A DNA stretch of 54,343 bases, taken from NCBI GenBank assembly GCA_947465495.1, contig CANIAS010000014.1:1-54343 (forward strand), in the 5' to 3' direction. How positions within the stretch are numbered: the first letter of the stretch is position 1; each line of letters starts with the position of its first letter. This document shows, piece by piece, positions 1-54,343 of the stretch. A program made the position numbers and the translations under genes. The notes under the pieces are model-generated. The model made no database searches and was not told the origin of the DNA. It worked only from the letters and a program-made list of their open reading frames with translations. This stretch comes from Candidatus Pollutiaquabacter sp. Lineage in GTDB: Bacteria > Bacteroidota > Bacteroidia > AKYH767-A > 2013-40CM-41-45.

Positions 1-657
1 GGTATCGTTAAGTCGGTAACCGAGAATATCATCAAGTATTCCCCGAATACCATCGTCATCGTGGTGTCCAATCCACTCGATGTAATGACCTATTGCGCTT
101 ACCTTACCGCTAAAATCGATAGCAAAAAGGTGTTTGGAATGGCAGGTATTCTTGATACAGCTCGCTATCGTGCCTTCTTGGCTGAGGCGCTGAATACGTC
201 TCCTAAAGATATTCAGGCAGTCCTCATGGGCGGACATGGTGATACCATGGTGCCACTGCCTCGTTATACCACAGTAGCCGGTATCCCGGTCACGGAACTG
301 ATCTCGAAAGATAAACTAGATGCCATCGTTGATCGTACTAAAAAAGGGGGTGGCGAACTCGTCAACCTGATGGGTACTTCTGCTTGGTATGCCCCGGGCG
401 CAGCTGCCGCTCAAATGGTAGAAGCAATCGTCAAAGATCAAAAACGAATCTTCCCGTGCTGTGCTTTATTGAACGGTGAGTATGGACTGAAGGATATTTA
501 CCTCGGTGTTCCTGTAAAACTTGGTAAAAATGGTATCGAAGAAATCATCGAACTCCAACTGAATGCGGATGAGATGAAGTTGCTGCATGATTCCGCCGCT
601 GCGGTGAAGGAAGTCATGAATGTACTCGACACGATGAATGCTGCTGCAGCGAAGTAA
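1..657 (+). CDS. mdh: Malate dehydrogenase, 3' part (5' end outside window)
   Basis: This is the C-terminal 218 residues of an NAD-dependent malate dehydrogenase of the LDH-like type, which interconverts malate and oxaloacetate in the TCA cycle in the cytoplasm. Reading frame 1 is open from base 1 to the TAA at 655-657. It contains VVSNPLDVMT, then GILDTARYRAF with a substrate-binding arginine, and GGHGDTMVPL with the catalytic histidine (about residues 77-81 of the fragment). The full family length is about 310 residues, so roughly the first 90-95 residues, including the Rossmann glycine motif, lie upstream of the window. The gene converges with the next one, whose stop is 21 bases away, and no terminator hairpin is visible between them. 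The family is certain; malate rather than lactate specificity is inferred from overall resemblance. Confidence 0.95.
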   Translation, partial: GIVKSVTENIIKYSPNTIVIVVSNPLDVMTYCAYLTAKIDSKKVFGMAGILDTARYRAFLAEALNTSPKDIQAVLMGGHGDTMVPLPRYTTVAGIPVTELISKDKLDAIVDRTKKGGGELVNLMGTSAWYAPGAAAAQMVEAIVKDQKRIFPCCALLNGEYGLKDIYLGVPVKLGKNGIEEIIELQLNADEMKLLHDSAAAVKEVMNVLDTMNAAAAK

Positions 658-678
658 TCACCGCAACGTTCGCATATT

Positions 679-2172
679 TTATTTTCGGTAGCTGACAAAA
701 TAGGGAGCTCGTAGAACTTCCTGATTGTACTGAAACCGGTCGCCGTTTGGTAAACTCTTGTAATAGAGTTGCAACGTGCGTTCATCAATGCACGTGATGT
801 AACCATTTCTGCCACCACAATCGGAAACGTGGTGTGGGGCAGGACCGTTGGTGTCCAGATTTAAATTCGCTACAAATACTAGCTCTTTGTCGTCGTCCAC
901 CGCAATACCATGCGGCTGATAACCAGTATAGAGGCTGGTAACAATGGTATTGTTGTCAGTATTGATTACATACACGGATCCTTTTCGAGAGACGTCTTGC
1001 ACGTCCTCTGTGCACGTGATATAAACATACGGATGGTCAGAGGATGCAGCGAACTCTTGAGGTTTAGTGCCAATGGTTAACGTGGCTAACAAACTGTCGT
1101 TTGAAGATTGGAAAATGCGTACTTGATTGCTAGTTTGACAACTTACGTAATACTTACTGCCGTCTCCTGAAAGGATCATCTCATGCGGATCATATCGTGA
1201 GGCGGTGGTTTTTACTTCGCCAGGTTGCAAAATGATGGCATCGTAGGAGTAAAATGGATCCATTAAATCAATTTTATTGATGAAGTTGCCCAACTGCGAA
1301 GTGAGGTAGAGCCAACGTCCATCGGCAGTGATGAATCCGCCGTGAGGATAATCAATGCTGAATCGCGTGATTTCTGTCATGGAGTTCAAATCGATCACTA
1401 CTGTGGTGCCTGCATTCGTGCCGTTCACAAATCCTTTGCTACCATCTGGAGTGATCATGATCGTATTCCAGTCTGCAGCACCGATGGTAAGTGTACCTAC
1501 CAGACTATCATCACTAGTTCTGAACTTCTGAACAATATTTCCAGAGTAAAATACAACATACCAGAATTGCCCATCAGGTGACACACGCACCATATGCGGA
1601 GCTTCAATAAGAGTCGGGTCTGTTCCTACTGAGATGTATCGCATGATGTTTTGTGAAGTGCCATCCAAAACGGCCACTTGATCACAGCCCTGCATGCATA
1701 CATACAGCTTTTTTCTGGCAGGATCATCTGCGTAGTTAATCCTGCCATTTTTGTCAGGAGCTCCTTGTAGAATCCAATCGTAGAGTGTCTGGTATTCAGA
1801 ACGGGAAAGGGCAGGGGCATTTAAGGGCATCGTAGGTAGCAACACCTGGCCAAGGGTGGTGTCGGTATTCACAAAGTATAACAGAAAGCTGTAGGCGGTC
1901 GAGTAGGGAATAACGCTGCTTCCATTACGACCGCCTCGGAATAAGGCGTCCCAGCTACTTAGGTCAATCCCGCCAGCATTAGAATAGCTAATGTCATTGT
2001 GACATCCTGGGGTAGCACATTTGCCTGTGATAATGGCACCCACTTCTTCTGGATAACCACTTTCATCCGGTACCTCAAGTTTATGATCAACACACGATAT
2101 CAGCGATATCATTAGCAGGCAGGTGCTAATCTTACTTGCACATAATTTGGAGAAAATACTAGATTTTTTCAT
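679..2172 (-). CDS. Lipoprotein with cytochrome-c-like domain fused to a YVTN beta-propeller
   Basis: 497 residues. The signal peptide ends in a lipobox (LISC, Cys27), so this is a lipoprotein of the cell envelope. Residues 35-140 resemble a cytochrome-c domain: CATPGCH (Cys52, Cys57, His58) is a heme-attachment-like motif with a four-residue spacer instead of two, followed by LPTMPLNAP with Met115 as candidate sixth ligand and a WILQGAP helix end typical of envelope cytochromes. Residues 150-497 are a seven-bladed YncE/YVTN-type propeller with repeats such as VSPDGQFWYV, TPDGSKGFV and SGDGSKYYV, and a histidine-rich end (PAPHHV, then CGGRNGY). The start ATG overlaps the stop of the upstream lipoprotein by 4 bases, so the two are translationally coupled. 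Heme binding is inferred; substrate and partner are unknown. Confidence 0.8.
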   Translation of the reverse strand: MKKSSIFSKLCASKISTCLLMISLISCVDHKLEVPDESGYPEEVGAIITGKCATPGCHNDISYSNAGGIDLSSWDALFRGGRNGSSVIPYSTAYSFLLYFVNTDTTLGQVLLPTMPLNAPALSRSEYQTLYDWILQGAPDKNGRINYADDPARKKLYVCMQGCDQVAVLDGTSQNIMRYISVGTDPTLIEAPHMVRVSPDGQFWYVVFYSGNIVQKFRTSDDSLVGTLTIGAADWNTIMITPDGSKGFVNGTNAGTTVVIDLNSMTEITRFSIDYPHGGFITADGRWLYLTSQLGNFINKIDLMDPFYSYDAIILQPGEVKTTASRYDPHEMILSGDGSKYYVSCQTSNQVRIFQSSNDSLLATLTIGTKPQEFAASSDHPYVYITCTEDVQDVSRKGSVYVINTDNNTIVTSLYTGYQPHGIAVDDDKELVFVANLNLDTNGPAPHHVSDCGGRNGYITCIDERTLQLYYKSLPNGDRFQYNQEVLRAPYFVSYRK

Positions 2173-2579
2173 TCGCTGACGTAAACGATAATGTCCAATT
2201 GATGATTGGTTAGTGCTTTTTCCGCCACAACAATCGGCGTGTAACCAACGACAGTGTCACCCCAAATTAGATCATAGCCTTTGGCATAGAGGTAGTAATT
2301 GCCTGGATGCAATTGGTCAAATACAACGTTCCCGTCATTGTCTGCTTTAGAATGAATTTCGTAATTACTGGTGTCGTACCCGGGAAAGCTAGTGGCATTG
2401 GGTTTTAAATATGCATCCAGATAGGGAACTCCCCAGGTGTGATGGAGTAGGCGGGCATTTAATCGAATATCTCCGGTAACGGCAATGTCATTCGCAGAAT
2501 CTTTGTTGCAACCGGTTAGCCACGATAAGCAAGTCACGGCTACGGGAATCAGGATGTAACATCGAAGTGTGTGCTTCAT
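2169..2579 (-). CDS. Small lipoprotein with HHT motif (paralogue of the next gene upstream)
   Basis: 136 residues. An N-terminal signal ends in a lipobox (LTGC, Cys24) and the rest is a small beta-rich domain. It shares a spaced pattern with the 148-residue protein at 2639-3085: a strand ending in LLHHTWGVP, a KPNATSFPGYD segment, and PGNYYLYAKGYD followed by VVGYTP. This looks like a carboxypeptidase-regulatory/CnaB-like beta-sandwich, inferred from the pattern of short strands and the GxYYLYAxGxD turn. It is coupled to the propeller gene by a 4-base overlap. A TAACTTTC sequence (one mismatch to a -7 box) lies 4 bases before the ATG, and a terminator separates it from the gene upstream. No named family is recognised. 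The paired histidines could bind metal, but that is speculation. Confidence 0.75.
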   Translation of the reverse strand: MKHTLRCYILIPVAVTCLSWLTGCNKDSANDIAVTGDIRLNARLLHHTWGVPYLDAYLKPNATSFPGYDTSNYEIHSKADNDGNVVFDQLHPGNYYLYAKGYDLIWGDTVVGYTPIVVAEKALTNHQLDIIVYVSE

Positions 2580-2605
2580 ACTAGAAAGTTACGAATAAAT
2601 CCAAT

Positions 2606-2629
2606 AAAAAAGCCCCTGTCCGGGGCTTT
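2606..2629 (-). terminator. Intrinsic terminator after the 148-residue lipoprotein gene
   Basis: The hairpin AAAGCCCC / GGGGCTTT (arms 2609-2616 and 2622-2629, 5-base loop) runs on the minus strand into a run of Ts (complement of A2606-2611). It lies 10 bases past the stop of the 2639-3055 gene. It should separate that gene from the lipoprotein-propeller pair downstream, which therefore needs its own promoter or readthrough. Confidence 0.85.
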
Positions 2630-2638
2630 CGTTTAATG

Positions 2639-3055
2639 TTATTCTGTGACAGGTATCTTGACTATTACTTCTCCTGAACTCTGATCGGTATTGTAAGGTA
2701 TGCCCCCTCGAACCACTTGGTTAATCGAGGTGTCCCATCCGCTGGCGTATAAGTAATATTGTCCGCATTGTAGTCCTTCAATATGCACATGATCCTCTGG
2801 ATATTCGCCAATAAGCATCATGTCATAACCACTAGGTGCAGAAGCCCAGTCTGTGGCATTGAATTTCACCCATACCGTATCAGGGCGGAGGGAGTCATTC
2901 GGAATATTAATGGTGTGATGTTCCAGTTTAGCGACAATTGTCAATGATCCGCCCGATCCTGCATTGCATTTTGGATCGTCTTTGCATGAAAACGTGGTAA
3001 GTGCGGCGGCCAAGACTATTACGCCCAAACCGACGAGGAAGAGTCTTTCTTTCAT
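2639..3055 (-). CDS. Small lipoprotein with HHT motif
   Basis: 138 residues from the chosen ATG at 3055. An upstream ATG at 3085 would add ten residues, but the lipoprotein signal (MKERLFLVGLGV to TTFSC) is cleaner from 3055. The mature part is Cys- and Gly-rich at first (DDPKCNAGSGG), then a beta-domain with KLEHHTINIP, VKFNATDW and CGQYYLYASGWD followed by VVRGGIP. These spaced motifs match the lipoprotein at 2169-2579, so the two are diverged paralogues. It lies 91 bases downstream of the TonB receptor on the same strand and is followed by a strong terminator, so receptor and lipoprotein may share a transcript. Function is unknown; a surface-exposed accessory of the receptor is the most natural guess from position. 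Confidence 0.75.
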   Translation of the reverse strand: MKERLFLVGLGVIVLAAALTTFSCKDDPKCNAGSGGSLTIVAKLEHHTINIPNDSLRPDTVWVKFNATDWASAPSGYDMMLIGEYPEDHVHIEGLQCGQYYLYASGWDTSINQVVRGGIPYNTDQSSGEVIVKIPVTE

Positions 3056-3146
3056 ATTCTTAAGGATTAGATGCCTATTAAACATCGTTTGAATCTAAAG
3101 GTTTCATATTTCTTTTATTTTAAGATTTATTTGGGCTAATTTAAGA

Positions 3147-5441
3147 TCAACGGTTGTTTCCTTTCATGGAAAGTGGAAGTTCGATTCCAAGGGAAATGTT
3201 CCTGCCAGTTCCGTTCACACCTATGTCTTTGTATCGGTTTAAATGATTGAAGTAGGTTTTGTTGGTTAGGTTACTACCGTTCACGAAAAAGTTCAGCGGA
3301 AGTCCTTGTAGTAGTATCGTTCCTCCAAATCCGGCATTCATCAATACATATCCAGCTGTAATGGTTTCGAATTGGTCAATCCTGTCTTGTGCGAATATAT
3401 TTTCAATAGATACTTTGAAATAAACTCCGCGTAGATGTTTCGATGAGTGCCCCGATGCATCATAACGCAATTCGTGAAATGTTTTTACAGGTGGAATGAA
3501 TGGCAAAGGTCGGTCAAGCTCGCGATTATTTGCATAAACTAACGATGCGGAGTTTTCAAAATGCAAGTCATCGATCAAATGTATGTCTAAGGTAAACTCG
3601 CCTCCCCATAATAAAGCATCTGACTGGGTATACCGGTACACAGGATACCAGACTCCATCAACTTCTTTAGTTTCGTTGTTTGTCTGTTCGTAATAGATGT
3701 AATTTGCAATGTAGTTGTAAAATAAATCGGTGGTAAAGGAGATTAATTTTCGATTGAAAATAAGTCCTGCATCCAATTCATGTGCGGTTTCTGGATTTAG
3801 ATCCAAGGAGCCAATCTCGTACCGGAAAGTTCCTTCGTGAACGCCGTTTGCAGAAAGTTCAGGTATTGAGGGCGATCGGAAGGCTCTTCCCATATTTGCT
3901 TTGATTGAAACATCTTCGGTGAACGCATAGGTGAATCCAGCCGACCCAGTCAAGGCACGAAATTTTCTTGCTGTATCTTGAAAAAGAATCACTCCATTTT
4001 TTTGCAAACCTACTATGGTTAGTGAACGCTGATCGTATCGAATTCCGAAGTTGAAGGTGCTCTTTTCAAAATTATATTTTGTAGTTGCAAAAACACCCGC
4101 ATCCATGGATTGGTATTCCGGAATCAGGTATTCCAGTCCGAGGTTTTCGTTTGTTTGTGACGTCCCTGATAGTCCGATGGCGTCTTCACGATGATCCCGA
4201 ACAATTGGAAGGTACTTCAAATCGTAACTAAACGTATTCAGTCGCATTGATATACCTGGTTCAATATACGTCTCTTCGAATTCCTTACGGTTGTTTTGTT
4301 GCCAACCGACATTGAATCGGAGTTGCCGTCCTTTCAATAGGAAATTATTTGCCGTACTTATTTTTAGATGTTCAATGTGCTGTTCGGGTAACACCAGCTT
4401 ACGCGTGTTAAGCTGGTCTTCCGTAACGATGTTGCCATTGGAATCTACGAACTGGCCAGTGGTACTATCTCGCTCGCCCTCGGTGAGTCCGATAATCGAT
4501 GACCATCGACTGAAATGCATGTGAGAATAACCCCATTTCTTATTAAATCCTACCAGGCCTTCTTGCGCCTGCTCGCTAAATCCGGAGTTGTAAACTGTTT
4601 CTACTGGAGTTCTAAAGGAAGCAGCGTTTTTATAGCTGCCTCTTGCTCGCCAAACGAAACCGGATTGGTTTCCTTCCAGCAACAAAGAGTTCCCGGTTAA
4701 TCGGTTGTTAAAAGAATATTGTGAGTTGAACAAGCCACGGATGGTGCCCGTCGCAGCAGGAATAGGTTCCAGGATATTGATAACACCGCCGAGCGCGTCT
4801 GAGCCATATTGCAACGATGCTGGTCCCTTTAATACTTCGATATGGTCGGCAGAGAATTGGTCAATCTCGAGTCCGTGCTCATCTCCCCATTGTTGTCCTT
4901 CCTGTCGGATGCCTTGGTTGATGACCACAACTCGGTTATAGCTCAATCCGCGTATCACTGGTTTGGCAATGGCATTCCCAGTAGTGATTGCCGCTACACC
5001 GGGTAGTGTCGCAATCGCTTCTGTTAGATTGCCTGGGGCTAGTGAAGTTATTTGCAAACGATCCAATGGTGTGACCGACGTGCTCATTCGTGCATTCTCT
5101 CCTGTAAATGCAGAACCCGTCACTACCACTTCGTTTTTTTCAATGATGGATGGTTCTAATCGGAAATCAACGTTTGCTTCCGAAGGGAAATCAATCATTT
5201 TTGATTGACTGGAGTATCCTAACAAGCGAACATTGGTCAAGAAACGACCTTTGGGTAATTCGCTAAACTGGTAATGTCCTTTAGTATCACTTACCGTAAC
5301 TTGTTTTAGGTCAGTGATGATAATGTTTACACCGGGTAAAGGTTCACCGGAGGTTTGATCGTAGATGGTCCCTTGCAATGACTGTCCATGAAGTATAGAT
5401 GTACAGTGAAGAACGACCATCATGAAAAATATATTTTTCAT
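3147..5441 (-). CDS. TonB-dependent outer membrane receptor
   Basis: 764 residues. The signal peptide MKNIFFMMVVLHCTSILHGQ is followed by a CarboxypepD_reg-like domain (about 21-105, with GEPLPGVNIII and SDTKGHYQF), a plug domain (about 107-230, with PGVAAITTGNAIAKPVIRGL, VVVINQGIRQEGQQWG and the IEVLKGPASLQYGSDALGG box) and a 22-strand barrel to the end. It imports a scarce substrate across the outer membrane using TonB/ExbBD energy. The plug segment with GQQWGDEHG resembles CirA/HmuR/ZnuD-like metal and metal-complex receptors. Together with the Cys/His-rich small protein upstream and the CX4CH propeller downstream, this suggests a metal, heme or metallophore substrate. No SusD partner is present, so a glycan substrate is unlikely. 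Substrate not determined. Confidence 0.92.
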   Translation of the reverse strand: MKNIFFMMVVLHCTSILHGQSLQGTIYDQTSGEPLPGVNIIITDLKQVTVSDTKGHYQFSELPKGRFLTNVRLLGYSSQSKMIDFPSEANVDFRLEPSIIEKNEVVVTGSAFTGENARMSTSVTPLDRLQITSLAPGNLTEAIATLPGVAAITTGNAIAKPVIRGLSYNRVVVINQGIRQEGQQWGDEHGLEIDQFSADHIEVLKGPASLQYGSDALGGVINILEPIPAATGTIRGLFNSQYSFNNRLTGNSLLLEGNQSGFVWRARGSYKNAASFRTPVETVYNSGFSEQAQEGLVGFNKKWGYSHMHFSRWSSIIGLTEGERDSTTGQFVDSNGNIVTEDQLNTRKLVLPEQHIEHLKISTANNFLLKGRQLRFNVGWQQNNRKEFEETYIEPGISMRLNTFSYDLKYLPIVRDHREDAIGLSGTSQTNENLGLEYLIPEYQSMDAGVFATTKYNFEKSTFNFGIRYDQRSLTIVGLQKNGVILFQDTARKFRALTGSAGFTYAFTEDVSIKANMGRAFRSPSIPELSANGVHEGTFRYEIGSLDLNPETAHELDAGLIFNRKLISFTTDLFYNYIANYIYYEQTNNETKEVDGVWYPVYRYTQSDALLWGGEFTLDIHLIDDLHFENSASLVYANNRELDRPLPFIPPVKTFHELRYDASGHSSKHLRGVYFKVSIENIFAQDRIDQFETITAGYVLMNAGFGGTILLQGLPLNFFVNGSNLTNKTYFNHLNRYKDIGVNGTGRNISLGIELPLSMKGNNR

Positions 5442-5483
5442 GGTCGATTTATTGAATCAGAAAAAATCAGAATAGGTATTAGC

Positions 5484-5825
5484 TCAACACAAGGGCAGCA
5501 AGCAGGGAGGTCCTCGTAGTGTCGAAATAGTTAAACAGGAAAATTCAATCGAGCAGATTTCAAGAACGGCTGGTCGGAATATGGAATGTTTGGAAAATGA
5601 AGGATGGTAAACGATCAGCGCGAATAGCACAGGACTTTCCATCTGAAGTAATTCGCAGTGCTTATGGGCTTTGCTAATTCCAGTTACATCCTGACACTCA
5701 ATGTGAGTGTCGCAGTCGTCGCGATGATCCAGTAATTCGTGGAGCAACGGACCTGGAACTAGGTAGAACGAGAACAGGAGCGGCAGAAGCCCGTTCAAAA
5801 AATACCGCAGCGTTAACCTGTTCAT
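5484..5825 (-). CDS. Small Cys/His-rich exported protein, DUF2946-like
   Basis: 113 residues. An N-terminal hydrophobic segment (about 7-27, NGLLPLLFSFYLVPGPLL) is followed by a cluster of potential metal ligands (HELLDHRDDCDTH, ECQD, KAHKHCELLQ), a second hydrophobic stretch, and the C-terminal LRGPP motif before CLLPLC. An N-terminal membrane or signal segment, a His/Cys centre and a terminal R(A/G)PP motif recall DUF2946-type proteins, which often sit beside metal-related TonB receptors. Here it lies 42 bases upstream of such a receptor on the same strand. The promoter -7 box is 7 bases before the ATG, so the message is probably leaderless. Function is not established; metal binding or sensing near the receptor is inferred. 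Confidence 0.65.
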   Translation of the reverse strand: MNRLTLRYFLNGLLPLLFSFYLVPGPLLHELLDHRDDCDTHIECQDVTGISKAHKHCELLQMESPVLFALIVYHPSFSKHSIFRPAVLEICSIEFSCLTISTLRGPPCLLPLC

Positions 5826-5832
5826 GATTCCT

Positions 5833-5863
5833 CAAAGTTAGGTTCTTTTAGGCTTAATTCAAC
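5833..5863 (-). promoter_or_regulatory. Promoter of the Cys/His-rich protein-TonB receptor transcript
   Basis: On the minus strand a TTG (complement of 5860-5862), 19 bases, then TAACTTTG (complement of 5833-5840) gives a full Bacteroidota-type promoter. Transcription should start at about 5826-5827, right at the ATG of 5825, so the mRNA would be leaderless. Its -33 region abuts the -7 box of the divergent rluE-like gene, so the two promoters may interfere. Confidence 0.65.
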
Positions 5864-5871
5864 TACATTTG
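5864..5871 (+). promoter_or_regulatory. -7 box of the RluE-like gene
   Basis: TACATTTG matches the Bacteroidota TAnnTTTG consensus exactly and ends 4 bases before the ATG at 5876. No good -33 TTTG is visible. The predicted start site falls on the ATG, implying a leaderless mRNA. Confidence 0.6.
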
Positions 5872-5875
5872 CGCT

Positions 5876-6478
5876 ATGTCTTCCCGATACCGTCATTTTT
5901 TGATTTATAAGCCATACGGCATGCTGTCCCAATTTTCAAAAGAAGGCGAGCACAAAACGTTGGCAGATCTTGATTTTGCCTTTCCAAAAGATGCCTATCC
6001 GCTGGGTCGACTGGATGCGGATAGTGAAGGGATGCTGCTCTTAACGAACGATGCAACGATTAATGCGCGACTACTGGATCCAGAGAAAGGCCATGAGCGG
6101 GAATATTTAATCCAAGTTGACGGAGAAGTTACGGATGAGGCCTTAGCACAATTAAGCCGTGGAGTGGAACTTAGCATTGATGGCAAGAAATTCAATACTC
6201 GCCCCGCACGTGCTTTACGTGCGGAACCTCCCACCGAATTGCCGGAACGAAATCCTCCGGTTCGATTTCGTAAAGCGATTCCGACGTCGTGGATTTCACT
6301 TTCTCTCACGGAAGGAAAGAATCGTCAAGTCCGTCGAATGACCGCTGCCGTCGGTTTCCCTACCTTGCGCCTGCTTCGTGTTAGGATTGGAGCGCTTTTA
6401 CTTACCGGATGGACACCTGGTTATGTCCGTGAACTTTCAGCTGATGACATTCGGCTGACATTGCAACGGAAAAAGTAG
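5876..6478 (+). CDS. rluE: Ribosomal large-subunit pseudouridine synthase, RluE-like
   Basis: 200 residues, cytoplasmic. It isomerises a uridine of 23S rRNA to pseudouridine. The RsuA/RluB/E/F family signature YPLGRLDADSEGMLLLTND is at 41-59, with the catalytic aspartate in GRLD (Asp47). The N-terminal FLIYKPYGMLSQF motif and the late EGKNRQVRRMTAAVGFPTLR motif are also present. There is no N-terminal S4 domain and the length is about 200, as in RluE rather than RluB or RluF. It sits alone between divergent promoters. The exact target uridine cannot be read from sequence. Confidence 0.88.
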   Translation: MSSRYRHFLIYKPYGMLSQFSKEGEHKTLADLDFAFPKDAYPLGRLDADSEGMLLLTNDATINARLLDPEKGHEREYLIQVDGEVTDEALAQLSRGVELSIDGKKFNTRPARALRAEPPTELPERNPPVRFRKAIPTSWISLSLTEGKNRQVRRMTAAVGFPTLRLLRVRIGALLLTGWTPGYVRELSADDIRLTLQRKK

Positions 6479-6541
6479 TTTTTCAATCCCATTTTTACTG
6501 GTTTTCAAAGGCTTTTTGGCGCTTAGCATGATGAATATCAT

Positions 6542-6549
6542 TATATTTG
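6542..6549 (+). promoter_or_regulatory. -7 box of the M43 protease gene
   Basis: TATATTTG matches TAnnTTTG and lies 20 bases before the ATG at 6570. It falls inside the longer open frame that begins at 6516, which argues against that earlier start. A TTTG at 6515-6518 is 23 bases upstream, longer than the usual spacer. Confidence 0.55.
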
Positions 6550-6569
6550 CTATTGAAAAAAATGCTACC

Positions 6570-7847
6570 ATGAAACTCAGAATGCTACTATTGACGGTGC
6601 TTGCTATTGGTGTGGGCTCTTCAGTTTTTTCTCAAAATAATGCTATCCGTAAGTGCGCCACCATGGAGCATTGGAATGGGAAGGTCGCTGCTGAGCCATC
6701 CTTACAACAACAATGGGAGGTAGAGGAGCAGCAGCTTCAAAAAATGTTGACGCATGCGGAGCAAGCTCGACAAACCAATATGATTTATACTATCCCTGTA
6801 GTTGTTCACGTTCTTTGGAGGACAGCTTCTCAAAATATTTCTGATCAACAGATTCAATCGCAGATTGAGGTGTTGAATGAGGATTTCGCTCGCTTGAATG
6901 CAGATACTGGCAATACGCCAAGCGTATTCAAGCCAGTGGCTGCAGCTACTCCGTTTCGCTTCTGCTTAGCCCAGCAGGATACCAGTGGTAATCCTACCAA
7001 TGGAATTGAGCGTCGCCAAACAACCGTTTCTTCCTTTTCTACCAACGATAATATGAAAAGCTATGCAACGGGTGGGCTGGATGCTTGGGATGAATCACGT
7101 TACCTTAATATCTGGGTTTGCAACATGGGTGGTGGTATTTTGGGTTATGGTGAATTCCCAACTGCTGCAACGTCATCCACCTATGGATTGGTCATTCAGT
7201 ATAACTGCTTCGGACGTATTGGAACATTGATGCCTTCTTATAATCTTGGCCGTACTACGGTGCATGAAATTTCACATTGCTTCCGTCTTTCTCACATCTG
7301 GGCAGACGATAATGGTACCTGTACTGGTTCGGATTATTGCTCGGACACGCCAAATCAAGGTGCTGAGAATTACGGTTGTCCTACGTTCCCGTTGCTGGAT
7401 AATTGTACCGCTACTGGTAACGGCGTACAGTTCATGAACTATATGGATTATTGCGACGACGCTTGCTTGAACATGTTTACGAATCAGCAATCCCTTCGTA
7501 TGCTCAACGCCATGTCATCTTACAAGCCAAGTCTGCTTACCTCAACTGCTTGTATGCCTCCATCCACAGGCATCAGTCCGTTAGATCAGGTATTCAATGT
7601 TAGCGTTTATCCTAATCCATCGGAAGGAGTCTTTAATTTGGACATGTTCCTTCTTCCTTCGGTGGTAGGTGATTTGCAAATGACAATCACTGATCAGTTA
7701 GGTCGCGTAGTACGTACGGAAGCACTCGCAAATCCCGCTGGCCGTATCCTGCCGGTTGATCTTAGTGGAGAAGCCGATGGTGTTTATTTCATGAAGCTTT
7801 CCAATAAAGATGTTAATCGAACCATTCGACTGGTTGTTGCTCGATAA
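6570..7847 (+). CDS. Secreted M43 (pappalysin-type) zinc metalloprotease with T9SS sorting tail
   Basis: 425 residues from the ATG at 6570, which gives a clean signal peptide (MKLRMLLLTVLAIGVGSSVFSQ). The catalytic domain (about 60-325) carries HEISHCFRLSH at 232-242, the metzincin zinc site with three histidines and the catalytic glutamate, followed by the Met-turn region FMNYMDY. Several cysteines suggest disulphides. Residues 346-425 form a Por secretion-system type A sorting domain (VYPNPSEGVFNL, TDQLGRVV, GVYFMKL). The protein is therefore expected to cross the outer membrane by the type IX system and be released or anchored at the surface, degrading extracellular protein. It has its own promoter and a strong terminator, so it is monocistronic. 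A PorX-like T9SS regulator ends at the right edge of this window. Confidence 0.92.
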   Translation: MKLRMLLLTVLAIGVGSSVFSQNNAIRKCATMEHWNGKVAAEPSLQQQWEVEEQQLQKMLTHAEQARQTNMIYTIPVVVHVLWRTASQNISDQQIQSQIEVLNEDFARLNADTGNTPSVFKPVAAATPFRFCLAQQDTSGNPTNGIERRQTTVSSFSTNDNMKSYATGGLDAWDESRYLNIWVCNMGGGILGYGEFPTAATSSTYGLVIQYNCFGRIGTLMPSYNLGRTTVHEISHCFRLSHIWADDNGTCTGSDYCSDTPNQGAENYGCPTFPLLDNCTATGNGVQFMNYMDYCDDACLNMFTNQQSLRMLNAMSSYKPSLLTSTACMPPSTGISPLDQVFNVSVYPNPSEGVFNLDMFLLPSVVGDLQMTITDQLGRVVRTEALANPAGRILPVDLSGEADGVYFMKLSNKDVNRTIRLVVAR

Positions 7848-7872
7848 TACAGGCGGTTATTAGCGAAATTTT

Positions 7873-7900
7873 AAAGGGGCATCAAAGGCCCCTTTTTTTA
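7873..7900 (+). terminator. Intrinsic terminator after the M43 protease gene
   Basis: Stem AAAGGGGC / GCCCCTTT (7873-7880 and 7888-7895) with a 7-base loop is followed by a run of seven Ts (7893-7899). It lies 25 bases after the stop codon and next to the end of the convergent mqnA gene. Confidence 0.85.
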
Positions 7901-7905
7901 TGAAG

Positions 7906-8667
7906 TTAATCCAGTGACAAGTGGCGAAGATAGGACTGGAACAAGTCCAATCCCTTACGCTGTAATTCGCCGAATTCAAATTGAATGTAGTGTTGTAAGT
8001 AAACTCGTATGGTTTGATCGTTAAGGCCAGGTCGGACCAGACTATGGCAGAAATCAGGAATTGAATCAATACCGTTTTTAAAGGCGAGGTTGAATTCCGA
8101 TATCATAGAGGTTTCCAGCTTTTTGGTTGCTACCCAGACAGCAAATACAAACGGTAATCCGGTCATCGATTTCCATTCCTCTCCAAGGTCGTAAACATAT
8201 TCAAATTCGTTTTTCATCGCTAAGGCGCGATCACCGATGACCACAGCGGCTTGCGTCCCAGAGATTTCTGACTCATATCCTGGAATACCATTTCTCCATT
8301 CAGGAGTGATGTTCCAGTGATTGGAGGCCAAAACTTTTACCAGTTGTACCGATGTTCTGGATTGATAATCCAATACGATAGCAGTTATTGAGTTCAACGG
8401 AACTTCACTCAATAACAACACGGAACTCACCGCTCCGTCACAACCAATGCAGTAGTTACTGAAGATGGCGGCAGTAGGTATTTTTTTAAGCGTGGCAACA
8501 GGAATTAGACCGATGTCAGCCTGCCCCAATAACATCTTCTCCGAACACACTGCCGGAGTGTCTTTACTGATTAATAGTTGTTCGCTTAATGGACTTTGCG
8601 CTAATCCATGAAGGAAAGGAGTGCTATTCAGATAAGATACAATGGATACACGCAGTGGCTCTTGCAT
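7906..8667 (-). CDS. mqnA: Chorismate dehydratase of the futalosine menaquinone pathway
   Basis: 253 residues from the ATG at 8667. A longer frame from 8697 would overlap the ATPase gene by 20 bases, whereas 8667 leaves a 10-base gap. MqnA turns chorismate into 3-enolpyruvyl-benzoate, the first step of the futalosine route to menaquinone. The N-terminus VSIVSYLNSTPFLHGL is typical: MqnA and MqnD are periplasmic-binding-protein-like folds without a signal peptide. Later segments DIGLIPVATL and GDRALAM also fit. It is the last gene of the efflux operon by position, although it has no obvious functional link to it. The other mqn genes are not in this window. Confidence 0.85.
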   Translation of the reverse strand: MQEPLRVSIVSYLNSTPFLHGLAQSPLSEQLLISKDTPAVCSEKMLLGQADIGLIPVATLKKIPTAAIFSNYCIGCDGAVSSVLLLSEVPLNSITAIVLDYQSRTSVQLVKVLASNHWNITPEWRNGIPGYESEISGTQAAVVIGDRALAMKNEFEYVYDLGEEWKSMTGLPFVFAVWVATKKLETSMISEFNLAFKNGIDSIPDFCHSLVRPGLNDQTIRVYLQHYIQFEFGELQRKGLDLFQSYLRHLSLD

Positions 8668-8677
8668 ATTGTGCAGA

Positions 8678-9358
8678 TCAGGGTTTGACGATTTCACCGT
8701 CGTGTAAGGAAATGGTTCGATCTGTCTGACCGGCTAGATTGATATCGTGTGTAACGATACAAATAGTTTGTTTCAATTCATGTTGCAATTCTTTGAAAAG
8801 GTCAAAAACATTCTGAGAATTTTTGGAGTCCAGATTTCCAGTGGGCTCATCGCCAAAGATGATGGATGGATTGTTAATTAGTGCACGTGCAATGGCTACT
8901 CGTTGTTGCTGTCCTCCTGATAATTTGTTGGCCTTTTTCATGGCCTGATCTTGAAGTCCAAGTAACGATAGTTTTTCAAGGGCGATGGATTCAATTTGAT
9001 CGTGCGTGAATTTCCCAAGCTTAAGCGCAGGTAGTGAAACGTTTTCCAGTACTGTGAATTCAGGAAGGAGGTAGTGGAATTGGAATACGAATCCTATTTT
9101 TTCGTTTCGTATTTCAGCCTGTCGGTTAGGTGAGATCACTGAAAGGTCTTGACCATCAAAGATGATTTTTCCGGTGTAGTCCGTGTCTAGGGTGCTTAAT
9201 ACGTAAAGTAAGGTTGATTTTCCACTGCCGGATGATCCCATGATGCTCACGAATTCTCCGCGTTCAATCTGCAGAGTAACGTTTTTCAACGCTTGGAAAT
9301 CCACGGGGTCGCGGTACCATTTGTTTAAGCTGATCGTTTCGAGGATAGTGTTTTTCAT
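8678..9358 (-). CDS. ABC transporter ATP-binding protein, MacB/LolD type
   Basis: 226 residues from the ATG at 9358, chosen because it clears the permease gene by 7 bases; a longer frame from 9388 overlaps it. Walker A GSSGSGKS at 41-48, Q-loop in [19 protein letters not shown], signature [15 protein letters not shown] from 146, Walker B IIFGDEP at 166-172 and the H-loop in IVTHD are all present. The [10 protein letters not shown] segment and short length place it in the LolD/MacB/FtsE group, which drives mechanotransmission rather than classical import. It should pair with the FtsX-like permease immediately upstream and the second adaptor. Cytoplasmic face of the inner membrane. Confidence 0.93.
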
Positions 9359-9365
9359 CGACGGG

Positions 9366-10628
9366 TCATTTTGATCGGATGATGTCAACTGGGTCGAACT
9401 TTGCGGCTTTCCGTGCGGGAAAATACCCCGCTAGGGCAGTCGCGATTAGAGCGAAAAAAAAGGCGAAAATATAGAAGGCCGGGGAAGAATTGAACTCTAA
9501 ATATTTCATGGAAACAAAGCCCTTGATGTTAAGTGGAATGCTGCCAATGAATTTTGTTAATAGGAAACCAAATAAAAGTCCGGTCAATCCGCCTGTAATA
9601 CCGATTGCAAGTGATTCAATCATAAAAATCATTTTGATATCCTTATTCTTGTAGCCGATCGCTTTAAGGATGGCAATATCTGGTAGCTTTTCATAAATGA
9701 TCATCATGAGGATGTTGAAAATGCCAAATCCTGATACAATCAAAATAGAAACGATGATCAGGTAGGTGACCATGTTTTGAATCTTAAAAACCCCAAAGAT
9801 GTTCGAATTGGCCTTCTTCCAGTCTTCCGCTTTATAGCCGAAACGCTTTTCGAATTCCATTGCTAGCTGTTCTGCTTCGTTAATGTCTTTAAGCTTGATG
9901 TTGATGTCCGTGAGGTACGCGTTGTCCACGTTCAATAATACACGCGCATTACGGATGCTAATGTAAGCACGCGAACGATCCACCTCTGTAAGGCCTGTTC
10001 GATTGATGCCTACCACTTTCATGTCCAGTGTAGTGCCATTCGTGGCAATTACACTGACATTGTCATTCATCTTAACACCTAAGTTTTCAGCAAGTCCTTC
10101 ACCTAGTATGATGCCATTGTTGATGGTCTTTAGCCGTTGTATATCTCCCTGTGTCATGTAGTCTGATACATGGAACACAAGGTCTTCTTTGTCAACGTCT
10201 ATGCCTGCAATTCGACCGCCGTACTGTACAATGCCTGATCGAAGAATGGCTTGTGTGCCAAGGAATGGCGAAACACCAGCGACTCCAGGATGCTGCTCCA
10301 GCAATGCGATGATCTGGTAGGCATTTCGAATTTTATTTTTTTCGTCTTTGGGTTTCTGGTTCCGCACGGTAATCCAACGAGTTGTATCTGCCTCGATCGA
10401 TGCTAGTATGCTCGGCCGGTTACGATCCGGTTCGTTATAGATGTGAATGTTTGCCGTAGTGTTAATGGTCTGCTCGATAAATGTGTCTTGGAATCCGGTA
10501 ATTAAACCAGCTTGAAAGATAAAAACCATGATACCAAAGGTGACGCCCAACATCGCTACAAACGTCTGGCGTTTCTTGGCAAGCAGGTGGGTTATTGCGA
10601 TCTTAAAAACAGGATTCTTGAATCTCAT
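9366..10628 (-). CDS. FtsX-like ABC permease, MacB/LolC-E type
   Basis: 420 residues from the ATG at 10628. A start at 10673 would overlap the adaptor gene by 35 bases, and 10628 leaves 10. One transmembrane helix lies near the N-terminus (VAMLGVTFGIMVFIFQAGLI), then a large periplasmic MacB-PCD domain (about 50-290), then three helices at the C-terminus with the FtsX box (ILKAIGYKNKDIKMIF) and the PARKAAKFDPVDII end. This is the four-helix topology of MacB/LolE-type permeases. With the ATPase downstream and the adaptor upstream it forms a tripartite MacAB-like unit. Substrate is not predictable: export of a drug, peptide or lipid across the envelope is most likely. Confidence 0.9.
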   Translation of the reverse strand: MRFKNPVFKIAITHLLAKKRQTFVAMLGVTFGIMVFIFQAGLITGFQDTFIEQTINTTANIHIYNEPDRNRPSILASIEADTTRWITVRNQKPKDEKNKIRNAYQIIALLEQHPGVAGVSPFLGTQAILRSGIVQYGGRIAGIDVDKEDLVFHVSDYMTQGDIQRLKTINNGIILGEGLAENLGVKMNDNVSVIATNGTTLDMKVVGINRTGLTEVDRSRAYISIRNARVLLNVDNAYLTDINIKLKDINEAEQLAMEFEKRFGYKAEDWKKANSNIFGVFKIQNMVTYLIIVSILIVSGFGIFNILMMIIYEKLPDIAILKAIGYKNKDIKMIFMIESLAIGITGGLTGLLFGFLLTKFIGSIPLNIKGFVSMKYLEFNSSPAFYIFAFFFALIATALAGYFPARKAAKFDPVDIIRSK

Positions 10629-10638
10629 ACGTAAAGCA

Positions 10639-11730
10639 TCATTTGACCAATTGATCGTTTTCTCCAATTCCATGTATCACTTCAAGGTACTGGAGGTCTT
10701 CGATGCCTATCTTTATCTTACGAAATGTTGTTTCATTTTTTACTTTTACTTCGTTACCATTGTGCAAATATTCTCTTGGAATGACGAGGCAGTTTTTCTT
10801 TTCGCGAACTACGATGTTTGCTTCAATCGACATACCGCTGTAAAATGCATAACCTGGCTGTGTTTGAATGGTTGCTTTTATTCGTGAAGATTTGGTGCTT
10901 GGAAGTACATGTGGAATGATTTCATTCACCGTTCCTTTGAATATGGTGTCTGGAAATGCGTCGATGGAGTAGGTGACAGGTTGTCCTTTAGCGATGAGGC
11001 CAATGTCGGTTTCATCAATGGATAACTCTACCTCGAATTCAGCAGAATCGCCAATCTCCATCAAGGGTGTTGAAATACCTACAAGGTCTCCAACCTCAGG
11101 AAATACATCGTATATTTTTCCGCTAACTGCTGATAGTAACTGGTAGTCGGACCTGTTTGTACGTTGGGCTTCGTATTGATTGCCGGCGTTTCGTAATTCT
11201 ACACCATACCGTTCAGTGGCTGCCGCTAAGTTATGCTGAGTTCGTTCAAAGATCTTCTTTGAGATTTCGGCTTGCGCTTCGGCTTGGTCTAATTGCTGAC
11301 GACTGCAAGCATTATCATTAAATAGTGAGCGTGTACGAAACAATGAAATGCTATCCAAGCGATATTTAGAAACCGCACCTTCCATCTCTTCTCGCAAGCC
11401 ACTTAGGATGGGGCCGTTTGGATGGGCGTTTGCCTTAGCAAGTTCAAGTTGGTTGGCGGCAGTTTGAATGGATAATTCATTTTGTTCATTTCGGATGTCG
11501 ACCAAGGCAGAACCGACGGTGGTAAATTGTCCGGCCCTCACATGAATCTTTTCAATGTAACCTGGAGTTCGGCTGATTACGGTGTAGTCATTTAAGGGTA
11601 GTAATTTACCGGATGCATACACGGCTTGAATGATGTCTTTACGTACCGGTGTAATCGTTTCCGAATTGCGTTGGCAACCGTAATTCAAAAAAAGAAATAC
11701 AACTAGAAAATATTTAAAATATTTCTTCAT
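10639..11730 (-). CDS. Efflux adaptor (membrane fusion protein), second of the operon
   Basis: 363 residues from the ATG at 11730. A TTG two codons earlier would overlap the RND gene by 4 bases. The lipoprotein signal is MKKYFKYFLVVFLFLNYGC with Cys19. The biotinyl-lipoyl-like domain (GYIEKIHVRAGQFTTVGSAL) flanks a coiled-coil hairpin (about 90-200), and a beta-barrel domain follows (GDSAEFEVELSIDETDIGLI). It is an HlyD/MacA-family protein linking an inner-membrane pump to TolC. It lies directly upstream of the FtsX-like permease and ATPase, so it probably serves that MacB-type unit rather than the RND pump, which has its own adaptor. The unusual feature is two adaptors in one operon with one TolC. 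Confidence 0.9.
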   Translation of the reverse strand: MKKYFKYFLVVFLFLNYGCQRNSETITPVRKDIIQAVYASGKLLPLNDYTVISRTPGYIEKIHVRAGQFTTVGSALVDIRNEQNELSIQTAANQLELAKANAHPNGPILSGLREEMEGAVSKYRLDSISLFRTRSLFNDNACSRQQLDQAEAQAEISKKIFERTQHNLAAATERYGVELRNAGNQYEAQRTNRSDYQLLSAVSGKIYDVFPEVGDLVGISTPLMEIGDSAEFEVELSIDETDIGLIAKGQPVTYSIDAFPDTIFKGTVNEIIPHVLPSTKSSRIKATIQTQPGYAFYSGMSIEANIVVREKKNCLVIPREYLHNGNEVKVKNETTFRKIKIGIEDLQYLEVIHGIGENDQLVK

Positions 11731-11732
11731 GA

Positions 11733-14700
11733 TCAAATCGTTGTTTCGACAAGTTCGTTGATATTCTTGGCTTTAGCTCCTTCATCGATCGGTAGCCCAC
11801 GCAGTTTTCGAATTCGGTTTTTTAATCGAATGCTCAACAGGTACATGACCGGAACAAGTATAAGCGTTAGAAAGGTAGCAAAACTCAAACCGAAAATCAT
11901 GGTCCAGGAAAGCGGTCCCCAAAATGCGGTGCTGTCACCTCCAAAGAAAATGTTCGGATTGAATTCATTAAGCATTTTCGAGAAGTCAATATTAAGACCA
12001 ACTGCAAGTGGAATCAATCCAAGGATGGTAGCAGATGCCGTAAGGATAACAGGTGTCATCCGGGTCTTTCCTGCTTCAACAATAGCGTCAAAAGTAGGAA
12101 CTCCTTGCTCGCGTAGTAAGTCGGTGAATTCAACCAGTAGTATTCCATTTCGCACAACGATACCTGCCAGTGCGATAATACCCACACCACTCATCACGAT
12201 GGAGAATTCCATTTTGAACAAAGAGAAACCAATAAATACTCCAATAATGCTAAACAGAATTTCTGTTAGAATAATTATCGGTTTGCTGATAGAGTTGAAT
12301 TGAATAACTAGGATTAGAACGATCAATAGGAGGGAAGAGAGCATCGCTGTGCCAAGAAAGGCCGATGTTTCAGCTTGTTCTTCTTGGGCGCCAGTCATGG
12401 TGATCGATACGCCAGGTAGCGACGCATAATCTGCCATTACTTTTTTAACTTCTTCTACCACTTGGTTCTCATTGTATCCCGTCAATACATTGGATGATAC
12501 AGTCACTACACGTTTTTGGTTTTTTCGCTTGATGACTCCATACGTGTCAGAGTATTTAACATCGGCAAAAGCAGACAAAGGCACATCGCGGATCATACCT
12601 CCCATGCCCATATCTCGATACAGGATTTTTAAATTGCGAAGCATATCAATGTTGTATCGCTGATCGTCACGGTACTTCAATACAATATTGTAATCGTCTT
12701 TGGCGTCTCGGTATTTTGAGATATCAGTACCAAGTACGCCCAAGTAAATCTCGTTGCCGACTGCATATGTTGAAATGCCTTCTCGATTCGCTCGTTCACG
12801 ATCAATGTCAAATACGATTTGTGGTTTTTGATCCTGCAGGTCGCTACGAAGTTCTTCAACACCTTCAATTTTTAATGAATCCAGGTAGCGTTTGAGGCCT
12901 TTGCTACAAGTAACTAGGTCGTCGTAGTTGTCGCCGCTAATTTCAATATTCACTGGTTTGCCAACAGGTGGTCCTCCTTGTTCTTGCGCAACAGATATCT
13001 CGGCGCCCGGTATTCCTTTTACAGCCTCTCGAATTTTGTCGAGGTATTTAAGGGTAGACTCGCCTTTTCGATCACCGAATTGTACAAAGGCAACGGATAT
13101 TTTACTCTTGTTGGGATAATTACCTTGGTCTTCATCCTGTGGATCTGTTACAGCAACGGTAACGTTCGTGATGACCGATTTGATGATAGGATTTGGCCAG
13201 TTGATGGCTTTGTAGACCCGACTTTCAATGATTTTTGTCAATGAATCGGTACGCGATTGATCCGTTCCAACGGGAAGGCTGGTGTATACGTAAACGAAAT
13301 TTGGATCTGCAGCAGGGAAGAAGCTAACTCCTCCATTGCGCATGGTCAATAACACGATGGATAAGACGAACAGCGCAACCGTACCCAATACCATTTTCCA
13401 GGGTCTATGCAGGCACCATACTAACATCCGTTTGTAGCGTTCCTGTACGCTTGGCCAGGTGCGCTCCTGGAAGCGTCGGATGACGTGGCGCAAGTAGTAA
13501 TGATTAAATAGAAACAGTGCGAAACAAATAACAGAGAAGTTCCCAACGCCAAATCCCATCGTGTAGCCAATTACGATGGCTACTCCAAAGATGATGAGTG
13601 ATGGTTTTAAGTTTTTCTTTTCTTCATGACGATGTGGTTTCATGAATTGCACCGCGAATACCGGGTTGATAATATACGCCACCAGTAAGGAAGCTGTCAG
13701 CGTAATGATCAATGTTACTGGCAAGAAGAACATGAATTTGCCAATGACACCTTTCCAGAATAGAAGTGGCACAAATGGAGCCAGTGTAGTCATGGTCCCG
13801 GAAAATACCGGCAGGAAAACTTCCCCTGCAGCGAGCTTTGCTGCTTCTACAATGTTTCGCTTGCCGTTTGCAAAAATCCGGTGTGTATTTTCAATCACCA
13901 CGATCGCATCGTCAACAACAATACCAAGCGCAAGTAGGAACGAAAAGAGGACGATCATGTTTAGTGTAAATCCAATTGCTGGCATAACAAGAAATGCAAG
14001 GCACATGGATAACGGTACTGAAAGGGCCACAAAGAAGGCATTCATGGTGCCCATGAAAAACATCAATATCAGGAATACGAGAATAAATCCAATGATGATG
14101 GTGTTGATCAGATCGTGTAACGTCATACGCGTCTGTTCACTTTGATCGCCTGTCAAGGTGACCTTCACGTCTTTCGGAAACTTGCTTTCTTGAAGTTGTG
14201 ACATCAATTCCACAATCTTATCGGACGTGGCAATTAGGTTTTCTCCTTTACGCTTTACAATATTTAGTGTGATGACATTTTTATTGTCCAGACGGGCAAA
14301 ACTCTCCTGCTCCTTGTAAGAGTCGACGACTTCAGCGATTTCTCCGAGGTAGACAGGGCTACCTTGCATCGATGTCAGCGTGAGTGACTTGATCTGTTCA
14401 ACGGTGTGGAATTCACCTGAAACACTCAAGGATCTGCGTATGCCATCCATACGTACAGATCCACCTGGAATGGTAAGGTTCTCCGTTTGTATGGCTCGTG
14501 CAATGTCGCCCATCGATAATCCGGCAGCTTGCATCTTCATCATATCCACGTTAATTTGGATTTCGCGTTCCAAAGCACCGATAATATCGACCTTTTTTAC
14601 TTCCTTCATTGCCTCCAGACGGTCTTTGGCATCGTCAGCATATTCTTTAAGCTTGTTCAGGTTATAGTCGCCGCTGATATTTACTTGCATCACTGGCAGG

Positions 14701-15131
14701 TCAGCAAAGTTGATATCGATTATTTCAGGGTCATTCTTTAAGTCTTTTGGAAGGTCTTTCTTCGAGCGATCGACAGCATCTTTTACTTTTTGTTTTGCTT
14801 CATCGATTTTTGCATCTGAATTGAATTCAACGATGATGTTGCAATAGTCCTGGAGGGAATTGCTCTTGATCTTCTTGACTCCGGCAATGCTCTTACATTC
14901 CTTTTCAATCGGACGTACAATCAGGTTCTCCATGTCCTTTGGAGAGGTTCCAGGATAAATGACACTCACATAAATATTGGGTAATGAAATGTCTGGAAAA
15001 CTTTCTTTCGGCAGACCTTCATAGGCCTTCATGCCAGCAAGCATCAATAGTGTGGTGATGACAAACACCGCCACCTTATTATTGATCGCCCAGTTCGAAG
15101 GCTTAAATTCTTTCTTAATATCTTCTTTCAT
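11733..15131 (-). CDS. RND-family efflux pump, inner-membrane component (HAE1/AcrB type)
   Basis: 1132 residues, the expected two-fold repeated RND architecture: TM1, a large periplasmic loop, TM2-6, TM7, a second loop and TM8-12. The TM4 motif GIVVDDAIVVIENTHR contains Asp407 and Asp408, the proton-relay pair at the same numbers as in AcrB. The C-terminal half has GIVVRNGILLVEF in TM10. It pumps small hydrophobic compounds from periplasm or membrane using the proton gradient. Its adaptor lies 24 bases upstream and TolC further up, giving a complete tripartite pump. It is longer than AcrB by about 80 residues, mostly in the segment between the halves and a charged tail. HAE1 (drug/lipophile) rather than heavy-metal type is inferred from the overall pattern. 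Confidence 0.94.
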   Translation of the reverse strand: MKEDIKKEFKPSNWAINNKVAVFVITTLLMLAGMKAYEGLPKESFPDISLPNIYVSVIYPGTSPKDMENLIVRPIEKECKSIAGVKKIKSNSLQDYCNIIVEFNSDAKIDEAKQKVKDAVDRSKKDLPKDLKNDPEIIDINFADLPVMQVNISGDYNLNKLKEYADDAKDRLEAMKEVKKVDIIGALEREIQINVDMMKMQAAGLSMGDIARAIQTENLTIPGGSVRMDGIRRSLSVSGEFHTVEQIKSLTLTSMQGSPVYLGEIAEVVDSYKEQESFARLDNKNVITLNIVKRKGENLIATSDKIVELMSQLQESKFPKDVKVTLTGDQSEQTRMTLHDLINTIIIGFILVFLILMFFMGTMNAFFVALSVPLSMCLAFLVMPAIGFTLNMIVLFSFLLALGIVVDDAIVVIENTHRIFANGKRNIVEAAKLAAGEVFLPVFSGTMTTLAPFVPLLFWKGVIGKFMFFLPVTLIITLTASLLVAYIINPVFAVQFMKPHRHEEKKNLKPSLIIFGVAIVIGYTMGFGVGNFSVICFALFLFNHYYLRHVIRRFQERTWPSVQERYKRMLVWCLHRPWKMVLGTVALFVLSIVLLTMRNGGVSFFPAADPNFVYVYTSLPVGTDQSRTDSLTKIIESRVYKAINWPNPIIKSVITNVTVAVTDPQDEDQGNYPNKSKISVAFVQFGDRKGESTLKYLDKIREAVKGIPGAEISVAQEQGGPPVGKPVNIEISGDNYDDLVTCSKGLKRYLDSLKIEGVEELRSDLQDQKPQIVFDIDRERANREGISTYAVGNEIYLGVLGTDISKYRDAKDDYNIVLKYRDDQRYNIDMLRNLKILYRDMGMGGMIRDVPLSAFADVKYSDTYGVIKRKNQKRVVTVSSNVLTGYNENQVVEEVKKVMADYASLPGVSITMTGAQEEQAETSAFLGTAMLSSLLLIVLILVIQFNSISKPIIILTEILFSIIGVFIGFSLFKMEFSIVMSGVGIIALAGIVVRNGILLVEFTDLLREQGVPTFDAIVEAGKTRMTPVILTASATILGLIPLAVGLNIDFSKMLNEFNPNIFFGGDSTAFWGPLSWTMIFGLSFATFLTLILVPVMYLLSIRLKNRIRKLRGLPIDEGAKAKNINELVETTI

Positions 15132-15155
15132 AGTTAAGTCTGATCGTGACAGAAA

Positions 15156-16277
15156 TTATTGTTGTACAATATCACCTTCAATGACGCTTTGATAACCAGT
15201 GGTAATTACCTGGTCGCCCTCCTGAAGTCCGGATGTAATTTCGGTCTGGCCGTTGTAATTCATGCCAATGTTAACCATACGCCTTTTGGCTATTGCACTT
15301 TTTCCGACTACTTCTACTATATATACAAACTCGCCTTCACCAGATTTTTGAACTGCAGCAATTGGAATAATGAATGCGTTGGGCGAACTGTAGTCAACGA
15401 TTTTCAAAACAGCGACCATGTTCGGACGGTAAGTTCCGGTGTTGTCTTTTAGAATGACTTCTACATTAAAGGTTCTGTTGAGACGATTGATGACTTTGCC
15501 CGCATAAGTTAATTTGGTAGTTAGTTCTTTGCTCAAATCCGGAAATGAAACAACAACTTCATTGTTTGATTTAATGGTGGAGAGGTACGACTCGGCTACT
15601 TCTCCTACCACCTTCAGCGATTGGAGATTGACGACACGTAATGCAGGCATTCCAGGAGCAATCGCTTGGCCGGCTTTTATCATTACTTGGTCGATGGTGC
15701 CATTGATGGGAGACTTGATCTTTGTCATGTCCAGCTGCTCGCGGGTAGCCGCGACTCTTTTTTCGAGCGCGTCTTTGGTTGTTTTGGCTTGCAGGTACTG
15801 AATTTCACTTCCTATTTGCTGATCCCATAAGTTCTTTTGACGATTGTAGACTTGAGTTGCAAGATCAAGCTGAGTCTGAACTTCATCCATCGCTTGACGG
15901 ATGATTTTATCGTCTAAGGTGGCTAATAGTTGTCCTTTGCTAACCAAATCGCCTGCTTTCACTAAAACAGAAGTTACTGTTCCCATTGTTTCAGCACCGA
16001 CCATAACGTCTTCGTCTCCTTCTACACGGCCTTGTATTGATACATAGTGGTTGAATTTCGACGGTGATATTGTTGTAGTAGCAATCAGTTTGCCTTTTCC
16101 AGTGGAGCTACTGGTATCTGCCGCTGCGATTTCAGCTTCCAATCGTGCAATCTGTTCCTTGAGTGATGATTGTTGCTTTTTCAACTCGTTCAGTTGCGCA
16201 ACTTTGTCGCTGCTGCCACCACCGCTGCAAGAGTGTAGGATAGTGACGGAAATTAATAGTACTAAATACTTATTCAT
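15156..16277 (-). CDS. RND efflux adaptor (membrane fusion lipoprotein)
   Basis: 373 residues. The signal peptide ends at a lipobox (LHSC, Cys17). Residues 26-54 are a heptad-rich coiled coil (QLNELKKQQSSLKEQIARLE). It then has a lipoyl-like half-motif (VMVGAETMGTVTSVLVKAGD), an alpha-hairpin (about 120-180), the second lipoyl half (IKSPINGTIDQVMIKAGQ), a barrel and a membrane-proximal domain ending in GYQSVIEGDIVQQ. It is an AcrA/MexA-type periplasmic adaptor that bridges the RND pump (24 bases downstream) and the TolC protein (28 bases upstream). The extra N-terminal coiled coil before the lipoyl domain is notable and common in Bacteroidota adaptors. Expected in the periplasm, tethered to the inner membrane. 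Confidence 0.93.
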   Translation of the reverse strand: MNKYLVLLISVTILHSCSGGGSSDKVAQLNELKKQQSSLKEQIARLEAEIAAADTSSSTGKGKLIATTTISPSKFNHYVSIQGRVEGDEDVMVGAETMGTVTSVLVKAGDLVSKGQLLATLDDKIIRQAMDEVQTQLDLATQVYNRQKNLWDQQIGSEIQYLQAKTTKDALEKRVAATREQLDMTKIKSPINGTIDQVMIKAGQAIAPGMPALRVVNLQSLKVVGEVAESYLSTIKSNNEVVVSFPDLSKELTTKLTYAGKVINRLNRTFNVEVILKDNTGTYRPNMVAVLKIVDYSSPNAFIIPIAAVQKSGEGEFVYIVEVVGKSAIAKRRMVNIGMNYNGQTEITSGLQEGDQVITTGYQSVIEGDIVQQ

Positions 16278-16305
16278 GGATGTATGTATGGGTGGTTGTT
16301 AAGAA

Positions 16306-17649
16306 TTAATAATTGATGTTGCCAAGGGATAATTCAAAGTCGATTTTAGCAATGACCGCTTCGTACGCTGCATTGTAATAATTGGATTGAGCTTCCTTCA
16401 GCGATGTTTCCGCGTCCAGCACTTCCAGATTGGATCCAACTCCCTGATCGTATTTTAATTTAGTCGTCCGAACTACATCTTTTGCCAAGTTTAGATTCTG
16501 CTCCTGAATATTAAGCGTGCTAATAGCGTCTTCGAGGGCAAGTCGGCTATTGTCTATTTGCATGGAGGCTGCATTCTTGAAATTATCAAGCTCATTTTTA
16601 ATCTTGTCCAGGTTGTATTCGCTTTGGCGGATCTTAGCGGTCTTTTGCAATCCGTCGAAAATCGGGATGCTAAGCGTAGCGCCTAATAATCCTGTTGGAT
16701 ACCATTTACGGGAAGGGTCGAAAATGTTAAAAGCGTCGCGCTGTGCGGTTGAGCTTACATTAGCATAAGCAACTAAAGAAGGGTAGTAGCCAACTTTGTA
16801 TCTTTTTACATTGAGTTCCTGTAAATGGTATTGTGTTTCGAGGATGTTGTATTCAATGCGTTTGGAAACATCGGCATTGCTACTGGTGGCAGTTAGATTT
16901 TTTACTTTAGCGATATCCAATGAGTCTGTTAATTCTAATTTGCACGTCAAGGGCATTCCCATTTGAAACTTTAATACATTTTCTGTCATTTTTTCAATGT
17001 TGTCGAATCGATCTTGTTCGCTCAGCATATTATTATATGCTAGATTGATTCGGTCTAAATCCAACTTCTCAACAAAGCCGTTATCGTAAAGTGCTTTTGT
17101 GTCTTGTTTCAATTTAGCGATGCGCTCCACATTGGCGTCAATGACTTCTTTACGTACACGTATAAGTAACAGTCCATAATATGCCTTTTGGACATTTGAT
17201 GCAGTTTCGATTCTGGTCCGGGTGAGGTTTTTGGAGGAAAGTTCGTGAATCGTTTTAGTGGCTTGTAACCCTACTAAATAGGTGGGGTCGAATACCAGCT
17301 GGGAGGCTGTGATTCCTGCGGATGCTTGGTATTGGGTTCCGAATTTGATAGGAATGAAAGTGCCAGGGCCTCCGCCAAAGAATTCTCCAGGAATCAGATT
17401 CGTTGGAATCTCAAAAAAATCTTTGATATCCACAGAACCATTCAATTGAGGAAGTCCCATGCCGACAATTTCTTTTACTTGAGCATCGGCTATGCGTGTG
17501 TCAAGCACAGAGTTTTTGACGTCCTTCTGATTCTCCAGTGAATAATCAATGGCCTCTTTCACAGAGAATCGATAGAGAGAGTCACGGTTTTCAGCGGTTG
17601 CTCCTGAGGCAAGTATCAGCAGAAGGCATACTATTCGTAGTTTTTTCAT
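16306..17649 (-). CDS. TolC-family outer membrane efflux protein
   Basis: 447 residues. The signal peptide is MKKLRIVCLLLILASGATA. Two repeated OEP domains follow (about 25-230 and 245-445), with the usual opening FSVKEAIDYSLENQKDV and the helical GVGSNLEVLDAETSLKEAQSNYYNA near the end of the second repeat. TolC proteins form trimeric channels through the outer membrane and periplasm for RND and MacB pumps. It is the only TolC in this operon, so it may serve both the RND and the MacB-like units. It lies 22 bases downstream of the tetR-type regulator gene on the same strand, so it is expected to be controlled by it. Confidence 0.94.
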   Translation of the reverse strand: MKKLRIVCLLLILASGATAENRDSLYRFSVKEAIDYSLENQKDVKNSVLDTRIADAQVKEIVGMGLPQLNGSVDIKDFFEIPTNLIPGEFFGGGPGTFIPIKFGTQYQASAGITASQLVFDPTYLVGLQATKTIHELSSKNLTRTRIETASNVQKAYYGLLLIRVRKEVIDANVERIAKLKQDTKALYDNGFVEKLDLDRINLAYNNMLSEQDRFDNIEKMTENVLKFQMGMPLTCKLELTDSLDIAKVKNLTATSSNADVSKRIEYNILETQYHLQELNVKRYKVGYYPSLVAYANVSSTAQRDAFNIFDPSRKWYPTGLLGATLSIPIFDGLQKTAKIRQSEYNLDKIKNELDNFKNAASMQIDNSRLALEDAISTLNIQEQNLNLAKDVVRTTKLKYDQGVGSNLEVLDAETSLKEAQSNYYNAAYEAVIAKIDFELSLGNINY

Positions 17650-17671
17650 AATAGAGTATAGGGAGGTTGGT

Positions 17672-18289
17672 TTATTCTTCTTCGTGGATTTGTTTGTATT
17701 TGTTAATCAGGCGGTGACCTTTTAACGTCACGATGCCATGTAAAAAATGATCCATCATGGCTATTTGGACCTCTGGAATATTGAATTTTTCGGGAGGGAA
17801 AACCTCAGGATTGAAACCGAGTTCGACTTCTTCCAAGCGCAACCTGGCCATTATTTTGATGTCGAGATTTTCCCGGTATAAACCAGTTTCAATTCCTTGC
17901 CGAAGATTCGCTTCGACATAATCTGTTAGCCGTTTGTTTTTAAATTCCTTGAATTTCATCCACGCACTTGGATAATATTTTTGCATGTCATAAAATACGG
18001 TCGGACGTATCTTGTTCATCATCTTTGACATGGAGTTCATCGCTGATAATAACTCTTGAACAGGATTGGATGACTCGGATCGAATAGTCTCCATTTCACA
18101 TAATTGAAATTCTATCTGTGAACTGGTGATCTCTATAATTAACTTATCCTTTTCGTCGTAGTATTGATAAATAGTCTTCTTCGACATGCCGATGTGTGAC
18201 GCGATATCGTCCATCGTAATGCTCTTTAAGCCATGACGGAAAAATAGTTCTCTGGCACCTTCAATAATACGTTGCTGCTGAATGATCAT
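17672..18289 (-). CDS. TetR/AcrR-family transcriptional regulator of the efflux operon
   Basis: 205 residues. The N-terminal TetR DNA-binding domain (about 5-52) has IIEGARELFFRHGLKSITMDDIASHIGMSKKTIYQYYDEKDKL, whose helix-turn-helix is GMSKKTIYQYY. The rest is the helical ligand and dimer domain. It is the first gene of a run of eight minus-strand genes (regulator, TolC, adaptor, RND pump, adaptor, permease, ATPase, mqnA) with gaps of 2-28 bases. Its promoter carries a 7+7 palindrome overlapping the -33 element, so autorepression relieved by a pump substrate is the natural model. Ligand unknown. Confidence 0.93.
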   Translation of the reverse strand: MIIQQQRIIEGARELFFRHGLKSITMDDIASHIGMSKKTIYQYYDEKDKLIIEITSSQIEFQLCEMETIRSESSNPVQELLSAMNSMSKMMNKIRPTVFYDMQKYYPSAWMKFKEFKNKRLTDYVEANLRQGIETGLYRENLDIKIMARLRLEEVELGFNPEVFPPEKFNIPEVQIAMMDHFLHGIVTLKGHRLINKYKQIHEEE

Positions 18290-18308
18290 GGTGCTGGTAA
18301 TTGCGGCG

Positions 18309-18339
18309 CAAAACTAAGGAAACTATTTTATTACACAAA
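18309..18339 (-). promoter_or_regulatory. Promoter of the tetR-efflux operon
   Basis: On the minus strand TTTG (complement of 18336-18339), exactly 19 bases, then TAGTTTTG (complement of 18309-18316) fits the Bacteroidota TTTG-N19-TAnnTTTG consensus fully. Transcription should start at about 18302, giving a leader of about 13 bases before the ATG at 18289. Confidence 0.8.
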
Positions 18340-18345
18340 GTTTCC
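18318..18345. promoter_or_regulatory. Candidate TetR operator palindrome
   Basis: GGAAACT at 18318-18324 and AGTTTCC at 18339-18345 are perfect inverted repeats with a 14-base centre. They cover the -33 element and the whole spacer of the operon promoter, the position expected for a repressor site. The symmetry is visible in the sequence; recognition by the TetR protein is inferred. Confidence 0.6.
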
Positions 18346-18437
18346 GGCTGTTGTTTTTCAGGAAGGAACTTTCAATCGATTGATGGTTTGTTGCTAAATG
18401 TCTGTAAAGCAAGGTTATGTATCTGAATCTCCTTTTG

Positions 18438-18445
18438 TACCTTTA
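18438..18445 (+). promoter_or_regulatory. Probable -7 box of purB
   Basis: TACCTTTA matches TAnnTTTG except for the last base and ends 18 bases before the ATG at 18464. It lies inside the longer open frame from 18398, supporting the later start. No clear -33 TTTG is seen at the right distance. Confidence 0.4.
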
Positions 18446-18463
18446 TGCCTGAATTTCCAACCA

Positions 18464-19804
18464 ATGCTGAACCCTTTAGACGCGATCTCTCCCATAGATG
18501 GCCGCTACCGTGAACAAACACGTGAACTCTCGGCCTATTTCTCAGAAGCGGCGTTGATCCGCTATCGCTTGCGCGTGGAAGTCGAATACTTGATAGCACT
18601 GTGTCAACATCCTTTGCCTGGTATGCCACAAGTTCCTGCGGAGTCGCTGGAAAAACTTCGATCTTCGTATGTGGAATTTACTGCAGCCGATGCAGCCAAT
18701 GTTAAAGAGGAGGAGCGGATTACCAATCACGACGTAAAAGCACTTGAGTATTTTTTAAAAGGTATTATTGCGGGTACGCCTTTGGAGCCAATCAAGGAGT
18801 TTGTTCACTTCGGATTAACCTCTCAAGACATTAACAATACCGCATTTCCATTGGCAATAAAGGAAGCAGTAAATCAGGTTTATTTGCCTTTGATGAATAA
18901 CCTCGTAGCTAGATTGTCTACGTTTTCAACTGAATGGAATTCCATCGCTATGTTATCGCGTACGCATGGACAACCGGCTTCTCCTACGCGTTTAGGTAAG
19001 GAAATTGGTGTCTTTGTGGAACGACTCTTAAATCAGTTAGAACAACTAAATGCAATTCCCTTCTGCGCCAAATTCGGTGGCGCTACCGGTAATTTTAATG
19101 CACACGTTGTTGCGTATCCTGAAGTTGATTGGAAGCTATTCGCTGATAAATTTGTTGCCGACAAGCTTGGGCTAAAACGACTGCAACGTACTACCCAGAT
19201 TGAACATTACGATCAGCTTTGTGCGCTCTTTGATGCCATGAAGCGGATCAATAATATTCTCATTGATTTGAATCGCGATGTCTGGACCTACATTTCGATG
19301 GATTATTTCAAGCAACGTATCAAGGAAGGAGAGGTCGGTTCATCGGCAATGCCGCATAAGGTCAATCCAATTGATTTCGAAAACTCCGAAGGGAATTTGG
19401 GAATGGCCAATGCATTGCTGGAACATCTTTCGGCCAAACTTCCTATCAGTCGTTTACAGCGTGATCTGACTGATTCTACAGTTTTGCGAAATGTCGGTGT
19501 ACCATTTGCTCATACATTGATTGCGTTCAAATCTTTGATGCGCGGACTGGATAAACTTATTGTCAACAAAGAGGCCATTGACCGTGATCTTGAAAATAAC
19601 TGGTCGGTAGTGGCGGAAGCTATTCAGACGATCCTTCGACGGGAAGGGATTGCCAATCCCTACGAACAACTCAAGGCACTTACGCGTAAGAATACCGCGG
19701 TGACTGCTTCCTCCTTGCACGAGTTTATTGATTCGCTTGATGTTCGTCCGGAAGTTAAAACGCAGCTGAAATCCATTACGCCTTTTAATTACACCGGAAT
19801 CTAA
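18464..19804 (+). CDS. purB: Adenylosuccinate lyase
   Basis: 446 residues from the ATG at 18464 (MLNPLDAISPIDGRYREQ), the conserved N-terminus of this family; an in-frame ATG at 18398 would add 22 residues without family resemblance. The enzyme acts twice in purine synthesis: it releases fumarate from SAICAR and from adenylosuccinate. Visible signatures are SRTHGQPASPTRLGKE (catalytic His region), the flexible loop GSSAMPHKVNPIDFENSEGN with the catalytic serine, and SVVAEAIQTILRREG late in the chain. The length and the E. coli-like PIDGRY start put it in the long PurB subgroup. The glycosyltransferase gene follows after 3 bases. Confidence 0.95.
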   Translation: MLNPLDAISPIDGRYREQTRELSAYFSEAALIRYRLRVEVEYLIALCQHPLPGMPQVPAESLEKLRSSYVEFTAADAANVKEEERITNHDVKALEYFLKGIIAGTPLEPIKEFVHFGLTSQDINNTAFPLAIKEAVNQVYLPLMNNLVARLSTFSTEWNSIAMLSRTHGQPASPTRLGKEIGVFVERLLNQLEQLNAIPFCAKFGGATGNFNAHVVAYPEVDWKLFADKFVADKLGLKRLQRTTQIEHYDQLCALFDAMKRINNILIDLNRDVWTYISMDYFKQRIKEGEVGSSAMPHKVNPIDFENSEGNLGMANALLEHLSAKLPISRLQRDLTDSTVLRNVGVPFAHTLIAFKSLMRGLDKLIVNKEAIDRDLENNWSVVAEAIQTILRREGIANPYEQLKALTRKNTAVTASSLHEFIDSLDVRPEVKTQLKSITPFNYTGI

Positions 19805-19807
19805 TTC

Positions 19808-20680
19808 ATGAAAGTTAGCGGATTCACTTTTATCAGGAACGCTGTTCGTCTGGATTATCCGATTGTTGAAGCTATCACCTCCATTTTGCCGATTTGTGAT
19901 GAATTCATTGTCATGGTTGGTAATTCTGACGATGAAACGCGTCAGCTGATAGAATCCATCAATTCCCCCAAGATCCGTATTTACGATAGTACCTGGGACG
20001 AATCTCTGAGAAGTGGAGGCAGAGTACTCGCCGTGGAAACTAATAAAGCGTTTTCCAAAATCGCTACGGATACGAACTGGGCGTTCTATATTCAGGGAGA
20101 CGAGGTGATGCACGAAGATTATTTGCAAGTGCTTCGCGATGCCATGCTTCATTATCTCAATGATGATGATGTGGAAGGACTGTTGTTGAAATACCTCCAT
20201 TTCTATGGCTCCTACGATTTTGTTGGTGATTCTGCAAGGTGGTACCGGAAGGAGATTCGTATTGTCAAATACAATCAAGGAATCACCTCGTTCCGGGATG
20301 CGCAGGGGTTCAGAAAAAATGATCGACTTATCCGCGTTAAAGAAGTAGATGCTGTCATGCATCATTATGGTTGGGTCAAGCCACCGGAAAAGCAGCAGGA
20401 AAAGCAGCAACAGTTCCATCGGCTTTGGCACAACGATGAAAAGGTAAAAGTGATGGTGGGCACCGCTCAACGTTTTGATTATTCCTCGATTGATTCATTG
20501 GCCCGTTTTTCAGGATCTCATCCTGGTGTGATGAAATCCCGCATTCAACAAAAGAATTGGAAGTTTGATTTTGATCCAACGAAAAAGAAACTATCGTTGA
20601 AGTCAAGGTTCAAGCAATGGGTAGAAAGAAACACCGGATGGCGTATCGGCGAATACAAGAATTACAAACTAATCCGCTGA
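19808..20680 (+). CDS. Glycosyltransferase family 2-like protein
   Basis: 290 residues, no signal peptide or membrane segment. The N-terminus FTFIRNAVRLDYPIVEAITS and then CDEFIVMVGNSDDETRQLIE are a nucleotide-sugar binding half of a GT-A fold. The metal-binding position is in WAFYIQGDEVMHED (about 95-108), where QGDEV replaces a classical DXD, as in related glycosyltransferases with QADEV. The second half has GSYDFVGDSARWYRKEIRIV and a basic C-terminal tail. It begins 3 bases after purB stops, so it is cotranscribed. The acceptor is unknown; a cell-envelope glycan is likely by family but not shown. Confidence 0.75.
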   Translation: MKVSGFTFIRNAVRLDYPIVEAITSILPICDEFIVMVGNSDDETRQLIESINSPKIRIYDSTWDESLRSGGRVLAVETNKAFSKIATDTNWAFYIQGDEVMHEDYLQVLRDAMLHYLNDDDVEGLLLKYLHFYGSYDFVGDSARWYRKEIRIVKYNQGITSFRDAQGFRKNDRLIRVKEVDAVMHHYGWVKPPEKQQEKQQQFHRLWHNDEKVKVMVGTAQRFDYSSIDSLARFSGSHPGVMKSRIQQKNWKFDFDPTKKKLSLKSRFKQWVERNTGWRIGEYKNYKLIR

Positions 20681-20695
20681 TTGGTCGCGATTCAG

Positions 20696-21418
20696 TTATT
20701 CCCAACCACTGGCCAAAACATCCGCCAGATGCATAATTTTGATGGGTTTACCTTGCTTTTTAAGATAACCTTGCATGTGCATCAGACAAGACATGTCGGA
20801 TGAAATAATGTAATCAGCTTTTGTCGCTTCTACATTTATTACTTTCTGTTCCGCCATACCCACGGCAATAGGCTCATATTTTACCGAAAACGTACCCCCG
20901 AAGCCACAACAGGTTTCGGTATCTACCATCTCTATTAATTCTAACCCTTTTACGTTTGCAAGCAAGGTGCGCGGTTCCTGTTTAATGCCAACTTCACGAA
21001 GTCCGCTACAGGAGTCGTGATAGGTTACTTTTCCATCAAAGTGAGCCCCGAAATCAGTTACCTTCAAGATGTTTACCAGGAAGTCGCTCAATTCGTAGAT
21101 GTTCCGTTGAACAGATTTGCATTCTGTACGCAGCGTAGTGTTGTGGAATAATTCTCCGTAATAATTTTTTACCATTCCCACGCAAGAAGCGGATGGTGAA
21201 ACGATGTAACGATCGTTTGGAAAATCCTTAATAAATTTTTCGCCAACATCTTTGCATTGGTCCCAATAACCCGCGTTAAAAGCTGGTTGTCCGCAGCACG
21301 TCTGGTTGGGGTTGTAATTAACTGTACAGCCAGCTTTTTCCAAGACACGCACCATGTTCCAGGCCGTAGTGGGATAGAGTTGGTCAATGAAGCACGGAAT
21401 GAAGATATCTACAAGCAT
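20696..21418 (-). CDS. lutA: LutA-like (Fe-S)-binding protein with two CCG domains
   Basis: 240 residues from the ATG at 21418. The open frame continues upstream to 21499, but that part overlaps the MFS gene and is Cys-rich without family resemblance. Two CCG (DUF224) domains are seen: CFIDQLYPTTAWNMVRVLEK with QTCCGQPAFN, and HDSCSGLREVGI with ETCCGFGGTFSVKY and SSDMSCLMHM. Such proteins ligate an Fe-S cluster and act with LutB and LutC in L-lactate oxidation, or as heterodisulfide-reductase-like or GlcF-like subunits. LutB and LutC are not next to it here. It lies 19 bases downstream of the MFS transporter, so a lactate or related carboxylate role is only inferred. Confidence 0.8.
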   Translation of the reverse strand: MLVDIFIPCFIDQLYPTTAWNMVRVLEKAGCTVNYNPNQTCCGQPAFNAGYWDQCKDVGEKFIKDFPNDRYIVSPSASCVGMVKNYYGELFHNTTLRTECKSVQRNIYELSDFLVNILKVTDFGAHFDGKVTYHDSCSGLREVGIKQEPRTLLANVKGLELIEMVDTETCCGFGGTFSVKYEPIAVGMAEQKVINVEATKADYIISSDMSCLMHMQGYLKKQGKPIKIMHLADVLASGWE

Positions 21419-21437
21419 GGTATGACGATGGAGTGTG

Positions 21438-22760
21438 TCAGGAATGATGAGGTTGCAGTTCCTGCTGTTTGCCAACACGCAACAGCAAGATAAGTCCAAT
21501 GACGAAAAACGAGGCGATGATCAGGATGCTATTTCGCATGCTTCCGGTGGACTCATTGATGTAGCCAAATAAAAAGGTGCCAATCACTATCCCGACTTTT
21601 TCACATACATCGAAGAAACTGAAATAAGATGCATGGTCGGTAGTGGATGGTAGTAGTTTGGAGTAGGTGGATCGAGAAAGGGATTGAATGCCACCCATCA
21701 CCAGTCCAACGAAGGCCGCTAAACCAATAAACATGTTCTGCTCGTTGACGCCGAATCGTTTGTCGCAAAACCAAGCCCCGATACTAATTAGAATCCAGGC
21801 GAAGATGGCAATGCCGATTGATTTCAGATTACCTAATTTGAAAGATAGGAAAGAGAAGAGGTAGGCGCCTCCAATGGCCACAAATTGGATAATAAGAATA
21901 ATCATGATTAGGATGGAGGAGTCTAGGTGTAATTCTCCATCACCAAAGAGCGTCGCAACATACATTACAGTTTGTACGCCCATGTTATAGAAGAAGTAGG
22001 ACAAAAGGAAGTCGCTTAATCGGCGTGAATGCCGTAAATCGTACCATACTTTTCGCAATTCTTTATAACCATTGAATAGGTAGTGACCGCTTTCTCGAAG
22101 ATTGCTTCGTTCTTCCGGAAGATGATAAAATGTAATCTGCGCAAATCCGAACCACCAGATTCCAACCAATACAAACGCCAGCCGAGTTGCCAAGCCATTA
22201 CTGATGCCTCCGTACCATTCCGGAAAAAGGATCATCGTCAGGGAGAAAATTAGCAACAAGGAACTACCTATATAGCCCATGGCAAATCCTTTCGCGCTGA
22301 CTTTGTCTTGTTCGTCAGCAGCAGCAATTTCCGGCAGGAAAGCATTGTAAAATACGATGCTGCCGGAGAATCCAATCGCTGCTAACATGGATCCTAGAAT
22401 GCCGATCCATAATCTGTCTATCGAATCAAAGAAGTATAGACAAGTACACGCAGCTGCGCCAAGGGTGCAGAAAAAATACATGAATGATTTCTTGCGCCCT
22501 GAGTAATCGGCGATGGATGAAAGTAATGGGTTCAGGAATGCGATTAGCAAGAAGGCAGCTGAAATAGCATACGTTTGCAACGAGTTGCTGTCGAACACTC
22601 GTCCAAGAAATTTCACAGTGGAAGTATCACCCTGACTAGTTACAGCGTGGAAATATATTGGAAAGAGGGCAGAAGTGATGACTAACGAATAGGCCGAGTT
22701 CGCCCAGTCGTACATAGTCCAGGCGGAGATGATTTTTTTATGTTGGTTGTCCTTGTTCAT
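21438..22760 (-). CDS. MFS transporter, UMF1/Atg22-like family
   Basis: 440 residues with about 11-12 hydrophobic helices. The N-terminal SAWTMYDWANSAYSLVITSALFPIYF is the hallmark of the UMF1 (Atg22-like) group, and GGIQSLSRSTYSKLLP between helices 8 and 9 is a second conserved motif. NAFLPEIA is a third. Members are inner-membrane secondary transporters, some moving amino acids, but most bacterial ones have no assigned substrate. A LutA-like gene follows after 19 bases, which weakly suggests an organic acid. A degenerate -7-like sequence lies about 15 bases before the ATG. Confidence 0.88.
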   Translation of the reverse strand: MNKDNQHKKIISAWTMYDWANSAYSLVITSALFPIYFHAVTSQGDTSTVKFLGRVFDSNSLQTYAISAAFLLIAFLNPLLSSIADYSGRKKSFMYFFCTLGAAACTCLYFFDSIDRLWIGILGSMLAAIGFSGSIVFYNAFLPEIAAADEQDKVSAKGFAMGYIGSSLLLIFSLTMILFPEWYGGISNGLATRLAFVLVGIWWFGFAQITFYHLPEERSNLRESGHYLFNGYKELRKVWYDLRHSRRLSDFLLSYFFYNMGVQTVMYVATLFGDGELHLDSSILIMIILIIQFVAIGGAYLFSFLSFKLGNLKSIGIAIFAWILISIGAWFCDKRFGVNEQNMFIGLAAFVGLVMGGIQSLSRSTYSKLLPSTTDHASYFSFFDVCEKVGIVIGTFLFGYINESTGSMRNSILIIASFFVIGLILLLRVGKQQELQPHHS

Positions 22761-22811
22761 GGATGTGCTACAAGGTAATGAAAAAACCAGGTGAAGTCTG
22801 ACGGCTCATGG

Positions 22812-23840
22812 TCAAACTGCCCTGTAGGACTTAATGGTATCCACGTAGAATTTCACTTTTTCTTTTTCGATATCCGGATAAAGTCCGTGGCCTAGATTAG
22901 CGATGTGACGGTGAGGGCCAAATCGTTTTAACATGCGATGCGTTTCTGTACGGATAGTCTCATGATCTGCATACAGTAAACACGGGTCCATATTTCCTTG
23001 AAGTGTTTTCTTGTTACCTATCAGTTCGCGCGACAATTCAATTTCCATGTTCCAATCCAATCCGATTACCTCACATGGTAATTTACCCATCGCCTCTCTT
23101 GCAAAGAATGCACCTTTTGCAAAAACCACCACAGGTACTTCCGTAATGGCTTCACAAATTCGTCGGATGTAACGCAAGGAGAATTCTTCGTACTGTTCGG
23201 GTGATAGAAGACCCGCCCAGGAGTCAAATAGTTGCACAATATCAGCTCCTGAGCTGATTTGACCTTTGAGGTAGTTGATGGTGCTTAAGGTAATTTTTTC
23301 CAGCAGTCGGTGTGATAGTGCTGGTTCTGTATAGAGAAATTTCTTGGACACTGAGAATGTTTTACTTCCTCTGCCTTCAACCATGTACGCTAAAATAGTC
23401 CAAGGAGCACCAGCGAATCCAATCAATGGAACACGGCCGGCCAGGTTTTTCTTGGTAATCTGTAAGGCATCCATCACGTATTGAAGATCTTCTGGGGATG
23501 CGATTTTGAGTCGATCGATGTCAGCGCCGTTTCGGATGGTTTGCTCGAATGTTGGTCCTTTTGCTTCAACGACCTCGTAGCTCAATCCCATTGCTTCGGG
23601 AATGACCAGGATGTCTGAAAAAATAATGGCTGCATCAACCCCGAGTATATCAACAGGTTGTATAGTTACTTCCGCCGCAAGCTCAGGAGTTTCCACCAAC
23701 TGCTTGAAGCCGCCCACTTGTTCACGCACTGCACGGTATTCCGGTAGTACCCTGCCCGCTTGTCTCATCAACCAAACGGGTGTACGTTCAGTCTTCTCGC
23801 CACGGGCTGCTCGTAATAATAAATCGTTCTGTAATTGCAT
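22812..23840 (-). CDS. hemE: Uroporphyrinogen decarboxylase
   Basis: 342 residues from the ATG at 23840 ([15 protein letters not shown]), the usual family start. A frame beginning at 23858 includes the promoter -7 box in its coding part, so it is rejected. HemE removes four carboxylates from uroporphyrinogen III to give coproporphyrinogen III in heme synthesis. The signature [16 protein letters not shown] lies at 21-36, followed by [12 protein letters not shown] with the catalytic aspartate, [15 protein letters not shown] and GLDWNM, ending in [15 protein letters not shown]. Cytoplasmic. No other hem gene adjoins it in the window. Confidence 0.96.
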
Positions 23841-23845
23841 CCGTG

Positions 23846-23853
23846 CAAAGGTA
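23846..23853 (-). promoter_or_regulatory. -7 box of hemE
   Basis: TACCTTTG on the minus strand matches TAnnTTTG exactly and ends 5 bases before the ATG at 23840, so the mRNA should start at or next to the start codon. No matching -33 TTTG is evident. Confidence 0.6.
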
Positions 23854-23903
23854 ATCATTTCACGTCGTTGAAAATCGTCTCACTCACTATCGGTAGGGTG
23901 ATG

Positions 23904-25700
23904 TTAGAAATAATTTACGATTCCAAAATGAACCTTTCCGCTTTTCAATTGGAAGGGCTGGTCTTGTTGCCTACCCAAAGCATAGCTTACGGAAAGTATA
24001 CCTAATTTGGTTTGGAAATTATACCCTGTTCCTAGACCAATCGGAGTGTCATTCAGGTATCCCCCCGTTACATTTCGTTCGTACCATGCTCCATTGACAA
24101 AGCAAAAGAAAAAGGAGTTGATGTCAGTGAGGTACCGGTATTCGACAGAAAGTATACTGAACGTAGAAGCGAAAATCGACTCTTCGTCGAACCCGCGCAG
24201 ACTTTTTAGTCCTCCAATTCTGTATAATTCGTTATCGAACAACTGGTCGTTGTATATGAAAGCACTTTTGCATGATATGGCTGCTACATGTCGACCTTTT
24301 ATAGGTCGATAATAGTTGACAGACAAAGCGGCTTGGTATTGCGTGCTGAAAAGATCAAGACCTTCGTAAGCGACCGGGTTGATCCCTTGGTTTTTACTGA
24401 TAGTTCGGGTGCCAATTTGGAAGGCGAAGTCAGTTTGAATTCCTCGGCGCGGATTTAATCGGTAATCCAATTCTTCAAAATGAACATTTGCTCCGTAGCC
24501 AGTCACCGATATGTCGGCATACGTAGGCAATGTGGTGGTATTCTCTAGTCCACTGGTGGATTGTAAATTGCTTTGTTTATTAGTGATGAATGCCTTCACG
24601 AAGTTGTTGCCTTTCAAGGTAAATATGACTCCAAGATTTTTATCTACGTCAACGTACAAGGTGTCACGTTTATATAGATTGATGAAGGCATCTACGCCCA
24701 GCGGCGTATTAAACAAAAAAGGGTAGTTGACGTGAAAGCGTAGGTCCTGTGAGCGCGGCGGTACTTGTCGCCAGTTTAATTCAATGGCTTCTCCGCGTTT
24801 AAAAGAATTCTGAAGCTTAAGATGCACTTCTCCGGTTAGGCTCGTTTTGCCTTGACCATCGGCATTCGGTAATAACCCAATTACGCCATCAAATTGACTG
24901 GCTTTTTTTGGTTCAAGAAATAAATCTAGCCGGTTGTACTTCTCGCTGAAGAGGATACTGGTTGGTCGGACGGCATTCACAAATGGCAATTCACGTAATC
25001 GTGTATCAATACGTCGCACCAATGATTCGTTGTACGCATCTCCTGGTCGTATACCGAGATAATTATAAAGGTAGACCGGTGTCACAACCATTGGTCCGTT
25101 GATTCTAACACTATCGATTAGAGTATAGCGCCCCTTGTCCAAATTAAGGCGAGCGACCATTCGTTCATTGTTAATCGTAAAACTGTCTAGTTTTACTTGG
25201 GCGAACGGATAGCCGGTGTTTTCACATTTTTCTATGATTCCTTCTGTGATTTTTGAAATTCTGGCTGACGATATGGGGATTCCTTCGAACGAATTATTTC
25301 GAAAGGTAGCAGGGATGAATTCAGTAGACACATTTCCAGTTTTCAATTCCGCCCACCGGTATCGTTCTCCTAGATACAGCCAAGCAAACAAGGTGTCTTT
25401 AATGACGATGAATGAATCGATGGATGCTGCTACATAGCCGTCAGCGCGCAGGCAGTTGACACCAACTTTAAGTACATTCATGGACTGCAGGGAATCCTTT
25501 GCTGTTTGGTTGGAGAAACAAGATTTGATGATGCGTTGGTCGGCGGAATCTTTACATATAATGATCGATGAAATTTTACGCTCACCGTTAGCATGGAGTG
25601 TTAGCGTCATCGAAATTACGAACCATAGTTTAGTTAGTAGTACGCTGGCGGATCGGCCATACGTAACTAAAATTCGTTTTGACAGCATATGGTTAGCCAT
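23904..25700 (-). CDS. BamA/TamA-superfamily outer membrane protein
   Basis: 598 residues. A signal-like hydrophobic stretch lies at about 18-37 (SVLLTKLWFVISMTLTLHA). The region 100-260 is POTRA-like (YTLIDSVRINGPMVVTPVYL, then GIRPGDAYNESLVRRIDTRL), and 265-598 a 16-strand barrel. The barrel contains the superfamily motif GLKSLRGFDEESIFAS (the RGF lock) and ends in the aromatic HFGIVNYF. It is shorter than BamA, with perhaps one or two POTRAs, and is closer to TamA-like or two-partner-secretion-like surface antigens. An alternative ATG at 25688 would avoid the 8-base overlap with ung. Cotranscription with ung is likely. Cargo unknown. Confidence 0.82.
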   Translation of the reverse strand: MANHMLSKRILVTYGRSASVLLTKLWFVISMTLTLHANGERKISSIIICKDSADQRIIKSCFSNQTAKDSLQSMNVLKVGVNCLRADGYVAASIDSFIVIKDTLFAWLYLGERYRWAELKTGNVSTEFIPATFRNNSFEGIPISSARISKITEGIIEKCENTGYPFAQVKLDSFTINNERMVARLNLDKGRYTLIDSVRINGPMVVTPVYLYNYLGIRPGDAYNESLVRRIDTRLRELPFVNAVRPTSILFSEKYNRLDLFLEPKKASQFDGVIGLLPNADGQGKTSLTGEVHLKLQNSFKRGEAIELNWRQVPPRSQDLRFHVNYPFLFNTPLGVDAFINLYKRDTLYVDVDKNLGVIFTLKGNNFVKAFITNKQSNLQSTSGLENTTTLPTYADISVTGYGANVHFEELDYRLNPRRGIQTDFAFQIGTRTISKNQGINPVAYEGLDLFSTQYQAALSVNYYRPIKGRHVAAISCKSAFIYNDQLFDNELYRIGGLKSLRGFDEESIFASTFSILSVEYRYLTDINSFFFCFVNGAWYERNVTGGYLNDTPIGLGTGYNFQTKLGILSVSYALGRQQDQPFQLKSGKVHFGIVNYF

Positions 25701-26382
25701 CGATTCTCCAATCGATTGCCGAACGATTTTGCTTTACTAGTAAATCGTTGGTTGTTTTGAAATGATTGCATCCAAAAAATCCTCGATACGCAGAGAAGGG
25801 TGAAGGATGAGCAGCCTTTAAGATGTAGTGTCTTTCCGCATCAATTAAGGGTTCTTTTGCTTGTGCAAATTTACCCCATAGAAGAAAGATGATTCCGTCG
25901 CGTTGTTCAGATAGTCGTCGGATGACTGCATCGGTTAAAATTTCCCATCCTTTTTTCTGATGTGATCCTGGCTTATTACCTTCTACGGTCAGCGTGGAAT
26001 TTAATAGCAGAACGCCTTGCTGAGTCCATTTTTCTAAATTGCCATTTCGTGAAATTGGCCATCCGAATTCATGGTTCAATTCTTTGTAGATGTTGAGCAA
26101 GGACGGTGGAAGTGGAATTCCTTCAGGTACAGAAAAACTCAGCCCGTGAGCCTGTTTCGGCCCATGATAAGGATCTTGACCGAGTATGACGACGTTAACT
26201 TGTTCAAATGGTGTTTGATTAAAAGCAGAAAAGATCGATGGCAAAGGGGGGTAAATGACCTTTCCTGCTTGTATCTCTGACTCCAGGAAGTAGTTCAATT
26301 CGTGAAAATAAGCTGCTGCGAATTCGTCGTGTAATTGCTCCATCCAGCTGGAGGGAATAATTGGTTGTACAGCAGTCAACAT
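25693..26382 (-). CDS. ung: Uracil-DNA glycosylase, family 1
   Basis: 229 residues. It removes uracil from DNA as the first step of base-excision repair in the cytoplasm. The catalytic water-activating motif VVILGQDPYHGPKQAHGLSF includes Asp70, and the minor-groove loop HPSPFSAYRGF at 192-202 includes the catalytic histidine. LLLNSTLTV and the uracil-binding LLWGKFAQ are also present. The length and all motifs agree with family 1 enzymes of the E. coli Ung type. The gene's 3' end overlaps the BamA-like gene start by 8 bases. Confidence 0.97.
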   Translation of the reverse strand: MLTAVQPIIPSSWMEQLHDEFAAAYFHELNYFLESEIQAGKVIYPPLPSIFSAFNQTPFEQVNVVILGQDPYHGPKQAHGLSFSVPEGIPLPPSLLNIYKELNHEFGWPISRNGNLEKWTQQGVLLLNSTLTVEGNKPGSHQKKGWEILTDAVIRRLSEQRDGIIFLLWGKFAQAKEPLIDAERHYILKAAHPSPFSAYRGFFGCNHFKTTNDLLVKQNRSAIDWRIDG

Positions 26383-26453
26383 AGGCTATCGAGGACTCGA
26401 AAGTAATGAATCTAACGAGGAACATGGTGCTTTATTCTGTTGATAACTCCGAC

Positions 26454-26483
26454 TTTGAAATCTGTCAGGATATCCTAAATTTG
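26454..26483 (+). promoter_or_regulatory. Promoter of the 44-residue lipoprotein gene
   Basis: TTTG at 26454-26457, 18 bases, then TAAATTTG at 26476-26483 matches the Bacteroidota consensus. The start site would be at about 26490, giving a leader of about 64 bases before the ATG at 26554. Confidence 0.7.
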
Positions 26484-26553
26484 CACATCTTGTCATCAAG
26501 ATAAAAATTACTTACCAAGTATTACGTTTCAACTAGCAAACACGCCTTTAACA

Positions 26554-26688
26554 ATGAAAAAAATCACTCGGGCTGTACTATTGTTGGCTGTCATTGCCGC
26601 TCTGTTCGCATCCTGCAAAGCTCACGAAAGATGTCCAGCGTACGGCCAGATTAATAAATCTAATACGCGACATACCATAATCGGTTGA
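26554..26688 (+). CDS. Very small lipoprotein (44 residues) with CPAYG motif
   Basis: The reading frame 26554-26688 encodes a short protein starting MKKITRAVLLLAVIAALFAS. A lipobox (LFASC, Cys21) is followed by a mature part of only 24 residues: KAHERCPAYGQ, then a polar basic tail. It is flanked by a consensus promoter and a good intrinsic terminator and is therefore a stand-alone transcription unit, which supports it being real despite its size. After processing, the lipidated peptide would carry one further cysteine (Cys27) in CPAYG. No function can be assigned. A signal sequence with almost no mature domain is typical of small Bacteroidota lipoproteins or lysis-type peptides; the CPAYG motif looks conserved-like but was not searched. 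Confidence 0.7.
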   Translation: MKKITRAVLLLAVIAALFASCKAHERCPAYGQINKSNTRHTIIG

Positions 26689-26711
26689 TGCATACACCCA
26701 TCAAATCTTGG

Positions 26712-26740
26712 AGCGGGCCTATTATTGGTCCGCTTTTTTA
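26712..26740 (+). terminator. Intrinsic terminator after the 44-residue lipoprotein gene
   Basis: Stem AGCGGGCC / GGTCCGCT (26712-26719 and 26727-26734, one G-U pair) with a 7-base loop is followed by TTTTTT at 26734-26739. The T tract overlaps the stop codon of the convergent OsmC gene. Confidence 0.8.
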
Positions 26741-27145
26741 TTTATAAATGAATGCTAACTCTTGTTTAACGTCAGGATGTAAACTTAGCGCAACCGGGCA
26801 AGTTCGCGCGGCGTTTTCCAGAATGTGCTTTTCCTTTTCTGTATAATTCGTTCCCCCCATTTCAAATGTTACATGCACTCCCGCTACACGCCTTGGCTGA
26901 GAGGACATCGTCTTGGTAATGTGCATGTGGGTTCCCTCGATGGAGATGCCATGTGTTCGGGCAGCGATGCCCATGATAGTTAACATGCAACTACCCAAGG
27001 ACGCAGCAAGTAGGTCGGTGGGGGAAAAGGCGGCTCCTTTACCTTGGTTGTCGGTTGGAGCATCCGTAATGATCGTACTACCAGATTGTAAATGGGTGGC
27101 TTCGGTTCGCAAGTCACCTAAATAGGTGGTGTGAATGATTTTCAT
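26738..27145 (-). CDS. OsmC/OhrA-family thiol peroxidase-like protein
   Basis: 135 residues, cytoplasmic. The OsmC fold is recognised by SPTDLLAASLGSCMLTIMGI with the peroxidatic cysteine (Cys53) and RTCPVALSLHP with the second cysteine (Cys116), the pair that reduces organic hydroperoxides. Its short length and the middle segment RRVAGVHVTFEMG fit the general YhfA/OsmC branch rather than Ohr proper. It stands alone between convergent and divergent neighbours. A TAACTTTA box 4 bases before the ATG suggests a nearly leaderless message. Confidence 0.9.
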   Translation of the reverse strand: MKIIHTTYLGDLRTEATHLQSGSTIITDAPTDNQGKGAAFSPTDLLAASLGSCMLTIMGIAARTHGISIEGTHMHITKTMSSQPRRVAGVHVTFEMGGTNYTEKEKHILENAARTCPVALSLHPDVKQELAFIYK

Positions 27146-27149
27146 AAGG

Positions 27150-27157
27150 TAAAGTTA
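27150..27157 (-). promoter_or_regulatory. Possible -7 box of the OsmC gene
   Basis: TAACTTTA on the minus strand matches TAnnTTTG except the last base and is 4 bases from the ATG at 27145. No clear -33 element is seen. Confidence 0.35.
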
Positions 27158-27196
27158 CAGCTTGTAAGAATACCTTCGCATGTCCGTCTTATTCCT

Positions 27197-27204
27197 TAAT
27201 TTTG
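27197..27204 (+). promoter_or_regulatory. -7 box of the outer membrane protein-lipA unit
   Basis: TAATTTTG matches TAnnTTTG exactly and ends 5 bases before the ATG at 27210. It falls within the longer open frame from 27180 and so favours the later start and a leaderless mRNA. No clear -33 TTTG. Confidence 0.5.
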
Positions 27205-27209
27205 TAGGG

Positions 27210-27986
27210 ATGACTTTTTCTAAATTCCTCGGCTTACTGATGTTCACCGTGTTTGCTGCCTTGCAGCTGACTGGACAGGATATATTAAGTGGAGAAAAAG
27301 AAGACGTAAACATTCTTTTCCGAAATGAAGCCTCTGCAGGAATACAGTTACATTCCAATGGACTGGGTATTGGTTTTCGCCGGGGATGGCACGAGACCGG
27401 CTACAAGAAGAAAATGCTTGATTTCGATTTCGTATCGCTCCGAGATCCCAAACAATACAAACAGCCGAATCCTTATTACCCCGATTCACGTCCTTTCTTC
27501 TTTGGCAAGTTGAATTATGCCTATTTACTGCGCAGCGGTTATGGCAGACAACAAATTCTGTTTTCAAAAGCGGAGCGCAGTGGAGTGGAAGTTCGTTACA
27601 ATTATTATGGCGGATTGGTTTTGGGAATTACAAAGCCAGTATACCTGGATGTACTTGTCGATGATCCATATGATTCTTTGGCTCAATACAAAATCATTGA
27701 AACACGTCGTTATGACCCCAATGATCCTGTTCAACAGTCGGTCGAAAATATTTATGGCCCTGGGCCGTATTTTAGCGGCATGTCTGAACTAGGCATTCAT
27801 CCCGGACTATACGGTAAGTTCTCGCTTTCTTTTGAGTACTCATCCATTCAACAGAAAATCACTTCGCTGGAAGCTGGAATCACTGCTGATTATTTCCCAA
27901 CAGCTATTCCTATCATGGCCGAAAATGATCCTCAGTCATTGTTTCTTAATTTCTATATCGCACTCTATTGGGGAGGGAAATGGTAA
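27210..27986 (+). CDS. Exported beta-rich protein encoded before lipA, probable outer membrane barrel
   Basis: 258 residues from the ATG at 27210. The signal peptide is [23 protein letters not shown]. The mature part alternates aromatic and polar residues in short strands ([60 protein letters not shown]) and ends in [11 protein letters not shown], as in small outer membrane barrels. No enzymatic motif is visible. Its stop codon TAA overlaps the ATG of lipA by one base (TAATG), so the two are translationally coupled. I do not recognise a named family. Confidence 0.75.
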
Positions 27987-28882
27987 TGTCGGACGAAAAA
28001 AAAATACATGAAATGTCTGAAAAGACAACAACTTCAGTGGAACATAAACCATCCAAGCCTTCCTGGTTAAAAGTTAAATTGCCAATCGGCGAGGAGTACC
28101 GTAAAGTACGCGAAATCGTATCTGAACATAAACTGCATACCATTTGTCAAAGTGGCAATTGTCCAAACATGGGTGAATGCTGGGGGGCAGGAACGGCTAC
28201 ATTTATGATTCTTGGTAATGTCTGTACGCGCTCCTGCGGATTCTGTTCGGTTGCTACCGGGCGACCTCAGGCAGTAGACCCGTTCGAGCCATTGCGTGTT
28301 GCCAAGTCGGTTAAATTAATGGGTATTAAACATTGTGTAATCACCTCCGTTGATCGGGACGATTTAACGGATGGTGGCGCCGGAATTTGGGTGCAGACGA
28401 TCAACAAGATCCGTGAGTTATCGCCGGGCACTACCATGGAGACGTTGATACCGGACTTTCAAGGCATTTGGGAGAACCTTCAACAAGTGATCGATGTTCG
28501 CCCGGAGGTTATTTCGCACAATTTGGAAACGGTGCGCCGCCTCACCAAGCAAGTTCGAGTTCAAGCCAAGTACGATCGTAGTTTGGAGGTATTGAAAAGG
28601 GTATCCGATGGTGGCGTAAATGCCAAATCAGGGGTCATGCTCGGTTTGGGTGAAACCGAAGAAGAGGTTTTGGAGTCCATGAACGACCTTCGGAAGTCCG
28701 GTGTTTCTATTCTGACATTAGGACAGTATTTACAGCCTACGAAAGAGCATTTACCAGTTTCGGAGTTTATTCATCCAGATCGCTTTGCCAACTATAAAGA
28801 AGCTGGCTTAGCGATGGGTTTCCGGTACGTAGAGAGTGGTCCGCTGGTACGTTCTAGTTATCATGCAGAAAAACATATTTAA
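27986..28882 (+). CDS. lipA: Lipoyl synthase
   Basis: 298 residues from the ATG at 27986, overlapping the preceding stop by one base. In-frame ATGs at 27968 and 27980 lie inside the upstream gene. LipA is a radical-SAM enzyme that inserts two sulphurs into octanoyl-lipoyl domains. It shows the auxiliary-cluster motif [12 protein letters not shown] (Cys54, 59, 65), the radical-SAM motif CTRSCGFC (Cys80, 84, 87), [12 protein letters not shown] and the C-terminal RSSYHA with the serine ligand of the auxiliary cluster. All residues for activity are present. lipB is not in the window. A purine-rich GGGAGGG lies before the ATG. Confidence 0.96.
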
Positions 28883-28906
28883 CGGGTGGCAAGGCACTGT
28901 ATTCAA

Positions 28907-28984
28907 ATGACAGATGATCAAGTTATCCAGGCTGAAAAGGGTAGTGATCATTCGGCCTTGTTGAAGGAACCTGCCTCTAATTAA
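28907..28984 (+). pseudogene. Mini-ORF resembling the N-terminus of an ECF sigma factor
   Basis: A 25-codon frame between lipA and gap begins MTDDQVIQAEKGSDHSALLK and stops after EPASN. The pattern M-T-D-x-x-V-I-Q-A-x-x-K-G-D-x-x-A-L resembles the first helix of region 2 in extracytoplasmic-function sigma factors. From memory, a sigma-70 family gene follows lipA in some Bacteroidota. It could be a remnant left after deletion of most of such a gene. It is too short for certainty and may be chance or a tiny real gene. Confidence 0.3.
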
Positions 28985-29007
28985 TAAATAGTATTCAATC
29001 ATTACCG

Positions 29008-30012
29008 ATGGCCAAGCCAATCAGAGTTGCAATAAACGGTTTCGGTCGTATAGGCCGTATGACTACCCGCGTGCTGTTAAATATGCCCGGAGTTGAAATT
29101 GTGGCCATTAATGACCTGGCTGATAATCCCACCTTGGCGCACCTTTTCAAATACGATTCAGTTCATCGTCGCTATGGTGGATCAGTTTCGGCATCTGATG
29201 ATCATCTGATGTTGAACGGGCATCAAATTCTCTGTACGGGCATCAAGGATCCTTCAGAGTTACCGTGGCGCGAATGTCAAGTGGATGTAGTTTTGGAATG
29301 CACCGGTCGTTTTTTGGATCAGCAAGGTGCAGGCAGGCATTTAAGCGCCGGAGCGAGGAAGGTGATACTTTCTGCTCCTGCGAAGAGTGGGGAATCTATC
29401 AAAACAATCGTATTGGGAGTTAACGATGGCATTTTATCGCCGGATGATGTTATCGTCTCTAACGCTTCCTGTACGACCAACAATGCCGCGCCCATGTTGA
29501 AGTTGCTGGACGAGAATTGGGGCATTGACTCAGCATTTGTGACCACGGTACATGCCTACACGGGCGACCAGAATATTCACGATGCTCCTCACAAGGATTT
29601 AAGAAGGGCGCGTGCTGCCGGGATGTCAATCATTCCTACCACTACCGGTGCAGCGAAAGCACTTGGAGATGTTTTGCCCCACTTGAAAGGTAAATTAGGC
29701 GGAGCAGGCGTGCGTGTGCCTACTCCCGATGGATCCTTGACTGACATAACCTGTATTTTAAAAAAACATCCCGCTGTGGAGGATTTGAACCGAGTTTTTC
29801 GAGAAGCGGCAGTAGGTTCGATGAATGGAATTTTGGAATATACCGAGGATCCAATCGTCAGTGTTGATATCCTGGGTAATCCCCATTCATGTGTTTTTGA
29901 TGCTCAGTTGACTACCGTCTTAGGTTCGATGGTGAAAGTGGTAGGCTGGTACGACAATGAAATTGGGTATTCCAATCGGTTAGCCGAACTCACTGTACGC
30001 ATTGGGAGTTAA
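29008..30012 (+). CDS. gap: Glyceraldehyde-3-phosphate dehydrogenase, type I
   Basis: 334 residues, cytoplasmic, glycolysis/gluconeogenesis. The NAD-binding motif INGFGRIGRM opens the chain (9-18) and AINDL follows beta-2, with the aspartate that favours NAD. The catalytic SNASCTTN has Cys155, and VTTVHAYTGDQ has the histidine base. The Lys/Arg S-loop HKDLRRARAA and WYDNEIGYSNR at the end complete the family motifs. No terminator hairpin is seen in the following AT-rich stretch. The gene follows lipA after 125 bases and probably has its own transcription start. Confidence 0.96.
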   Translation: MAKPIRVAINGFGRIGRMTTRVLLNMPGVEIVAINDLADNPTLAHLFKYDSVHRRYGGSVSASDDHLMLNGHQILCTGIKDPSELPWRECQVDVVLECTGRFLDQQGAGRHLSAGARKVILSAPAKSGESIKTIVLGVNDGILSPDDVIVSNASCTTNNAAPMLKLLDENWGIDSAFVTTVHAYTGDQNIHDAPHKDLRRARAAGMSIIPTTTGAAKALGDVLPHLKGKLGGAGVRVPTPDGSLTDITCILKKHPAVEDLNRVFREAAVGSMNGILEYTEDPIVSVDILGNPHSCVFDAQLTTVLGSMVKVVGWYDNEIGYSNRLAELTVRIGS

Positions 30013-30375
30013 TAATTTTATTTTCAGTTCGTTATGAATTTACGGAAGAAATTTTTGAAAACAGTCTAATCATTTTTTTAGATAATTGAAAATCAATATT
30101 TTACATGTTTTATAGAAACTAACGCTTGCATTTTACAAATACATCATTATCTTTAAATATGAAAGTCGGAAAGCACTGAGGTCAGCTATTGAAAATTTAA
30201 TATTCATTAACGAATATTTCAATTCAAACGGCGTTTCTTTGGTAGCAGGATTTCAGAGTTTGCTTGTTGGAAAAATGATCATAGTCATGGCTTATGGTAC
30301 TTATTCTAGTGTAAACTTGTAACTAACCTAATCCGATTTTGTTATTCATTCAACCGTAGCTCAGCTACTTTTATT
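30013..30375. other. AT-rich intergenic region with a promoter-like site and two palindromes
   Basis: 363 bases without a supported gene. It holds a promoter-like TTG-N19-TATCTTTA at 30126-30155, an inverted repeat AATATTC-attaac-GAATATT at 30199-30218, and a near-perfect palindrome GTAGCT-C-AGCTAC at 30356-30368 just before the small gene at 30376. An open frame running to a stop at about 30322 has no ATG until its last 15 codons and is not credible. If the promoter is used, the small gene would have a leader of about 210 bases. Confidence 0.5.
30126..30155 (+). promoter_or_regulatory. Candidate promoter upstream of the 55-residue basic protein
   Basis: TTG at 30126-30128, 19 bases, TATCTTTA at 30148-30155 (one mismatch to the -7 consensus). 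It would start a transcript at about 30162, leaving a leader of about 210 bases before 30376. Confidence 0.4.
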
Positions 30376-30543
30376 ATGATCAAATCAAAAAACACGAAAG
30401 GTAAAACCGTAAAGGCGGCTACCGTGACTGCGATGCCCCGCATCAAAGTCCAGCTGGACCATAAGACCACCATGGTGGTTCACAGCATGGCGGCCTTTAA
30501 AATGTGGAAAAAACGTTATCCTTTAGCCAAAGTCATCGATTAA
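30376..30543 (+). CDS. Small basic protein, 55 residues
   Basis: The frame from ATG 30376 to TAA 30541-30543 encodes a Lys-rich N-terminus (MIKSKNTKGKTVKAATV) followed by a compact segment RIKVQLDHKTTMVVHSMAAF and KMWKKRYPLAKVID. The second half looks like a short folded unit, two strands and a helix ending in W-K-K-R-Y-P. It has its own strong terminator 27 bases downstream and a possible promoter upstream. Codon use is like that of its neighbours. The high charge suggests nucleic-acid or ribosome binding, but nothing identifies a function. Confidence 0.65.
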   Translation: MIKSKNTKGKTVKAATVTAMPRIKVQLDHKTTMVVHSMAAFKMWKKRYPLAKVID

Positions 30544-30569
30544 GGCCATTGTAGATATTTACCTGCGGA

Positions 30570-30600
30570 AGGGGGCGGACGATAGTTCGCTCCCTTTTTG
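30570..30600 (+). terminator. Intrinsic terminator after the 55-residue protein gene
   Basis: An 11-base-pair stem with two G-U pairs (30570-30580 with 30585-30595), loop GATA, then TTTTT. It isolates the small gene from the tRNA-tuf operon. Confidence 0.85.
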
Positions 30601-30635
30601 TTTATCAGCCGATTTTAAAATAATTATCTACAAAA

Positions 30636-30666
30636 TTTGAATTTGGATTATGTTTTTCTACATTTG
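30636..30666 (+). promoter_or_regulatory. Promoter of the tRNA-tuf operon
   Basis: TTTG at 30636-30639, 19 bases, TACATTTG at 30659-30666 is a perfect Bacteroidota promoter. The start site would be near 30673, about 43 bases before the first tRNA. It could drive the four tRNAs and tuf. Confidence 0.8.
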
Positions 30667-30715
30667 CAGTCCCATTTTAAGGGGGGAGTGTGTTCTTTGA
30701 TTTTAGCGCAAATTC

Positions 30716-30789
30716 GCCGATGTAGCTCAGTTGGTCAGAGCTACTGATTTGTAATCAGTAGGTCGGGGGTTCGAATCCCTCCATCGGCT
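30716..30789 (+). tRNA. tRNA-Thr (TGT)
   Basis: Acceptor stem GCCGATG pairs with CATCGGC; anticodon stem ACTGA/TCAGT with loop TTTGTAA gives anticodon TGT (30750-30752), reading ACA. The T arm GGTTCGAATCC is normal. CCA is not encoded. First tRNA of the operon. Confidence 0.97.
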
Positions 30790-30818
30790 CGCTATTAGTA
30801 TAATATAATGCAAGGTTA

Positions 30819-30904
30819 GGGGAGATACCAGAGTGGCCAAATGGGGCAGACTGTAAATCTGCTGTCTTACGACTTCGGAGGTTCGAATCCTCCTCTCCCC
30901 ACCA
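30819..30904 (+). tRNA. tRNA-Tyr (GTA)
   Basis: Class II tRNA with a long variable arm (GTCTTACGACTTC region). Acceptor GGGGAGA pairs with TCTCCCC; anticodon stem GCAGA/TCTGC with loop CTGTAAA gives GTA (30853-30855). The discriminator A is followed by an encoded CCA (30902-30904). Confidence 0.97.
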
Positions 30905-30997
30905 TCTTTGCCGAAAAGGAATTATTTTACAAGGTGTTGTGAATCAGCCGGAAAATCCCGACCTTCACGCGCCCGAAGAAGGCTCCTTTCCGGAAAT

Positions 30998-31073
30998 GCG
31001 GAAGTAGCTCATTTGGTAGAGCATCAGCCTTCCAAGCTGAGGGTGGCGGGTTCGAGCCCCGTCTTCCGCTCCA
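30998..31073 (+). tRNA. tRNA-Gly (TCC)
   Basis: Acceptor GCGGAAG pairs with CTTCCGC; anticodon stem TCAGC/GCTGA with loop CTTCCAA gives TCC (31031-31033), reading GGA. CCA at 31071-31073 follows the discriminator T31070. Confidence 0.97.
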
Positions 31074-31145
31074 AAAGACACGATAGAAGCAAAGTACAGC
31101 GTATCGTACGTGTTTTCATCTTGTCCTTGAATAGTACGATTACCA

Positions 31146-31218
31146 GCCAATGTAGCTCAGTTGGTAGAGCACATCCATGGTAAGGATGAGGTCACCAGTT
31201 CGATCCTGGTCATTGGCT
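31146..31218 (+). tRNA. tRNA-Thr (GGT)
   Basis: Acceptor GCCAATG pairs with CATTGGC; anticodon stem CATCC/GGATG with loop ATGGTAA gives GGT (31179-31181), reading ACC. CCA is not encoded. It lies 99 bases before tuf. Confidence 0.97.
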
Positions 31219-31317
31219 CAAGAATTACCTCGATTACGGAAGCTTCCGCCCGTATTCGAATTCTTCGTTACTTAAATATCAATTACGCAATCAATAACCT
31301 ATAACCTCAACTGAAAA

Positions 31318-32505
31318 ATGGCAAAAGAGAAATTTGAACGGACTAAACCCCACGTAAACATCGGTACGATCGGTCACGTTGACCACGGTAAGACGACGTT
31401 AACGGCTGCTATCACAACTGTGTTGGCGGAAAAAGGTCTTTCCGAGAAGCGTTCTTTCGATTCAATCGATAACGCTCCGGAAGAAAAAGAGCGTGGTATT
31501 ACCATTAACACGGCTCACGTAGAATATCAGACGGCTAACCGTCACTACGCTCACGTTGACTGTCCTGGTCACGCTGACTATGTAAAGAACATGGTAACGG
31601 GTGCTGCACAGATGGACGGCGCTATCCTGGTAGTTGCTGCTACGGATGGTCCTATGCCACAGACCCGCGAGCACATCCTGTTGGCTCGTCAGGTTGGTGT
31701 ACCTAAAATTGTAGTATTCCTTAATAAAGTGGATATGGTGGACGATCCTGAACTTCTTGACCTCGTTGAGATGGAAGTTCGTGACCTTCTTTCATTCTAT
31801 GAATTCGACGGCAATGCAACTCCTATCATCCGCGGTTCTGCTTTGGGTGGTTTGAATAACGATCCTAAATGGGTTGATACCATCATGCAATTGATGGAAG
31901 CGGTTGATACCTTTATCCCGGTTCCTCCTCGTGAAGTTGACAAGCCTTTCTTGATGCCTGTTGAGGACGTGTTCTCAATCACAGGCCGTGGTACTGTAGC
32001 TACCGGTCGTATCGAGCGCGGTGTTATCAACTCTGGCGAAGATGTTGAAATCATCGGTATGCAAGAGCAGAGCATGAAATCTACCGTTACTGGTGTGGAA
32101 ATGTTCCGCAAGATCCTCGATCGTGGTGAAGCTGGCGATAACGTTGGTCTCCTCCTGCGTGGTATCGAAAAAGATAACATCCGTCGCGGTATGGTTATCG
32201 CGAAGCCTGGTTCTATCAAGCCGCATACCCATTTCAAAGCTGAAATCTACGTATTGAAGAAGGAAGAGGGTGGACGTCACACTCCTTTCCAAAACAAATA
32301 CCGTCCTCAGTTCTACCTGCGTACAACCGACGTTACCGGCGAAATCACGCTTCCAGAAGGACGCGAGATGGTAATGCCTGGTGATAACGTAACGATCACG
32401 GTATTGTTGATCCAACCAGTTGCTATGGATAAAGGTCTCCGTTTCGCTATCCGCGAAGGTGGTCGTACCGTAGGTGCTGGTCAGGTAACCGAGATTCTTA
32501 AGTAA
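31318..32505 (+). CDS. tuf: Elongation factor Tu
   Basis: 395 residues. It delivers aminoacyl-tRNA to the ribosome as a GTPase. G-motifs: [11 protein letters not shown] (G1), [12 protein letters not shown] (G2 effector), [12 protein letters not shown] (G3), [10 protein letters not shown] (G4) and RGSALGG (G5), followed by beta-barrel domains 2 ([14 protein letters not shown]) and 3, ending in [14 protein letters not shown]. The length matches bacterial EF-Tu. Codon use is strongly biased (CGT, GGT, AAC), as for highly expressed genes. It follows four tRNA genes and is followed by a hairpin and tRNA-Trp. Confidence 0.99.
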
Positions 32506-32524
32506 TCAGTCAGAGGCAACAGAC

Positions 32525-32563
32525 AGACAGCGGATGGTGCGTCCCACTATTCGCTGTCTTTTG
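32525..32563 (+). terminator. Hairpin after tuf, probable terminator or processing site
   Basis: AGACAGCG / CGCTGTCT arms (32525-32532 and 32552-32559) enclose a 19-base loop and are followed by TTTTG. The T tract is short, so termination may be partial, allowing readthrough into tRNA-Trp and secE. Confidence 0.55.
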
Positions 32564-32570
32564 TGCCATA

Positions 32571-32645
32571 CACGGGTGTAGCTCAATCGGTAGAGTAGCG
32601 GTCTCCAAAACCGTTGGCTGGGAGTTCGAGTCTCTCCACCCGTGC
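32571..32645 (+). tRNA. tRNA-Trp (CCA)
   Basis: Acceptor CACGGGT pairs with ACCCGTG; anticodon stem GCGGT/ACCGT (first pair G-U) with loop CTCCAAA gives anticodon CCA (32605-32607), reading UGG. It sits between tuf and secE; a 3' CCA is not encoded. Confidence 0.95.
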
Positions 32646-32701
32646 TATCCCCGGATAAGTAACTAACAAAGGAGTTTGTCTATTTCTATAGAAAAGCTGA
32701 A

Positions 32702-32896
32702 ATGAGCAAGATTGCAGATTATATCAAAGAAAGCTATCGGGAACTGGTTGAGAAAGTCAGCTGGCCAACCTGGGAAGAACTCCAAAGCAGTGTGATTGTG
32801 GTCATGGTGTCCACCCTCCTAATTGGTGTGGTCATCTTTGCCATGGACATGGGCTTTGCCGGTATTATGAACCTCTTCTACAAGATGATCGCCTAA
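32702..32896 (+). CDS. secE: Preprotein translocase subunit SecE
   Basis: 64 residues, the short single-helix form of SecE. The conserved cytoplasmic helix and hinge YIKESYRELVEKVSWPTWEELQSS precede one transmembrane helix (about 30-58, VIVVMVSTLLIGVVIFAMD). SecE clamps SecY in the inner-membrane translocon. Its place immediately before nusG (15-base gap) is the near-universal arrangement. E. coli SecE has two extra helices that are absent here. Confidence 0.97.
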   Translation: MSKIADYIKESYRELVEKVSWPTWEELQSSVIVVMVSTLLIGVVIFAMDMGFAGIMNLFYKMIA

Positions 32897-32911
32897 TAAT
32901 TCAATAGGGTC

Positions 32912-33496
32912 ATGACCGATACTACATTCAATACACCGAAATCTCAGCCGACCAAGGAAATTGTTCGGAAATGGTACGTGGTGCGTGCTATTGCCGGCAA
33001 AGAGAAGAAGGTGAAGCAATACGTCGAATCGGAAATCAGCCGACTGAAGCTCACGGATTACGTAGCCCAAGTCCTTATTCCGACGGAGAAGTTCGTGCAG
33101 ATCCGAAATGGAAAGAAAACCACCAAAGAGCGCAGCATCCTACCTGGATATGTTCTCATTGAAGCAGCCCTCACCGGTGAAATTCCTCACATCATTGAGA
33201 ATATTACCGGGGTAATTTCTTTTCTAGGCCCTAAAGGCGAAGCTCCAGTTCCACTTCGTCAATCCGAAGTAAATCGAATTCTTGGAAAATTGGACGAACT
33301 GGCTGATAGCGAATCAGTGGTAAGTGTACCTTACGTGGTAGGAGAGTCCGTCAAAGTAATCGACGGTCCTTTCAATTCGTTTTCAGGTGTCATTGAAGAG
33401 ATTAATGAAGAGAAGAAGAAACTCAAAGTGATGGTTAAAATCTTCGGACGTAAGACTCCACTTGAGCTCAATTATATGCAAGTAGAAAAAGAATAA
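32912..33496 (+). CDS. nusG: Transcription antitermination protein NusG
   Basis: 194 residues. The NGN domain (about 20-125, KWYVVRAIAGKEKKVKQYVE and ERSILPGYVLIEA) is followed by a C-terminal KOW domain (about 140-194, GESVKVIDGPFNSFSGVIEE). NusG binds RNA polymerase across the cleft, increases elongation and links it to Rho or ribosomal S10. The N-terminal tail of about 19 residues (MTDTTFNTPKSQPTKEIVR) is longer than in E. coli. Cotranscribed with secE and upstream of the ribosomal protein genes. Confidence 0.98.
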   Translation: MTDTTFNTPKSQPTKEIVRKWYVVRAIAGKEKKVKQYVESEISRLKLTDYVAQVLIPTEKFVQIRNGKKTTKERSILPGYVLIEAALTGEIPHIIENITGVISFLGPKGEAPVPLRQSEVNRILGKLDELADSESVVSVPYVVGESVKVIDGPFNSFSGVIEEINEEKKKLKVMVKIFGRKTPLELNYMQVEKE

Positions 33497-33572
33497 CCGA
33501 TTCTGCGTTTCTGCAAGTCATCGCTTCCAGATAAACAGAAACACCAAGGAATCCCTCAATTGAAAAATAGCC

Positions 33573-34010
33573 ATGGCAAAAGAAATAAGCACATTCATTA
33601 AATTACAGGTTAAAGGTGCCGCAGCTAATCCTGCGCCTCCAATCGGACCAGCCCTCGGTGCAAAGGGTGTGAACATTATGGAATTCTGCAAGCAGTTCAA
33701 CGCTCGTACGCAGGATCAGGCCGGTAAGGTTCTTCCAGTTGTTATCACCGTATACACTGATAAGTCGTTTGAATTCATTATTAAGACTCCTCCAGCTGCT
33801 GTGCAGTTGATGGATGCTGCCAAAATTAAAGGTGGCTCCAAAGAATCCAACCGTAATAAGGTTGGTAAGGTATCTTGGGATGATGTTCGTAAAATCGCTG
33901 AAAGTAAAATGCCTGACCTAAACTGCTTCACCGTTGAGTCTGCCATGAGCATGGTAGCTGGTACAGCCCGCAGTATGGGTATCACGGTAGAAGGACAACG
34001 TCCTTTCTAA
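33573..34010 (+). CDS. rplK: Large-subunit ribosomal protein L11
   Basis: 145 residues. The N-terminal domain has [29 protein letters not shown], the site of thiostrepton action and stringent-factor sensing. The C-terminal RNA-binding domain ends in [17 protein letters not shown]. It binds the GTPase-associated region of 23S rRNA. It heads the rplKAJL-rpoBC set, with a 76-base gap after nusG and 101 bases before rplA. Confidence 0.98.
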
Positions 34011-34111
34011 TCTGAAAAATTTGACTGCCCGGCTTCTGCCGACAGTATATTCATTCACCGAAGGAGGGTAAGATCGCATCAACCCCGTTTGAACTTCAAA
34101 ACCATTCTTCA

Positions 34112-34804
34112 ATGCCACGCATTAGTAAAAAAAGAAAAATGGTGATCGGTAAAGTGGACTCCATGAAGTCCTACACCATCGCCGAGGCCTCTAAACTGGT
34201 CAAAGAAATCACCACTACCAAATTCGACGCTTCCGTCGATTTGAGCATCCGTCTTGGTGTTGATCCACGTAAAGCCAATCAGATGGTTCGAGGAGTTGTT
34301 ACGCTCCCACACGGAACCGGAAAAACCAAAAAGGTATTGGTGCTTTGCACTCCTGACAAAGAAGCAGAAGCTCGTGAGGCTGGTGCTGACTTTGTAGGTC
34401 TGGATGATTTCATCCAAAAGATTGAACAAGGTTGGACCGATATCGATGTGGTTATCACCATGCCAAGTGTCATGGGTAAAGTAGGTAAGCTCGGTAAAGT
34501 CCTTGGTCCCCGTAACCTCATGCCAAACCCTAAGACCGGTACCGTTACCAATGAAATCGGTAAAGCGGTGAACGAGGTGAAGGCAGGTAAAATCGATTTT
34601 AAAGTCGATAAGCAAGGCTGTATCCATGCTTCTGTTGGTAAAGTATCCTTCGATGCTAAAAAAATCGAAGATAACGCAGGGGAACTCCTCAACGCAATTA
34701 TCAAGTTGAAGCCTTCTGCCGCTAAAGGAACTTACATGAAGTCGGTGTACATGTCGTCCACCATGAGTCCGTCCGTACAAATCGATACCAAATCGTTGTC
34801 CTGA
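34112..34804 (+). CDS. rplA: Large-subunit ribosomal protein L1
   Basis: 230 residues. L1 forms the mobile stalk that helps release deacylated tRNA and often represses its own operon by binding the L11-L1 mRNA. Signature segments are [51 protein letters not shown] and [14 protein letters not shown]. Length is usual. The 101-base rplK-rplA gap, containing GAAGGAGGG some 50 bases from the start codon, could hold a translational control site, though no L1-like fold was worked out. A long antisense frame over this gene is a shadow. Confidence 0.98.
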
Positions 34805-34841
34805 CACTAGTTAGTTAACGGTAAAAAATCCGAATCAGATC

Positions 34842-35369
34842 ATGAAACGTGAAGAAAAAGAAGTAATCATCAGCTCAATTGCTGAGTTACTCGAAAAATA
34901 CCCGAATGTATATGTGGCGGACACGTCCGCTCTTACCGTCGAAAAGACGAACCAGCTTCGCCGCACTTGTTTCGCTAAAGGCGTAAAAATGCTGGTGGCC
35001 AAGAATACCTTGATCCGCACAGCTATGCAACGCCGTGACGATACCGCTTACAATGACATCTTTGGTGCTCTTAAAGGTACAAGTGCCTTGATGTTCTCCG
35101 AAACCGGAAACGTCCCTGCAAAGCTTATTAAGGAATTCCGTAAAGCCGGTAACGACAAACCACTTCTCAAAGGTGCTTATATCGATACCGCGGTGTTCTT
35201 GGGAGATACATCCCTCGATCAGCTTGTCGCTATCAAGTCTAAGAATGAATTGATCGGTGACATCATCGGTTTACTCCAATCACCAGCACGCAACGTCGTT
35301 TCTGCTCTCCAAAGCAGTGGCGGAAAGTTGGCCGGTATCGTAAAAACACTCTCCGAGCGCGCAGCCTAA
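34842..35369 (+). CDS. rplJ: Large-subunit ribosomal protein L10
   Basis: 175 residues. L10 anchors the L7/L12 dimers to the ribosome stalk base. The N-terminal domain contains SSIAELLEKYPNVYVADTSA and the rRNA-binding LRRTCFAKGVKMLVAKNTLI. The C-terminal helix (about 140-175, LLQSPARNVVSALQSSGGKL) binds L7/L12. Only 37 bases separate it from rplA and 82 from rplL. Confidence 0.98.
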   Translation: MKREEKEVIISSIAELLEKYPNVYVADTSALTVEKTNQLRRTCFAKGVKMLVAKNTLIRTAMQRRDDTAYNDIFGALKGTSALMFSETGNVPAKLIKEFRKAGNDKPLLKGAYIDTAVFLGDTSLDQLVAIKSKNELIGDIIGLLQSPARNVVSALQSSGGKLAGIVKTLSERAA

Positions 35370-35451
35370 GAGAATCAGTAAAGAATGCTTCCAATACCAA
35401 TATATTACAATCACTAACAAAGAAATCATTAACAATTAAAACTAAATAACA

Positions 35452-35829
35452 ATGGCAGACCTGAAAGCATTTGCAGAACAGCTCGTTAACCTTTCTGTAA
35501 AAGACGTAAATGAACTCGCGAAAATCCTTAAGGATGAGTATGGAATCGAACCAGCAGCAGCAGCTGTAGCTGTAGCTGTAGGTGGTGGTGGCGCAGAAGG
35601 TGGCGCTGTAGCTGAGAAAACCAGCTTCGACGTTATCCTGAAAAGCCCAGGCGGTGCAAAACTGAATATCGTTAAGCTCGTTAAAGACATCACCGGTCTT
35701 GGTTTGAAAGAAGCGAAAGACCTCGTTGACGGTGCTCCTAAGCCAGTCAAAGAAGGTGTTTCTAAAGATGAGGCGAACGCTATCAAAGCACAACTCGAAG
35801 AGGCAGGAGCTGAGGTTGAGGTTAAGTAA
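35452..35829 (+). CDS. rplL: Large-subunit ribosomal protein L7/L12
   Basis: 125 residues. The N-terminal dimerisation helices (1-35) are followed by an Ala/Gly/Val hinge ([17 protein letters not shown]) and the C-terminal factor-binding domain with [40 protein letters not shown] and [10 protein letters not shown]. It recruits translational GTPases. A strong hairpin follows before rpoB, which should set different levels for L7/L12 and polymerase. Confidence 0.98.
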
Positions 35830-35854
35830 GGCTTCGGCGCCTGTTGGCTTGTTC

Positions 35855-35902
35855 TATAGACCTTTCCCCGGAACTCCGGGGATTGGTCTATAATCTTTTT
35901 TT
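35855..35902 (+). terminator. Attenuator-like hairpin between rplL and rpoB
   Basis: An outer stem TATAGACC / GGTCTATA (35855-35862 and 35885-35892) holds an inner stem TCCCCGG / CCGGGGA (35865-35871 and 35876-35882) with loop AACT, followed after three bases by seven Ts (35896-35902). As rpoB and rpoC lie downstream in the same direction with no other obvious promoter, this is best read as a partial terminator (attenuator) or RNase III-type processing site, as known in the same place in E. coli. Confidence 0.8.
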
Positions 35903-35977
35903 AATAGGCGAGGTTGTAACGTGCCTCCTCGCAGGTTAAAAAATCTCTAATTCCTGACCCGAAAACCCTTCCTAACC

Positions 35978-38900
35978 GTGTCCAACGCCCTCATTACCTC
36001 AACTAAACGGATTAACTTCTCCCGTACTAAGAATCCGATCGATTATCCGGATTTTCTGGAGATCCAACTTAAATCCTTCCAGGATTTTTTCCAGCTTGAA
36101 ACAACGGCTGATAACCGTCAGGCAGAAGGCCTGTTTAAAGTATTTAGTGAGAACTTTCCAATCTCGGATTCTCGCAATAATTTCGTACTCGAATTCCTCG
36201 ACTACTTTATCGACCCTCCTCGCTATTCCATCGAAGAATGCATAGAGCGTGGCTTGACTTATAGCGTTCCGCTGAAAGCCAAATTGAAACTCTATTGTAC
36301 CGATCCGGAACACGAAGATTTCGAAACCATCGTACAGGATGTCTATCTCGGACAGATTCCGTACATGACACCGAAAGGTACATTTGTTATCAACGGCGCA
36401 GAACGAGTAATCGTTTCTCAGTTGCACCGTTCTCCAGGTGTATTCTTCGGACAAAGCCGTCACGCGAACGGTACCAAATTGTACTCCGCGCGTGTCATCC
36501 CATTCAAGGGATCTTGGATCGAGTTCGCTACTGACATTAACAATGTCATGTATGCCTACATCGATCGTAAGAAGAAATTCCCTGTAACTACGCTCCTCCG
36601 TGCAATCGGATACCAAAATGACAAAGACATTCTAGAAATCTTCGGCCTTGCTGATGAATTCAAGGTGACGAAGTCAGGTATCAAATCTGTTCTCGGTCGT
36701 AAGCTCGCAGCTCGTGTACTTAAAACATGGGTCGAGGATTTCGTCGATGAAGATACCGGTGAAGTCGTTTCCATCGAACGTAATGAAGTGATTATCGAGC
36801 GTGAAATTATCCTCGAAGAACATCACCTTGACCAGATCATTGATTCTGGTGTCAAGTCGATTATTCTTCATAAGGAAGATGTCAGCTCTGGTGATTATTC
36901 CATCATTTATAATACCCTTCAGAAAGATACTTCTAACTCTGAAAAAGAGGCTGTCGAACACATCTATCGCCAACTGCGTAACGCAGAACCACCGGATGAG
37001 GAAACAGCACGTGGCATCATCGACAAACTCTTTTTCTCAGATAAGCGTTACGATCTCGGAGACGTAGGTCGCTATCGCATCAACAAGAAGTTGGGACTAG
37101 AAATCGCTGAAGATACCAAGGTCCTTACGAAGATCGACATCATTTCCATCATCCGTCACCTGATTCAGTTGATCAACTCCAAAGCGGAGGTCGATGATAT
37201 CGATCACTTATCTAACCGTCGTGTTCGTACGGTGGGTGAGCAATTGTACTCCCAGTTCGGTGTAGGTCTTGCACGTATGGCCCGTACGATTCGTGAGCGT
37301 ATGAACGTTCGTGATAACGAAGTGTTCACGCCTTCGGATCTGATTAACGCGAAGACTCTTTCGTCTGTTATCAACTCATTCTTCGGTACCAATCAGCTTT
37401 CACAATTCATGGACCAGACCAATCCGTTGGCAGAGATTACGCACAAGCGTCGCCTCTCCGCACTCGGGCCTGGTGGTCTTTCTCGTGAGCGGGCTGGTTT
37501 CGAAGTTCGTGACGTACACTATACGCACTACGGTCGTTTGTGTACTATTGAAACTCCAGAAGGACCAAACATCGGTCTGATTTCTTCGCTGTGCGTTTAC
37601 GCTAAAATTAACAACCTCGGCTTCATCGAGACCCCTTACCGTACGGTTACCGCTGGTAAAGTAGATGTCAATAAGCCAGTTGTTTACCTTACTGCTGAAG
37701 AAGAAGATAATAAGGTTATCGCTAACGCGAATACGGAAGTAAGTGAAAAAGGAGACTTTGAAGACGCAAAGATCAAAGCCCGATATCAAGGTGACTTCCC
37801 CGTATTGGAAGGGGAGAAGATTGACCTTATGGATATCGCTCCGAATCAAATTGCTTCCATTGCTGCTTCCTTGATTCCGTTCCTTGAGCATGATGATGCT
37901 AACCGCGCCCTGATGGGATCGAACATGCAACGTCAGGCTGTTCCACTGCTTCGTCCACAAGCACCGATTGTTGGTACTGGTTTGGAAGGATTGATTGCCC
38001 GCGACTCTCGTGTGCTAATCAACGCAGAAGGTGATGGCGTCGTGGAATATGTAGATGCTAATGAAGTTACCATTCGTTATAGCCGTAAGGAACAGGAAAA
38101 ACAAGTCTCTTTCGAAGATGACCTGAAATCCTATACGCTTACCAAATTCCAGAAAACGAACCAAAGTACGTGTATGAACCTTAAGCCAATTGTTGTGAAA
38201 GGCCAGAAGGTTAAAAAAGGACAGGTGCTTTGTGAGGGTTACGCTACTCAAAATGGAGAATTAGCACTTGGACGTAACTTGAAAGTGGCGTTCATGCCAT
38301 GGAAGGGATACAACTTCGAAGATGCTATTGTAATCTCTGAGCGCGTGCTTCGGGAAGATATTTTCACGTCATTACACATCGACGAGTATAGTTTGGAAGT
38401 TCGCGACACAAAGCGTGGAATGGAAGAGCTGACTGCGGATATTCCAAACGTAAGCGAGGAAGCAACCCGTGAACTGGATGAAAACGGAATCATACGCGTA
38501 GGAGCTGAAGTCGGTGAAGGTGATATCCTGATTGGTAAAATCACACCAAAAGGGGAGACCGACCCTTCTCCGGAAGAGAAACTGCTTCGTGCCATCTTCG
38601 GTGATAAAGCCGGAGACGTGAAGGATGCTTCTCTAAAAGTTCCACCATCCGTGAAAGGTGTGGTAATCGATAAACGTTTGTTTTCTCGTGTTATCGCTAA
38701 AGATAAATCAGCGAAAAACGATGAGAAAGCGCAAATCGAAAAACTGGATAAAGAATACAACGTCCATGTTGCTGATCTGCACGAAAAGCTAATCGATAAA
38801 TTGTTTGTATTGGTTAGTGGTAAGACTTCTCAAGGCGTAACCGATATCTTCAAAGAAGTAATTGTGCCAAAGGGCGCGAAGTTCACTCAGAAGATGTTGT

Positions 38901-39796
38901 CAGAGATTAACTATGAAATGGTTGATCCTGATAAATGGACCACGGAGAAAGATCGTAACGATTTGATCAAGCAATTGCTGCATAATTTCCGCATCAAGTT
39001 CAACGAAGTCACCGGTCTCTACAAGCGCAAGAAATTCGCGCTGACCATTGGTGATGAACTACCTGCTGGTATCGTTCAAATGGCCAAGGTTTATATCGCT
39101 AAGAAGCGTAAGCTGAAAGTAGGGGATAAGATGGCTGGTCGTCACGGTAACAAAGGGATTGTTGCTAAAATCGTTCGCGATGAAGATATGCCGTTCCTTC
39201 CTGATGGAACACCAGTAGATATCGTGTTGAACCCACTGGGTGTACCTTCGCGAATGAACTTGGGGCAGATCTATGAAACGATTCTTGCTTGGGCCGGTGA
39301 AAAATTGGACATGAAGTTCGCTACACCAATCTTTGATGGTGCTTCCCTCGAACAAATCGATGATTACGTCTCTAAAGCAGGTCTTCCGAAATTTGGCAGT
39401 ACTCACTTGCAAGATGGACTTACCGGAGAGCGCTTCGACCAGCCTGCAACTGTAGGTATCATCTACATGATGAAACTCGGTCACATGGTTGACGATAAAA
39501 TGCACGCTCGCTCCATCGGACCGTATTCTTTGATTACGCAACAGCCACTGGGTGGTAAAGCACAGTTCGGAGGTCAGCGTTTTGGTGAAATGGAAGTATG
39601 GGCACTCGAAGCCTTCGGTGCTTCGAATATCCTCCAGGAGATTCTTACAGTTAAGTCAGACGATGTTATCGGCCGCGCTAAGACCTATGAATCGATTGTG
39701 AAGGGTGAAAACCTGCCTACTCCCGGAATTCCGGAATCCTTTAACGTATTGCTCCATGAACTTCGTGGCTTGTGCCTGAAGGTTACCTTGGACTAA
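35978..39796 (+). CDS. rpoB: DNA-directed RNA polymerase subunit beta
   Basis: 1272 residues, starting with GTG at 35978 ([16 protein letters not shown]). With beta' it forms the catalytic crab-claw. The rifampicin cluster, from about residue 473, is [20 protein letters not shown] followed by ALGPGG. The residues equivalent to E. coli Asp516, His526 and Ser531 are intact, so it is predicted rifampicin-sensitive. Other conserved parts are [38 protein letters not shown] and [20 protein letters not shown]. The gene lies 148 bases after rplL, with the attenuator-like hairpin between them, and 51 bases before rpoC. Confidence 0.99.
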
Positions 39797-39847
39797 TCGT
39801 CGGGTATTTACCGGAAACCTACTTTCAAACTCATTACGAAAAAGAAA

Positions 39848-42800
39848 ATGGCAAATAGAAAAGAAATAAAAATCAAATCGAATTTCACCAAGATTATCAT
39901 CAGCTTGTCCTCTCCAGAGAACATTCTGGAGCAATCAAGTGGTGAGGTCTTGAAGCCGGAAACGATCAATTACCGGACGTATAAGCCAGAGCGTGATGGT
40001 CTGTTCTGTGAACGGATCTTCGGGCCGGTCAAAGACTGGGAATGTCACTGCGGTAAATACAAACGCATCCGCTATAAAGGAATCGTTTGCGATCGTTGTG
40101 GTGTTGAAGTGACCGAGAAGAAAGTTCGCCGCGAGCGAATGGGGCACATTAGTTTGACGGTTCCAGTTGCTCACATCTGGTACTTCCGTTCTTTGCCTAA
40201 CAAAATCGGCTATCTGTTGGGATTACCAACCAAGAAGCTGGATATGATCATTTACTATGAAAGGTATGTGGTCATCCACCCAGGTATTAAGGCAGCCGAT
40301 GGTATTAAATACCTCGACTTTTTGACCGAGGAGGAGTACCTCCAGATTTTGGAGAACTTGCCGAAAGATAATCAGCATCTCGATGATACGGATCCGAATA
40401 AATTCATCGCCAAAATGGGCGCTGATGCGTTGTACGATCTCTTGTCTCGTCTTGATCTCGATGGACTTTCATACTCTCTTCGTCACCAGGCGAGCAATGA
40501 AACATCGCAGCAACGTAAAAATGAAGCTCTCAAACGTCTTAACGTGGTGGAGGCCTTCCGTTCTGCTAATCAGCACATCGAGAATCGTCCTGAATGGATG
40601 ATTGTGAAAGTAGTTCCTGTTATTCCACCAGAATTACGCCCACTCGTTCCACTGGATGGAGGTCGTTTTGCAACCTCCGACCTGAACGATCTATATCGTC
40701 GTGTAATCATTCGTAACAACCGACTGAAGCGACTGATTGAAATCAAAGCGCCGGATGTAATCTTGCGTAATGAGAAACGTATGTTGCAGGAAGCAGTTGA
40801 TTCACTTTTTGACAATAGTCGTAAGGTGAACGCTGTCAAGACAGAATCAAACCGTGCGTTGAAATCACTTTCGGATTCTCTGAAAGGTAAGCAAGGTCGC
40901 TTCCGTCAGAATCTCCTTGGTAAACGTGTGGACTACTCTGCACGTTCGGTCATTGTCGTAGGTCCAGAAATGAAGCTGCACGAGTGCGGTCTTCCAAAAG
41001 ATATGGCTGCCGAGCTGTTCAAGCCGTTCATCATCCGTAAAATGATTGAACGTGGTGTTGTAAAAACAGTTAAATCAGCTAAGAAGATCGTTGATCGCAA
41101 AGATCCACTGGTTTGGGATATTCTTGAGAATGTTCTTAAGGGTCACCCTGTTCTTCTCAACCGTGCTCCAACGCTTCACCGTTTAGGTATTCAGGCGTTC
41201 CAACCGAAACTGATCGAGGGTAAGGCTATCCAATTACACCCGCTGGTTTGTACGGCTTTCAACGCTGACTTTGACGGTGACCAAATGGCTGTGCACGTTC
41301 CGCTTGGAAATGCTGCAATCCTGGAAGCACAGATGCTCATGCTAGCATCTCATAACATTCTTAACCCTGCCAATGGCGCCCCTGTAACGGTGCCGTCTCA
41401 GGACATGGTACTCGGTCTATACTATATCACCAAAGAACGTAAGAGCGATGGTAATGTGAAAGTAAAAGGCGAGGGGATGAGTTTTTATTCAGCCGAAGAA
41501 GTAACGATTGCTTACAACGAAGGACGTGTCGAACTGCATGCTCCAATTAAAGTAAAAGTTCGCTTCATGCGCGACGGTATGATGGTTCACGATATGTTCG
41601 AAACCACTGTAGGACGCGTGCTCTTCAATAAAGTAGTTCCTGCTGAAGTTGGTTTCATCAACCAATTACTTACCAAAAAAGCGTTGCGCGACATCATCGG
41701 AGACATCCTTGATATCTGCGGTACAGCTAAAACTGCTAAGTTCCTTGATGATATCAAAGAACTCGGTTTCATGATGGCTTTCAAAGGCGGACTGTCATTC
41801 AATCTGGAAGATGTGAAAATTCCGGATGTGAAGGTGAAGCTGATTGGTAAAGCCAATGAAGAAGTGGATGAAGTGTTGAATAACTACAACATGGGTTTCA
41901 TCACCTACAACGAACGATACAACCAGATTATCGATATCTGGACACGTACAAGTTCACGTATCACTGAAACCTTGATGACGCAATTGAAAACTGACAAGCA
42001 GGGATTCAACTCCATCTTCATGATGTTGGATTCTGGTGCTCGTGGTTCTAAAGAGCAGATTCGCCAGTTGGGTGGTATGCGCGGACTGATGGCTAAACCA
42101 CAGAAAAGCGGTGCTACCGGTGGTGAGATTATCGAGAATCCGATTCTATCCAACTTTAAAGAAGGTCTCTCCATTCTTGAGTACTTTATTTCTACTCACG
42201 GTGCCCGTAAAGGTCTTGCCGATACAGCGTTGAAAACAGCTGATGCTGGTTACCTCACTCGTCGTTTGGTAGACGTAGCTCAGGATGTAATCATCACTGA
42301 TAACGATTGTGGTACGTTGCGTGGACTTGCCATGTCAGCTCTCAAAAACAATGAGGAAGTGGTTGAGTCACTCTATGACCGTATCCTCGGACGCGTTTCA
42401 GTTCATGATGTATTCCATCCGATTACTGGCGATTTGATGATTGCTTCTGGAGACGAAATCACGGATGTAAATGCAAGTCTCATTGAAGATTCGCCAGTTG
42501 AAACTGTTGAAATTCGCTCTGTATTGACGTGCGAATCCGATCGCGGTGTGTGTGCCAAATGTTATGGTCGAAACCTCGCAACGGGTCGAATGGTTCAAAA
42601 AGGAGAAGCGGTCGGTGTCATTGCAGCCCAATCTATCGGTGAGCCTGGTACTCAGCTTACGCTCCGTACGTTCCACGTCGGTGGTGTTGCGCAGAAAGGT
42701 GCATCCGATGCTGAAATCAAAGCTAAGTATGCTGGTCGCCTCGAGTTGGAAGACATTAAGACGGTTACTTCAAAAGACGGTTCTAAATCACAGGAGATTG

Positions 42801-44140
42801 TTATCGGTCGTTCCGGTGAAGCACGAATCATTGATGAGAATACCGGTGCAATTCTGGCTACTGCAAACATTCCATACGGTTCCAAATTGTATGTGAAGGA
42901 TAAGAAGATGGTCGAAAAGAACGAGTTGATTTGCGACTGGGATCCATACAATGCGGTCATCCTTTCAGAGTTCGGTGGTAAAATCGAATTTGACGCTATC
43001 GAAGAAGGTATCACCTTCCGTGAAGAGTCAGATGAACAAACTGGATACCGTGAAAAAGTAATTATCGAGACCCGTGATAAGACGAAGAACCCTGCTATTC
43101 GCATCGTTGATGAGAAGAAAGAGGTTGTTAAATCTTATAACATCCCAGTAGGCGCTCACATTATGGTAAACACAGGTGACAAAATCACTCCTGGTACCAT
43201 TTTGGTAAAAATTCCTCGTACAACTGGCCGTTCCGGCGATATCACAGGCGGTCTACCACGTGTTACCGAACTCTTTGAAGCCCGTAACCCTAGCAACCCT
43301 GCCGTGGTTAGTGAAATTGACGGTGTAGTTTCATACGGTGGTATTAAGCGTGGTAACCGTGAAATCATCATCACATCTCGTGATGGTGAAGTCAAGAAAT
43401 ACCTTGTTTCTCTGGCTAAGCACATTCTTGTCCAGGACAATGACTTCATCCGTGCAGGACATCCGCTGTCCGATGGTTCAATCAGTCCGGGTGATATTCT
43501 TGCCATTAAAGGTCCTTCGCAAGTTCAGGAGTACCTGGTCAATGAAGTTCAAGAGGTATACCGTATGCAGGGTGTTAAAATCAATGACAAGCACTTCGAA
43601 GTCATCGTTCGTCAGATGATGCGTAAAGTAATCATTGATGATCCGGGAGATACTGTATTCCTTGAACGTGAATATGTAGATCGTATCGACTTCATGAAAG
43701 AAAATGAAGAGGTTCGTGATAAAGTGGTTGTCCTTGATCCAGGTGATTCAACGGAATTGAAAGCCGGTCAGATCATCACGCTTCGTATGATGCGTGAAGA
43801 GAATTCCATCCTCAAGCGTAAAGACTTGAAGCCTATTGAAGCCCGTGACGCAATTCCAGCTACGTCCTCTCCAGTACTTCAAGGTATCACGCAAGCTTCC
43901 TTACATACCAAGAGCTGGATTTCGGCTGCTTCCTTCCAGGAGACCACTAAAGTTCTCAATGAGGCAGCAGTCAACGGAAAGATTGATGGACTTATGGGAC
44001 TGAAGGAGAATGTAATTGTAGGGCACCTCATTCCTGCTGGTACCGGTCTTCGTGAGTATGAAAAACTCATTGTTGGTTCTCAAGAGGAATATGACTTGCT
44101 GATGGCGTCTAAAGACGAAGAGCAATTTTCTTCTAATTGA
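39848..44140 (+). CDS. rpoC: DNA-directed RNA polymerase subunit beta'
   Basis: 1430 residues. The N-terminal zinc ribbon has Cys pairs in [20 protein letters not shown] (about 66-85). The catalytic Mg-binding motif [12 protein letters not shown] begins at residue 472. The rudder/bridge regions ([20 protein letters not shown]) and the trigger-loop segment ([20 protein letters not shown]) are present, as is the second zinc site [13 protein letters not shown]. The C-terminus has [20 protein letters not shown] and [16 protein letters not shown], as usual. It is followed by a strong terminator. Confidence 0.99.
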
Positions 44141-44163
44141 TCACTATCGAGTAGCTTAGAAGA

Positions 44164-44201
44164 AGGTCCGGTTGCTATGAGTGCAACCGGATCTTTTTTT
44201 T
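44164..44201 (+). terminator. Intrinsic terminator of the rpoBC operon
   Basis: An 11-base-pair stem, GGTCCGGTTGC at 44165-44175 with GCAACCGGATC at 44183-44193 (one G-U), loop of 7, then eight Ts (44194-44201). Twenty-four bases after the rpoC stop. Confidence 0.92.
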
Positions 44202-44248
44202 ATCGTTTTTAAATGGATATTTGTTAAGTAAAAAAACTTCATTACATC

Positions 44249-44563
44249 ATGGAAGACAATCAAAATCATCAGAATCAATTGAACATAGAGCTGTCCGAAG
44301 AGATAGCAGATGGTATTTATTCAAATTTGGCCATCATTACACATAGTAATGCTGAATTTGTCGTTGACTTTGTGAAAGTGATGCCAGGAGTTCCTAAGGC
44401 AAAAGTGAAATCACGCATATTGTTGACGCCTCAACATGCCAAACGACTGCTTTCAGCCCTGGCAGATAACATTTCCAAATACGAAGCAGTACATGGTACC
44501 ATTAAGCCAACCGAGTCCATTGGTATTCCAATGAATTTCGGCGGTCCAACTGCTCAAGCGTAA
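44249..44563 (+). CDS. DUF3467 family protein
   Basis: 104 residues, cytoplasmic, no signal. The core (about 10-95) reads LNIELSEEIADGIYSNLAII, THSNAEFVVDFVKVMPG, VKSRILLTPQHAKRLLSAL and YEAVHGTI, the DUF3467 pattern. This family typically sits just after rpoC in Bacteroidota and has no established function. It is separated from rpoC by a strong terminator and has its own terminator, so it is expressed independently. The tail IPMNFGGPTAQA is disordered-looking. Confidence 0.9.
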   Translation: MEDNQNHQNQLNIELSEEIADGIYSNLAIITHSNAEFVVDFVKVMPGVPKAKVKSRILLTPQHAKRLLSALADNISKYEAVHGTIKPTESIGIPMNFGGPTAQA

Positions 44564-44572
44564 GTAATTTTC

Positions 44573-44597
44573 AAAACCCGGTTCTGCCGGGTTTTTT
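44573..44597. terminator. Bidirectional terminator between DUF3467 and the small membrane protein
   Basis: AAAACCCGG / CCGGGTTTT (44573-44581 and 44587-44595) with loop TTCTG has Ts on the plus side (44592-44597) and Ts on the minus side (complement of A44573-44576). It lies between two convergent stop codons at 44563 and 44599. Confidence 0.88.
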
Positions 44598-44598
44598 A

Positions 44599-44955
44599 TT
44601 AATTCTTCTTGGATCGGTAGCTTCCATTCAATAATTCCATGAAGTAATAATAAAGCATGGATAGTAATCCTGTAACGAAGAAAATGACAGCGATGTCGCG
44701 TGTGGAATCATGTAGGTAGAACTCGCCAATCATCCATATTGAGTTTGCGCATATCCACATGCAGATGGCAATGTTGTGCATTAGCTCTTCACGGTTCTTC
44801 CTGTTTTTCCAAGTGATAAATAATGCCAGTGCAAGTGTCGGAACGATCATAATGATTCCTGCAGGCTTGGATAAAGTCACCCAGCAGAGGTCTTTTACCA
44901 GCCAGAGTAGGATGTGAAAGTTCTCGAACTTTCTGATTTTACGGAGTGGTTCCAT
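44599..44955 (-). CDS. Small integral membrane protein, unknown function
   Basis: 118 residues with about four hydrophobic helices: ILLWLVKDLCWVTLS, AGIIMIVPTLALALFITW, NIAICMWICANSIWMIGEF and IAVIFFVTGLLSMLYYYFM. Basic loops (KNRKNREEL) and the tail SYRSKKN put both ends on the cytoplasmic side. No catalytic motif is seen. It starts 7 bases after the patatin-type gene stops, so the two are cotranscribed, but I cannot assign a function. Confidence 0.7.
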   Translation of the reverse strand: MEPLRKIRKFENFHILLWLVKDLCWVTLSKPAGIIMIVPTLALALFITWKNRKNREELMHNIAICMWICANSIWMIGEFYLHDSTRDIAVIFFVTGLLSMLYYYFMELLNGSYRSKKN

Positions 44956-44962
44956 ACCATGT

Positions 44963-47242
44963 TTAATCTAATGCGCTAGGGTTAAAGAGTAAAAATCCGG
45001 CTGTGAACAGGATGGATACAGGATTAGTGACACCGTTGAAATAATTCACATGCAGACTGAGAGGTCCAATGGGACTGTGGAATACAAGTCCACTAGAAGC
45101 TAAGTAGTATCGTTTTTCGAATGGTTTTCCATAAACCGTATGATTGTCATCGGTCTTTAGTAATTCTTGGTAAGGTTGAAACACAAAACCCTCTAACCGT
45201 ATGTCAAGATTTGATCGAATTGAAATGACATTCTTGCTCCCTATACCTGCGAACGTATGCGCATGAAATACCGGGAGGAATAAGGTCCTCATTTCTAAAA
45301 TTGGTTGGTAGACCGGTGAGTTGACAGTTGATACCGTGTAATTGTTTAGGAAAGGCATGTTTGAAAAATCTGCCTGCAACGAGAAGCCTATCTTGACATG
45401 TTTGCGATGAAAGAAATAATTTTCATACAGTAATTCACTCTGTATCCATGCTCGTTGATTGGTTTCGATAGCTTTGTTGATGGATGTGGATCCGGGGATT
45501 GTTGTTTCCATGACACTGCTGATGCGGCTGGTCAGGTGGAAATAGGCTCCCTCATTAGCAAACTGTTTTTTGTTAAGAGTATTCCATTCGTAACACAATT
45601 GTCCGGTCAATCCTTTTAGTGTAGTCTTGTCGGCCGTGTCAGCTTGCAGGAATTCCTGTGTTTGATAATAGTTGTCTGCTAGCCGAATGTATGCACTACT
45701 GATGGCGAATTTCGCTTTGTTTCCGGAGGGAACTCCGGCTCGTATGCCGAAACTGTAGTCTGATTTCAGAATGTACGAGGGTTTTTGCTCTGGAAAAAAT
45801 GAATTCTTACTACGGAAATAATCGTATTGATTAAGTGTGGCTTCGAATTCCAAGAAAAAAGGAATTCGGGTAGGAGCGACCATTCTAATTTTTGCCTGAC
45901 CAGAAGTGTAAAGTTTGCCGAAATAAAAATTACTGCTGAAGCTATACGATCGACGGCCCCATACCTGGTAATCGATCCCCGCATATGCTTCGCTAATCGG
46001 ACGTGAAGAAATGTTGCCGCCAAACTGCGTACTTAGATTTCGTTCCCGGGTAACTTTTAACCTAAGGGAATATGCGTTTAGGTCAGGTAAATAAACTAAG
46101 CGAGGGTCAACCTGCCGAACGTTTTTGTCGGATATCAGTCGAAAATAATTTGACTTCAACGATTCAAGCGAAACTAATCCGCTATCTGGTTTTACAATTG
46201 AATGAATGTAGTCAGCCTGCTTTTTGGTAATTCCTGTAATTTCGAGTGTGCTTACCATGATTGGCTGTATCCTGGATCGAAAATTTTGCCGATGTTGATT
46301 AAGCAAAGAACGATCCGCTTTTCGCCCTACGGAATGTTCAATACTGTCCAGCATCAACGAAGTGGTGCGATATCCCTCACGGATGATAGCATCTACTTTT
46401 GAGAAGTCAAATAATCCGATGTCCTCTGTGTTAAGGTCAATCAATATGCCCTTGTCATTGAATAACGATAGGTTGGTGGGAGACGTCATCAGCGCCTGCA
46501 ACAAGGAAACAACGTCTGTTTCATTCGCTGGCCTGTCATTACCTGATGCATTAATACCAATGATATGATCAGGATGAAATTCTCTCATCATGACGTCGGC
46601 CGGAAAATTATTATAAAGTCCGCCATCCATCAGGATTTTACCCTCAATGGTTACAGGGCGGAAATAAAACGGATACGCGGATGAGGCTCTTACAGCTCTT
46701 GCCAAGTCCCCTTCCCGAAATACGATACTTTTTTTCTCTGTGATATCCGATGCAACACATCGATAAGGCACGAATAGGGAGTCGAAGTTATAGTTTGCAT
46801 TAGCAATGATGGAGCTGGTGCCTCTTAATAATGCATAATCATAAGGAACGGAACTTACCAAGTTCGTAGGTAACGAAGTTTGTATTGTAGAGTCTAGGGA
46901 AAAACGTAAAGTAATCCACGAAGCGTTTTCATCGTTGCGTGTAAAAAAATAATTAAAGTCCGGATCCATCTTTCCGGTTGCCCACGATTGGAATTCAGAT
47001 GTACGGGCAATTGAATCCATTTCTGCAGCCGAATAGCCCATGGCATATAGACATCCTATCACGGCGCCAGCGGATGTGCCAGTAATGTAATCGATAGGAA
47101 TTCCCCGTTCTTCAAGGGCCTTAATAGCACCAATATGGGCAAGTCCACGAGCTCCACCGCCGCTCAATACCAACCCGACGGTTTGCGCTGACAGCATACC
47201 GGACAACGAGAGCGACAACAGGGCCAGCGATATACGTTTCAT
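44963..47242 (-). CDS. Patatin-like phospholipase with POTRA and outer membrane barrel (type Vd secretion architecture)
   Basis: 759 residues. The signal peptide MKRISLALLSLSLSGMLSAQ is followed by a patatin domain (about 22-300): oxyanion motif GGGARG (28-33), nucleophile elbow GTSAG (Ser57) and catalytic Asp206 in LMDGGLYNNFP. The Ser-Asp dyad is intact. A POTRA-like domain (about 315-390, ISTLEITGITKKQADYI is close to its start) and a barrel (about 395-759, ending LFTAGFLLFNPSALD) follow. This is the PlpD-like type Vd arrangement, in which the lipase is exported through its own barrel. It is followed closely by a small membrane protein. An acyl hydrolase acting on phospholipids at the surface is expected. 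Confidence 0.9.
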   Translation of the reverse strand: MKRISLALLSLSLSGMLSAQTVGLVLSGGGARGLAHIGAIKALEERGIPIDYITGTSAGAVIGCLYAMGYSAAEMDSIARTSEFQSWATGKMDPDFNYFFTRNDENASWITLRFSLDSTIQTSLPTNLVSSVPYDYALLRGTSSIIANANYNFDSLFVPYRCVASDITEKKSIVFREGDLARAVRASSAYPFYFRPVTIEGKILMDGGLYNNFPADVMMREFHPDHIIGINASGNDRPANETDVVSLLQALMTSPTNLSLFNDKGILIDLNTEDIGLFDFSKVDAIIREGYRTTSLMLDSIEHSVGRKADRSLLNQHRQNFRSRIQPIMVSTLEITGITKKQADYIHSIVKPDSGLVSLESLKSNYFRLISDKNVRQVDPRLVYLPDLNAYSLRLKVTRERNLSTQFGGNISSRPISEAYAGIDYQVWGRRSYSFSSNFYFGKLYTSGQAKIRMVAPTRIPFFLEFEATLNQYDYFRSKNSFFPEQKPSYILKSDYSFGIRAGVPSGNKAKFAISSAYIRLADNYYQTQEFLQADTADKTTLKGLTGQLCYEWNTLNKKQFANEGAYFHLTSRISSVMETTIPGSTSINKAIETNQRAWIQSELLYENYFFHRKHVKIGFSLQADFSNMPFLNNYTVSTVNSPVYQPILEMRTLFLPVFHAHTFAGIGSKNVISIRSNLDIRLEGFVFQPYQELLKTDDNHTVYGKPFEKRYYLASSGLVFHSPIGPLSLHVNYFNGVTNPVSILFTAGFLLFNPSALD

Positions 47243-47270
47243 TTGTCCGTGGTAAAAGGTACGATTATTC

Positions 47271-48077
47271 TTAGTTTGATGCAGTTACTAGCTCATTCAA
47301 TTGTACACGCAGTTGTCGAAAGTAATCTGGCGCCTTTAACAAACGTGATCCGTACCAGGAAAAATATTCACCATCTACCAAGTTGGATTTTAAAAAGCTA
47401 CTTTGATTAGAAATAGTAGTCTGATGTATTGTTGTAAAAGGAAACGGTTCAGTAGATAGCAGAACAACATCAGGAGCCAAATTTTCCAATTCCGAAAGAT
47501 CGGTTACAGGGTACCTGGTTTTATTGCCAAAGCAATTGATCAAATTTATTGACCGCAGCATGGCATGTATAAACGTTTGATGCCCAGCCGCCATCCAGGG
47601 GTCTTGCCAAATGAGGTAGGCCACAGTTAAAGGGGTAAGTAAGGAGCATTCATATTCAAGTTCCTTGAAGGCGTCTTCGATGGAGGAGGAAAGTATTTCA
47701 GACTCCAGTGTTTTGCCGGTTATGCTGCCAATGGAGCGGATCATTGAAGTAGCATCACCAAGGGTTTCGATGTCGCTCATCCAAACTGGAAATTCATTTT
47801 GTAATTGCGCAATCTGATCCTTTTGGTTTTCTTCCTTGTTGCCAATTATGAGGTCGGGTTGTAAGGATCGAATGACTTCAATGTTCAATTGCTTGGTTCC
47901 ACCAACCCTTTTTTTAGTTTGGTGCCAGATTTCTGGATGGATGCAGAATTTGGTAACACCCACCACTGATGCATCCAGTCCTAGGTGGTATAGTAGTTCC
48001 GTCTGCGAAGGAACTAACGAGACAATCCGTTGCGGTGGTCCATGTAAATTAACGATATTGCCTAATTGGTCAATCAC
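47271..48077 (-). CDS. BtuF-like helical-backbone metal-receptor protein without signal peptide
   Basis: 268 residues from a GTG at 48077. The sequence begins directly in the fold (MIDQLGNIVNL, PPQRIVSLVPSQTELLYHLG), with VGVTKFCIHPEIW, LQPDLIIGNKEENQK, LAPDVVLLSTEPFPF and FSWYGSRLL. These are typical of BtuF/FhuD-type periplasmic binding proteins (ABC_sub-bd, PF01497). There is no signal peptide or lipobox, so unlike the classical importer protein it should stay in the cytoplasm or be a stand-alone binding protein. No BtuC/BtuD genes and no cobalamin riboswitch adjoin it. The gene is 21 bases downstream of a PLP enzyme gene. Confidence 0.82.
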   Translation of the reverse strand: MIDQLGNIVNLHGPPQRIVSLVPSQTELLYHLGLDASVVGVTKFCIHPEIWHQTKKRVGGTKQLNIEVIRSLQPDLIIGNKEENQKDQIAQLQNEFPVWMSDIETLGDATSMIRSIGSITGKTLESEILSSSIEDAFKELEYECSLLTPLTVAYLIWQDPWMAAGHQTFIHAMLRSINLINCFGNKTRYPVTDLSELENLAPDVVLLSTEPFPFTTIHQTTISNQSSFLKSNLVDGEYFSWYGSRLLKAPDYFRQLRVQLNELVTASN

Positions 48078-48098
48078 TACAACTTGCAGATTGAAGGG

Positions 48099-49097
48099 TT
48101 ATTCCATGTATCCCATTTTCCGCATCCAATCGTCGTTAAATATTTTGGCTAAATAGCGTGAACCATGGTCGTGGAAGATGACGACAACCACATCCGTAGG
48201 CTTGATGCGGTCTTTTAATTGAAGCAATCCTGCTATGGCGGAACCGGCGGAGTTGCCCACCCAAATGCCTTCCTTTTGAACGATCTCGCGCGTCATAACT
48301 GCTCCATCCTTGTCGCTGACTCTCTCAAAATGATCGATCAGGTCAAAGCGGTAATTTTTTGGGACAAAATCTTCACCAATTCCCTCCGTAACGTAGGAGT
48401 GAATTTCTGATTTATCTATTTCACCGGTTTCGTGAACGGTCTTAAGGACGGAGCCGTATGTGTCAATTCCCCAGATTTGAATGGCAGGATTTTTTTCTTT
48501 TAGAAACCTGGCTGTCCCACATATGGTGCCTCCCGTTCCGGAGCCTACCACCAAATGAGTAATTCTCCCTTCTGTCTGGTCCCAGATTTCTGGCCCTGTT
48601 TGTTCGTAGTGTGCCTGAGAATTTGAAAGGTTGTCGTATTGATTTGGGTAAAAGGAGTTCGGAATTTCACGGTTTAATCGTGCAGCCACCGAATAGTAGG
48701 AGCGAGGGTCCTCCGGTTCAACATTGGTTGGGCACACAATGACTTCAGCTCCGTACGCCTTCAGTGCATCTACTTTTTCCTTTGATTGCTTGTCAGTAGT
48801 TGTAAAAATGCACTTATATCCCTTGATAATTCCAGCAATAGCAAGACCCATTCCGGTGTTGCCAGAGGTGCCTTCGATGATAGTGCCTCCCGGCTTTAAG
48901 ACGCCTGATTTCTCGGCGTCCTCAATCATCTTCAATGCCATTCGATCCTTGATGGAATTTCCTGGATTGAACGTTTCAACCTTAGCGTAAACCGTGCAGG
49001 AAAGCTCTGACGTGACCTTATTGAGCCGAACCATGGGCGTGTTTCCAATCGCCTCCAGGATGTTGTCGCAGGTCTTTTTCAATGGATTGTTAGCCAT
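48099..49097 (-). CDS. PLP-dependent cystathionine beta-synthase / cysteine synthase
   Basis: 332 residues. Fold type II PLP enzyme: the cofactor lysine is Lys50 in ETFNPGNSIKDRMA, the phosphate/substrate loop is EGTSGNTGMG, and GSGTGGTICG is the second glycine loop. The ending EGIGEDFVPKN and VVIFHDHGSRYLAKIFNDDW is closer to cystathionine beta-synthase than to CysK. There are no C-terminal CBS domains. It would join homocysteine with serine (transsulfuration) or make cysteine from O-acetylserine; the choice is not decided by sequence alone. A consensus -7 box TATCTTTG lies upstream at 49166-49173 with a leader of about 60 bases. Confidence 0.88.
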   Translation of the reverse strand: MANNPLKKTCDNILEAIGNTPMVRLNKVTSELSCTVYAKVETFNPGNSIKDRMALKMIEDAEKSGVLKPGGTIIEGTSGNTGMGLAIAGIIKGYKCIFTTTDKQSKEKVDALKAYGAEVIVCPTNVEPEDPRSYYSVAARLNREIPNSFYPNQYDNLSNSQAHYEQTGPEIWDQTEGRITHLVVGSGTGGTICGTARFLKEKNPAIQIWGIDTYGSVLKTVHETGEIDKSEIHSYVTEGIGEDFVPKNYRFDLIDHFERVSDKDGAVMTREIVQKEGIWVGNSAGSAIAGLLQLKDRIKPTDVVVVIFHDHGSRYLAKIFNDDWMRKMGYME

Positions 49098-49165
49098 ATT
49101 TTAAGTGTTGTTATTCAGTGCTTTATTGATATTTATCAAACTAATTAATCAGGTCTTTATACGAT

Positions 49166-49173
49166 CAAAGATA
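49166..49173 (-). promoter_or_regulatory. -7 box upstream of the cystathionine-beta-synthase-like gene
   Basis: TATCTTTG on the minus strand matches TAnnTTTG exactly. It lies just after the LolE-like gene stop and about 68 bases before the ATG at 49097. No clear -33 TTTG. Confidence 0.5.
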
Positions 49174-49192
49174 CAATTTTTAATGTGCCGTA

Positions 49193-50416
49193 TTAAGTGT
49201 ATTTAAGGGCTTTGACAGGTCGTACTTTACCAATTAAAAATGCCGGTAAAACCATCATGACCAGGCAAACGGACAAAGAGCCCACATTCAGCAATAATAG
49301 ATTAGAAGCAGTTAACTCAACAGGTACGTAAGAAATGTAATAGGAGGATTGATCCAGGGGAATTAGATGAAACCGGTATTGAACAATGGCCAACCCGACC
49401 CCTATGATATTGCCAATGATCAGGCCCCTCCCAATGATATAGGTTGCCACCCATAGAAAAACGTTTCGGATTTTCTGATCGGTTGCGCCCAGGGACTTCA
49501 ACGTTCCAATCATATTAATTCGTTCAAGCATCAGTACCAGCAGCGCTGAAATCATGTTGATACCGCAAACTACCAACATCAACAGGATGATAATAGCTGC
49601 ATTCACATCCTGTAGATTCAGCCAGTCGAAAATTTGAGGGAAAATCTCCTTGATAGAACGTGCATTCAGGGAGGAACCAATGGTTGTATAGACACTTTCT
49701 GTGGTCTCGTCCAGTTTTTTGAAATCATGTACAAAAATCTCTACGCCTCCGATCTCATCCGGCTTCCAGTCGTTTAGTTTGCGGAGTTGTCGTAGATCAC
49801 AAAAGAGGTATAACTTGTCGAACTCTTCAAAACCAGTTTCATAAATACCACTAATTACCCATTTACGCGCTCTTGGCGGCTGCTGGATAAAATACATGGT
49901 TATCGAATCGCCAATCGTGAGCGATAGCCTATTGGCAATCACTTTCGAAATGATGACTGATCCGCTGACAGTTGTTTCTTGGACGTTAAAAGTTTTTCCT
50001 GAAACAAGGTGCTTTTCAAAAAAAGTCCAGTCGTATTCTGGGCCAATGCCTTTGGCAACTACACCCTCCAGCGTGGTTCCTTTTTTTACGATTCCAGCTT
50101 TGGTGGCGTAACGTTGTACATGCTTGATGTTTGGTAGTTTAGTAAGTTCTTGGAGGCTGGCAGCTGATACTTGTATCGGCGCTGTCTCATAACTTAAATT
50201 TCGGTCGAATCGACTTACTTGAACGTGCGCATTGAAGCCAATTAGCTTTTCCCGTATCTCGTGTTGGAAGCCACTTACAATTGCTATCGCAATGACCATC
50301 ACGGCGAAACCAATGGATATGCCAGCAGTAGCAATGCGGATCACTGGTCGTGAAATAAGGTTCTTTCCTTCGGTGGAAAAAACAATACGACGGGCGATGA
50401 ATCGTTCGGTCTTCAC
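49193..50416 (-). CDS. LolC/LolE-like FtsX-family ABC permease
   Basis: 407 residues, starting with GTG at 50416 (MKTERFIARRIVF). The first helix is at about 28-50 (TAGISIGFAVMVIAIAIVSGF), followed by a periplasmic domain (about 51-270) and three C-terminal helices with ALLVLMLERINMIGTLKSLG, the FtsX box. The GFQHEIREKLIGFNAHVQV segment after helix 1 is typical of LolC/LolE, which extract lipoproteins from the inner membrane for transport to the outer membrane. No LolD partner is adjacent; the ATPase may be supplied elsewhere. A TATCTTTA box (50450-50457, minus strand) lies about 33 bases upstream. Confidence 0.88.
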   Translation of the reverse strand: MKTERFIARRIVFSTEGKNLISRPVIRIATAGISIGFAVMVIAIAIVSGFQHEIREKLIGFNAHVQVSRFDRNLSYETAPIQVSAASLQELTKLPNIKHVQRYATKAGIVKKGTTLEGVVAKGIGPEYDWTFFEKHLVSGKTFNVQETTVSGSVIISKVIANRLSLTIGDSITMYFIQQPPRARKWVISGIYETGFEEFDKLYLFCDLRQLRKLNDWKPDEIGGVEIFVHDFKKLDETTESVYTTIGSSLNARSIKEIFPQIFDWLNLQDVNAAIIILLMLVVCGINMISALLVLMLERINMIGTLKSLGATDQKIRNVFLWVATYIIGRGLIIGNIIGVGLAIVQYRFHLIPLDQSSYYISYVPVELTASNLLLLNVGSLSVCLVMMVLPAFLIGKVRPVKALKYT

Positions 50417-50429
50417 AGCAGAAACTTCG

Positions 50430-50437
50430 TAGCTTTA
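50430..50437 (+). promoter_or_regulatory. Possible -7 box of namZ
   Basis: TAGCTTTA matches TAnnTTTG except the last base. A start site at about 50444 would leave a 31-base leader to the ATG at 50475 and would exclude translation from the in-frame GTG at 50445. Confidence 0.4.
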
Positions 50438-50474
50438 CTTATTCGTGTTTAAAGATACATCATCTCTCCTTCGA

Positions 50475-51716
50475 ATGAACCCTTTCCGGTATCGCTTTTT
50501 ATCATTGCTCGGATTGCTTGCCTTGCAATTCACTGCTGTCTGTTCAGGAGGAGTGGGCACTGCCATTGATAGTGCCAGAAATGGATCTGGGCTAATTATT
50601 CCTCCTTCTTCAATAATTACCGGTTCTGAACGTGCAGATCAGTATGTTTCAATCCTTAAAGGAAAGCGGGTAGCGGTTGTATCCAATCCCACGTCTTTTG
50701 TCGGACAGCAACATTTGGTGGATTTTCTGCTGTCTAATGGAGTTGCTGTTCAGGTGGTATTTGCACCTGAACATGGCTTTCGAGGAGAAGCAGGAGCCGG
50801 TGAAAAAATCAAAGACGGAAAAGATCCAGCTACTGGAGTTCGAGTGGTTTCATTATATGGAAAAAAACTAAAACCATCCTCCGAGGACTTGAGCAGGATT
50901 CAATGGGTGATTTATGACATTCAAGATGTAGGAGCACGATTTTATACCTATATCACAACGCTGCAATTTGTAATGGAAGCTTGTGCGGATAATGGTATAC
51001 CAATCATGGTCCTGGATCGACCAAATCCTAACGGTCACTTTGTAGACGGACCAGTATTGGATGTCGATTGCAGATCTTTTGTAGGGTTTAATAAAATTCC
51101 AATCGTGCATGGTTGCACGGTTGGTGAGTATGCTTGCATGTTGGTTGGTGAACATTGGTTACGGACCAGTAAAAAATGTCGGCTCAAAGTTGTGTCAATG
51201 TTGAATTACACGCATTCCACGAACTACGAATTGCCCGTTCGGCCATCGCCCAATTTACCCAACGCTAATGCGATTTATCTGTATCCTTCATTATGTCTTT
51301 TTGAAGGTACTCCAGTGAGTTTGGGTCGTGGTACTTCTTTTCCGTTCGAAGTCTATGGAGCCCCTTCATTTTCTTCAAAAGAATTTTCTTTTACACCGAC
51401 AAGTATACCAGGTGTAGCTACGCGACCGCCTTATCAGGATACACTTTGCTATGGAATTGATTTAAGGGTTGAATATACTGGAGGGCGTAGGCCTTCCCGT
51501 GTTGAGTTAAAATGGATAATTGATGCTTATCGGATGTACCCAGAAAAGGATAGTTTTTTTACCCCATTTTTTGATAAACTAGCGGGTAATCATCAATTGA
51601 AAGAGCAGCTTCGAAGTGGGCTGCCCGAGGAGGAAATACGTCAAAGCTGGCAATCGGATTTGAAAGCCTACAAAGTCATACGCAGGAAGTACTTGCTTTA
51701 TCCTGATTTTGAATAA
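50475..51716 (+). CDS. namZ: NamZ-like exo-beta-N-acetylmuramidase (DUF1343)
   Basis: 413 residues from the ATG at 50475; an in-frame GTG at 50445 lies at the predicted transcript start. The N-terminal segment MNPFRYRFLSLLGLLALQFT is a signal peptide. The DUF1343 domain covers about 50-410: VAVVSNPTSFVGQQHLVDFL, VQVVFAPEHGFRGEAGAG (catalytic His region), VIYDIQDVGARFYTYITT, LDRPNPNGHFVDGP and FVGFNKIPIVHGCTVGEYA. Members characterised as NamZ (GH171) release N-acetylmuramic acid from the non-reducing end of peptidoglycan fragments, feeding cell-wall recycling. It is divergent from the LolE-like gene. No other recycling genes adjoin it. Confidence 0.88.
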   Translation: MNPFRYRFLSLLGLLALQFTAVCSGGVGTAIDSARNGSGLIIPPSSIITGSERADQYVSILKGKRVAVVSNPTSFVGQQHLVDFLLSNGVAVQVVFAPEHGFRGEAGAGEKIKDGKDPATGVRVVSLYGKKLKPSSEDLSRIQWVIYDIQDVGARFYTYITTLQFVMEACADNGIPIMVLDRPNPNGHFVDGPVLDVDCRSFVGFNKIPIVHGCTVGEYACMLVGEHWLRTSKKCRLKVVSMLNYTHSTNYELPVRPSPNLPNANAIYLYPSLCLFEGTPVSLGRGTSFPFEVYGAPSFSSKEFSFTPTSIPGVATRPPYQDTLCYGIDLRVEYTGGRRPSRVELKWIIDAYRMYPEKDSFFTPFFDKLAGNHQLKEQLRSGLPEEEIRQSWQSDLKAYKVIRRKYLLYPDFE

Positions 51717-51726
51717 TGAAGTATGT

Positions 51727-52953
51727 TTAATGGATTGCTCCGATTGCTTTAGGAGAAACCTTTTTTCCAGGATAAACTTTAAGTGCTTCTTCCAAACAAC
51801 GCATTGCTTTTTTCAAATCATCGAGGTTAAGTACATAGGCTATACGAACCTCATCGGTGCCGGAATTTATGTCTGAATAAAATCCTGTTGCAGGTGCCAG
51901 CATCACGGTTTCCTGCTCGTAGGAGAATTTTTCAAGTAACCATTGGCAAAAGCGATCCGAATTATCAATCGGAAGTCGTGCGATACAGTAGAAAGCGCCA
52001 CTCGGCTTAGGGCAAAAAACACCTTCCATTTTATTCAATGCGGACACAACAAGATCCCGGCGTGACACATATTCTGATTTTACATTGTCAAAATAACTAT
52101 CCGGTGTATCAATCGCTGCTTCAGCCGCAACTTGTCCAAATGTCGGAGGACTAAGCCGAGCTTGAGCGAATTTTAACGCGGTTGCCATTAGTTCTTTGTT
52201 ACGACTGATCAACGCTCCGATGCGAGCGCCGCAAGCGCTATATCGCTTAGAAATCGAATCCAGCATGATGACATTTTGTTCGATCCCACTAAGATTCATG
52301 ACCGAGAAATAGGATTTTCCATCGTAACAGAATTCCCGATAGACTTCATCAGAAAAAAGCCAGAGGTCGTATTTTGCAATTAGTTCTTTCAATGATTCTA
52401 ACTCCGGCTTCGTGTAGAGATAGCCGGTTGGATTGTTAGGATTGCATATCATGATCGCTTTAGTTCGCGGCGTGATCAGCTTTTCGAATTCCTGAATAGG
52501 AGGGAGCGCGAATCCGTTTTCAATACTCGATCTTATGGGGACTACTTTAACGCTTGCCTGGGTAGAAAAGCCGTTGTAATTAGCGTAAAATGGCTCTGGA
52601 ATAATGACTTCGTCCCCTTCGTTTAATGCCGACATCATTGCAATTTCAATGGCTTCCGATCCGCCTGTCGTCACCATGATTTCGGTATAGTCCAACTGAA
52701 TATCGTACTTCCGGTAATAATCGGTCAGTCTTCTGCGGTAGGATTCAATGCCAGCAGAATGGCTGTATTCGACGACTTTCGGAGAGAAATGCCGTACTGC
52801 TTGAAGCATGGTGTCAGGCGTTTCAATATCTGGTTGACCAATGTTTAGATGATAGATTTTTTTACCCTCCTGCTTCGCCTGTTCGGCAAAGGGAACAAGT
52901 TTGCGGATGGGAGAGGCGGGCATTCTAAGCCCTTTTTCAGATATCTTCGGCAT
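51727..52953 (-). CDS. Pyridoxal-phosphate aminotransferase, class I/II (AspC-like)
   Basis: 408 residues, cytoplasmic. Fold type I aminotransferase: YHLNIGQPDIETP, TTGGSEAIEIAM, CNPNNPTGYLYT (Asn-Pro-Asn-Asn-Pro motif), SDEVYREFCYDG and the PLP lysine Lys236 in DSISKRYSACGARIGAL. The C-terminal arginine region is in DEVRIAYVLNLDDLKKAM. Alpha or gamma class aspartate aminotransferase specificity is most likely, but related keto-acid aminotransferases cannot be excluded. It lies just downstream of the DUF1573 terminator, and a TAAATTTG box (53000-53007, minus) overlaps that hairpin. Confidence 0.9.
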   Translation of the reverse strand: MPKISEKGLRMPASPIRKLVPFAEQAKQEGKKIYHLNIGQPDIETPDTMLQAVRHFSPKVVEYSHSAGIESYRRRLTDYYRKYDIQLDYTEIMVTTGGSEAIEIAMMSALNEGDEVIIPEPFYANYNGFSTQASVKVVPIRSSIENGFALPPIQEFEKLITPRTKAIMICNPNNPTGYLYTKPELESLKELIAKYDLWLFSDEVYREFCYDGKSYFSVMNLSGIEQNVIMLDSISKRYSACGARIGALISRNKELMATALKFAQARLSPPTFGQVAAEAAIDTPDSYFDNVKSEYVSRRDLVVSALNKMEGVFCPKPSGAFYCIARLPIDNSDRFCQWLLEKFSYEQETVMLAPATGFYSDINSGTDEVRIAYVLNLDDLKKAMRCLEEALKVYPGKKVSPKAIGAIH

Positions 52954-52968
52954 GATCAGACAGCGATT

Positions 52969-53000
52969 AAAAAAAAGAAGCCCTTCGTTGGAAGGGCTTC
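52969..53000 (-). terminator. Intrinsic terminator after the DUF1573 pair
   Basis: A perfect 10-base stem GAAGCCCTTC / GAAGGGCTTC (52977-52986 and 52991-53000) with loop GTTG runs on the minus strand into eight Ts (complement of A52969-52976). It lies 27 bases after the DUF1573 stop codon and only 15 bases before the aminotransferase start. Confidence 0.93.
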
Positions 53001-53026
53001 AAATTTAAGCAATAATGTCGAGTTGC

Positions 53027-53473
53027 TTATTTTTTATCTGCAGGTACTGTGTTTTCAGCTGGTGGAGCTTCAACATTACCTTTAAGGTGCAGTACTTTTT
53101 GACCGCTCTTAGAATTAGAAGAGATGGTGACGGTTTTGTCTTGCATTCCCATTTTTCCAGTAGAATTGAATTCAACGTGAATCAGGCCTTTCGCTCCTTT
53201 GGCAACTGGCTCTTTAGGCCACTGTGGAACTGTACAGCCGCATGATCCTTGAGCTGAAGAGATGATCAAAGGCTCTTTACCAGAGTTTACGAAGCTAAAA
53301 TCGTAAGTAACGTGGTCGCCCTGCTTGATGGTGCCGAAGTTATATTCTTCGACATCAAATTTAATTTCAGGAGCATTTTTGTTGTCTTGCAGCACAGGAG
53401 CTGTAGATGGAGTTTGGGCATTCACACAAGCCATCGAAAGGCAAAGGGAAGCAGCTAACAGGATTCTTTTCAT
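53027..53473 (-). CDS. DUF1573 exported protein, first paralogue
   Basis: 148 residues. The signal peptide is MKRILLAASLCLSMACVNAQ (the cysteine is probably not a lipobox, as the likely cleavage is at VNAQ). One Ig-like DUF1573 domain (about 35-135) has EEYNFGTIKQGDHVTYDFSF, NSGKEPLIISSAQGSCGC and GKMGMQDKTVTISSN. The core motif is GSCGCTVP with two adjacent cysteines. The family is periplasmic or surface-exposed and functionally uncharacterised. It shares the EPLIIS, GSCGCTVP and WPKEP/YPKEP pattern with its neighbour 44 bases away, so this is a tandem duplication. Confidence 0.9.
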   Translation of the reverse strand: MKRILLAASLCLSMACVNAQTPSTAPVLQDNKNAPEIKFDVEEYNFGTIKQGDHVTYDFSFVNSGKEPLIISSAQGSCGCTVPQWPKEPVAKGAKGLIHVEFNSTGKMGMQDKTVTISSNSKSGQKVLHLKGNVEAPPAENTVPADKK

Positions 53474-53517
53474 GATGATGTTTTTTGTGGTGTTTAAAGT
53501 GATGATTGAAGTTTGAG

Positions 53518-54009
53518 TTATTTGCTATTTTCAAGAGGCATGCCACCGGTTTTTTTGAAAGGCGTTGCTTGCTCTGCGGCTGGTTCTTCTGCGGCCTCTA
53601 CGATTCCTTTGATGGTCAAGACTTTGGTGTCGTTTTTTGCATTGGAGTTTAAGGTAACGGTTTTCGTGAAAGCTCCCACACGCTTGGTGTCATAGTGCAC
53701 TTTAATAATGCCAGTTTGACCTTTCATGATAGGTTCTTTTGGGTAGGTTGGAACCGTGCACCCGCAACTTCCTTTGGCATTTGAAATAATCAATGGTTCT
53801 TTACCCGTATTCTTGAACTTGAATTCACAAGTTCCATCAGCACCCTGCTTAATAGTGCCATAATCGTGTACATCCTTTTCGAATGTAATTTCAGGGGCAT
53901 TCGGATTGTCTTCTTTTACGGGTGATACAGCGTCCTGGGCGAAAGCTCCAAACGTTCCTGTAAGTGTGAAGCACAAAGAGAGCGCGAGTAATTGAAGAGT
54001 TCTTTTCAT
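53518..54009 (-). CDS. DUF1573 exported protein, second paralogue
   Basis: 163 residues. The signal peptide is MKRTLQLLALSLCFTLTGTF followed by GAFAQ. The DUF1573 domain (about 38-135) has VHDYGTIKQGADGTCEFKFK, NTGKEPLIISNAKGSCGCT and KRVGAFTKTVTLNSN. It resembles the other copy throughout the domain but has a longer acidic and Pro-rich tail (EAAEEPAAEQATPF). It is first in transcription order, with a TACTTTTG -7 box at 54081-54088 and a leader of about 65 bases. Function unknown. Confidence 0.9.
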   Translation of the reverse strand: MKRTLQLLALSLCFTLTGTFGAFAQDAVSPVKEDNPNAPEITFEKDVHDYGTIKQGADGTCEFKFKNTGKEPLIISNAKGSCGCTVPTYPKEPIMKGQTGIIKVHYDTKRVGAFTKTVTLNSNAKNDTKVLTIKGIVEAAEEPAAEQATPFKKTGGMPLENSK

Positions 54010-54080
54010 GATCGATTGAATTTGAGAAGTTGTATAGATATTACTACAGAATGTTGCGCTGCGAATGACAATTTCTTTGC

Positions 54081-54088
54081 CAAAAGTA
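54081..54088 (-). promoter_or_regulatory. -7 box of the DUF1573 pair
   Basis: TACTTTTG on the minus strand matches TAnnTTTG exactly and lies 71 bases before the ATG at 54009. A suitable -33 TTTG is not clear. Confidence 0.5.
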
Positions 54089-54182
54089 GGCGGAAAGCAA
54101 TGAAGGTTATATGAATTAGTGTAATCCGCTGAAAATGAATAAAAAATTAATTTTTTCGAGCATTTTCAAGGTCTAATATAAC

Positions 54183-54207
54183 AAAAGCCGCTCAATGAGC
54201 GGCTTTT
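54183..54207 (-). terminator. Intrinsic terminator after porX
   Basis: An 11-base stem AAAAGCCGCTC / GAGCGGCTTTT (54183-54193 and 54197-54207) with loop AAT, read on the minus strand into TTTT. It follows the stop codon of the porX-like gene by 26 bases. Confidence 0.85.
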
Positions 54208-54232
54208 AGAAGGTTAATAGGGGATTGTCATG

Positions 54233-54343
54233 TCATTTACTGGACAATACCGCTATTGGTACCAGCATCTCTTCTAATGATATCCCCCCGTGCTGTAGGG
54301 TGTTTCGGTAGTAAGAAACATAGTGGTTGTAATTATTCGGATA
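54233..54343 (-). CDS. porX: PorX-like response regulator/PglZ protein, C-terminal end only
   Basis: 36 residues plus stop read on the minus strand from the window edge: YPNNYNHYVSYYRNTLQHGG, then ISLEEMLVPIAVLSSK. This end is the closing segment of PglZ-domain proteins (alkaline-phosphatase fold), and the wording GGISLEEMLVP is typical of PorX, the response regulator with a PglZ effector that controls type IX secretion. The N-terminal receiver domain lies outside the window, so the assignment rests only on the tail. The secreted M43 protease with a T9SS tail is consistent with a working system. Confidence 0.7.
   Translation of the reverse strand, partial: YPNNYNHYVSYYRNTLQHGGISLEEMLVPIAVLSSK

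Follow-up and report, generated by a model that had tools for sequence, protein, structure and literature searches.

Introduction

CruR (DUF2946) of Bordetella pertussis heads the bp2923-bfrG-bp2921 operon and is a copper-responsive upstream ORF, in which a CXXC motif senses copper and a RAPP motif arrests the ribosome, both motifs being required (PMC9426467). The distance from C90 to R139 of CruR is 49, with 45 residues between the motifs, a spacing that is conserved within one or two, and OprC-type receptor and MbnPH operons were listed alongside it (PMC9426467). The B. pertussis leader and receptor genes are separated by a gap of 162 nt, and a Rho route was shown there (PMC9426467). CutF-like proteins have also been surveyed: 40% of the 5,334 (normalised) are in Bacteroidota, TonB genes are frequent neighbours and the gaps are mostly short (PMC9973294). 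For the receptor ZnuD, the zinc site has been named as H100, E340 and H499 (PMC4557270). A literature search for TonB-linked copper acquisition in Bacteroidetes returned nothing relevant. To our knowledge, outer-membrane copper uptake in Bacteroidota is poorly described.

Here, we analysed a locus of five ORFs, A to E, in a 54,343-nt stretch of DNA from Candidatus Pollutiaquabacter sp., hereafter the window. Based on homology and gene context, we propose, with a probability of about 0.6, that the locus holds two adjoining transition-metal uptake modules, copper being the most likely metal: one has a receptor under leader control, the other lipoproteins and a cytochrome-propeller protein.

Organization of the locus

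The initial annotation had claimed five consecutive minus-strand genes, and the ORFs A to E, all on the minus strand, lie where it placed them. They exceed chance ORFs: 43 of the 61 related genomes contain homologues of the C-type lipoprotein, and E occurs in 38 of the 42 genomes of the order (33/33 of the good ones). The locus is flanked by a divergent pseudouridine-synthase-like gene (5876-6478) and by the end of a convergent malate dehydrogenase gene (1-657).

Immediately 5′ of A, we found a Bacteroidota-type promoter, TTG-N19-TAACTTTG (5833..5862, minus strand), which matches TTGN19TANNTTTG exactly; this pattern occurs five times in the window against 0.82 expected, and a TANNTTTG box stands at the equivalent position 5′ of the A genes in the relatives L032 and L033. 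The promoter ends 7 bases ahead of the start codon of A, and the 5′ UTR would thus be very short. Further downstream, the intergenic gap between A and B is 42 nt. A hairpin followed by TTTATT between C and D (2609..2629, minus strand, listed on the plus strand) is GC-rich and palindromic with a T-rich flank, and is a probable terminator. Because of this terminator-like hairpin and a 4-nt overlap between D and E, A to E would form at least two transcription units, probably A-B-C and D-E. In the relatives L033 and L034, the two lipoprotein genes overlap each other instead.

Gene A is likely a regulatory leader

Gene A (5484..5825, minus strand) encodes 113 aa and, as noted initially, is rich in Cys and His, with a signal-like N-terminus and an LRGPP-containing C-terminal end (...TLRGPPCLLPLC). 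Two motifs give it a layout like that of CruR and CutF. The first is HKHC (5655..5666, minus strand), presumed to sense the metal, whose H.HC pattern is shared by the nine leaders of its subtype and whose Cys is invariant in A3. The second is RGPP (5505..5516, minus strand), an R(A/G)PP-type motif 6 residues from the C-terminal end and presumed to arrest the ribosome, in which the R and the PP are invariant in leaders. Homologues of A stand immediately 5′ of TonB receptor genes across Bacteroidota, with leader-to-receptor gaps of 21-200 nt in leaders other than A, and their C-terminal ends consist of R(A/G)PP and 2-6 further residues.

We collected 31 distinct Bacteroidota leaders directly 5′ of receptors whose plug carries QQxGxxHG, and the distance from the Cys to the Arg of R(A/G)PP was 47-49 residues in all 31. 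It was exactly 47 in the HxHC subtype (9/9, A included) and 47-49 in both the 15 CxxC leaders and the 7 others. For the CxxC leaders of a phylum-wide search (n=18), the standard deviation of this distance was 0.85, versus 9.6 for the pre-Cys length. The sequence between the sensor motif and R(A/G)PP is not conserved, while its length is fixed. The LRGPP of A is part of a motif at a fixed distance from the Cys motif, a detail that had been missed.

The initial annotation took A for a functional exported metal protein, which is probably wrong in view of the CruR/CutF-type leader layout. If A were a small metal-binding protein at the cell surface, with the spacing fixed by its fold, its signal-like N-terminus and its Cys and His residues would be explained, but what is conserved from sensor to RGPP is the length and not the sequence. 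Moreover, the motif lies at the extreme C-terminus, the gene is directly 5′ of the receptor in the pairs found, and CruR can regulate without its signal peptide (PMC9426467); we therefore regard this explanation as improbable. The features above point with good likelihood to A being a regulatory leader peptide of the ribosome-arrest type.

A resembles CruR in being a small exported ORF directly 5′ of a TonB receptor, with an R(A/G)PP at the C-terminus some 47-49 residues after a Cys, and differs from it in carrying HxHC for CXXC, in its 42-nt rather than 162-nt gap, and in its Bacteroidota host. The CXXC sensor motif is absent from A, where HKHCELL is found, and present in other leaders of the set. 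Pfam DUF2946 matched neither A nor any other protein of the window's own genome, and a CxxC relative of A scored under the cut-off (E=0.011, 16.9 of 23.7 bits); the model was above cut-off in 2 of 148 genomes and misses the Bacteroidota leaders. With CutF-like proteins, A has in common a small ORF, a Cys/His motif and a PP near the C-terminus, whereas CutF itself has CXXXC and precedes a multicopper oxidase. Since the DUF2946 test fails and the motif is HxHC, not CXXC, we limit the claim to a CruR/CutF-like way of working, without DUF2946 membership: A probably works like these leaders by analogy, and the metal that it reads may differ. Given the gap of 42 nt against 162, the Rho route of B. 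pertussis may not apply to A-B.

A 13-pair hairpin over the start codon of B (5414-5446, minus strand; -10.8 kcal/mol, regional z -2.2) was considered as a CutF-like stem-loop and rejected, as relatives lack the hairpin and the accessibility does not stand out from that of other genes.

Two further types of small gene were observed. A third leader subtype (L159, L160, L163, L166, L177) has a single Cys in H.H..[DE].DC, placed exactly 48 residues ahead of R(A/G)PP; loss of the second Cys is thus recurrent among leaders and may mark other metals. Separately, a second small gene (LCENK..CxGkC..F[HQ]PP) stands at the head of MbnP or barrel clusters in L035, L036, L039, L091, L092, L117, L138 and others. 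In 21 of 23 copies, which include some duplicates, the CXXXC-to-PP distance is 64-67 and 2-7 residues separate the PP from the end. On these grounds, it may be another leader-peptide class.

The receptor B resembles ZnuD

Gene B (3147..5441, minus strand) encodes a ZnuD-like TonB-dependent receptor of 764 aa with carboxypeptidase-regulatory (CarbopepD_reg_2), plug and barrel domains in Pfam, and no SusD gene adjoins it, in agreement with the earlier description of a TonB receptor lacking a SusD partner. Its closest solved structure is ZnuD (4rdr, E=2.4e-19). The EH of the plug motif GDEHG (4872..4886, minus strand) is aligned with D99-H100 of ZnuD, and the His of the barrel motif ANGVHEG (3831..3851, minus strand) with H499 (chain numbering minus 14). 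The zinc-site His100 and His499 are thus both matched by His in B, and E340 is outside the alignment. An acid-acid-His plug motif, QQ[WF]G[DE][ED]HG, is kept in most receptors 3′ of such leaders. B differs from ZnuD in its CarboxypepD_reg domain, its leader and its score with the ZnuD model NF038289, which is under cut-off (109.5 of 950 bits). The model for OprC-type copper receptors, TIGR01778, likewise gave 89.5 of 472 bits, under cut-off.

All NCBIfam scores of B were far under the cut-offs, and the models of heme and hemoglobin receptors came top. Heme receptors carry His at similar places. For both reasons, heme is kept as a possible ligand, with B as a heme receptor and E handling heme or electrons from heme, and a FRAP-like stretch in B would fit the same explanation. 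Against it, every such score lies far below its threshold, the acid-acid-His plug motif follows the Asp-His of ZnuD, and heme is not a known signal for this class of leaders. Heme uptake is consequently quite improbable, and a metal ion is the favoured ligand of B as judged from the sequence.

C and D are HH-lipoproteins

Genes C (2639..3085, minus strand) and D (2169..2579, minus strand) encode HH-lipoproteins 1 and 2. C has the lipobox FSC (2984-2992), HHT (2912-2920) and DHVHI (2780-2794), and the HHT motif is common to D. A search of the own genome with C retrieved D at E=4.7e-5, which bears out the relationship between the two lipoproteins proposed initially and makes them paralogues. The HH pair is invariant across 27 aligned C/D-type members and present in 29 of 29 lipoproteins adjoining E. 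Neither C nor D matched a family in Pfam or NCBIfam. The predicted structure of C is a confident beta sandwich (pLDDT 90.6), with which a search of the PDB gave no significant match. Following the lipid Cys of C is CKDD, which we take to resemble the surface-export signal of Bacteroidota.

In other Bacteroidota (L208, L199, L200, L216, L218 and L092:2854-3429), small lipoproteins of different kinds come after the leader-receptor pair: DUF4625 proteins, of which some contain HDHDH runs, or members of an unnamed family. It looks as though every receptor there had a lipoprotein partner of its own.

E combines a c-type cytochrome domain with a propeller

Gene E (679..2172, minus strand) was described initially as a lipoprotein joining a CX4CH cytochrome-like domain to a YVTN propeller, and the motifs, profiles and structure model agree with this, placing a c-type cytochrome domain at the N-terminus and a YVTN-type propeller at the C-terminus. 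The heme-attachment motif CATPGCH (residues 52-58; 1999..2019, minus strand) and the Met115 of TMP (1825..1833, minus strand), the probable distal heme ligand, are each present in 100% of 91 homologues, which suits a c-type cytochrome whose heme is ligated by His and Met. YVTN-type propeller models matched E under their family cut-offs, the generic repeat excepted.

The propeller region (829..1602, minus strand) carries six His, H193, H277, H330, H421, H447 and H448, which are 96-100% conserved in the same homologues. In the structure model (pLDDT 82.9), the four single His each start an inner strand, in four different blades, and the loop 443-449 holding H447-H448 is of low confidence. The inner-strand starts of a propeller face its central channel. 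At these positions, the alignments examined show mainly residues other than His in ordinary YVTN propellers. Foldseek matches of E include NirN and cd1 NirS, which were among the top, as well as N2O reductase and thiocyanate dehydrogenase, both of them propellers that bind copper through His. As modelled, the positions of the six His resemble those of copper propellers, and in a profile comparison with N2O reductase (hhalign) the PHG and GPxH stretches align, at a non-significant 7.6%. Because this comparison is non-significant, a metal centre in the propeller can be put forward only tentatively from sequence and model.

E shares the cytochrome-plus-propeller fold with NirN/cd1, and His at inner-strand starts with N2O reductase and thiocyanate dehydrogenase; it differs in being a lipoprotein with a single putative heme c of CX4CH type and without a CuA domain or a significant profile match. 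Membership of E in L-NosZ/NosZ was rejected, since the L-NosZ model gave 32.7 of 700 bits, hhalign with NosZ gave the above value and the genome contains no NosZ. The place of NirN and cd1 NirS among the top structural matches, and their similar layout, would also suit a cd1/NirN-like enzyme with heme d1, or a denitrification enzyme, outside metal uptake. This is very improbable, as the genome has no NirJ above cut-off, the occurrence of E in every good genome of the order is too general for heme d1, and the same L-NosZ and NosZ results speak against it.

Gene context in relatives links the lipoprotein-E pair to copper genes

We surveyed 80 named E loci, 79 of them titled Bacteroidota, and counted as metal-uptake genes MbnP, MbnH-like, barrel c10, cysP, HMA, receptor and leader genes within 8 kb and on the same strand as E; the cluster label 'FGGAP' was excluded because it was polluted by the T9SS tail. 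Such genes were present in 22 of the 38 E loci with a C/D-type lipoprotein versus 1 of 42 without (Fisher p 2e-8, in a context that is phylogenetically clustered). On the E tree, the metal-gene label is clustered with 13 changes, and independent pairs are too few for a test.

The order in L116, which adjoins the same malate dehydrogenase as the window, is leader, receptor, MbnP, MbnH-like, barrel, lipoprotein, E and DCC1-like. MbnP was assigned by Pfam, and 19 of 27 MbnP have WxW, the modified motif of MbnP. These copper pairs (CorA/CorB, MopE type) cluster with the lipoprotein-E pair in related bacteria, and two MbnP-MauG pairs, both with WxW, occur in the own genome outside the window cluster (G000:C2:33718-34269 and G000:C7:29672-30139). 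By contrast, no MbnP/MbnH gene is within the window's own cluster, and E is not a diheme peroxidase.

Whether the five genes make one coherent set, as was claimed initially, depends on the lineage. Leader plus receptor and lipoprotein plus E are each conserved as a pair, and the pairs adjoin in the window, in genus g8 and in the distant lineages L099, L100 and L116. However, they are two modules that lie apart in many other genomes, where orthologous leader-receptor pairs stand alone, and L031, a relative within the genus, carries lipoprotein-E but no A-B at this locus.

Two other arrangements were seen. In another family (L054, L056, L061, L066), this malate-dehydrogenase locus has two FG-GAP proteins with T9SS sorting tails in place of leader and receptor, directly 5′ of lipoprotein-E. 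Adjoining metal clusters in L091, L092, L125, L138 and L146, we found a two-gene unit: one gene encodes an exported protein with an HMA domain, the other a conserved, barrel-like protein of about 315-340 aa that no Pfam family matches.

The most serious competitor to copper is zinc, with a ZnuD-like receptor, an HxHC leader that reads zinc, and the E module as a separate neighbour, perhaps respiratory or copper-related. Among solved structures, ZnuD comes closest to B and shares two zinc-site His with it, A is without CXXC, the A-B pairs of the order are apart from copper genes, and DUF2946 genes in Caulobacter also adjoin zinc/heavy-metal genes (PMC4176598). Yet CXXC relatives of the leader-receptor pair share a run with MbnP/MbnH (L116), and CutF-like proteins with Cys motifs mostly adjoin copper genes (PMC9973294). 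This zinc scenario is unlikely as a whole; as to the metal itself, we hold copper to be probable and zinc a minority possibility.

Discussion

In the mechanism that we propose, module 1 would consist of A and B, probably with C. The HxHC of A would read the metal during chain synthesis, the RGPP end would be the ribosome-arrest site, and translation of A would set the expression of B, a putative ZnuD-like outer-membrane metal-ion receptor. Module 2 would consist of D and E, with C. Here, the small HH-lipoproteins may bind metal at the cell surface, and E, membrane-anchored, with its predicted single-heme c-type cytochrome and His-lined propeller, may bind the metal or alter its redox state. 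We infer the redox role of E, the ribosome arrest, the identity of the metal, the surface location and the cooperation of both modules.

The surface metal capture suggested in the initial annotation is supported by the ZnuD-like receptor, the CruR/CutF-type leader and the linkage of lipoprotein-E to MbnP/MbnH-type copper genes in relatives. E might also reduce or release the metal, as suggested there. Its proposed ligand, a redox-active metal, heme or metallophore, stands as far as a metal is concerned, heme or metallophore being less likely. Against two modules for copper count the missing CXXC and DUF2946 match of A, the lack of a family-level score for B and the absence of MbnP/MbnH from the window cluster.

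The leader and the receptor each represent a variant of something already known. Among the families and papers covered by a limited search, the HH-lipoproteins and E seem not to have been described. In a bolder and rather doubtful interpretation, E would be the first member of a surface metalloenzyme family not described so far, in which a c-type cytochrome is fused to a propeller with a multi-His copper centre and has the HH-lipoproteins as partners; its task would be to oxidise copper, reduce it or strip it for a receptor whose production depends on an HxHC metal sensor in a nascent chain.

If the two-module reading is true, three things open to joint testing would be connected: a metal switch in a leader peptide that obeys a strict spacing of 47 residues, a receptor subfamily identifiable from its plug motif, and a near-universal cytochrome-propeller lipoprotein, encoded by every good genome of the order (33/33), that accompanies MbnP/MbnH-type copper genes.
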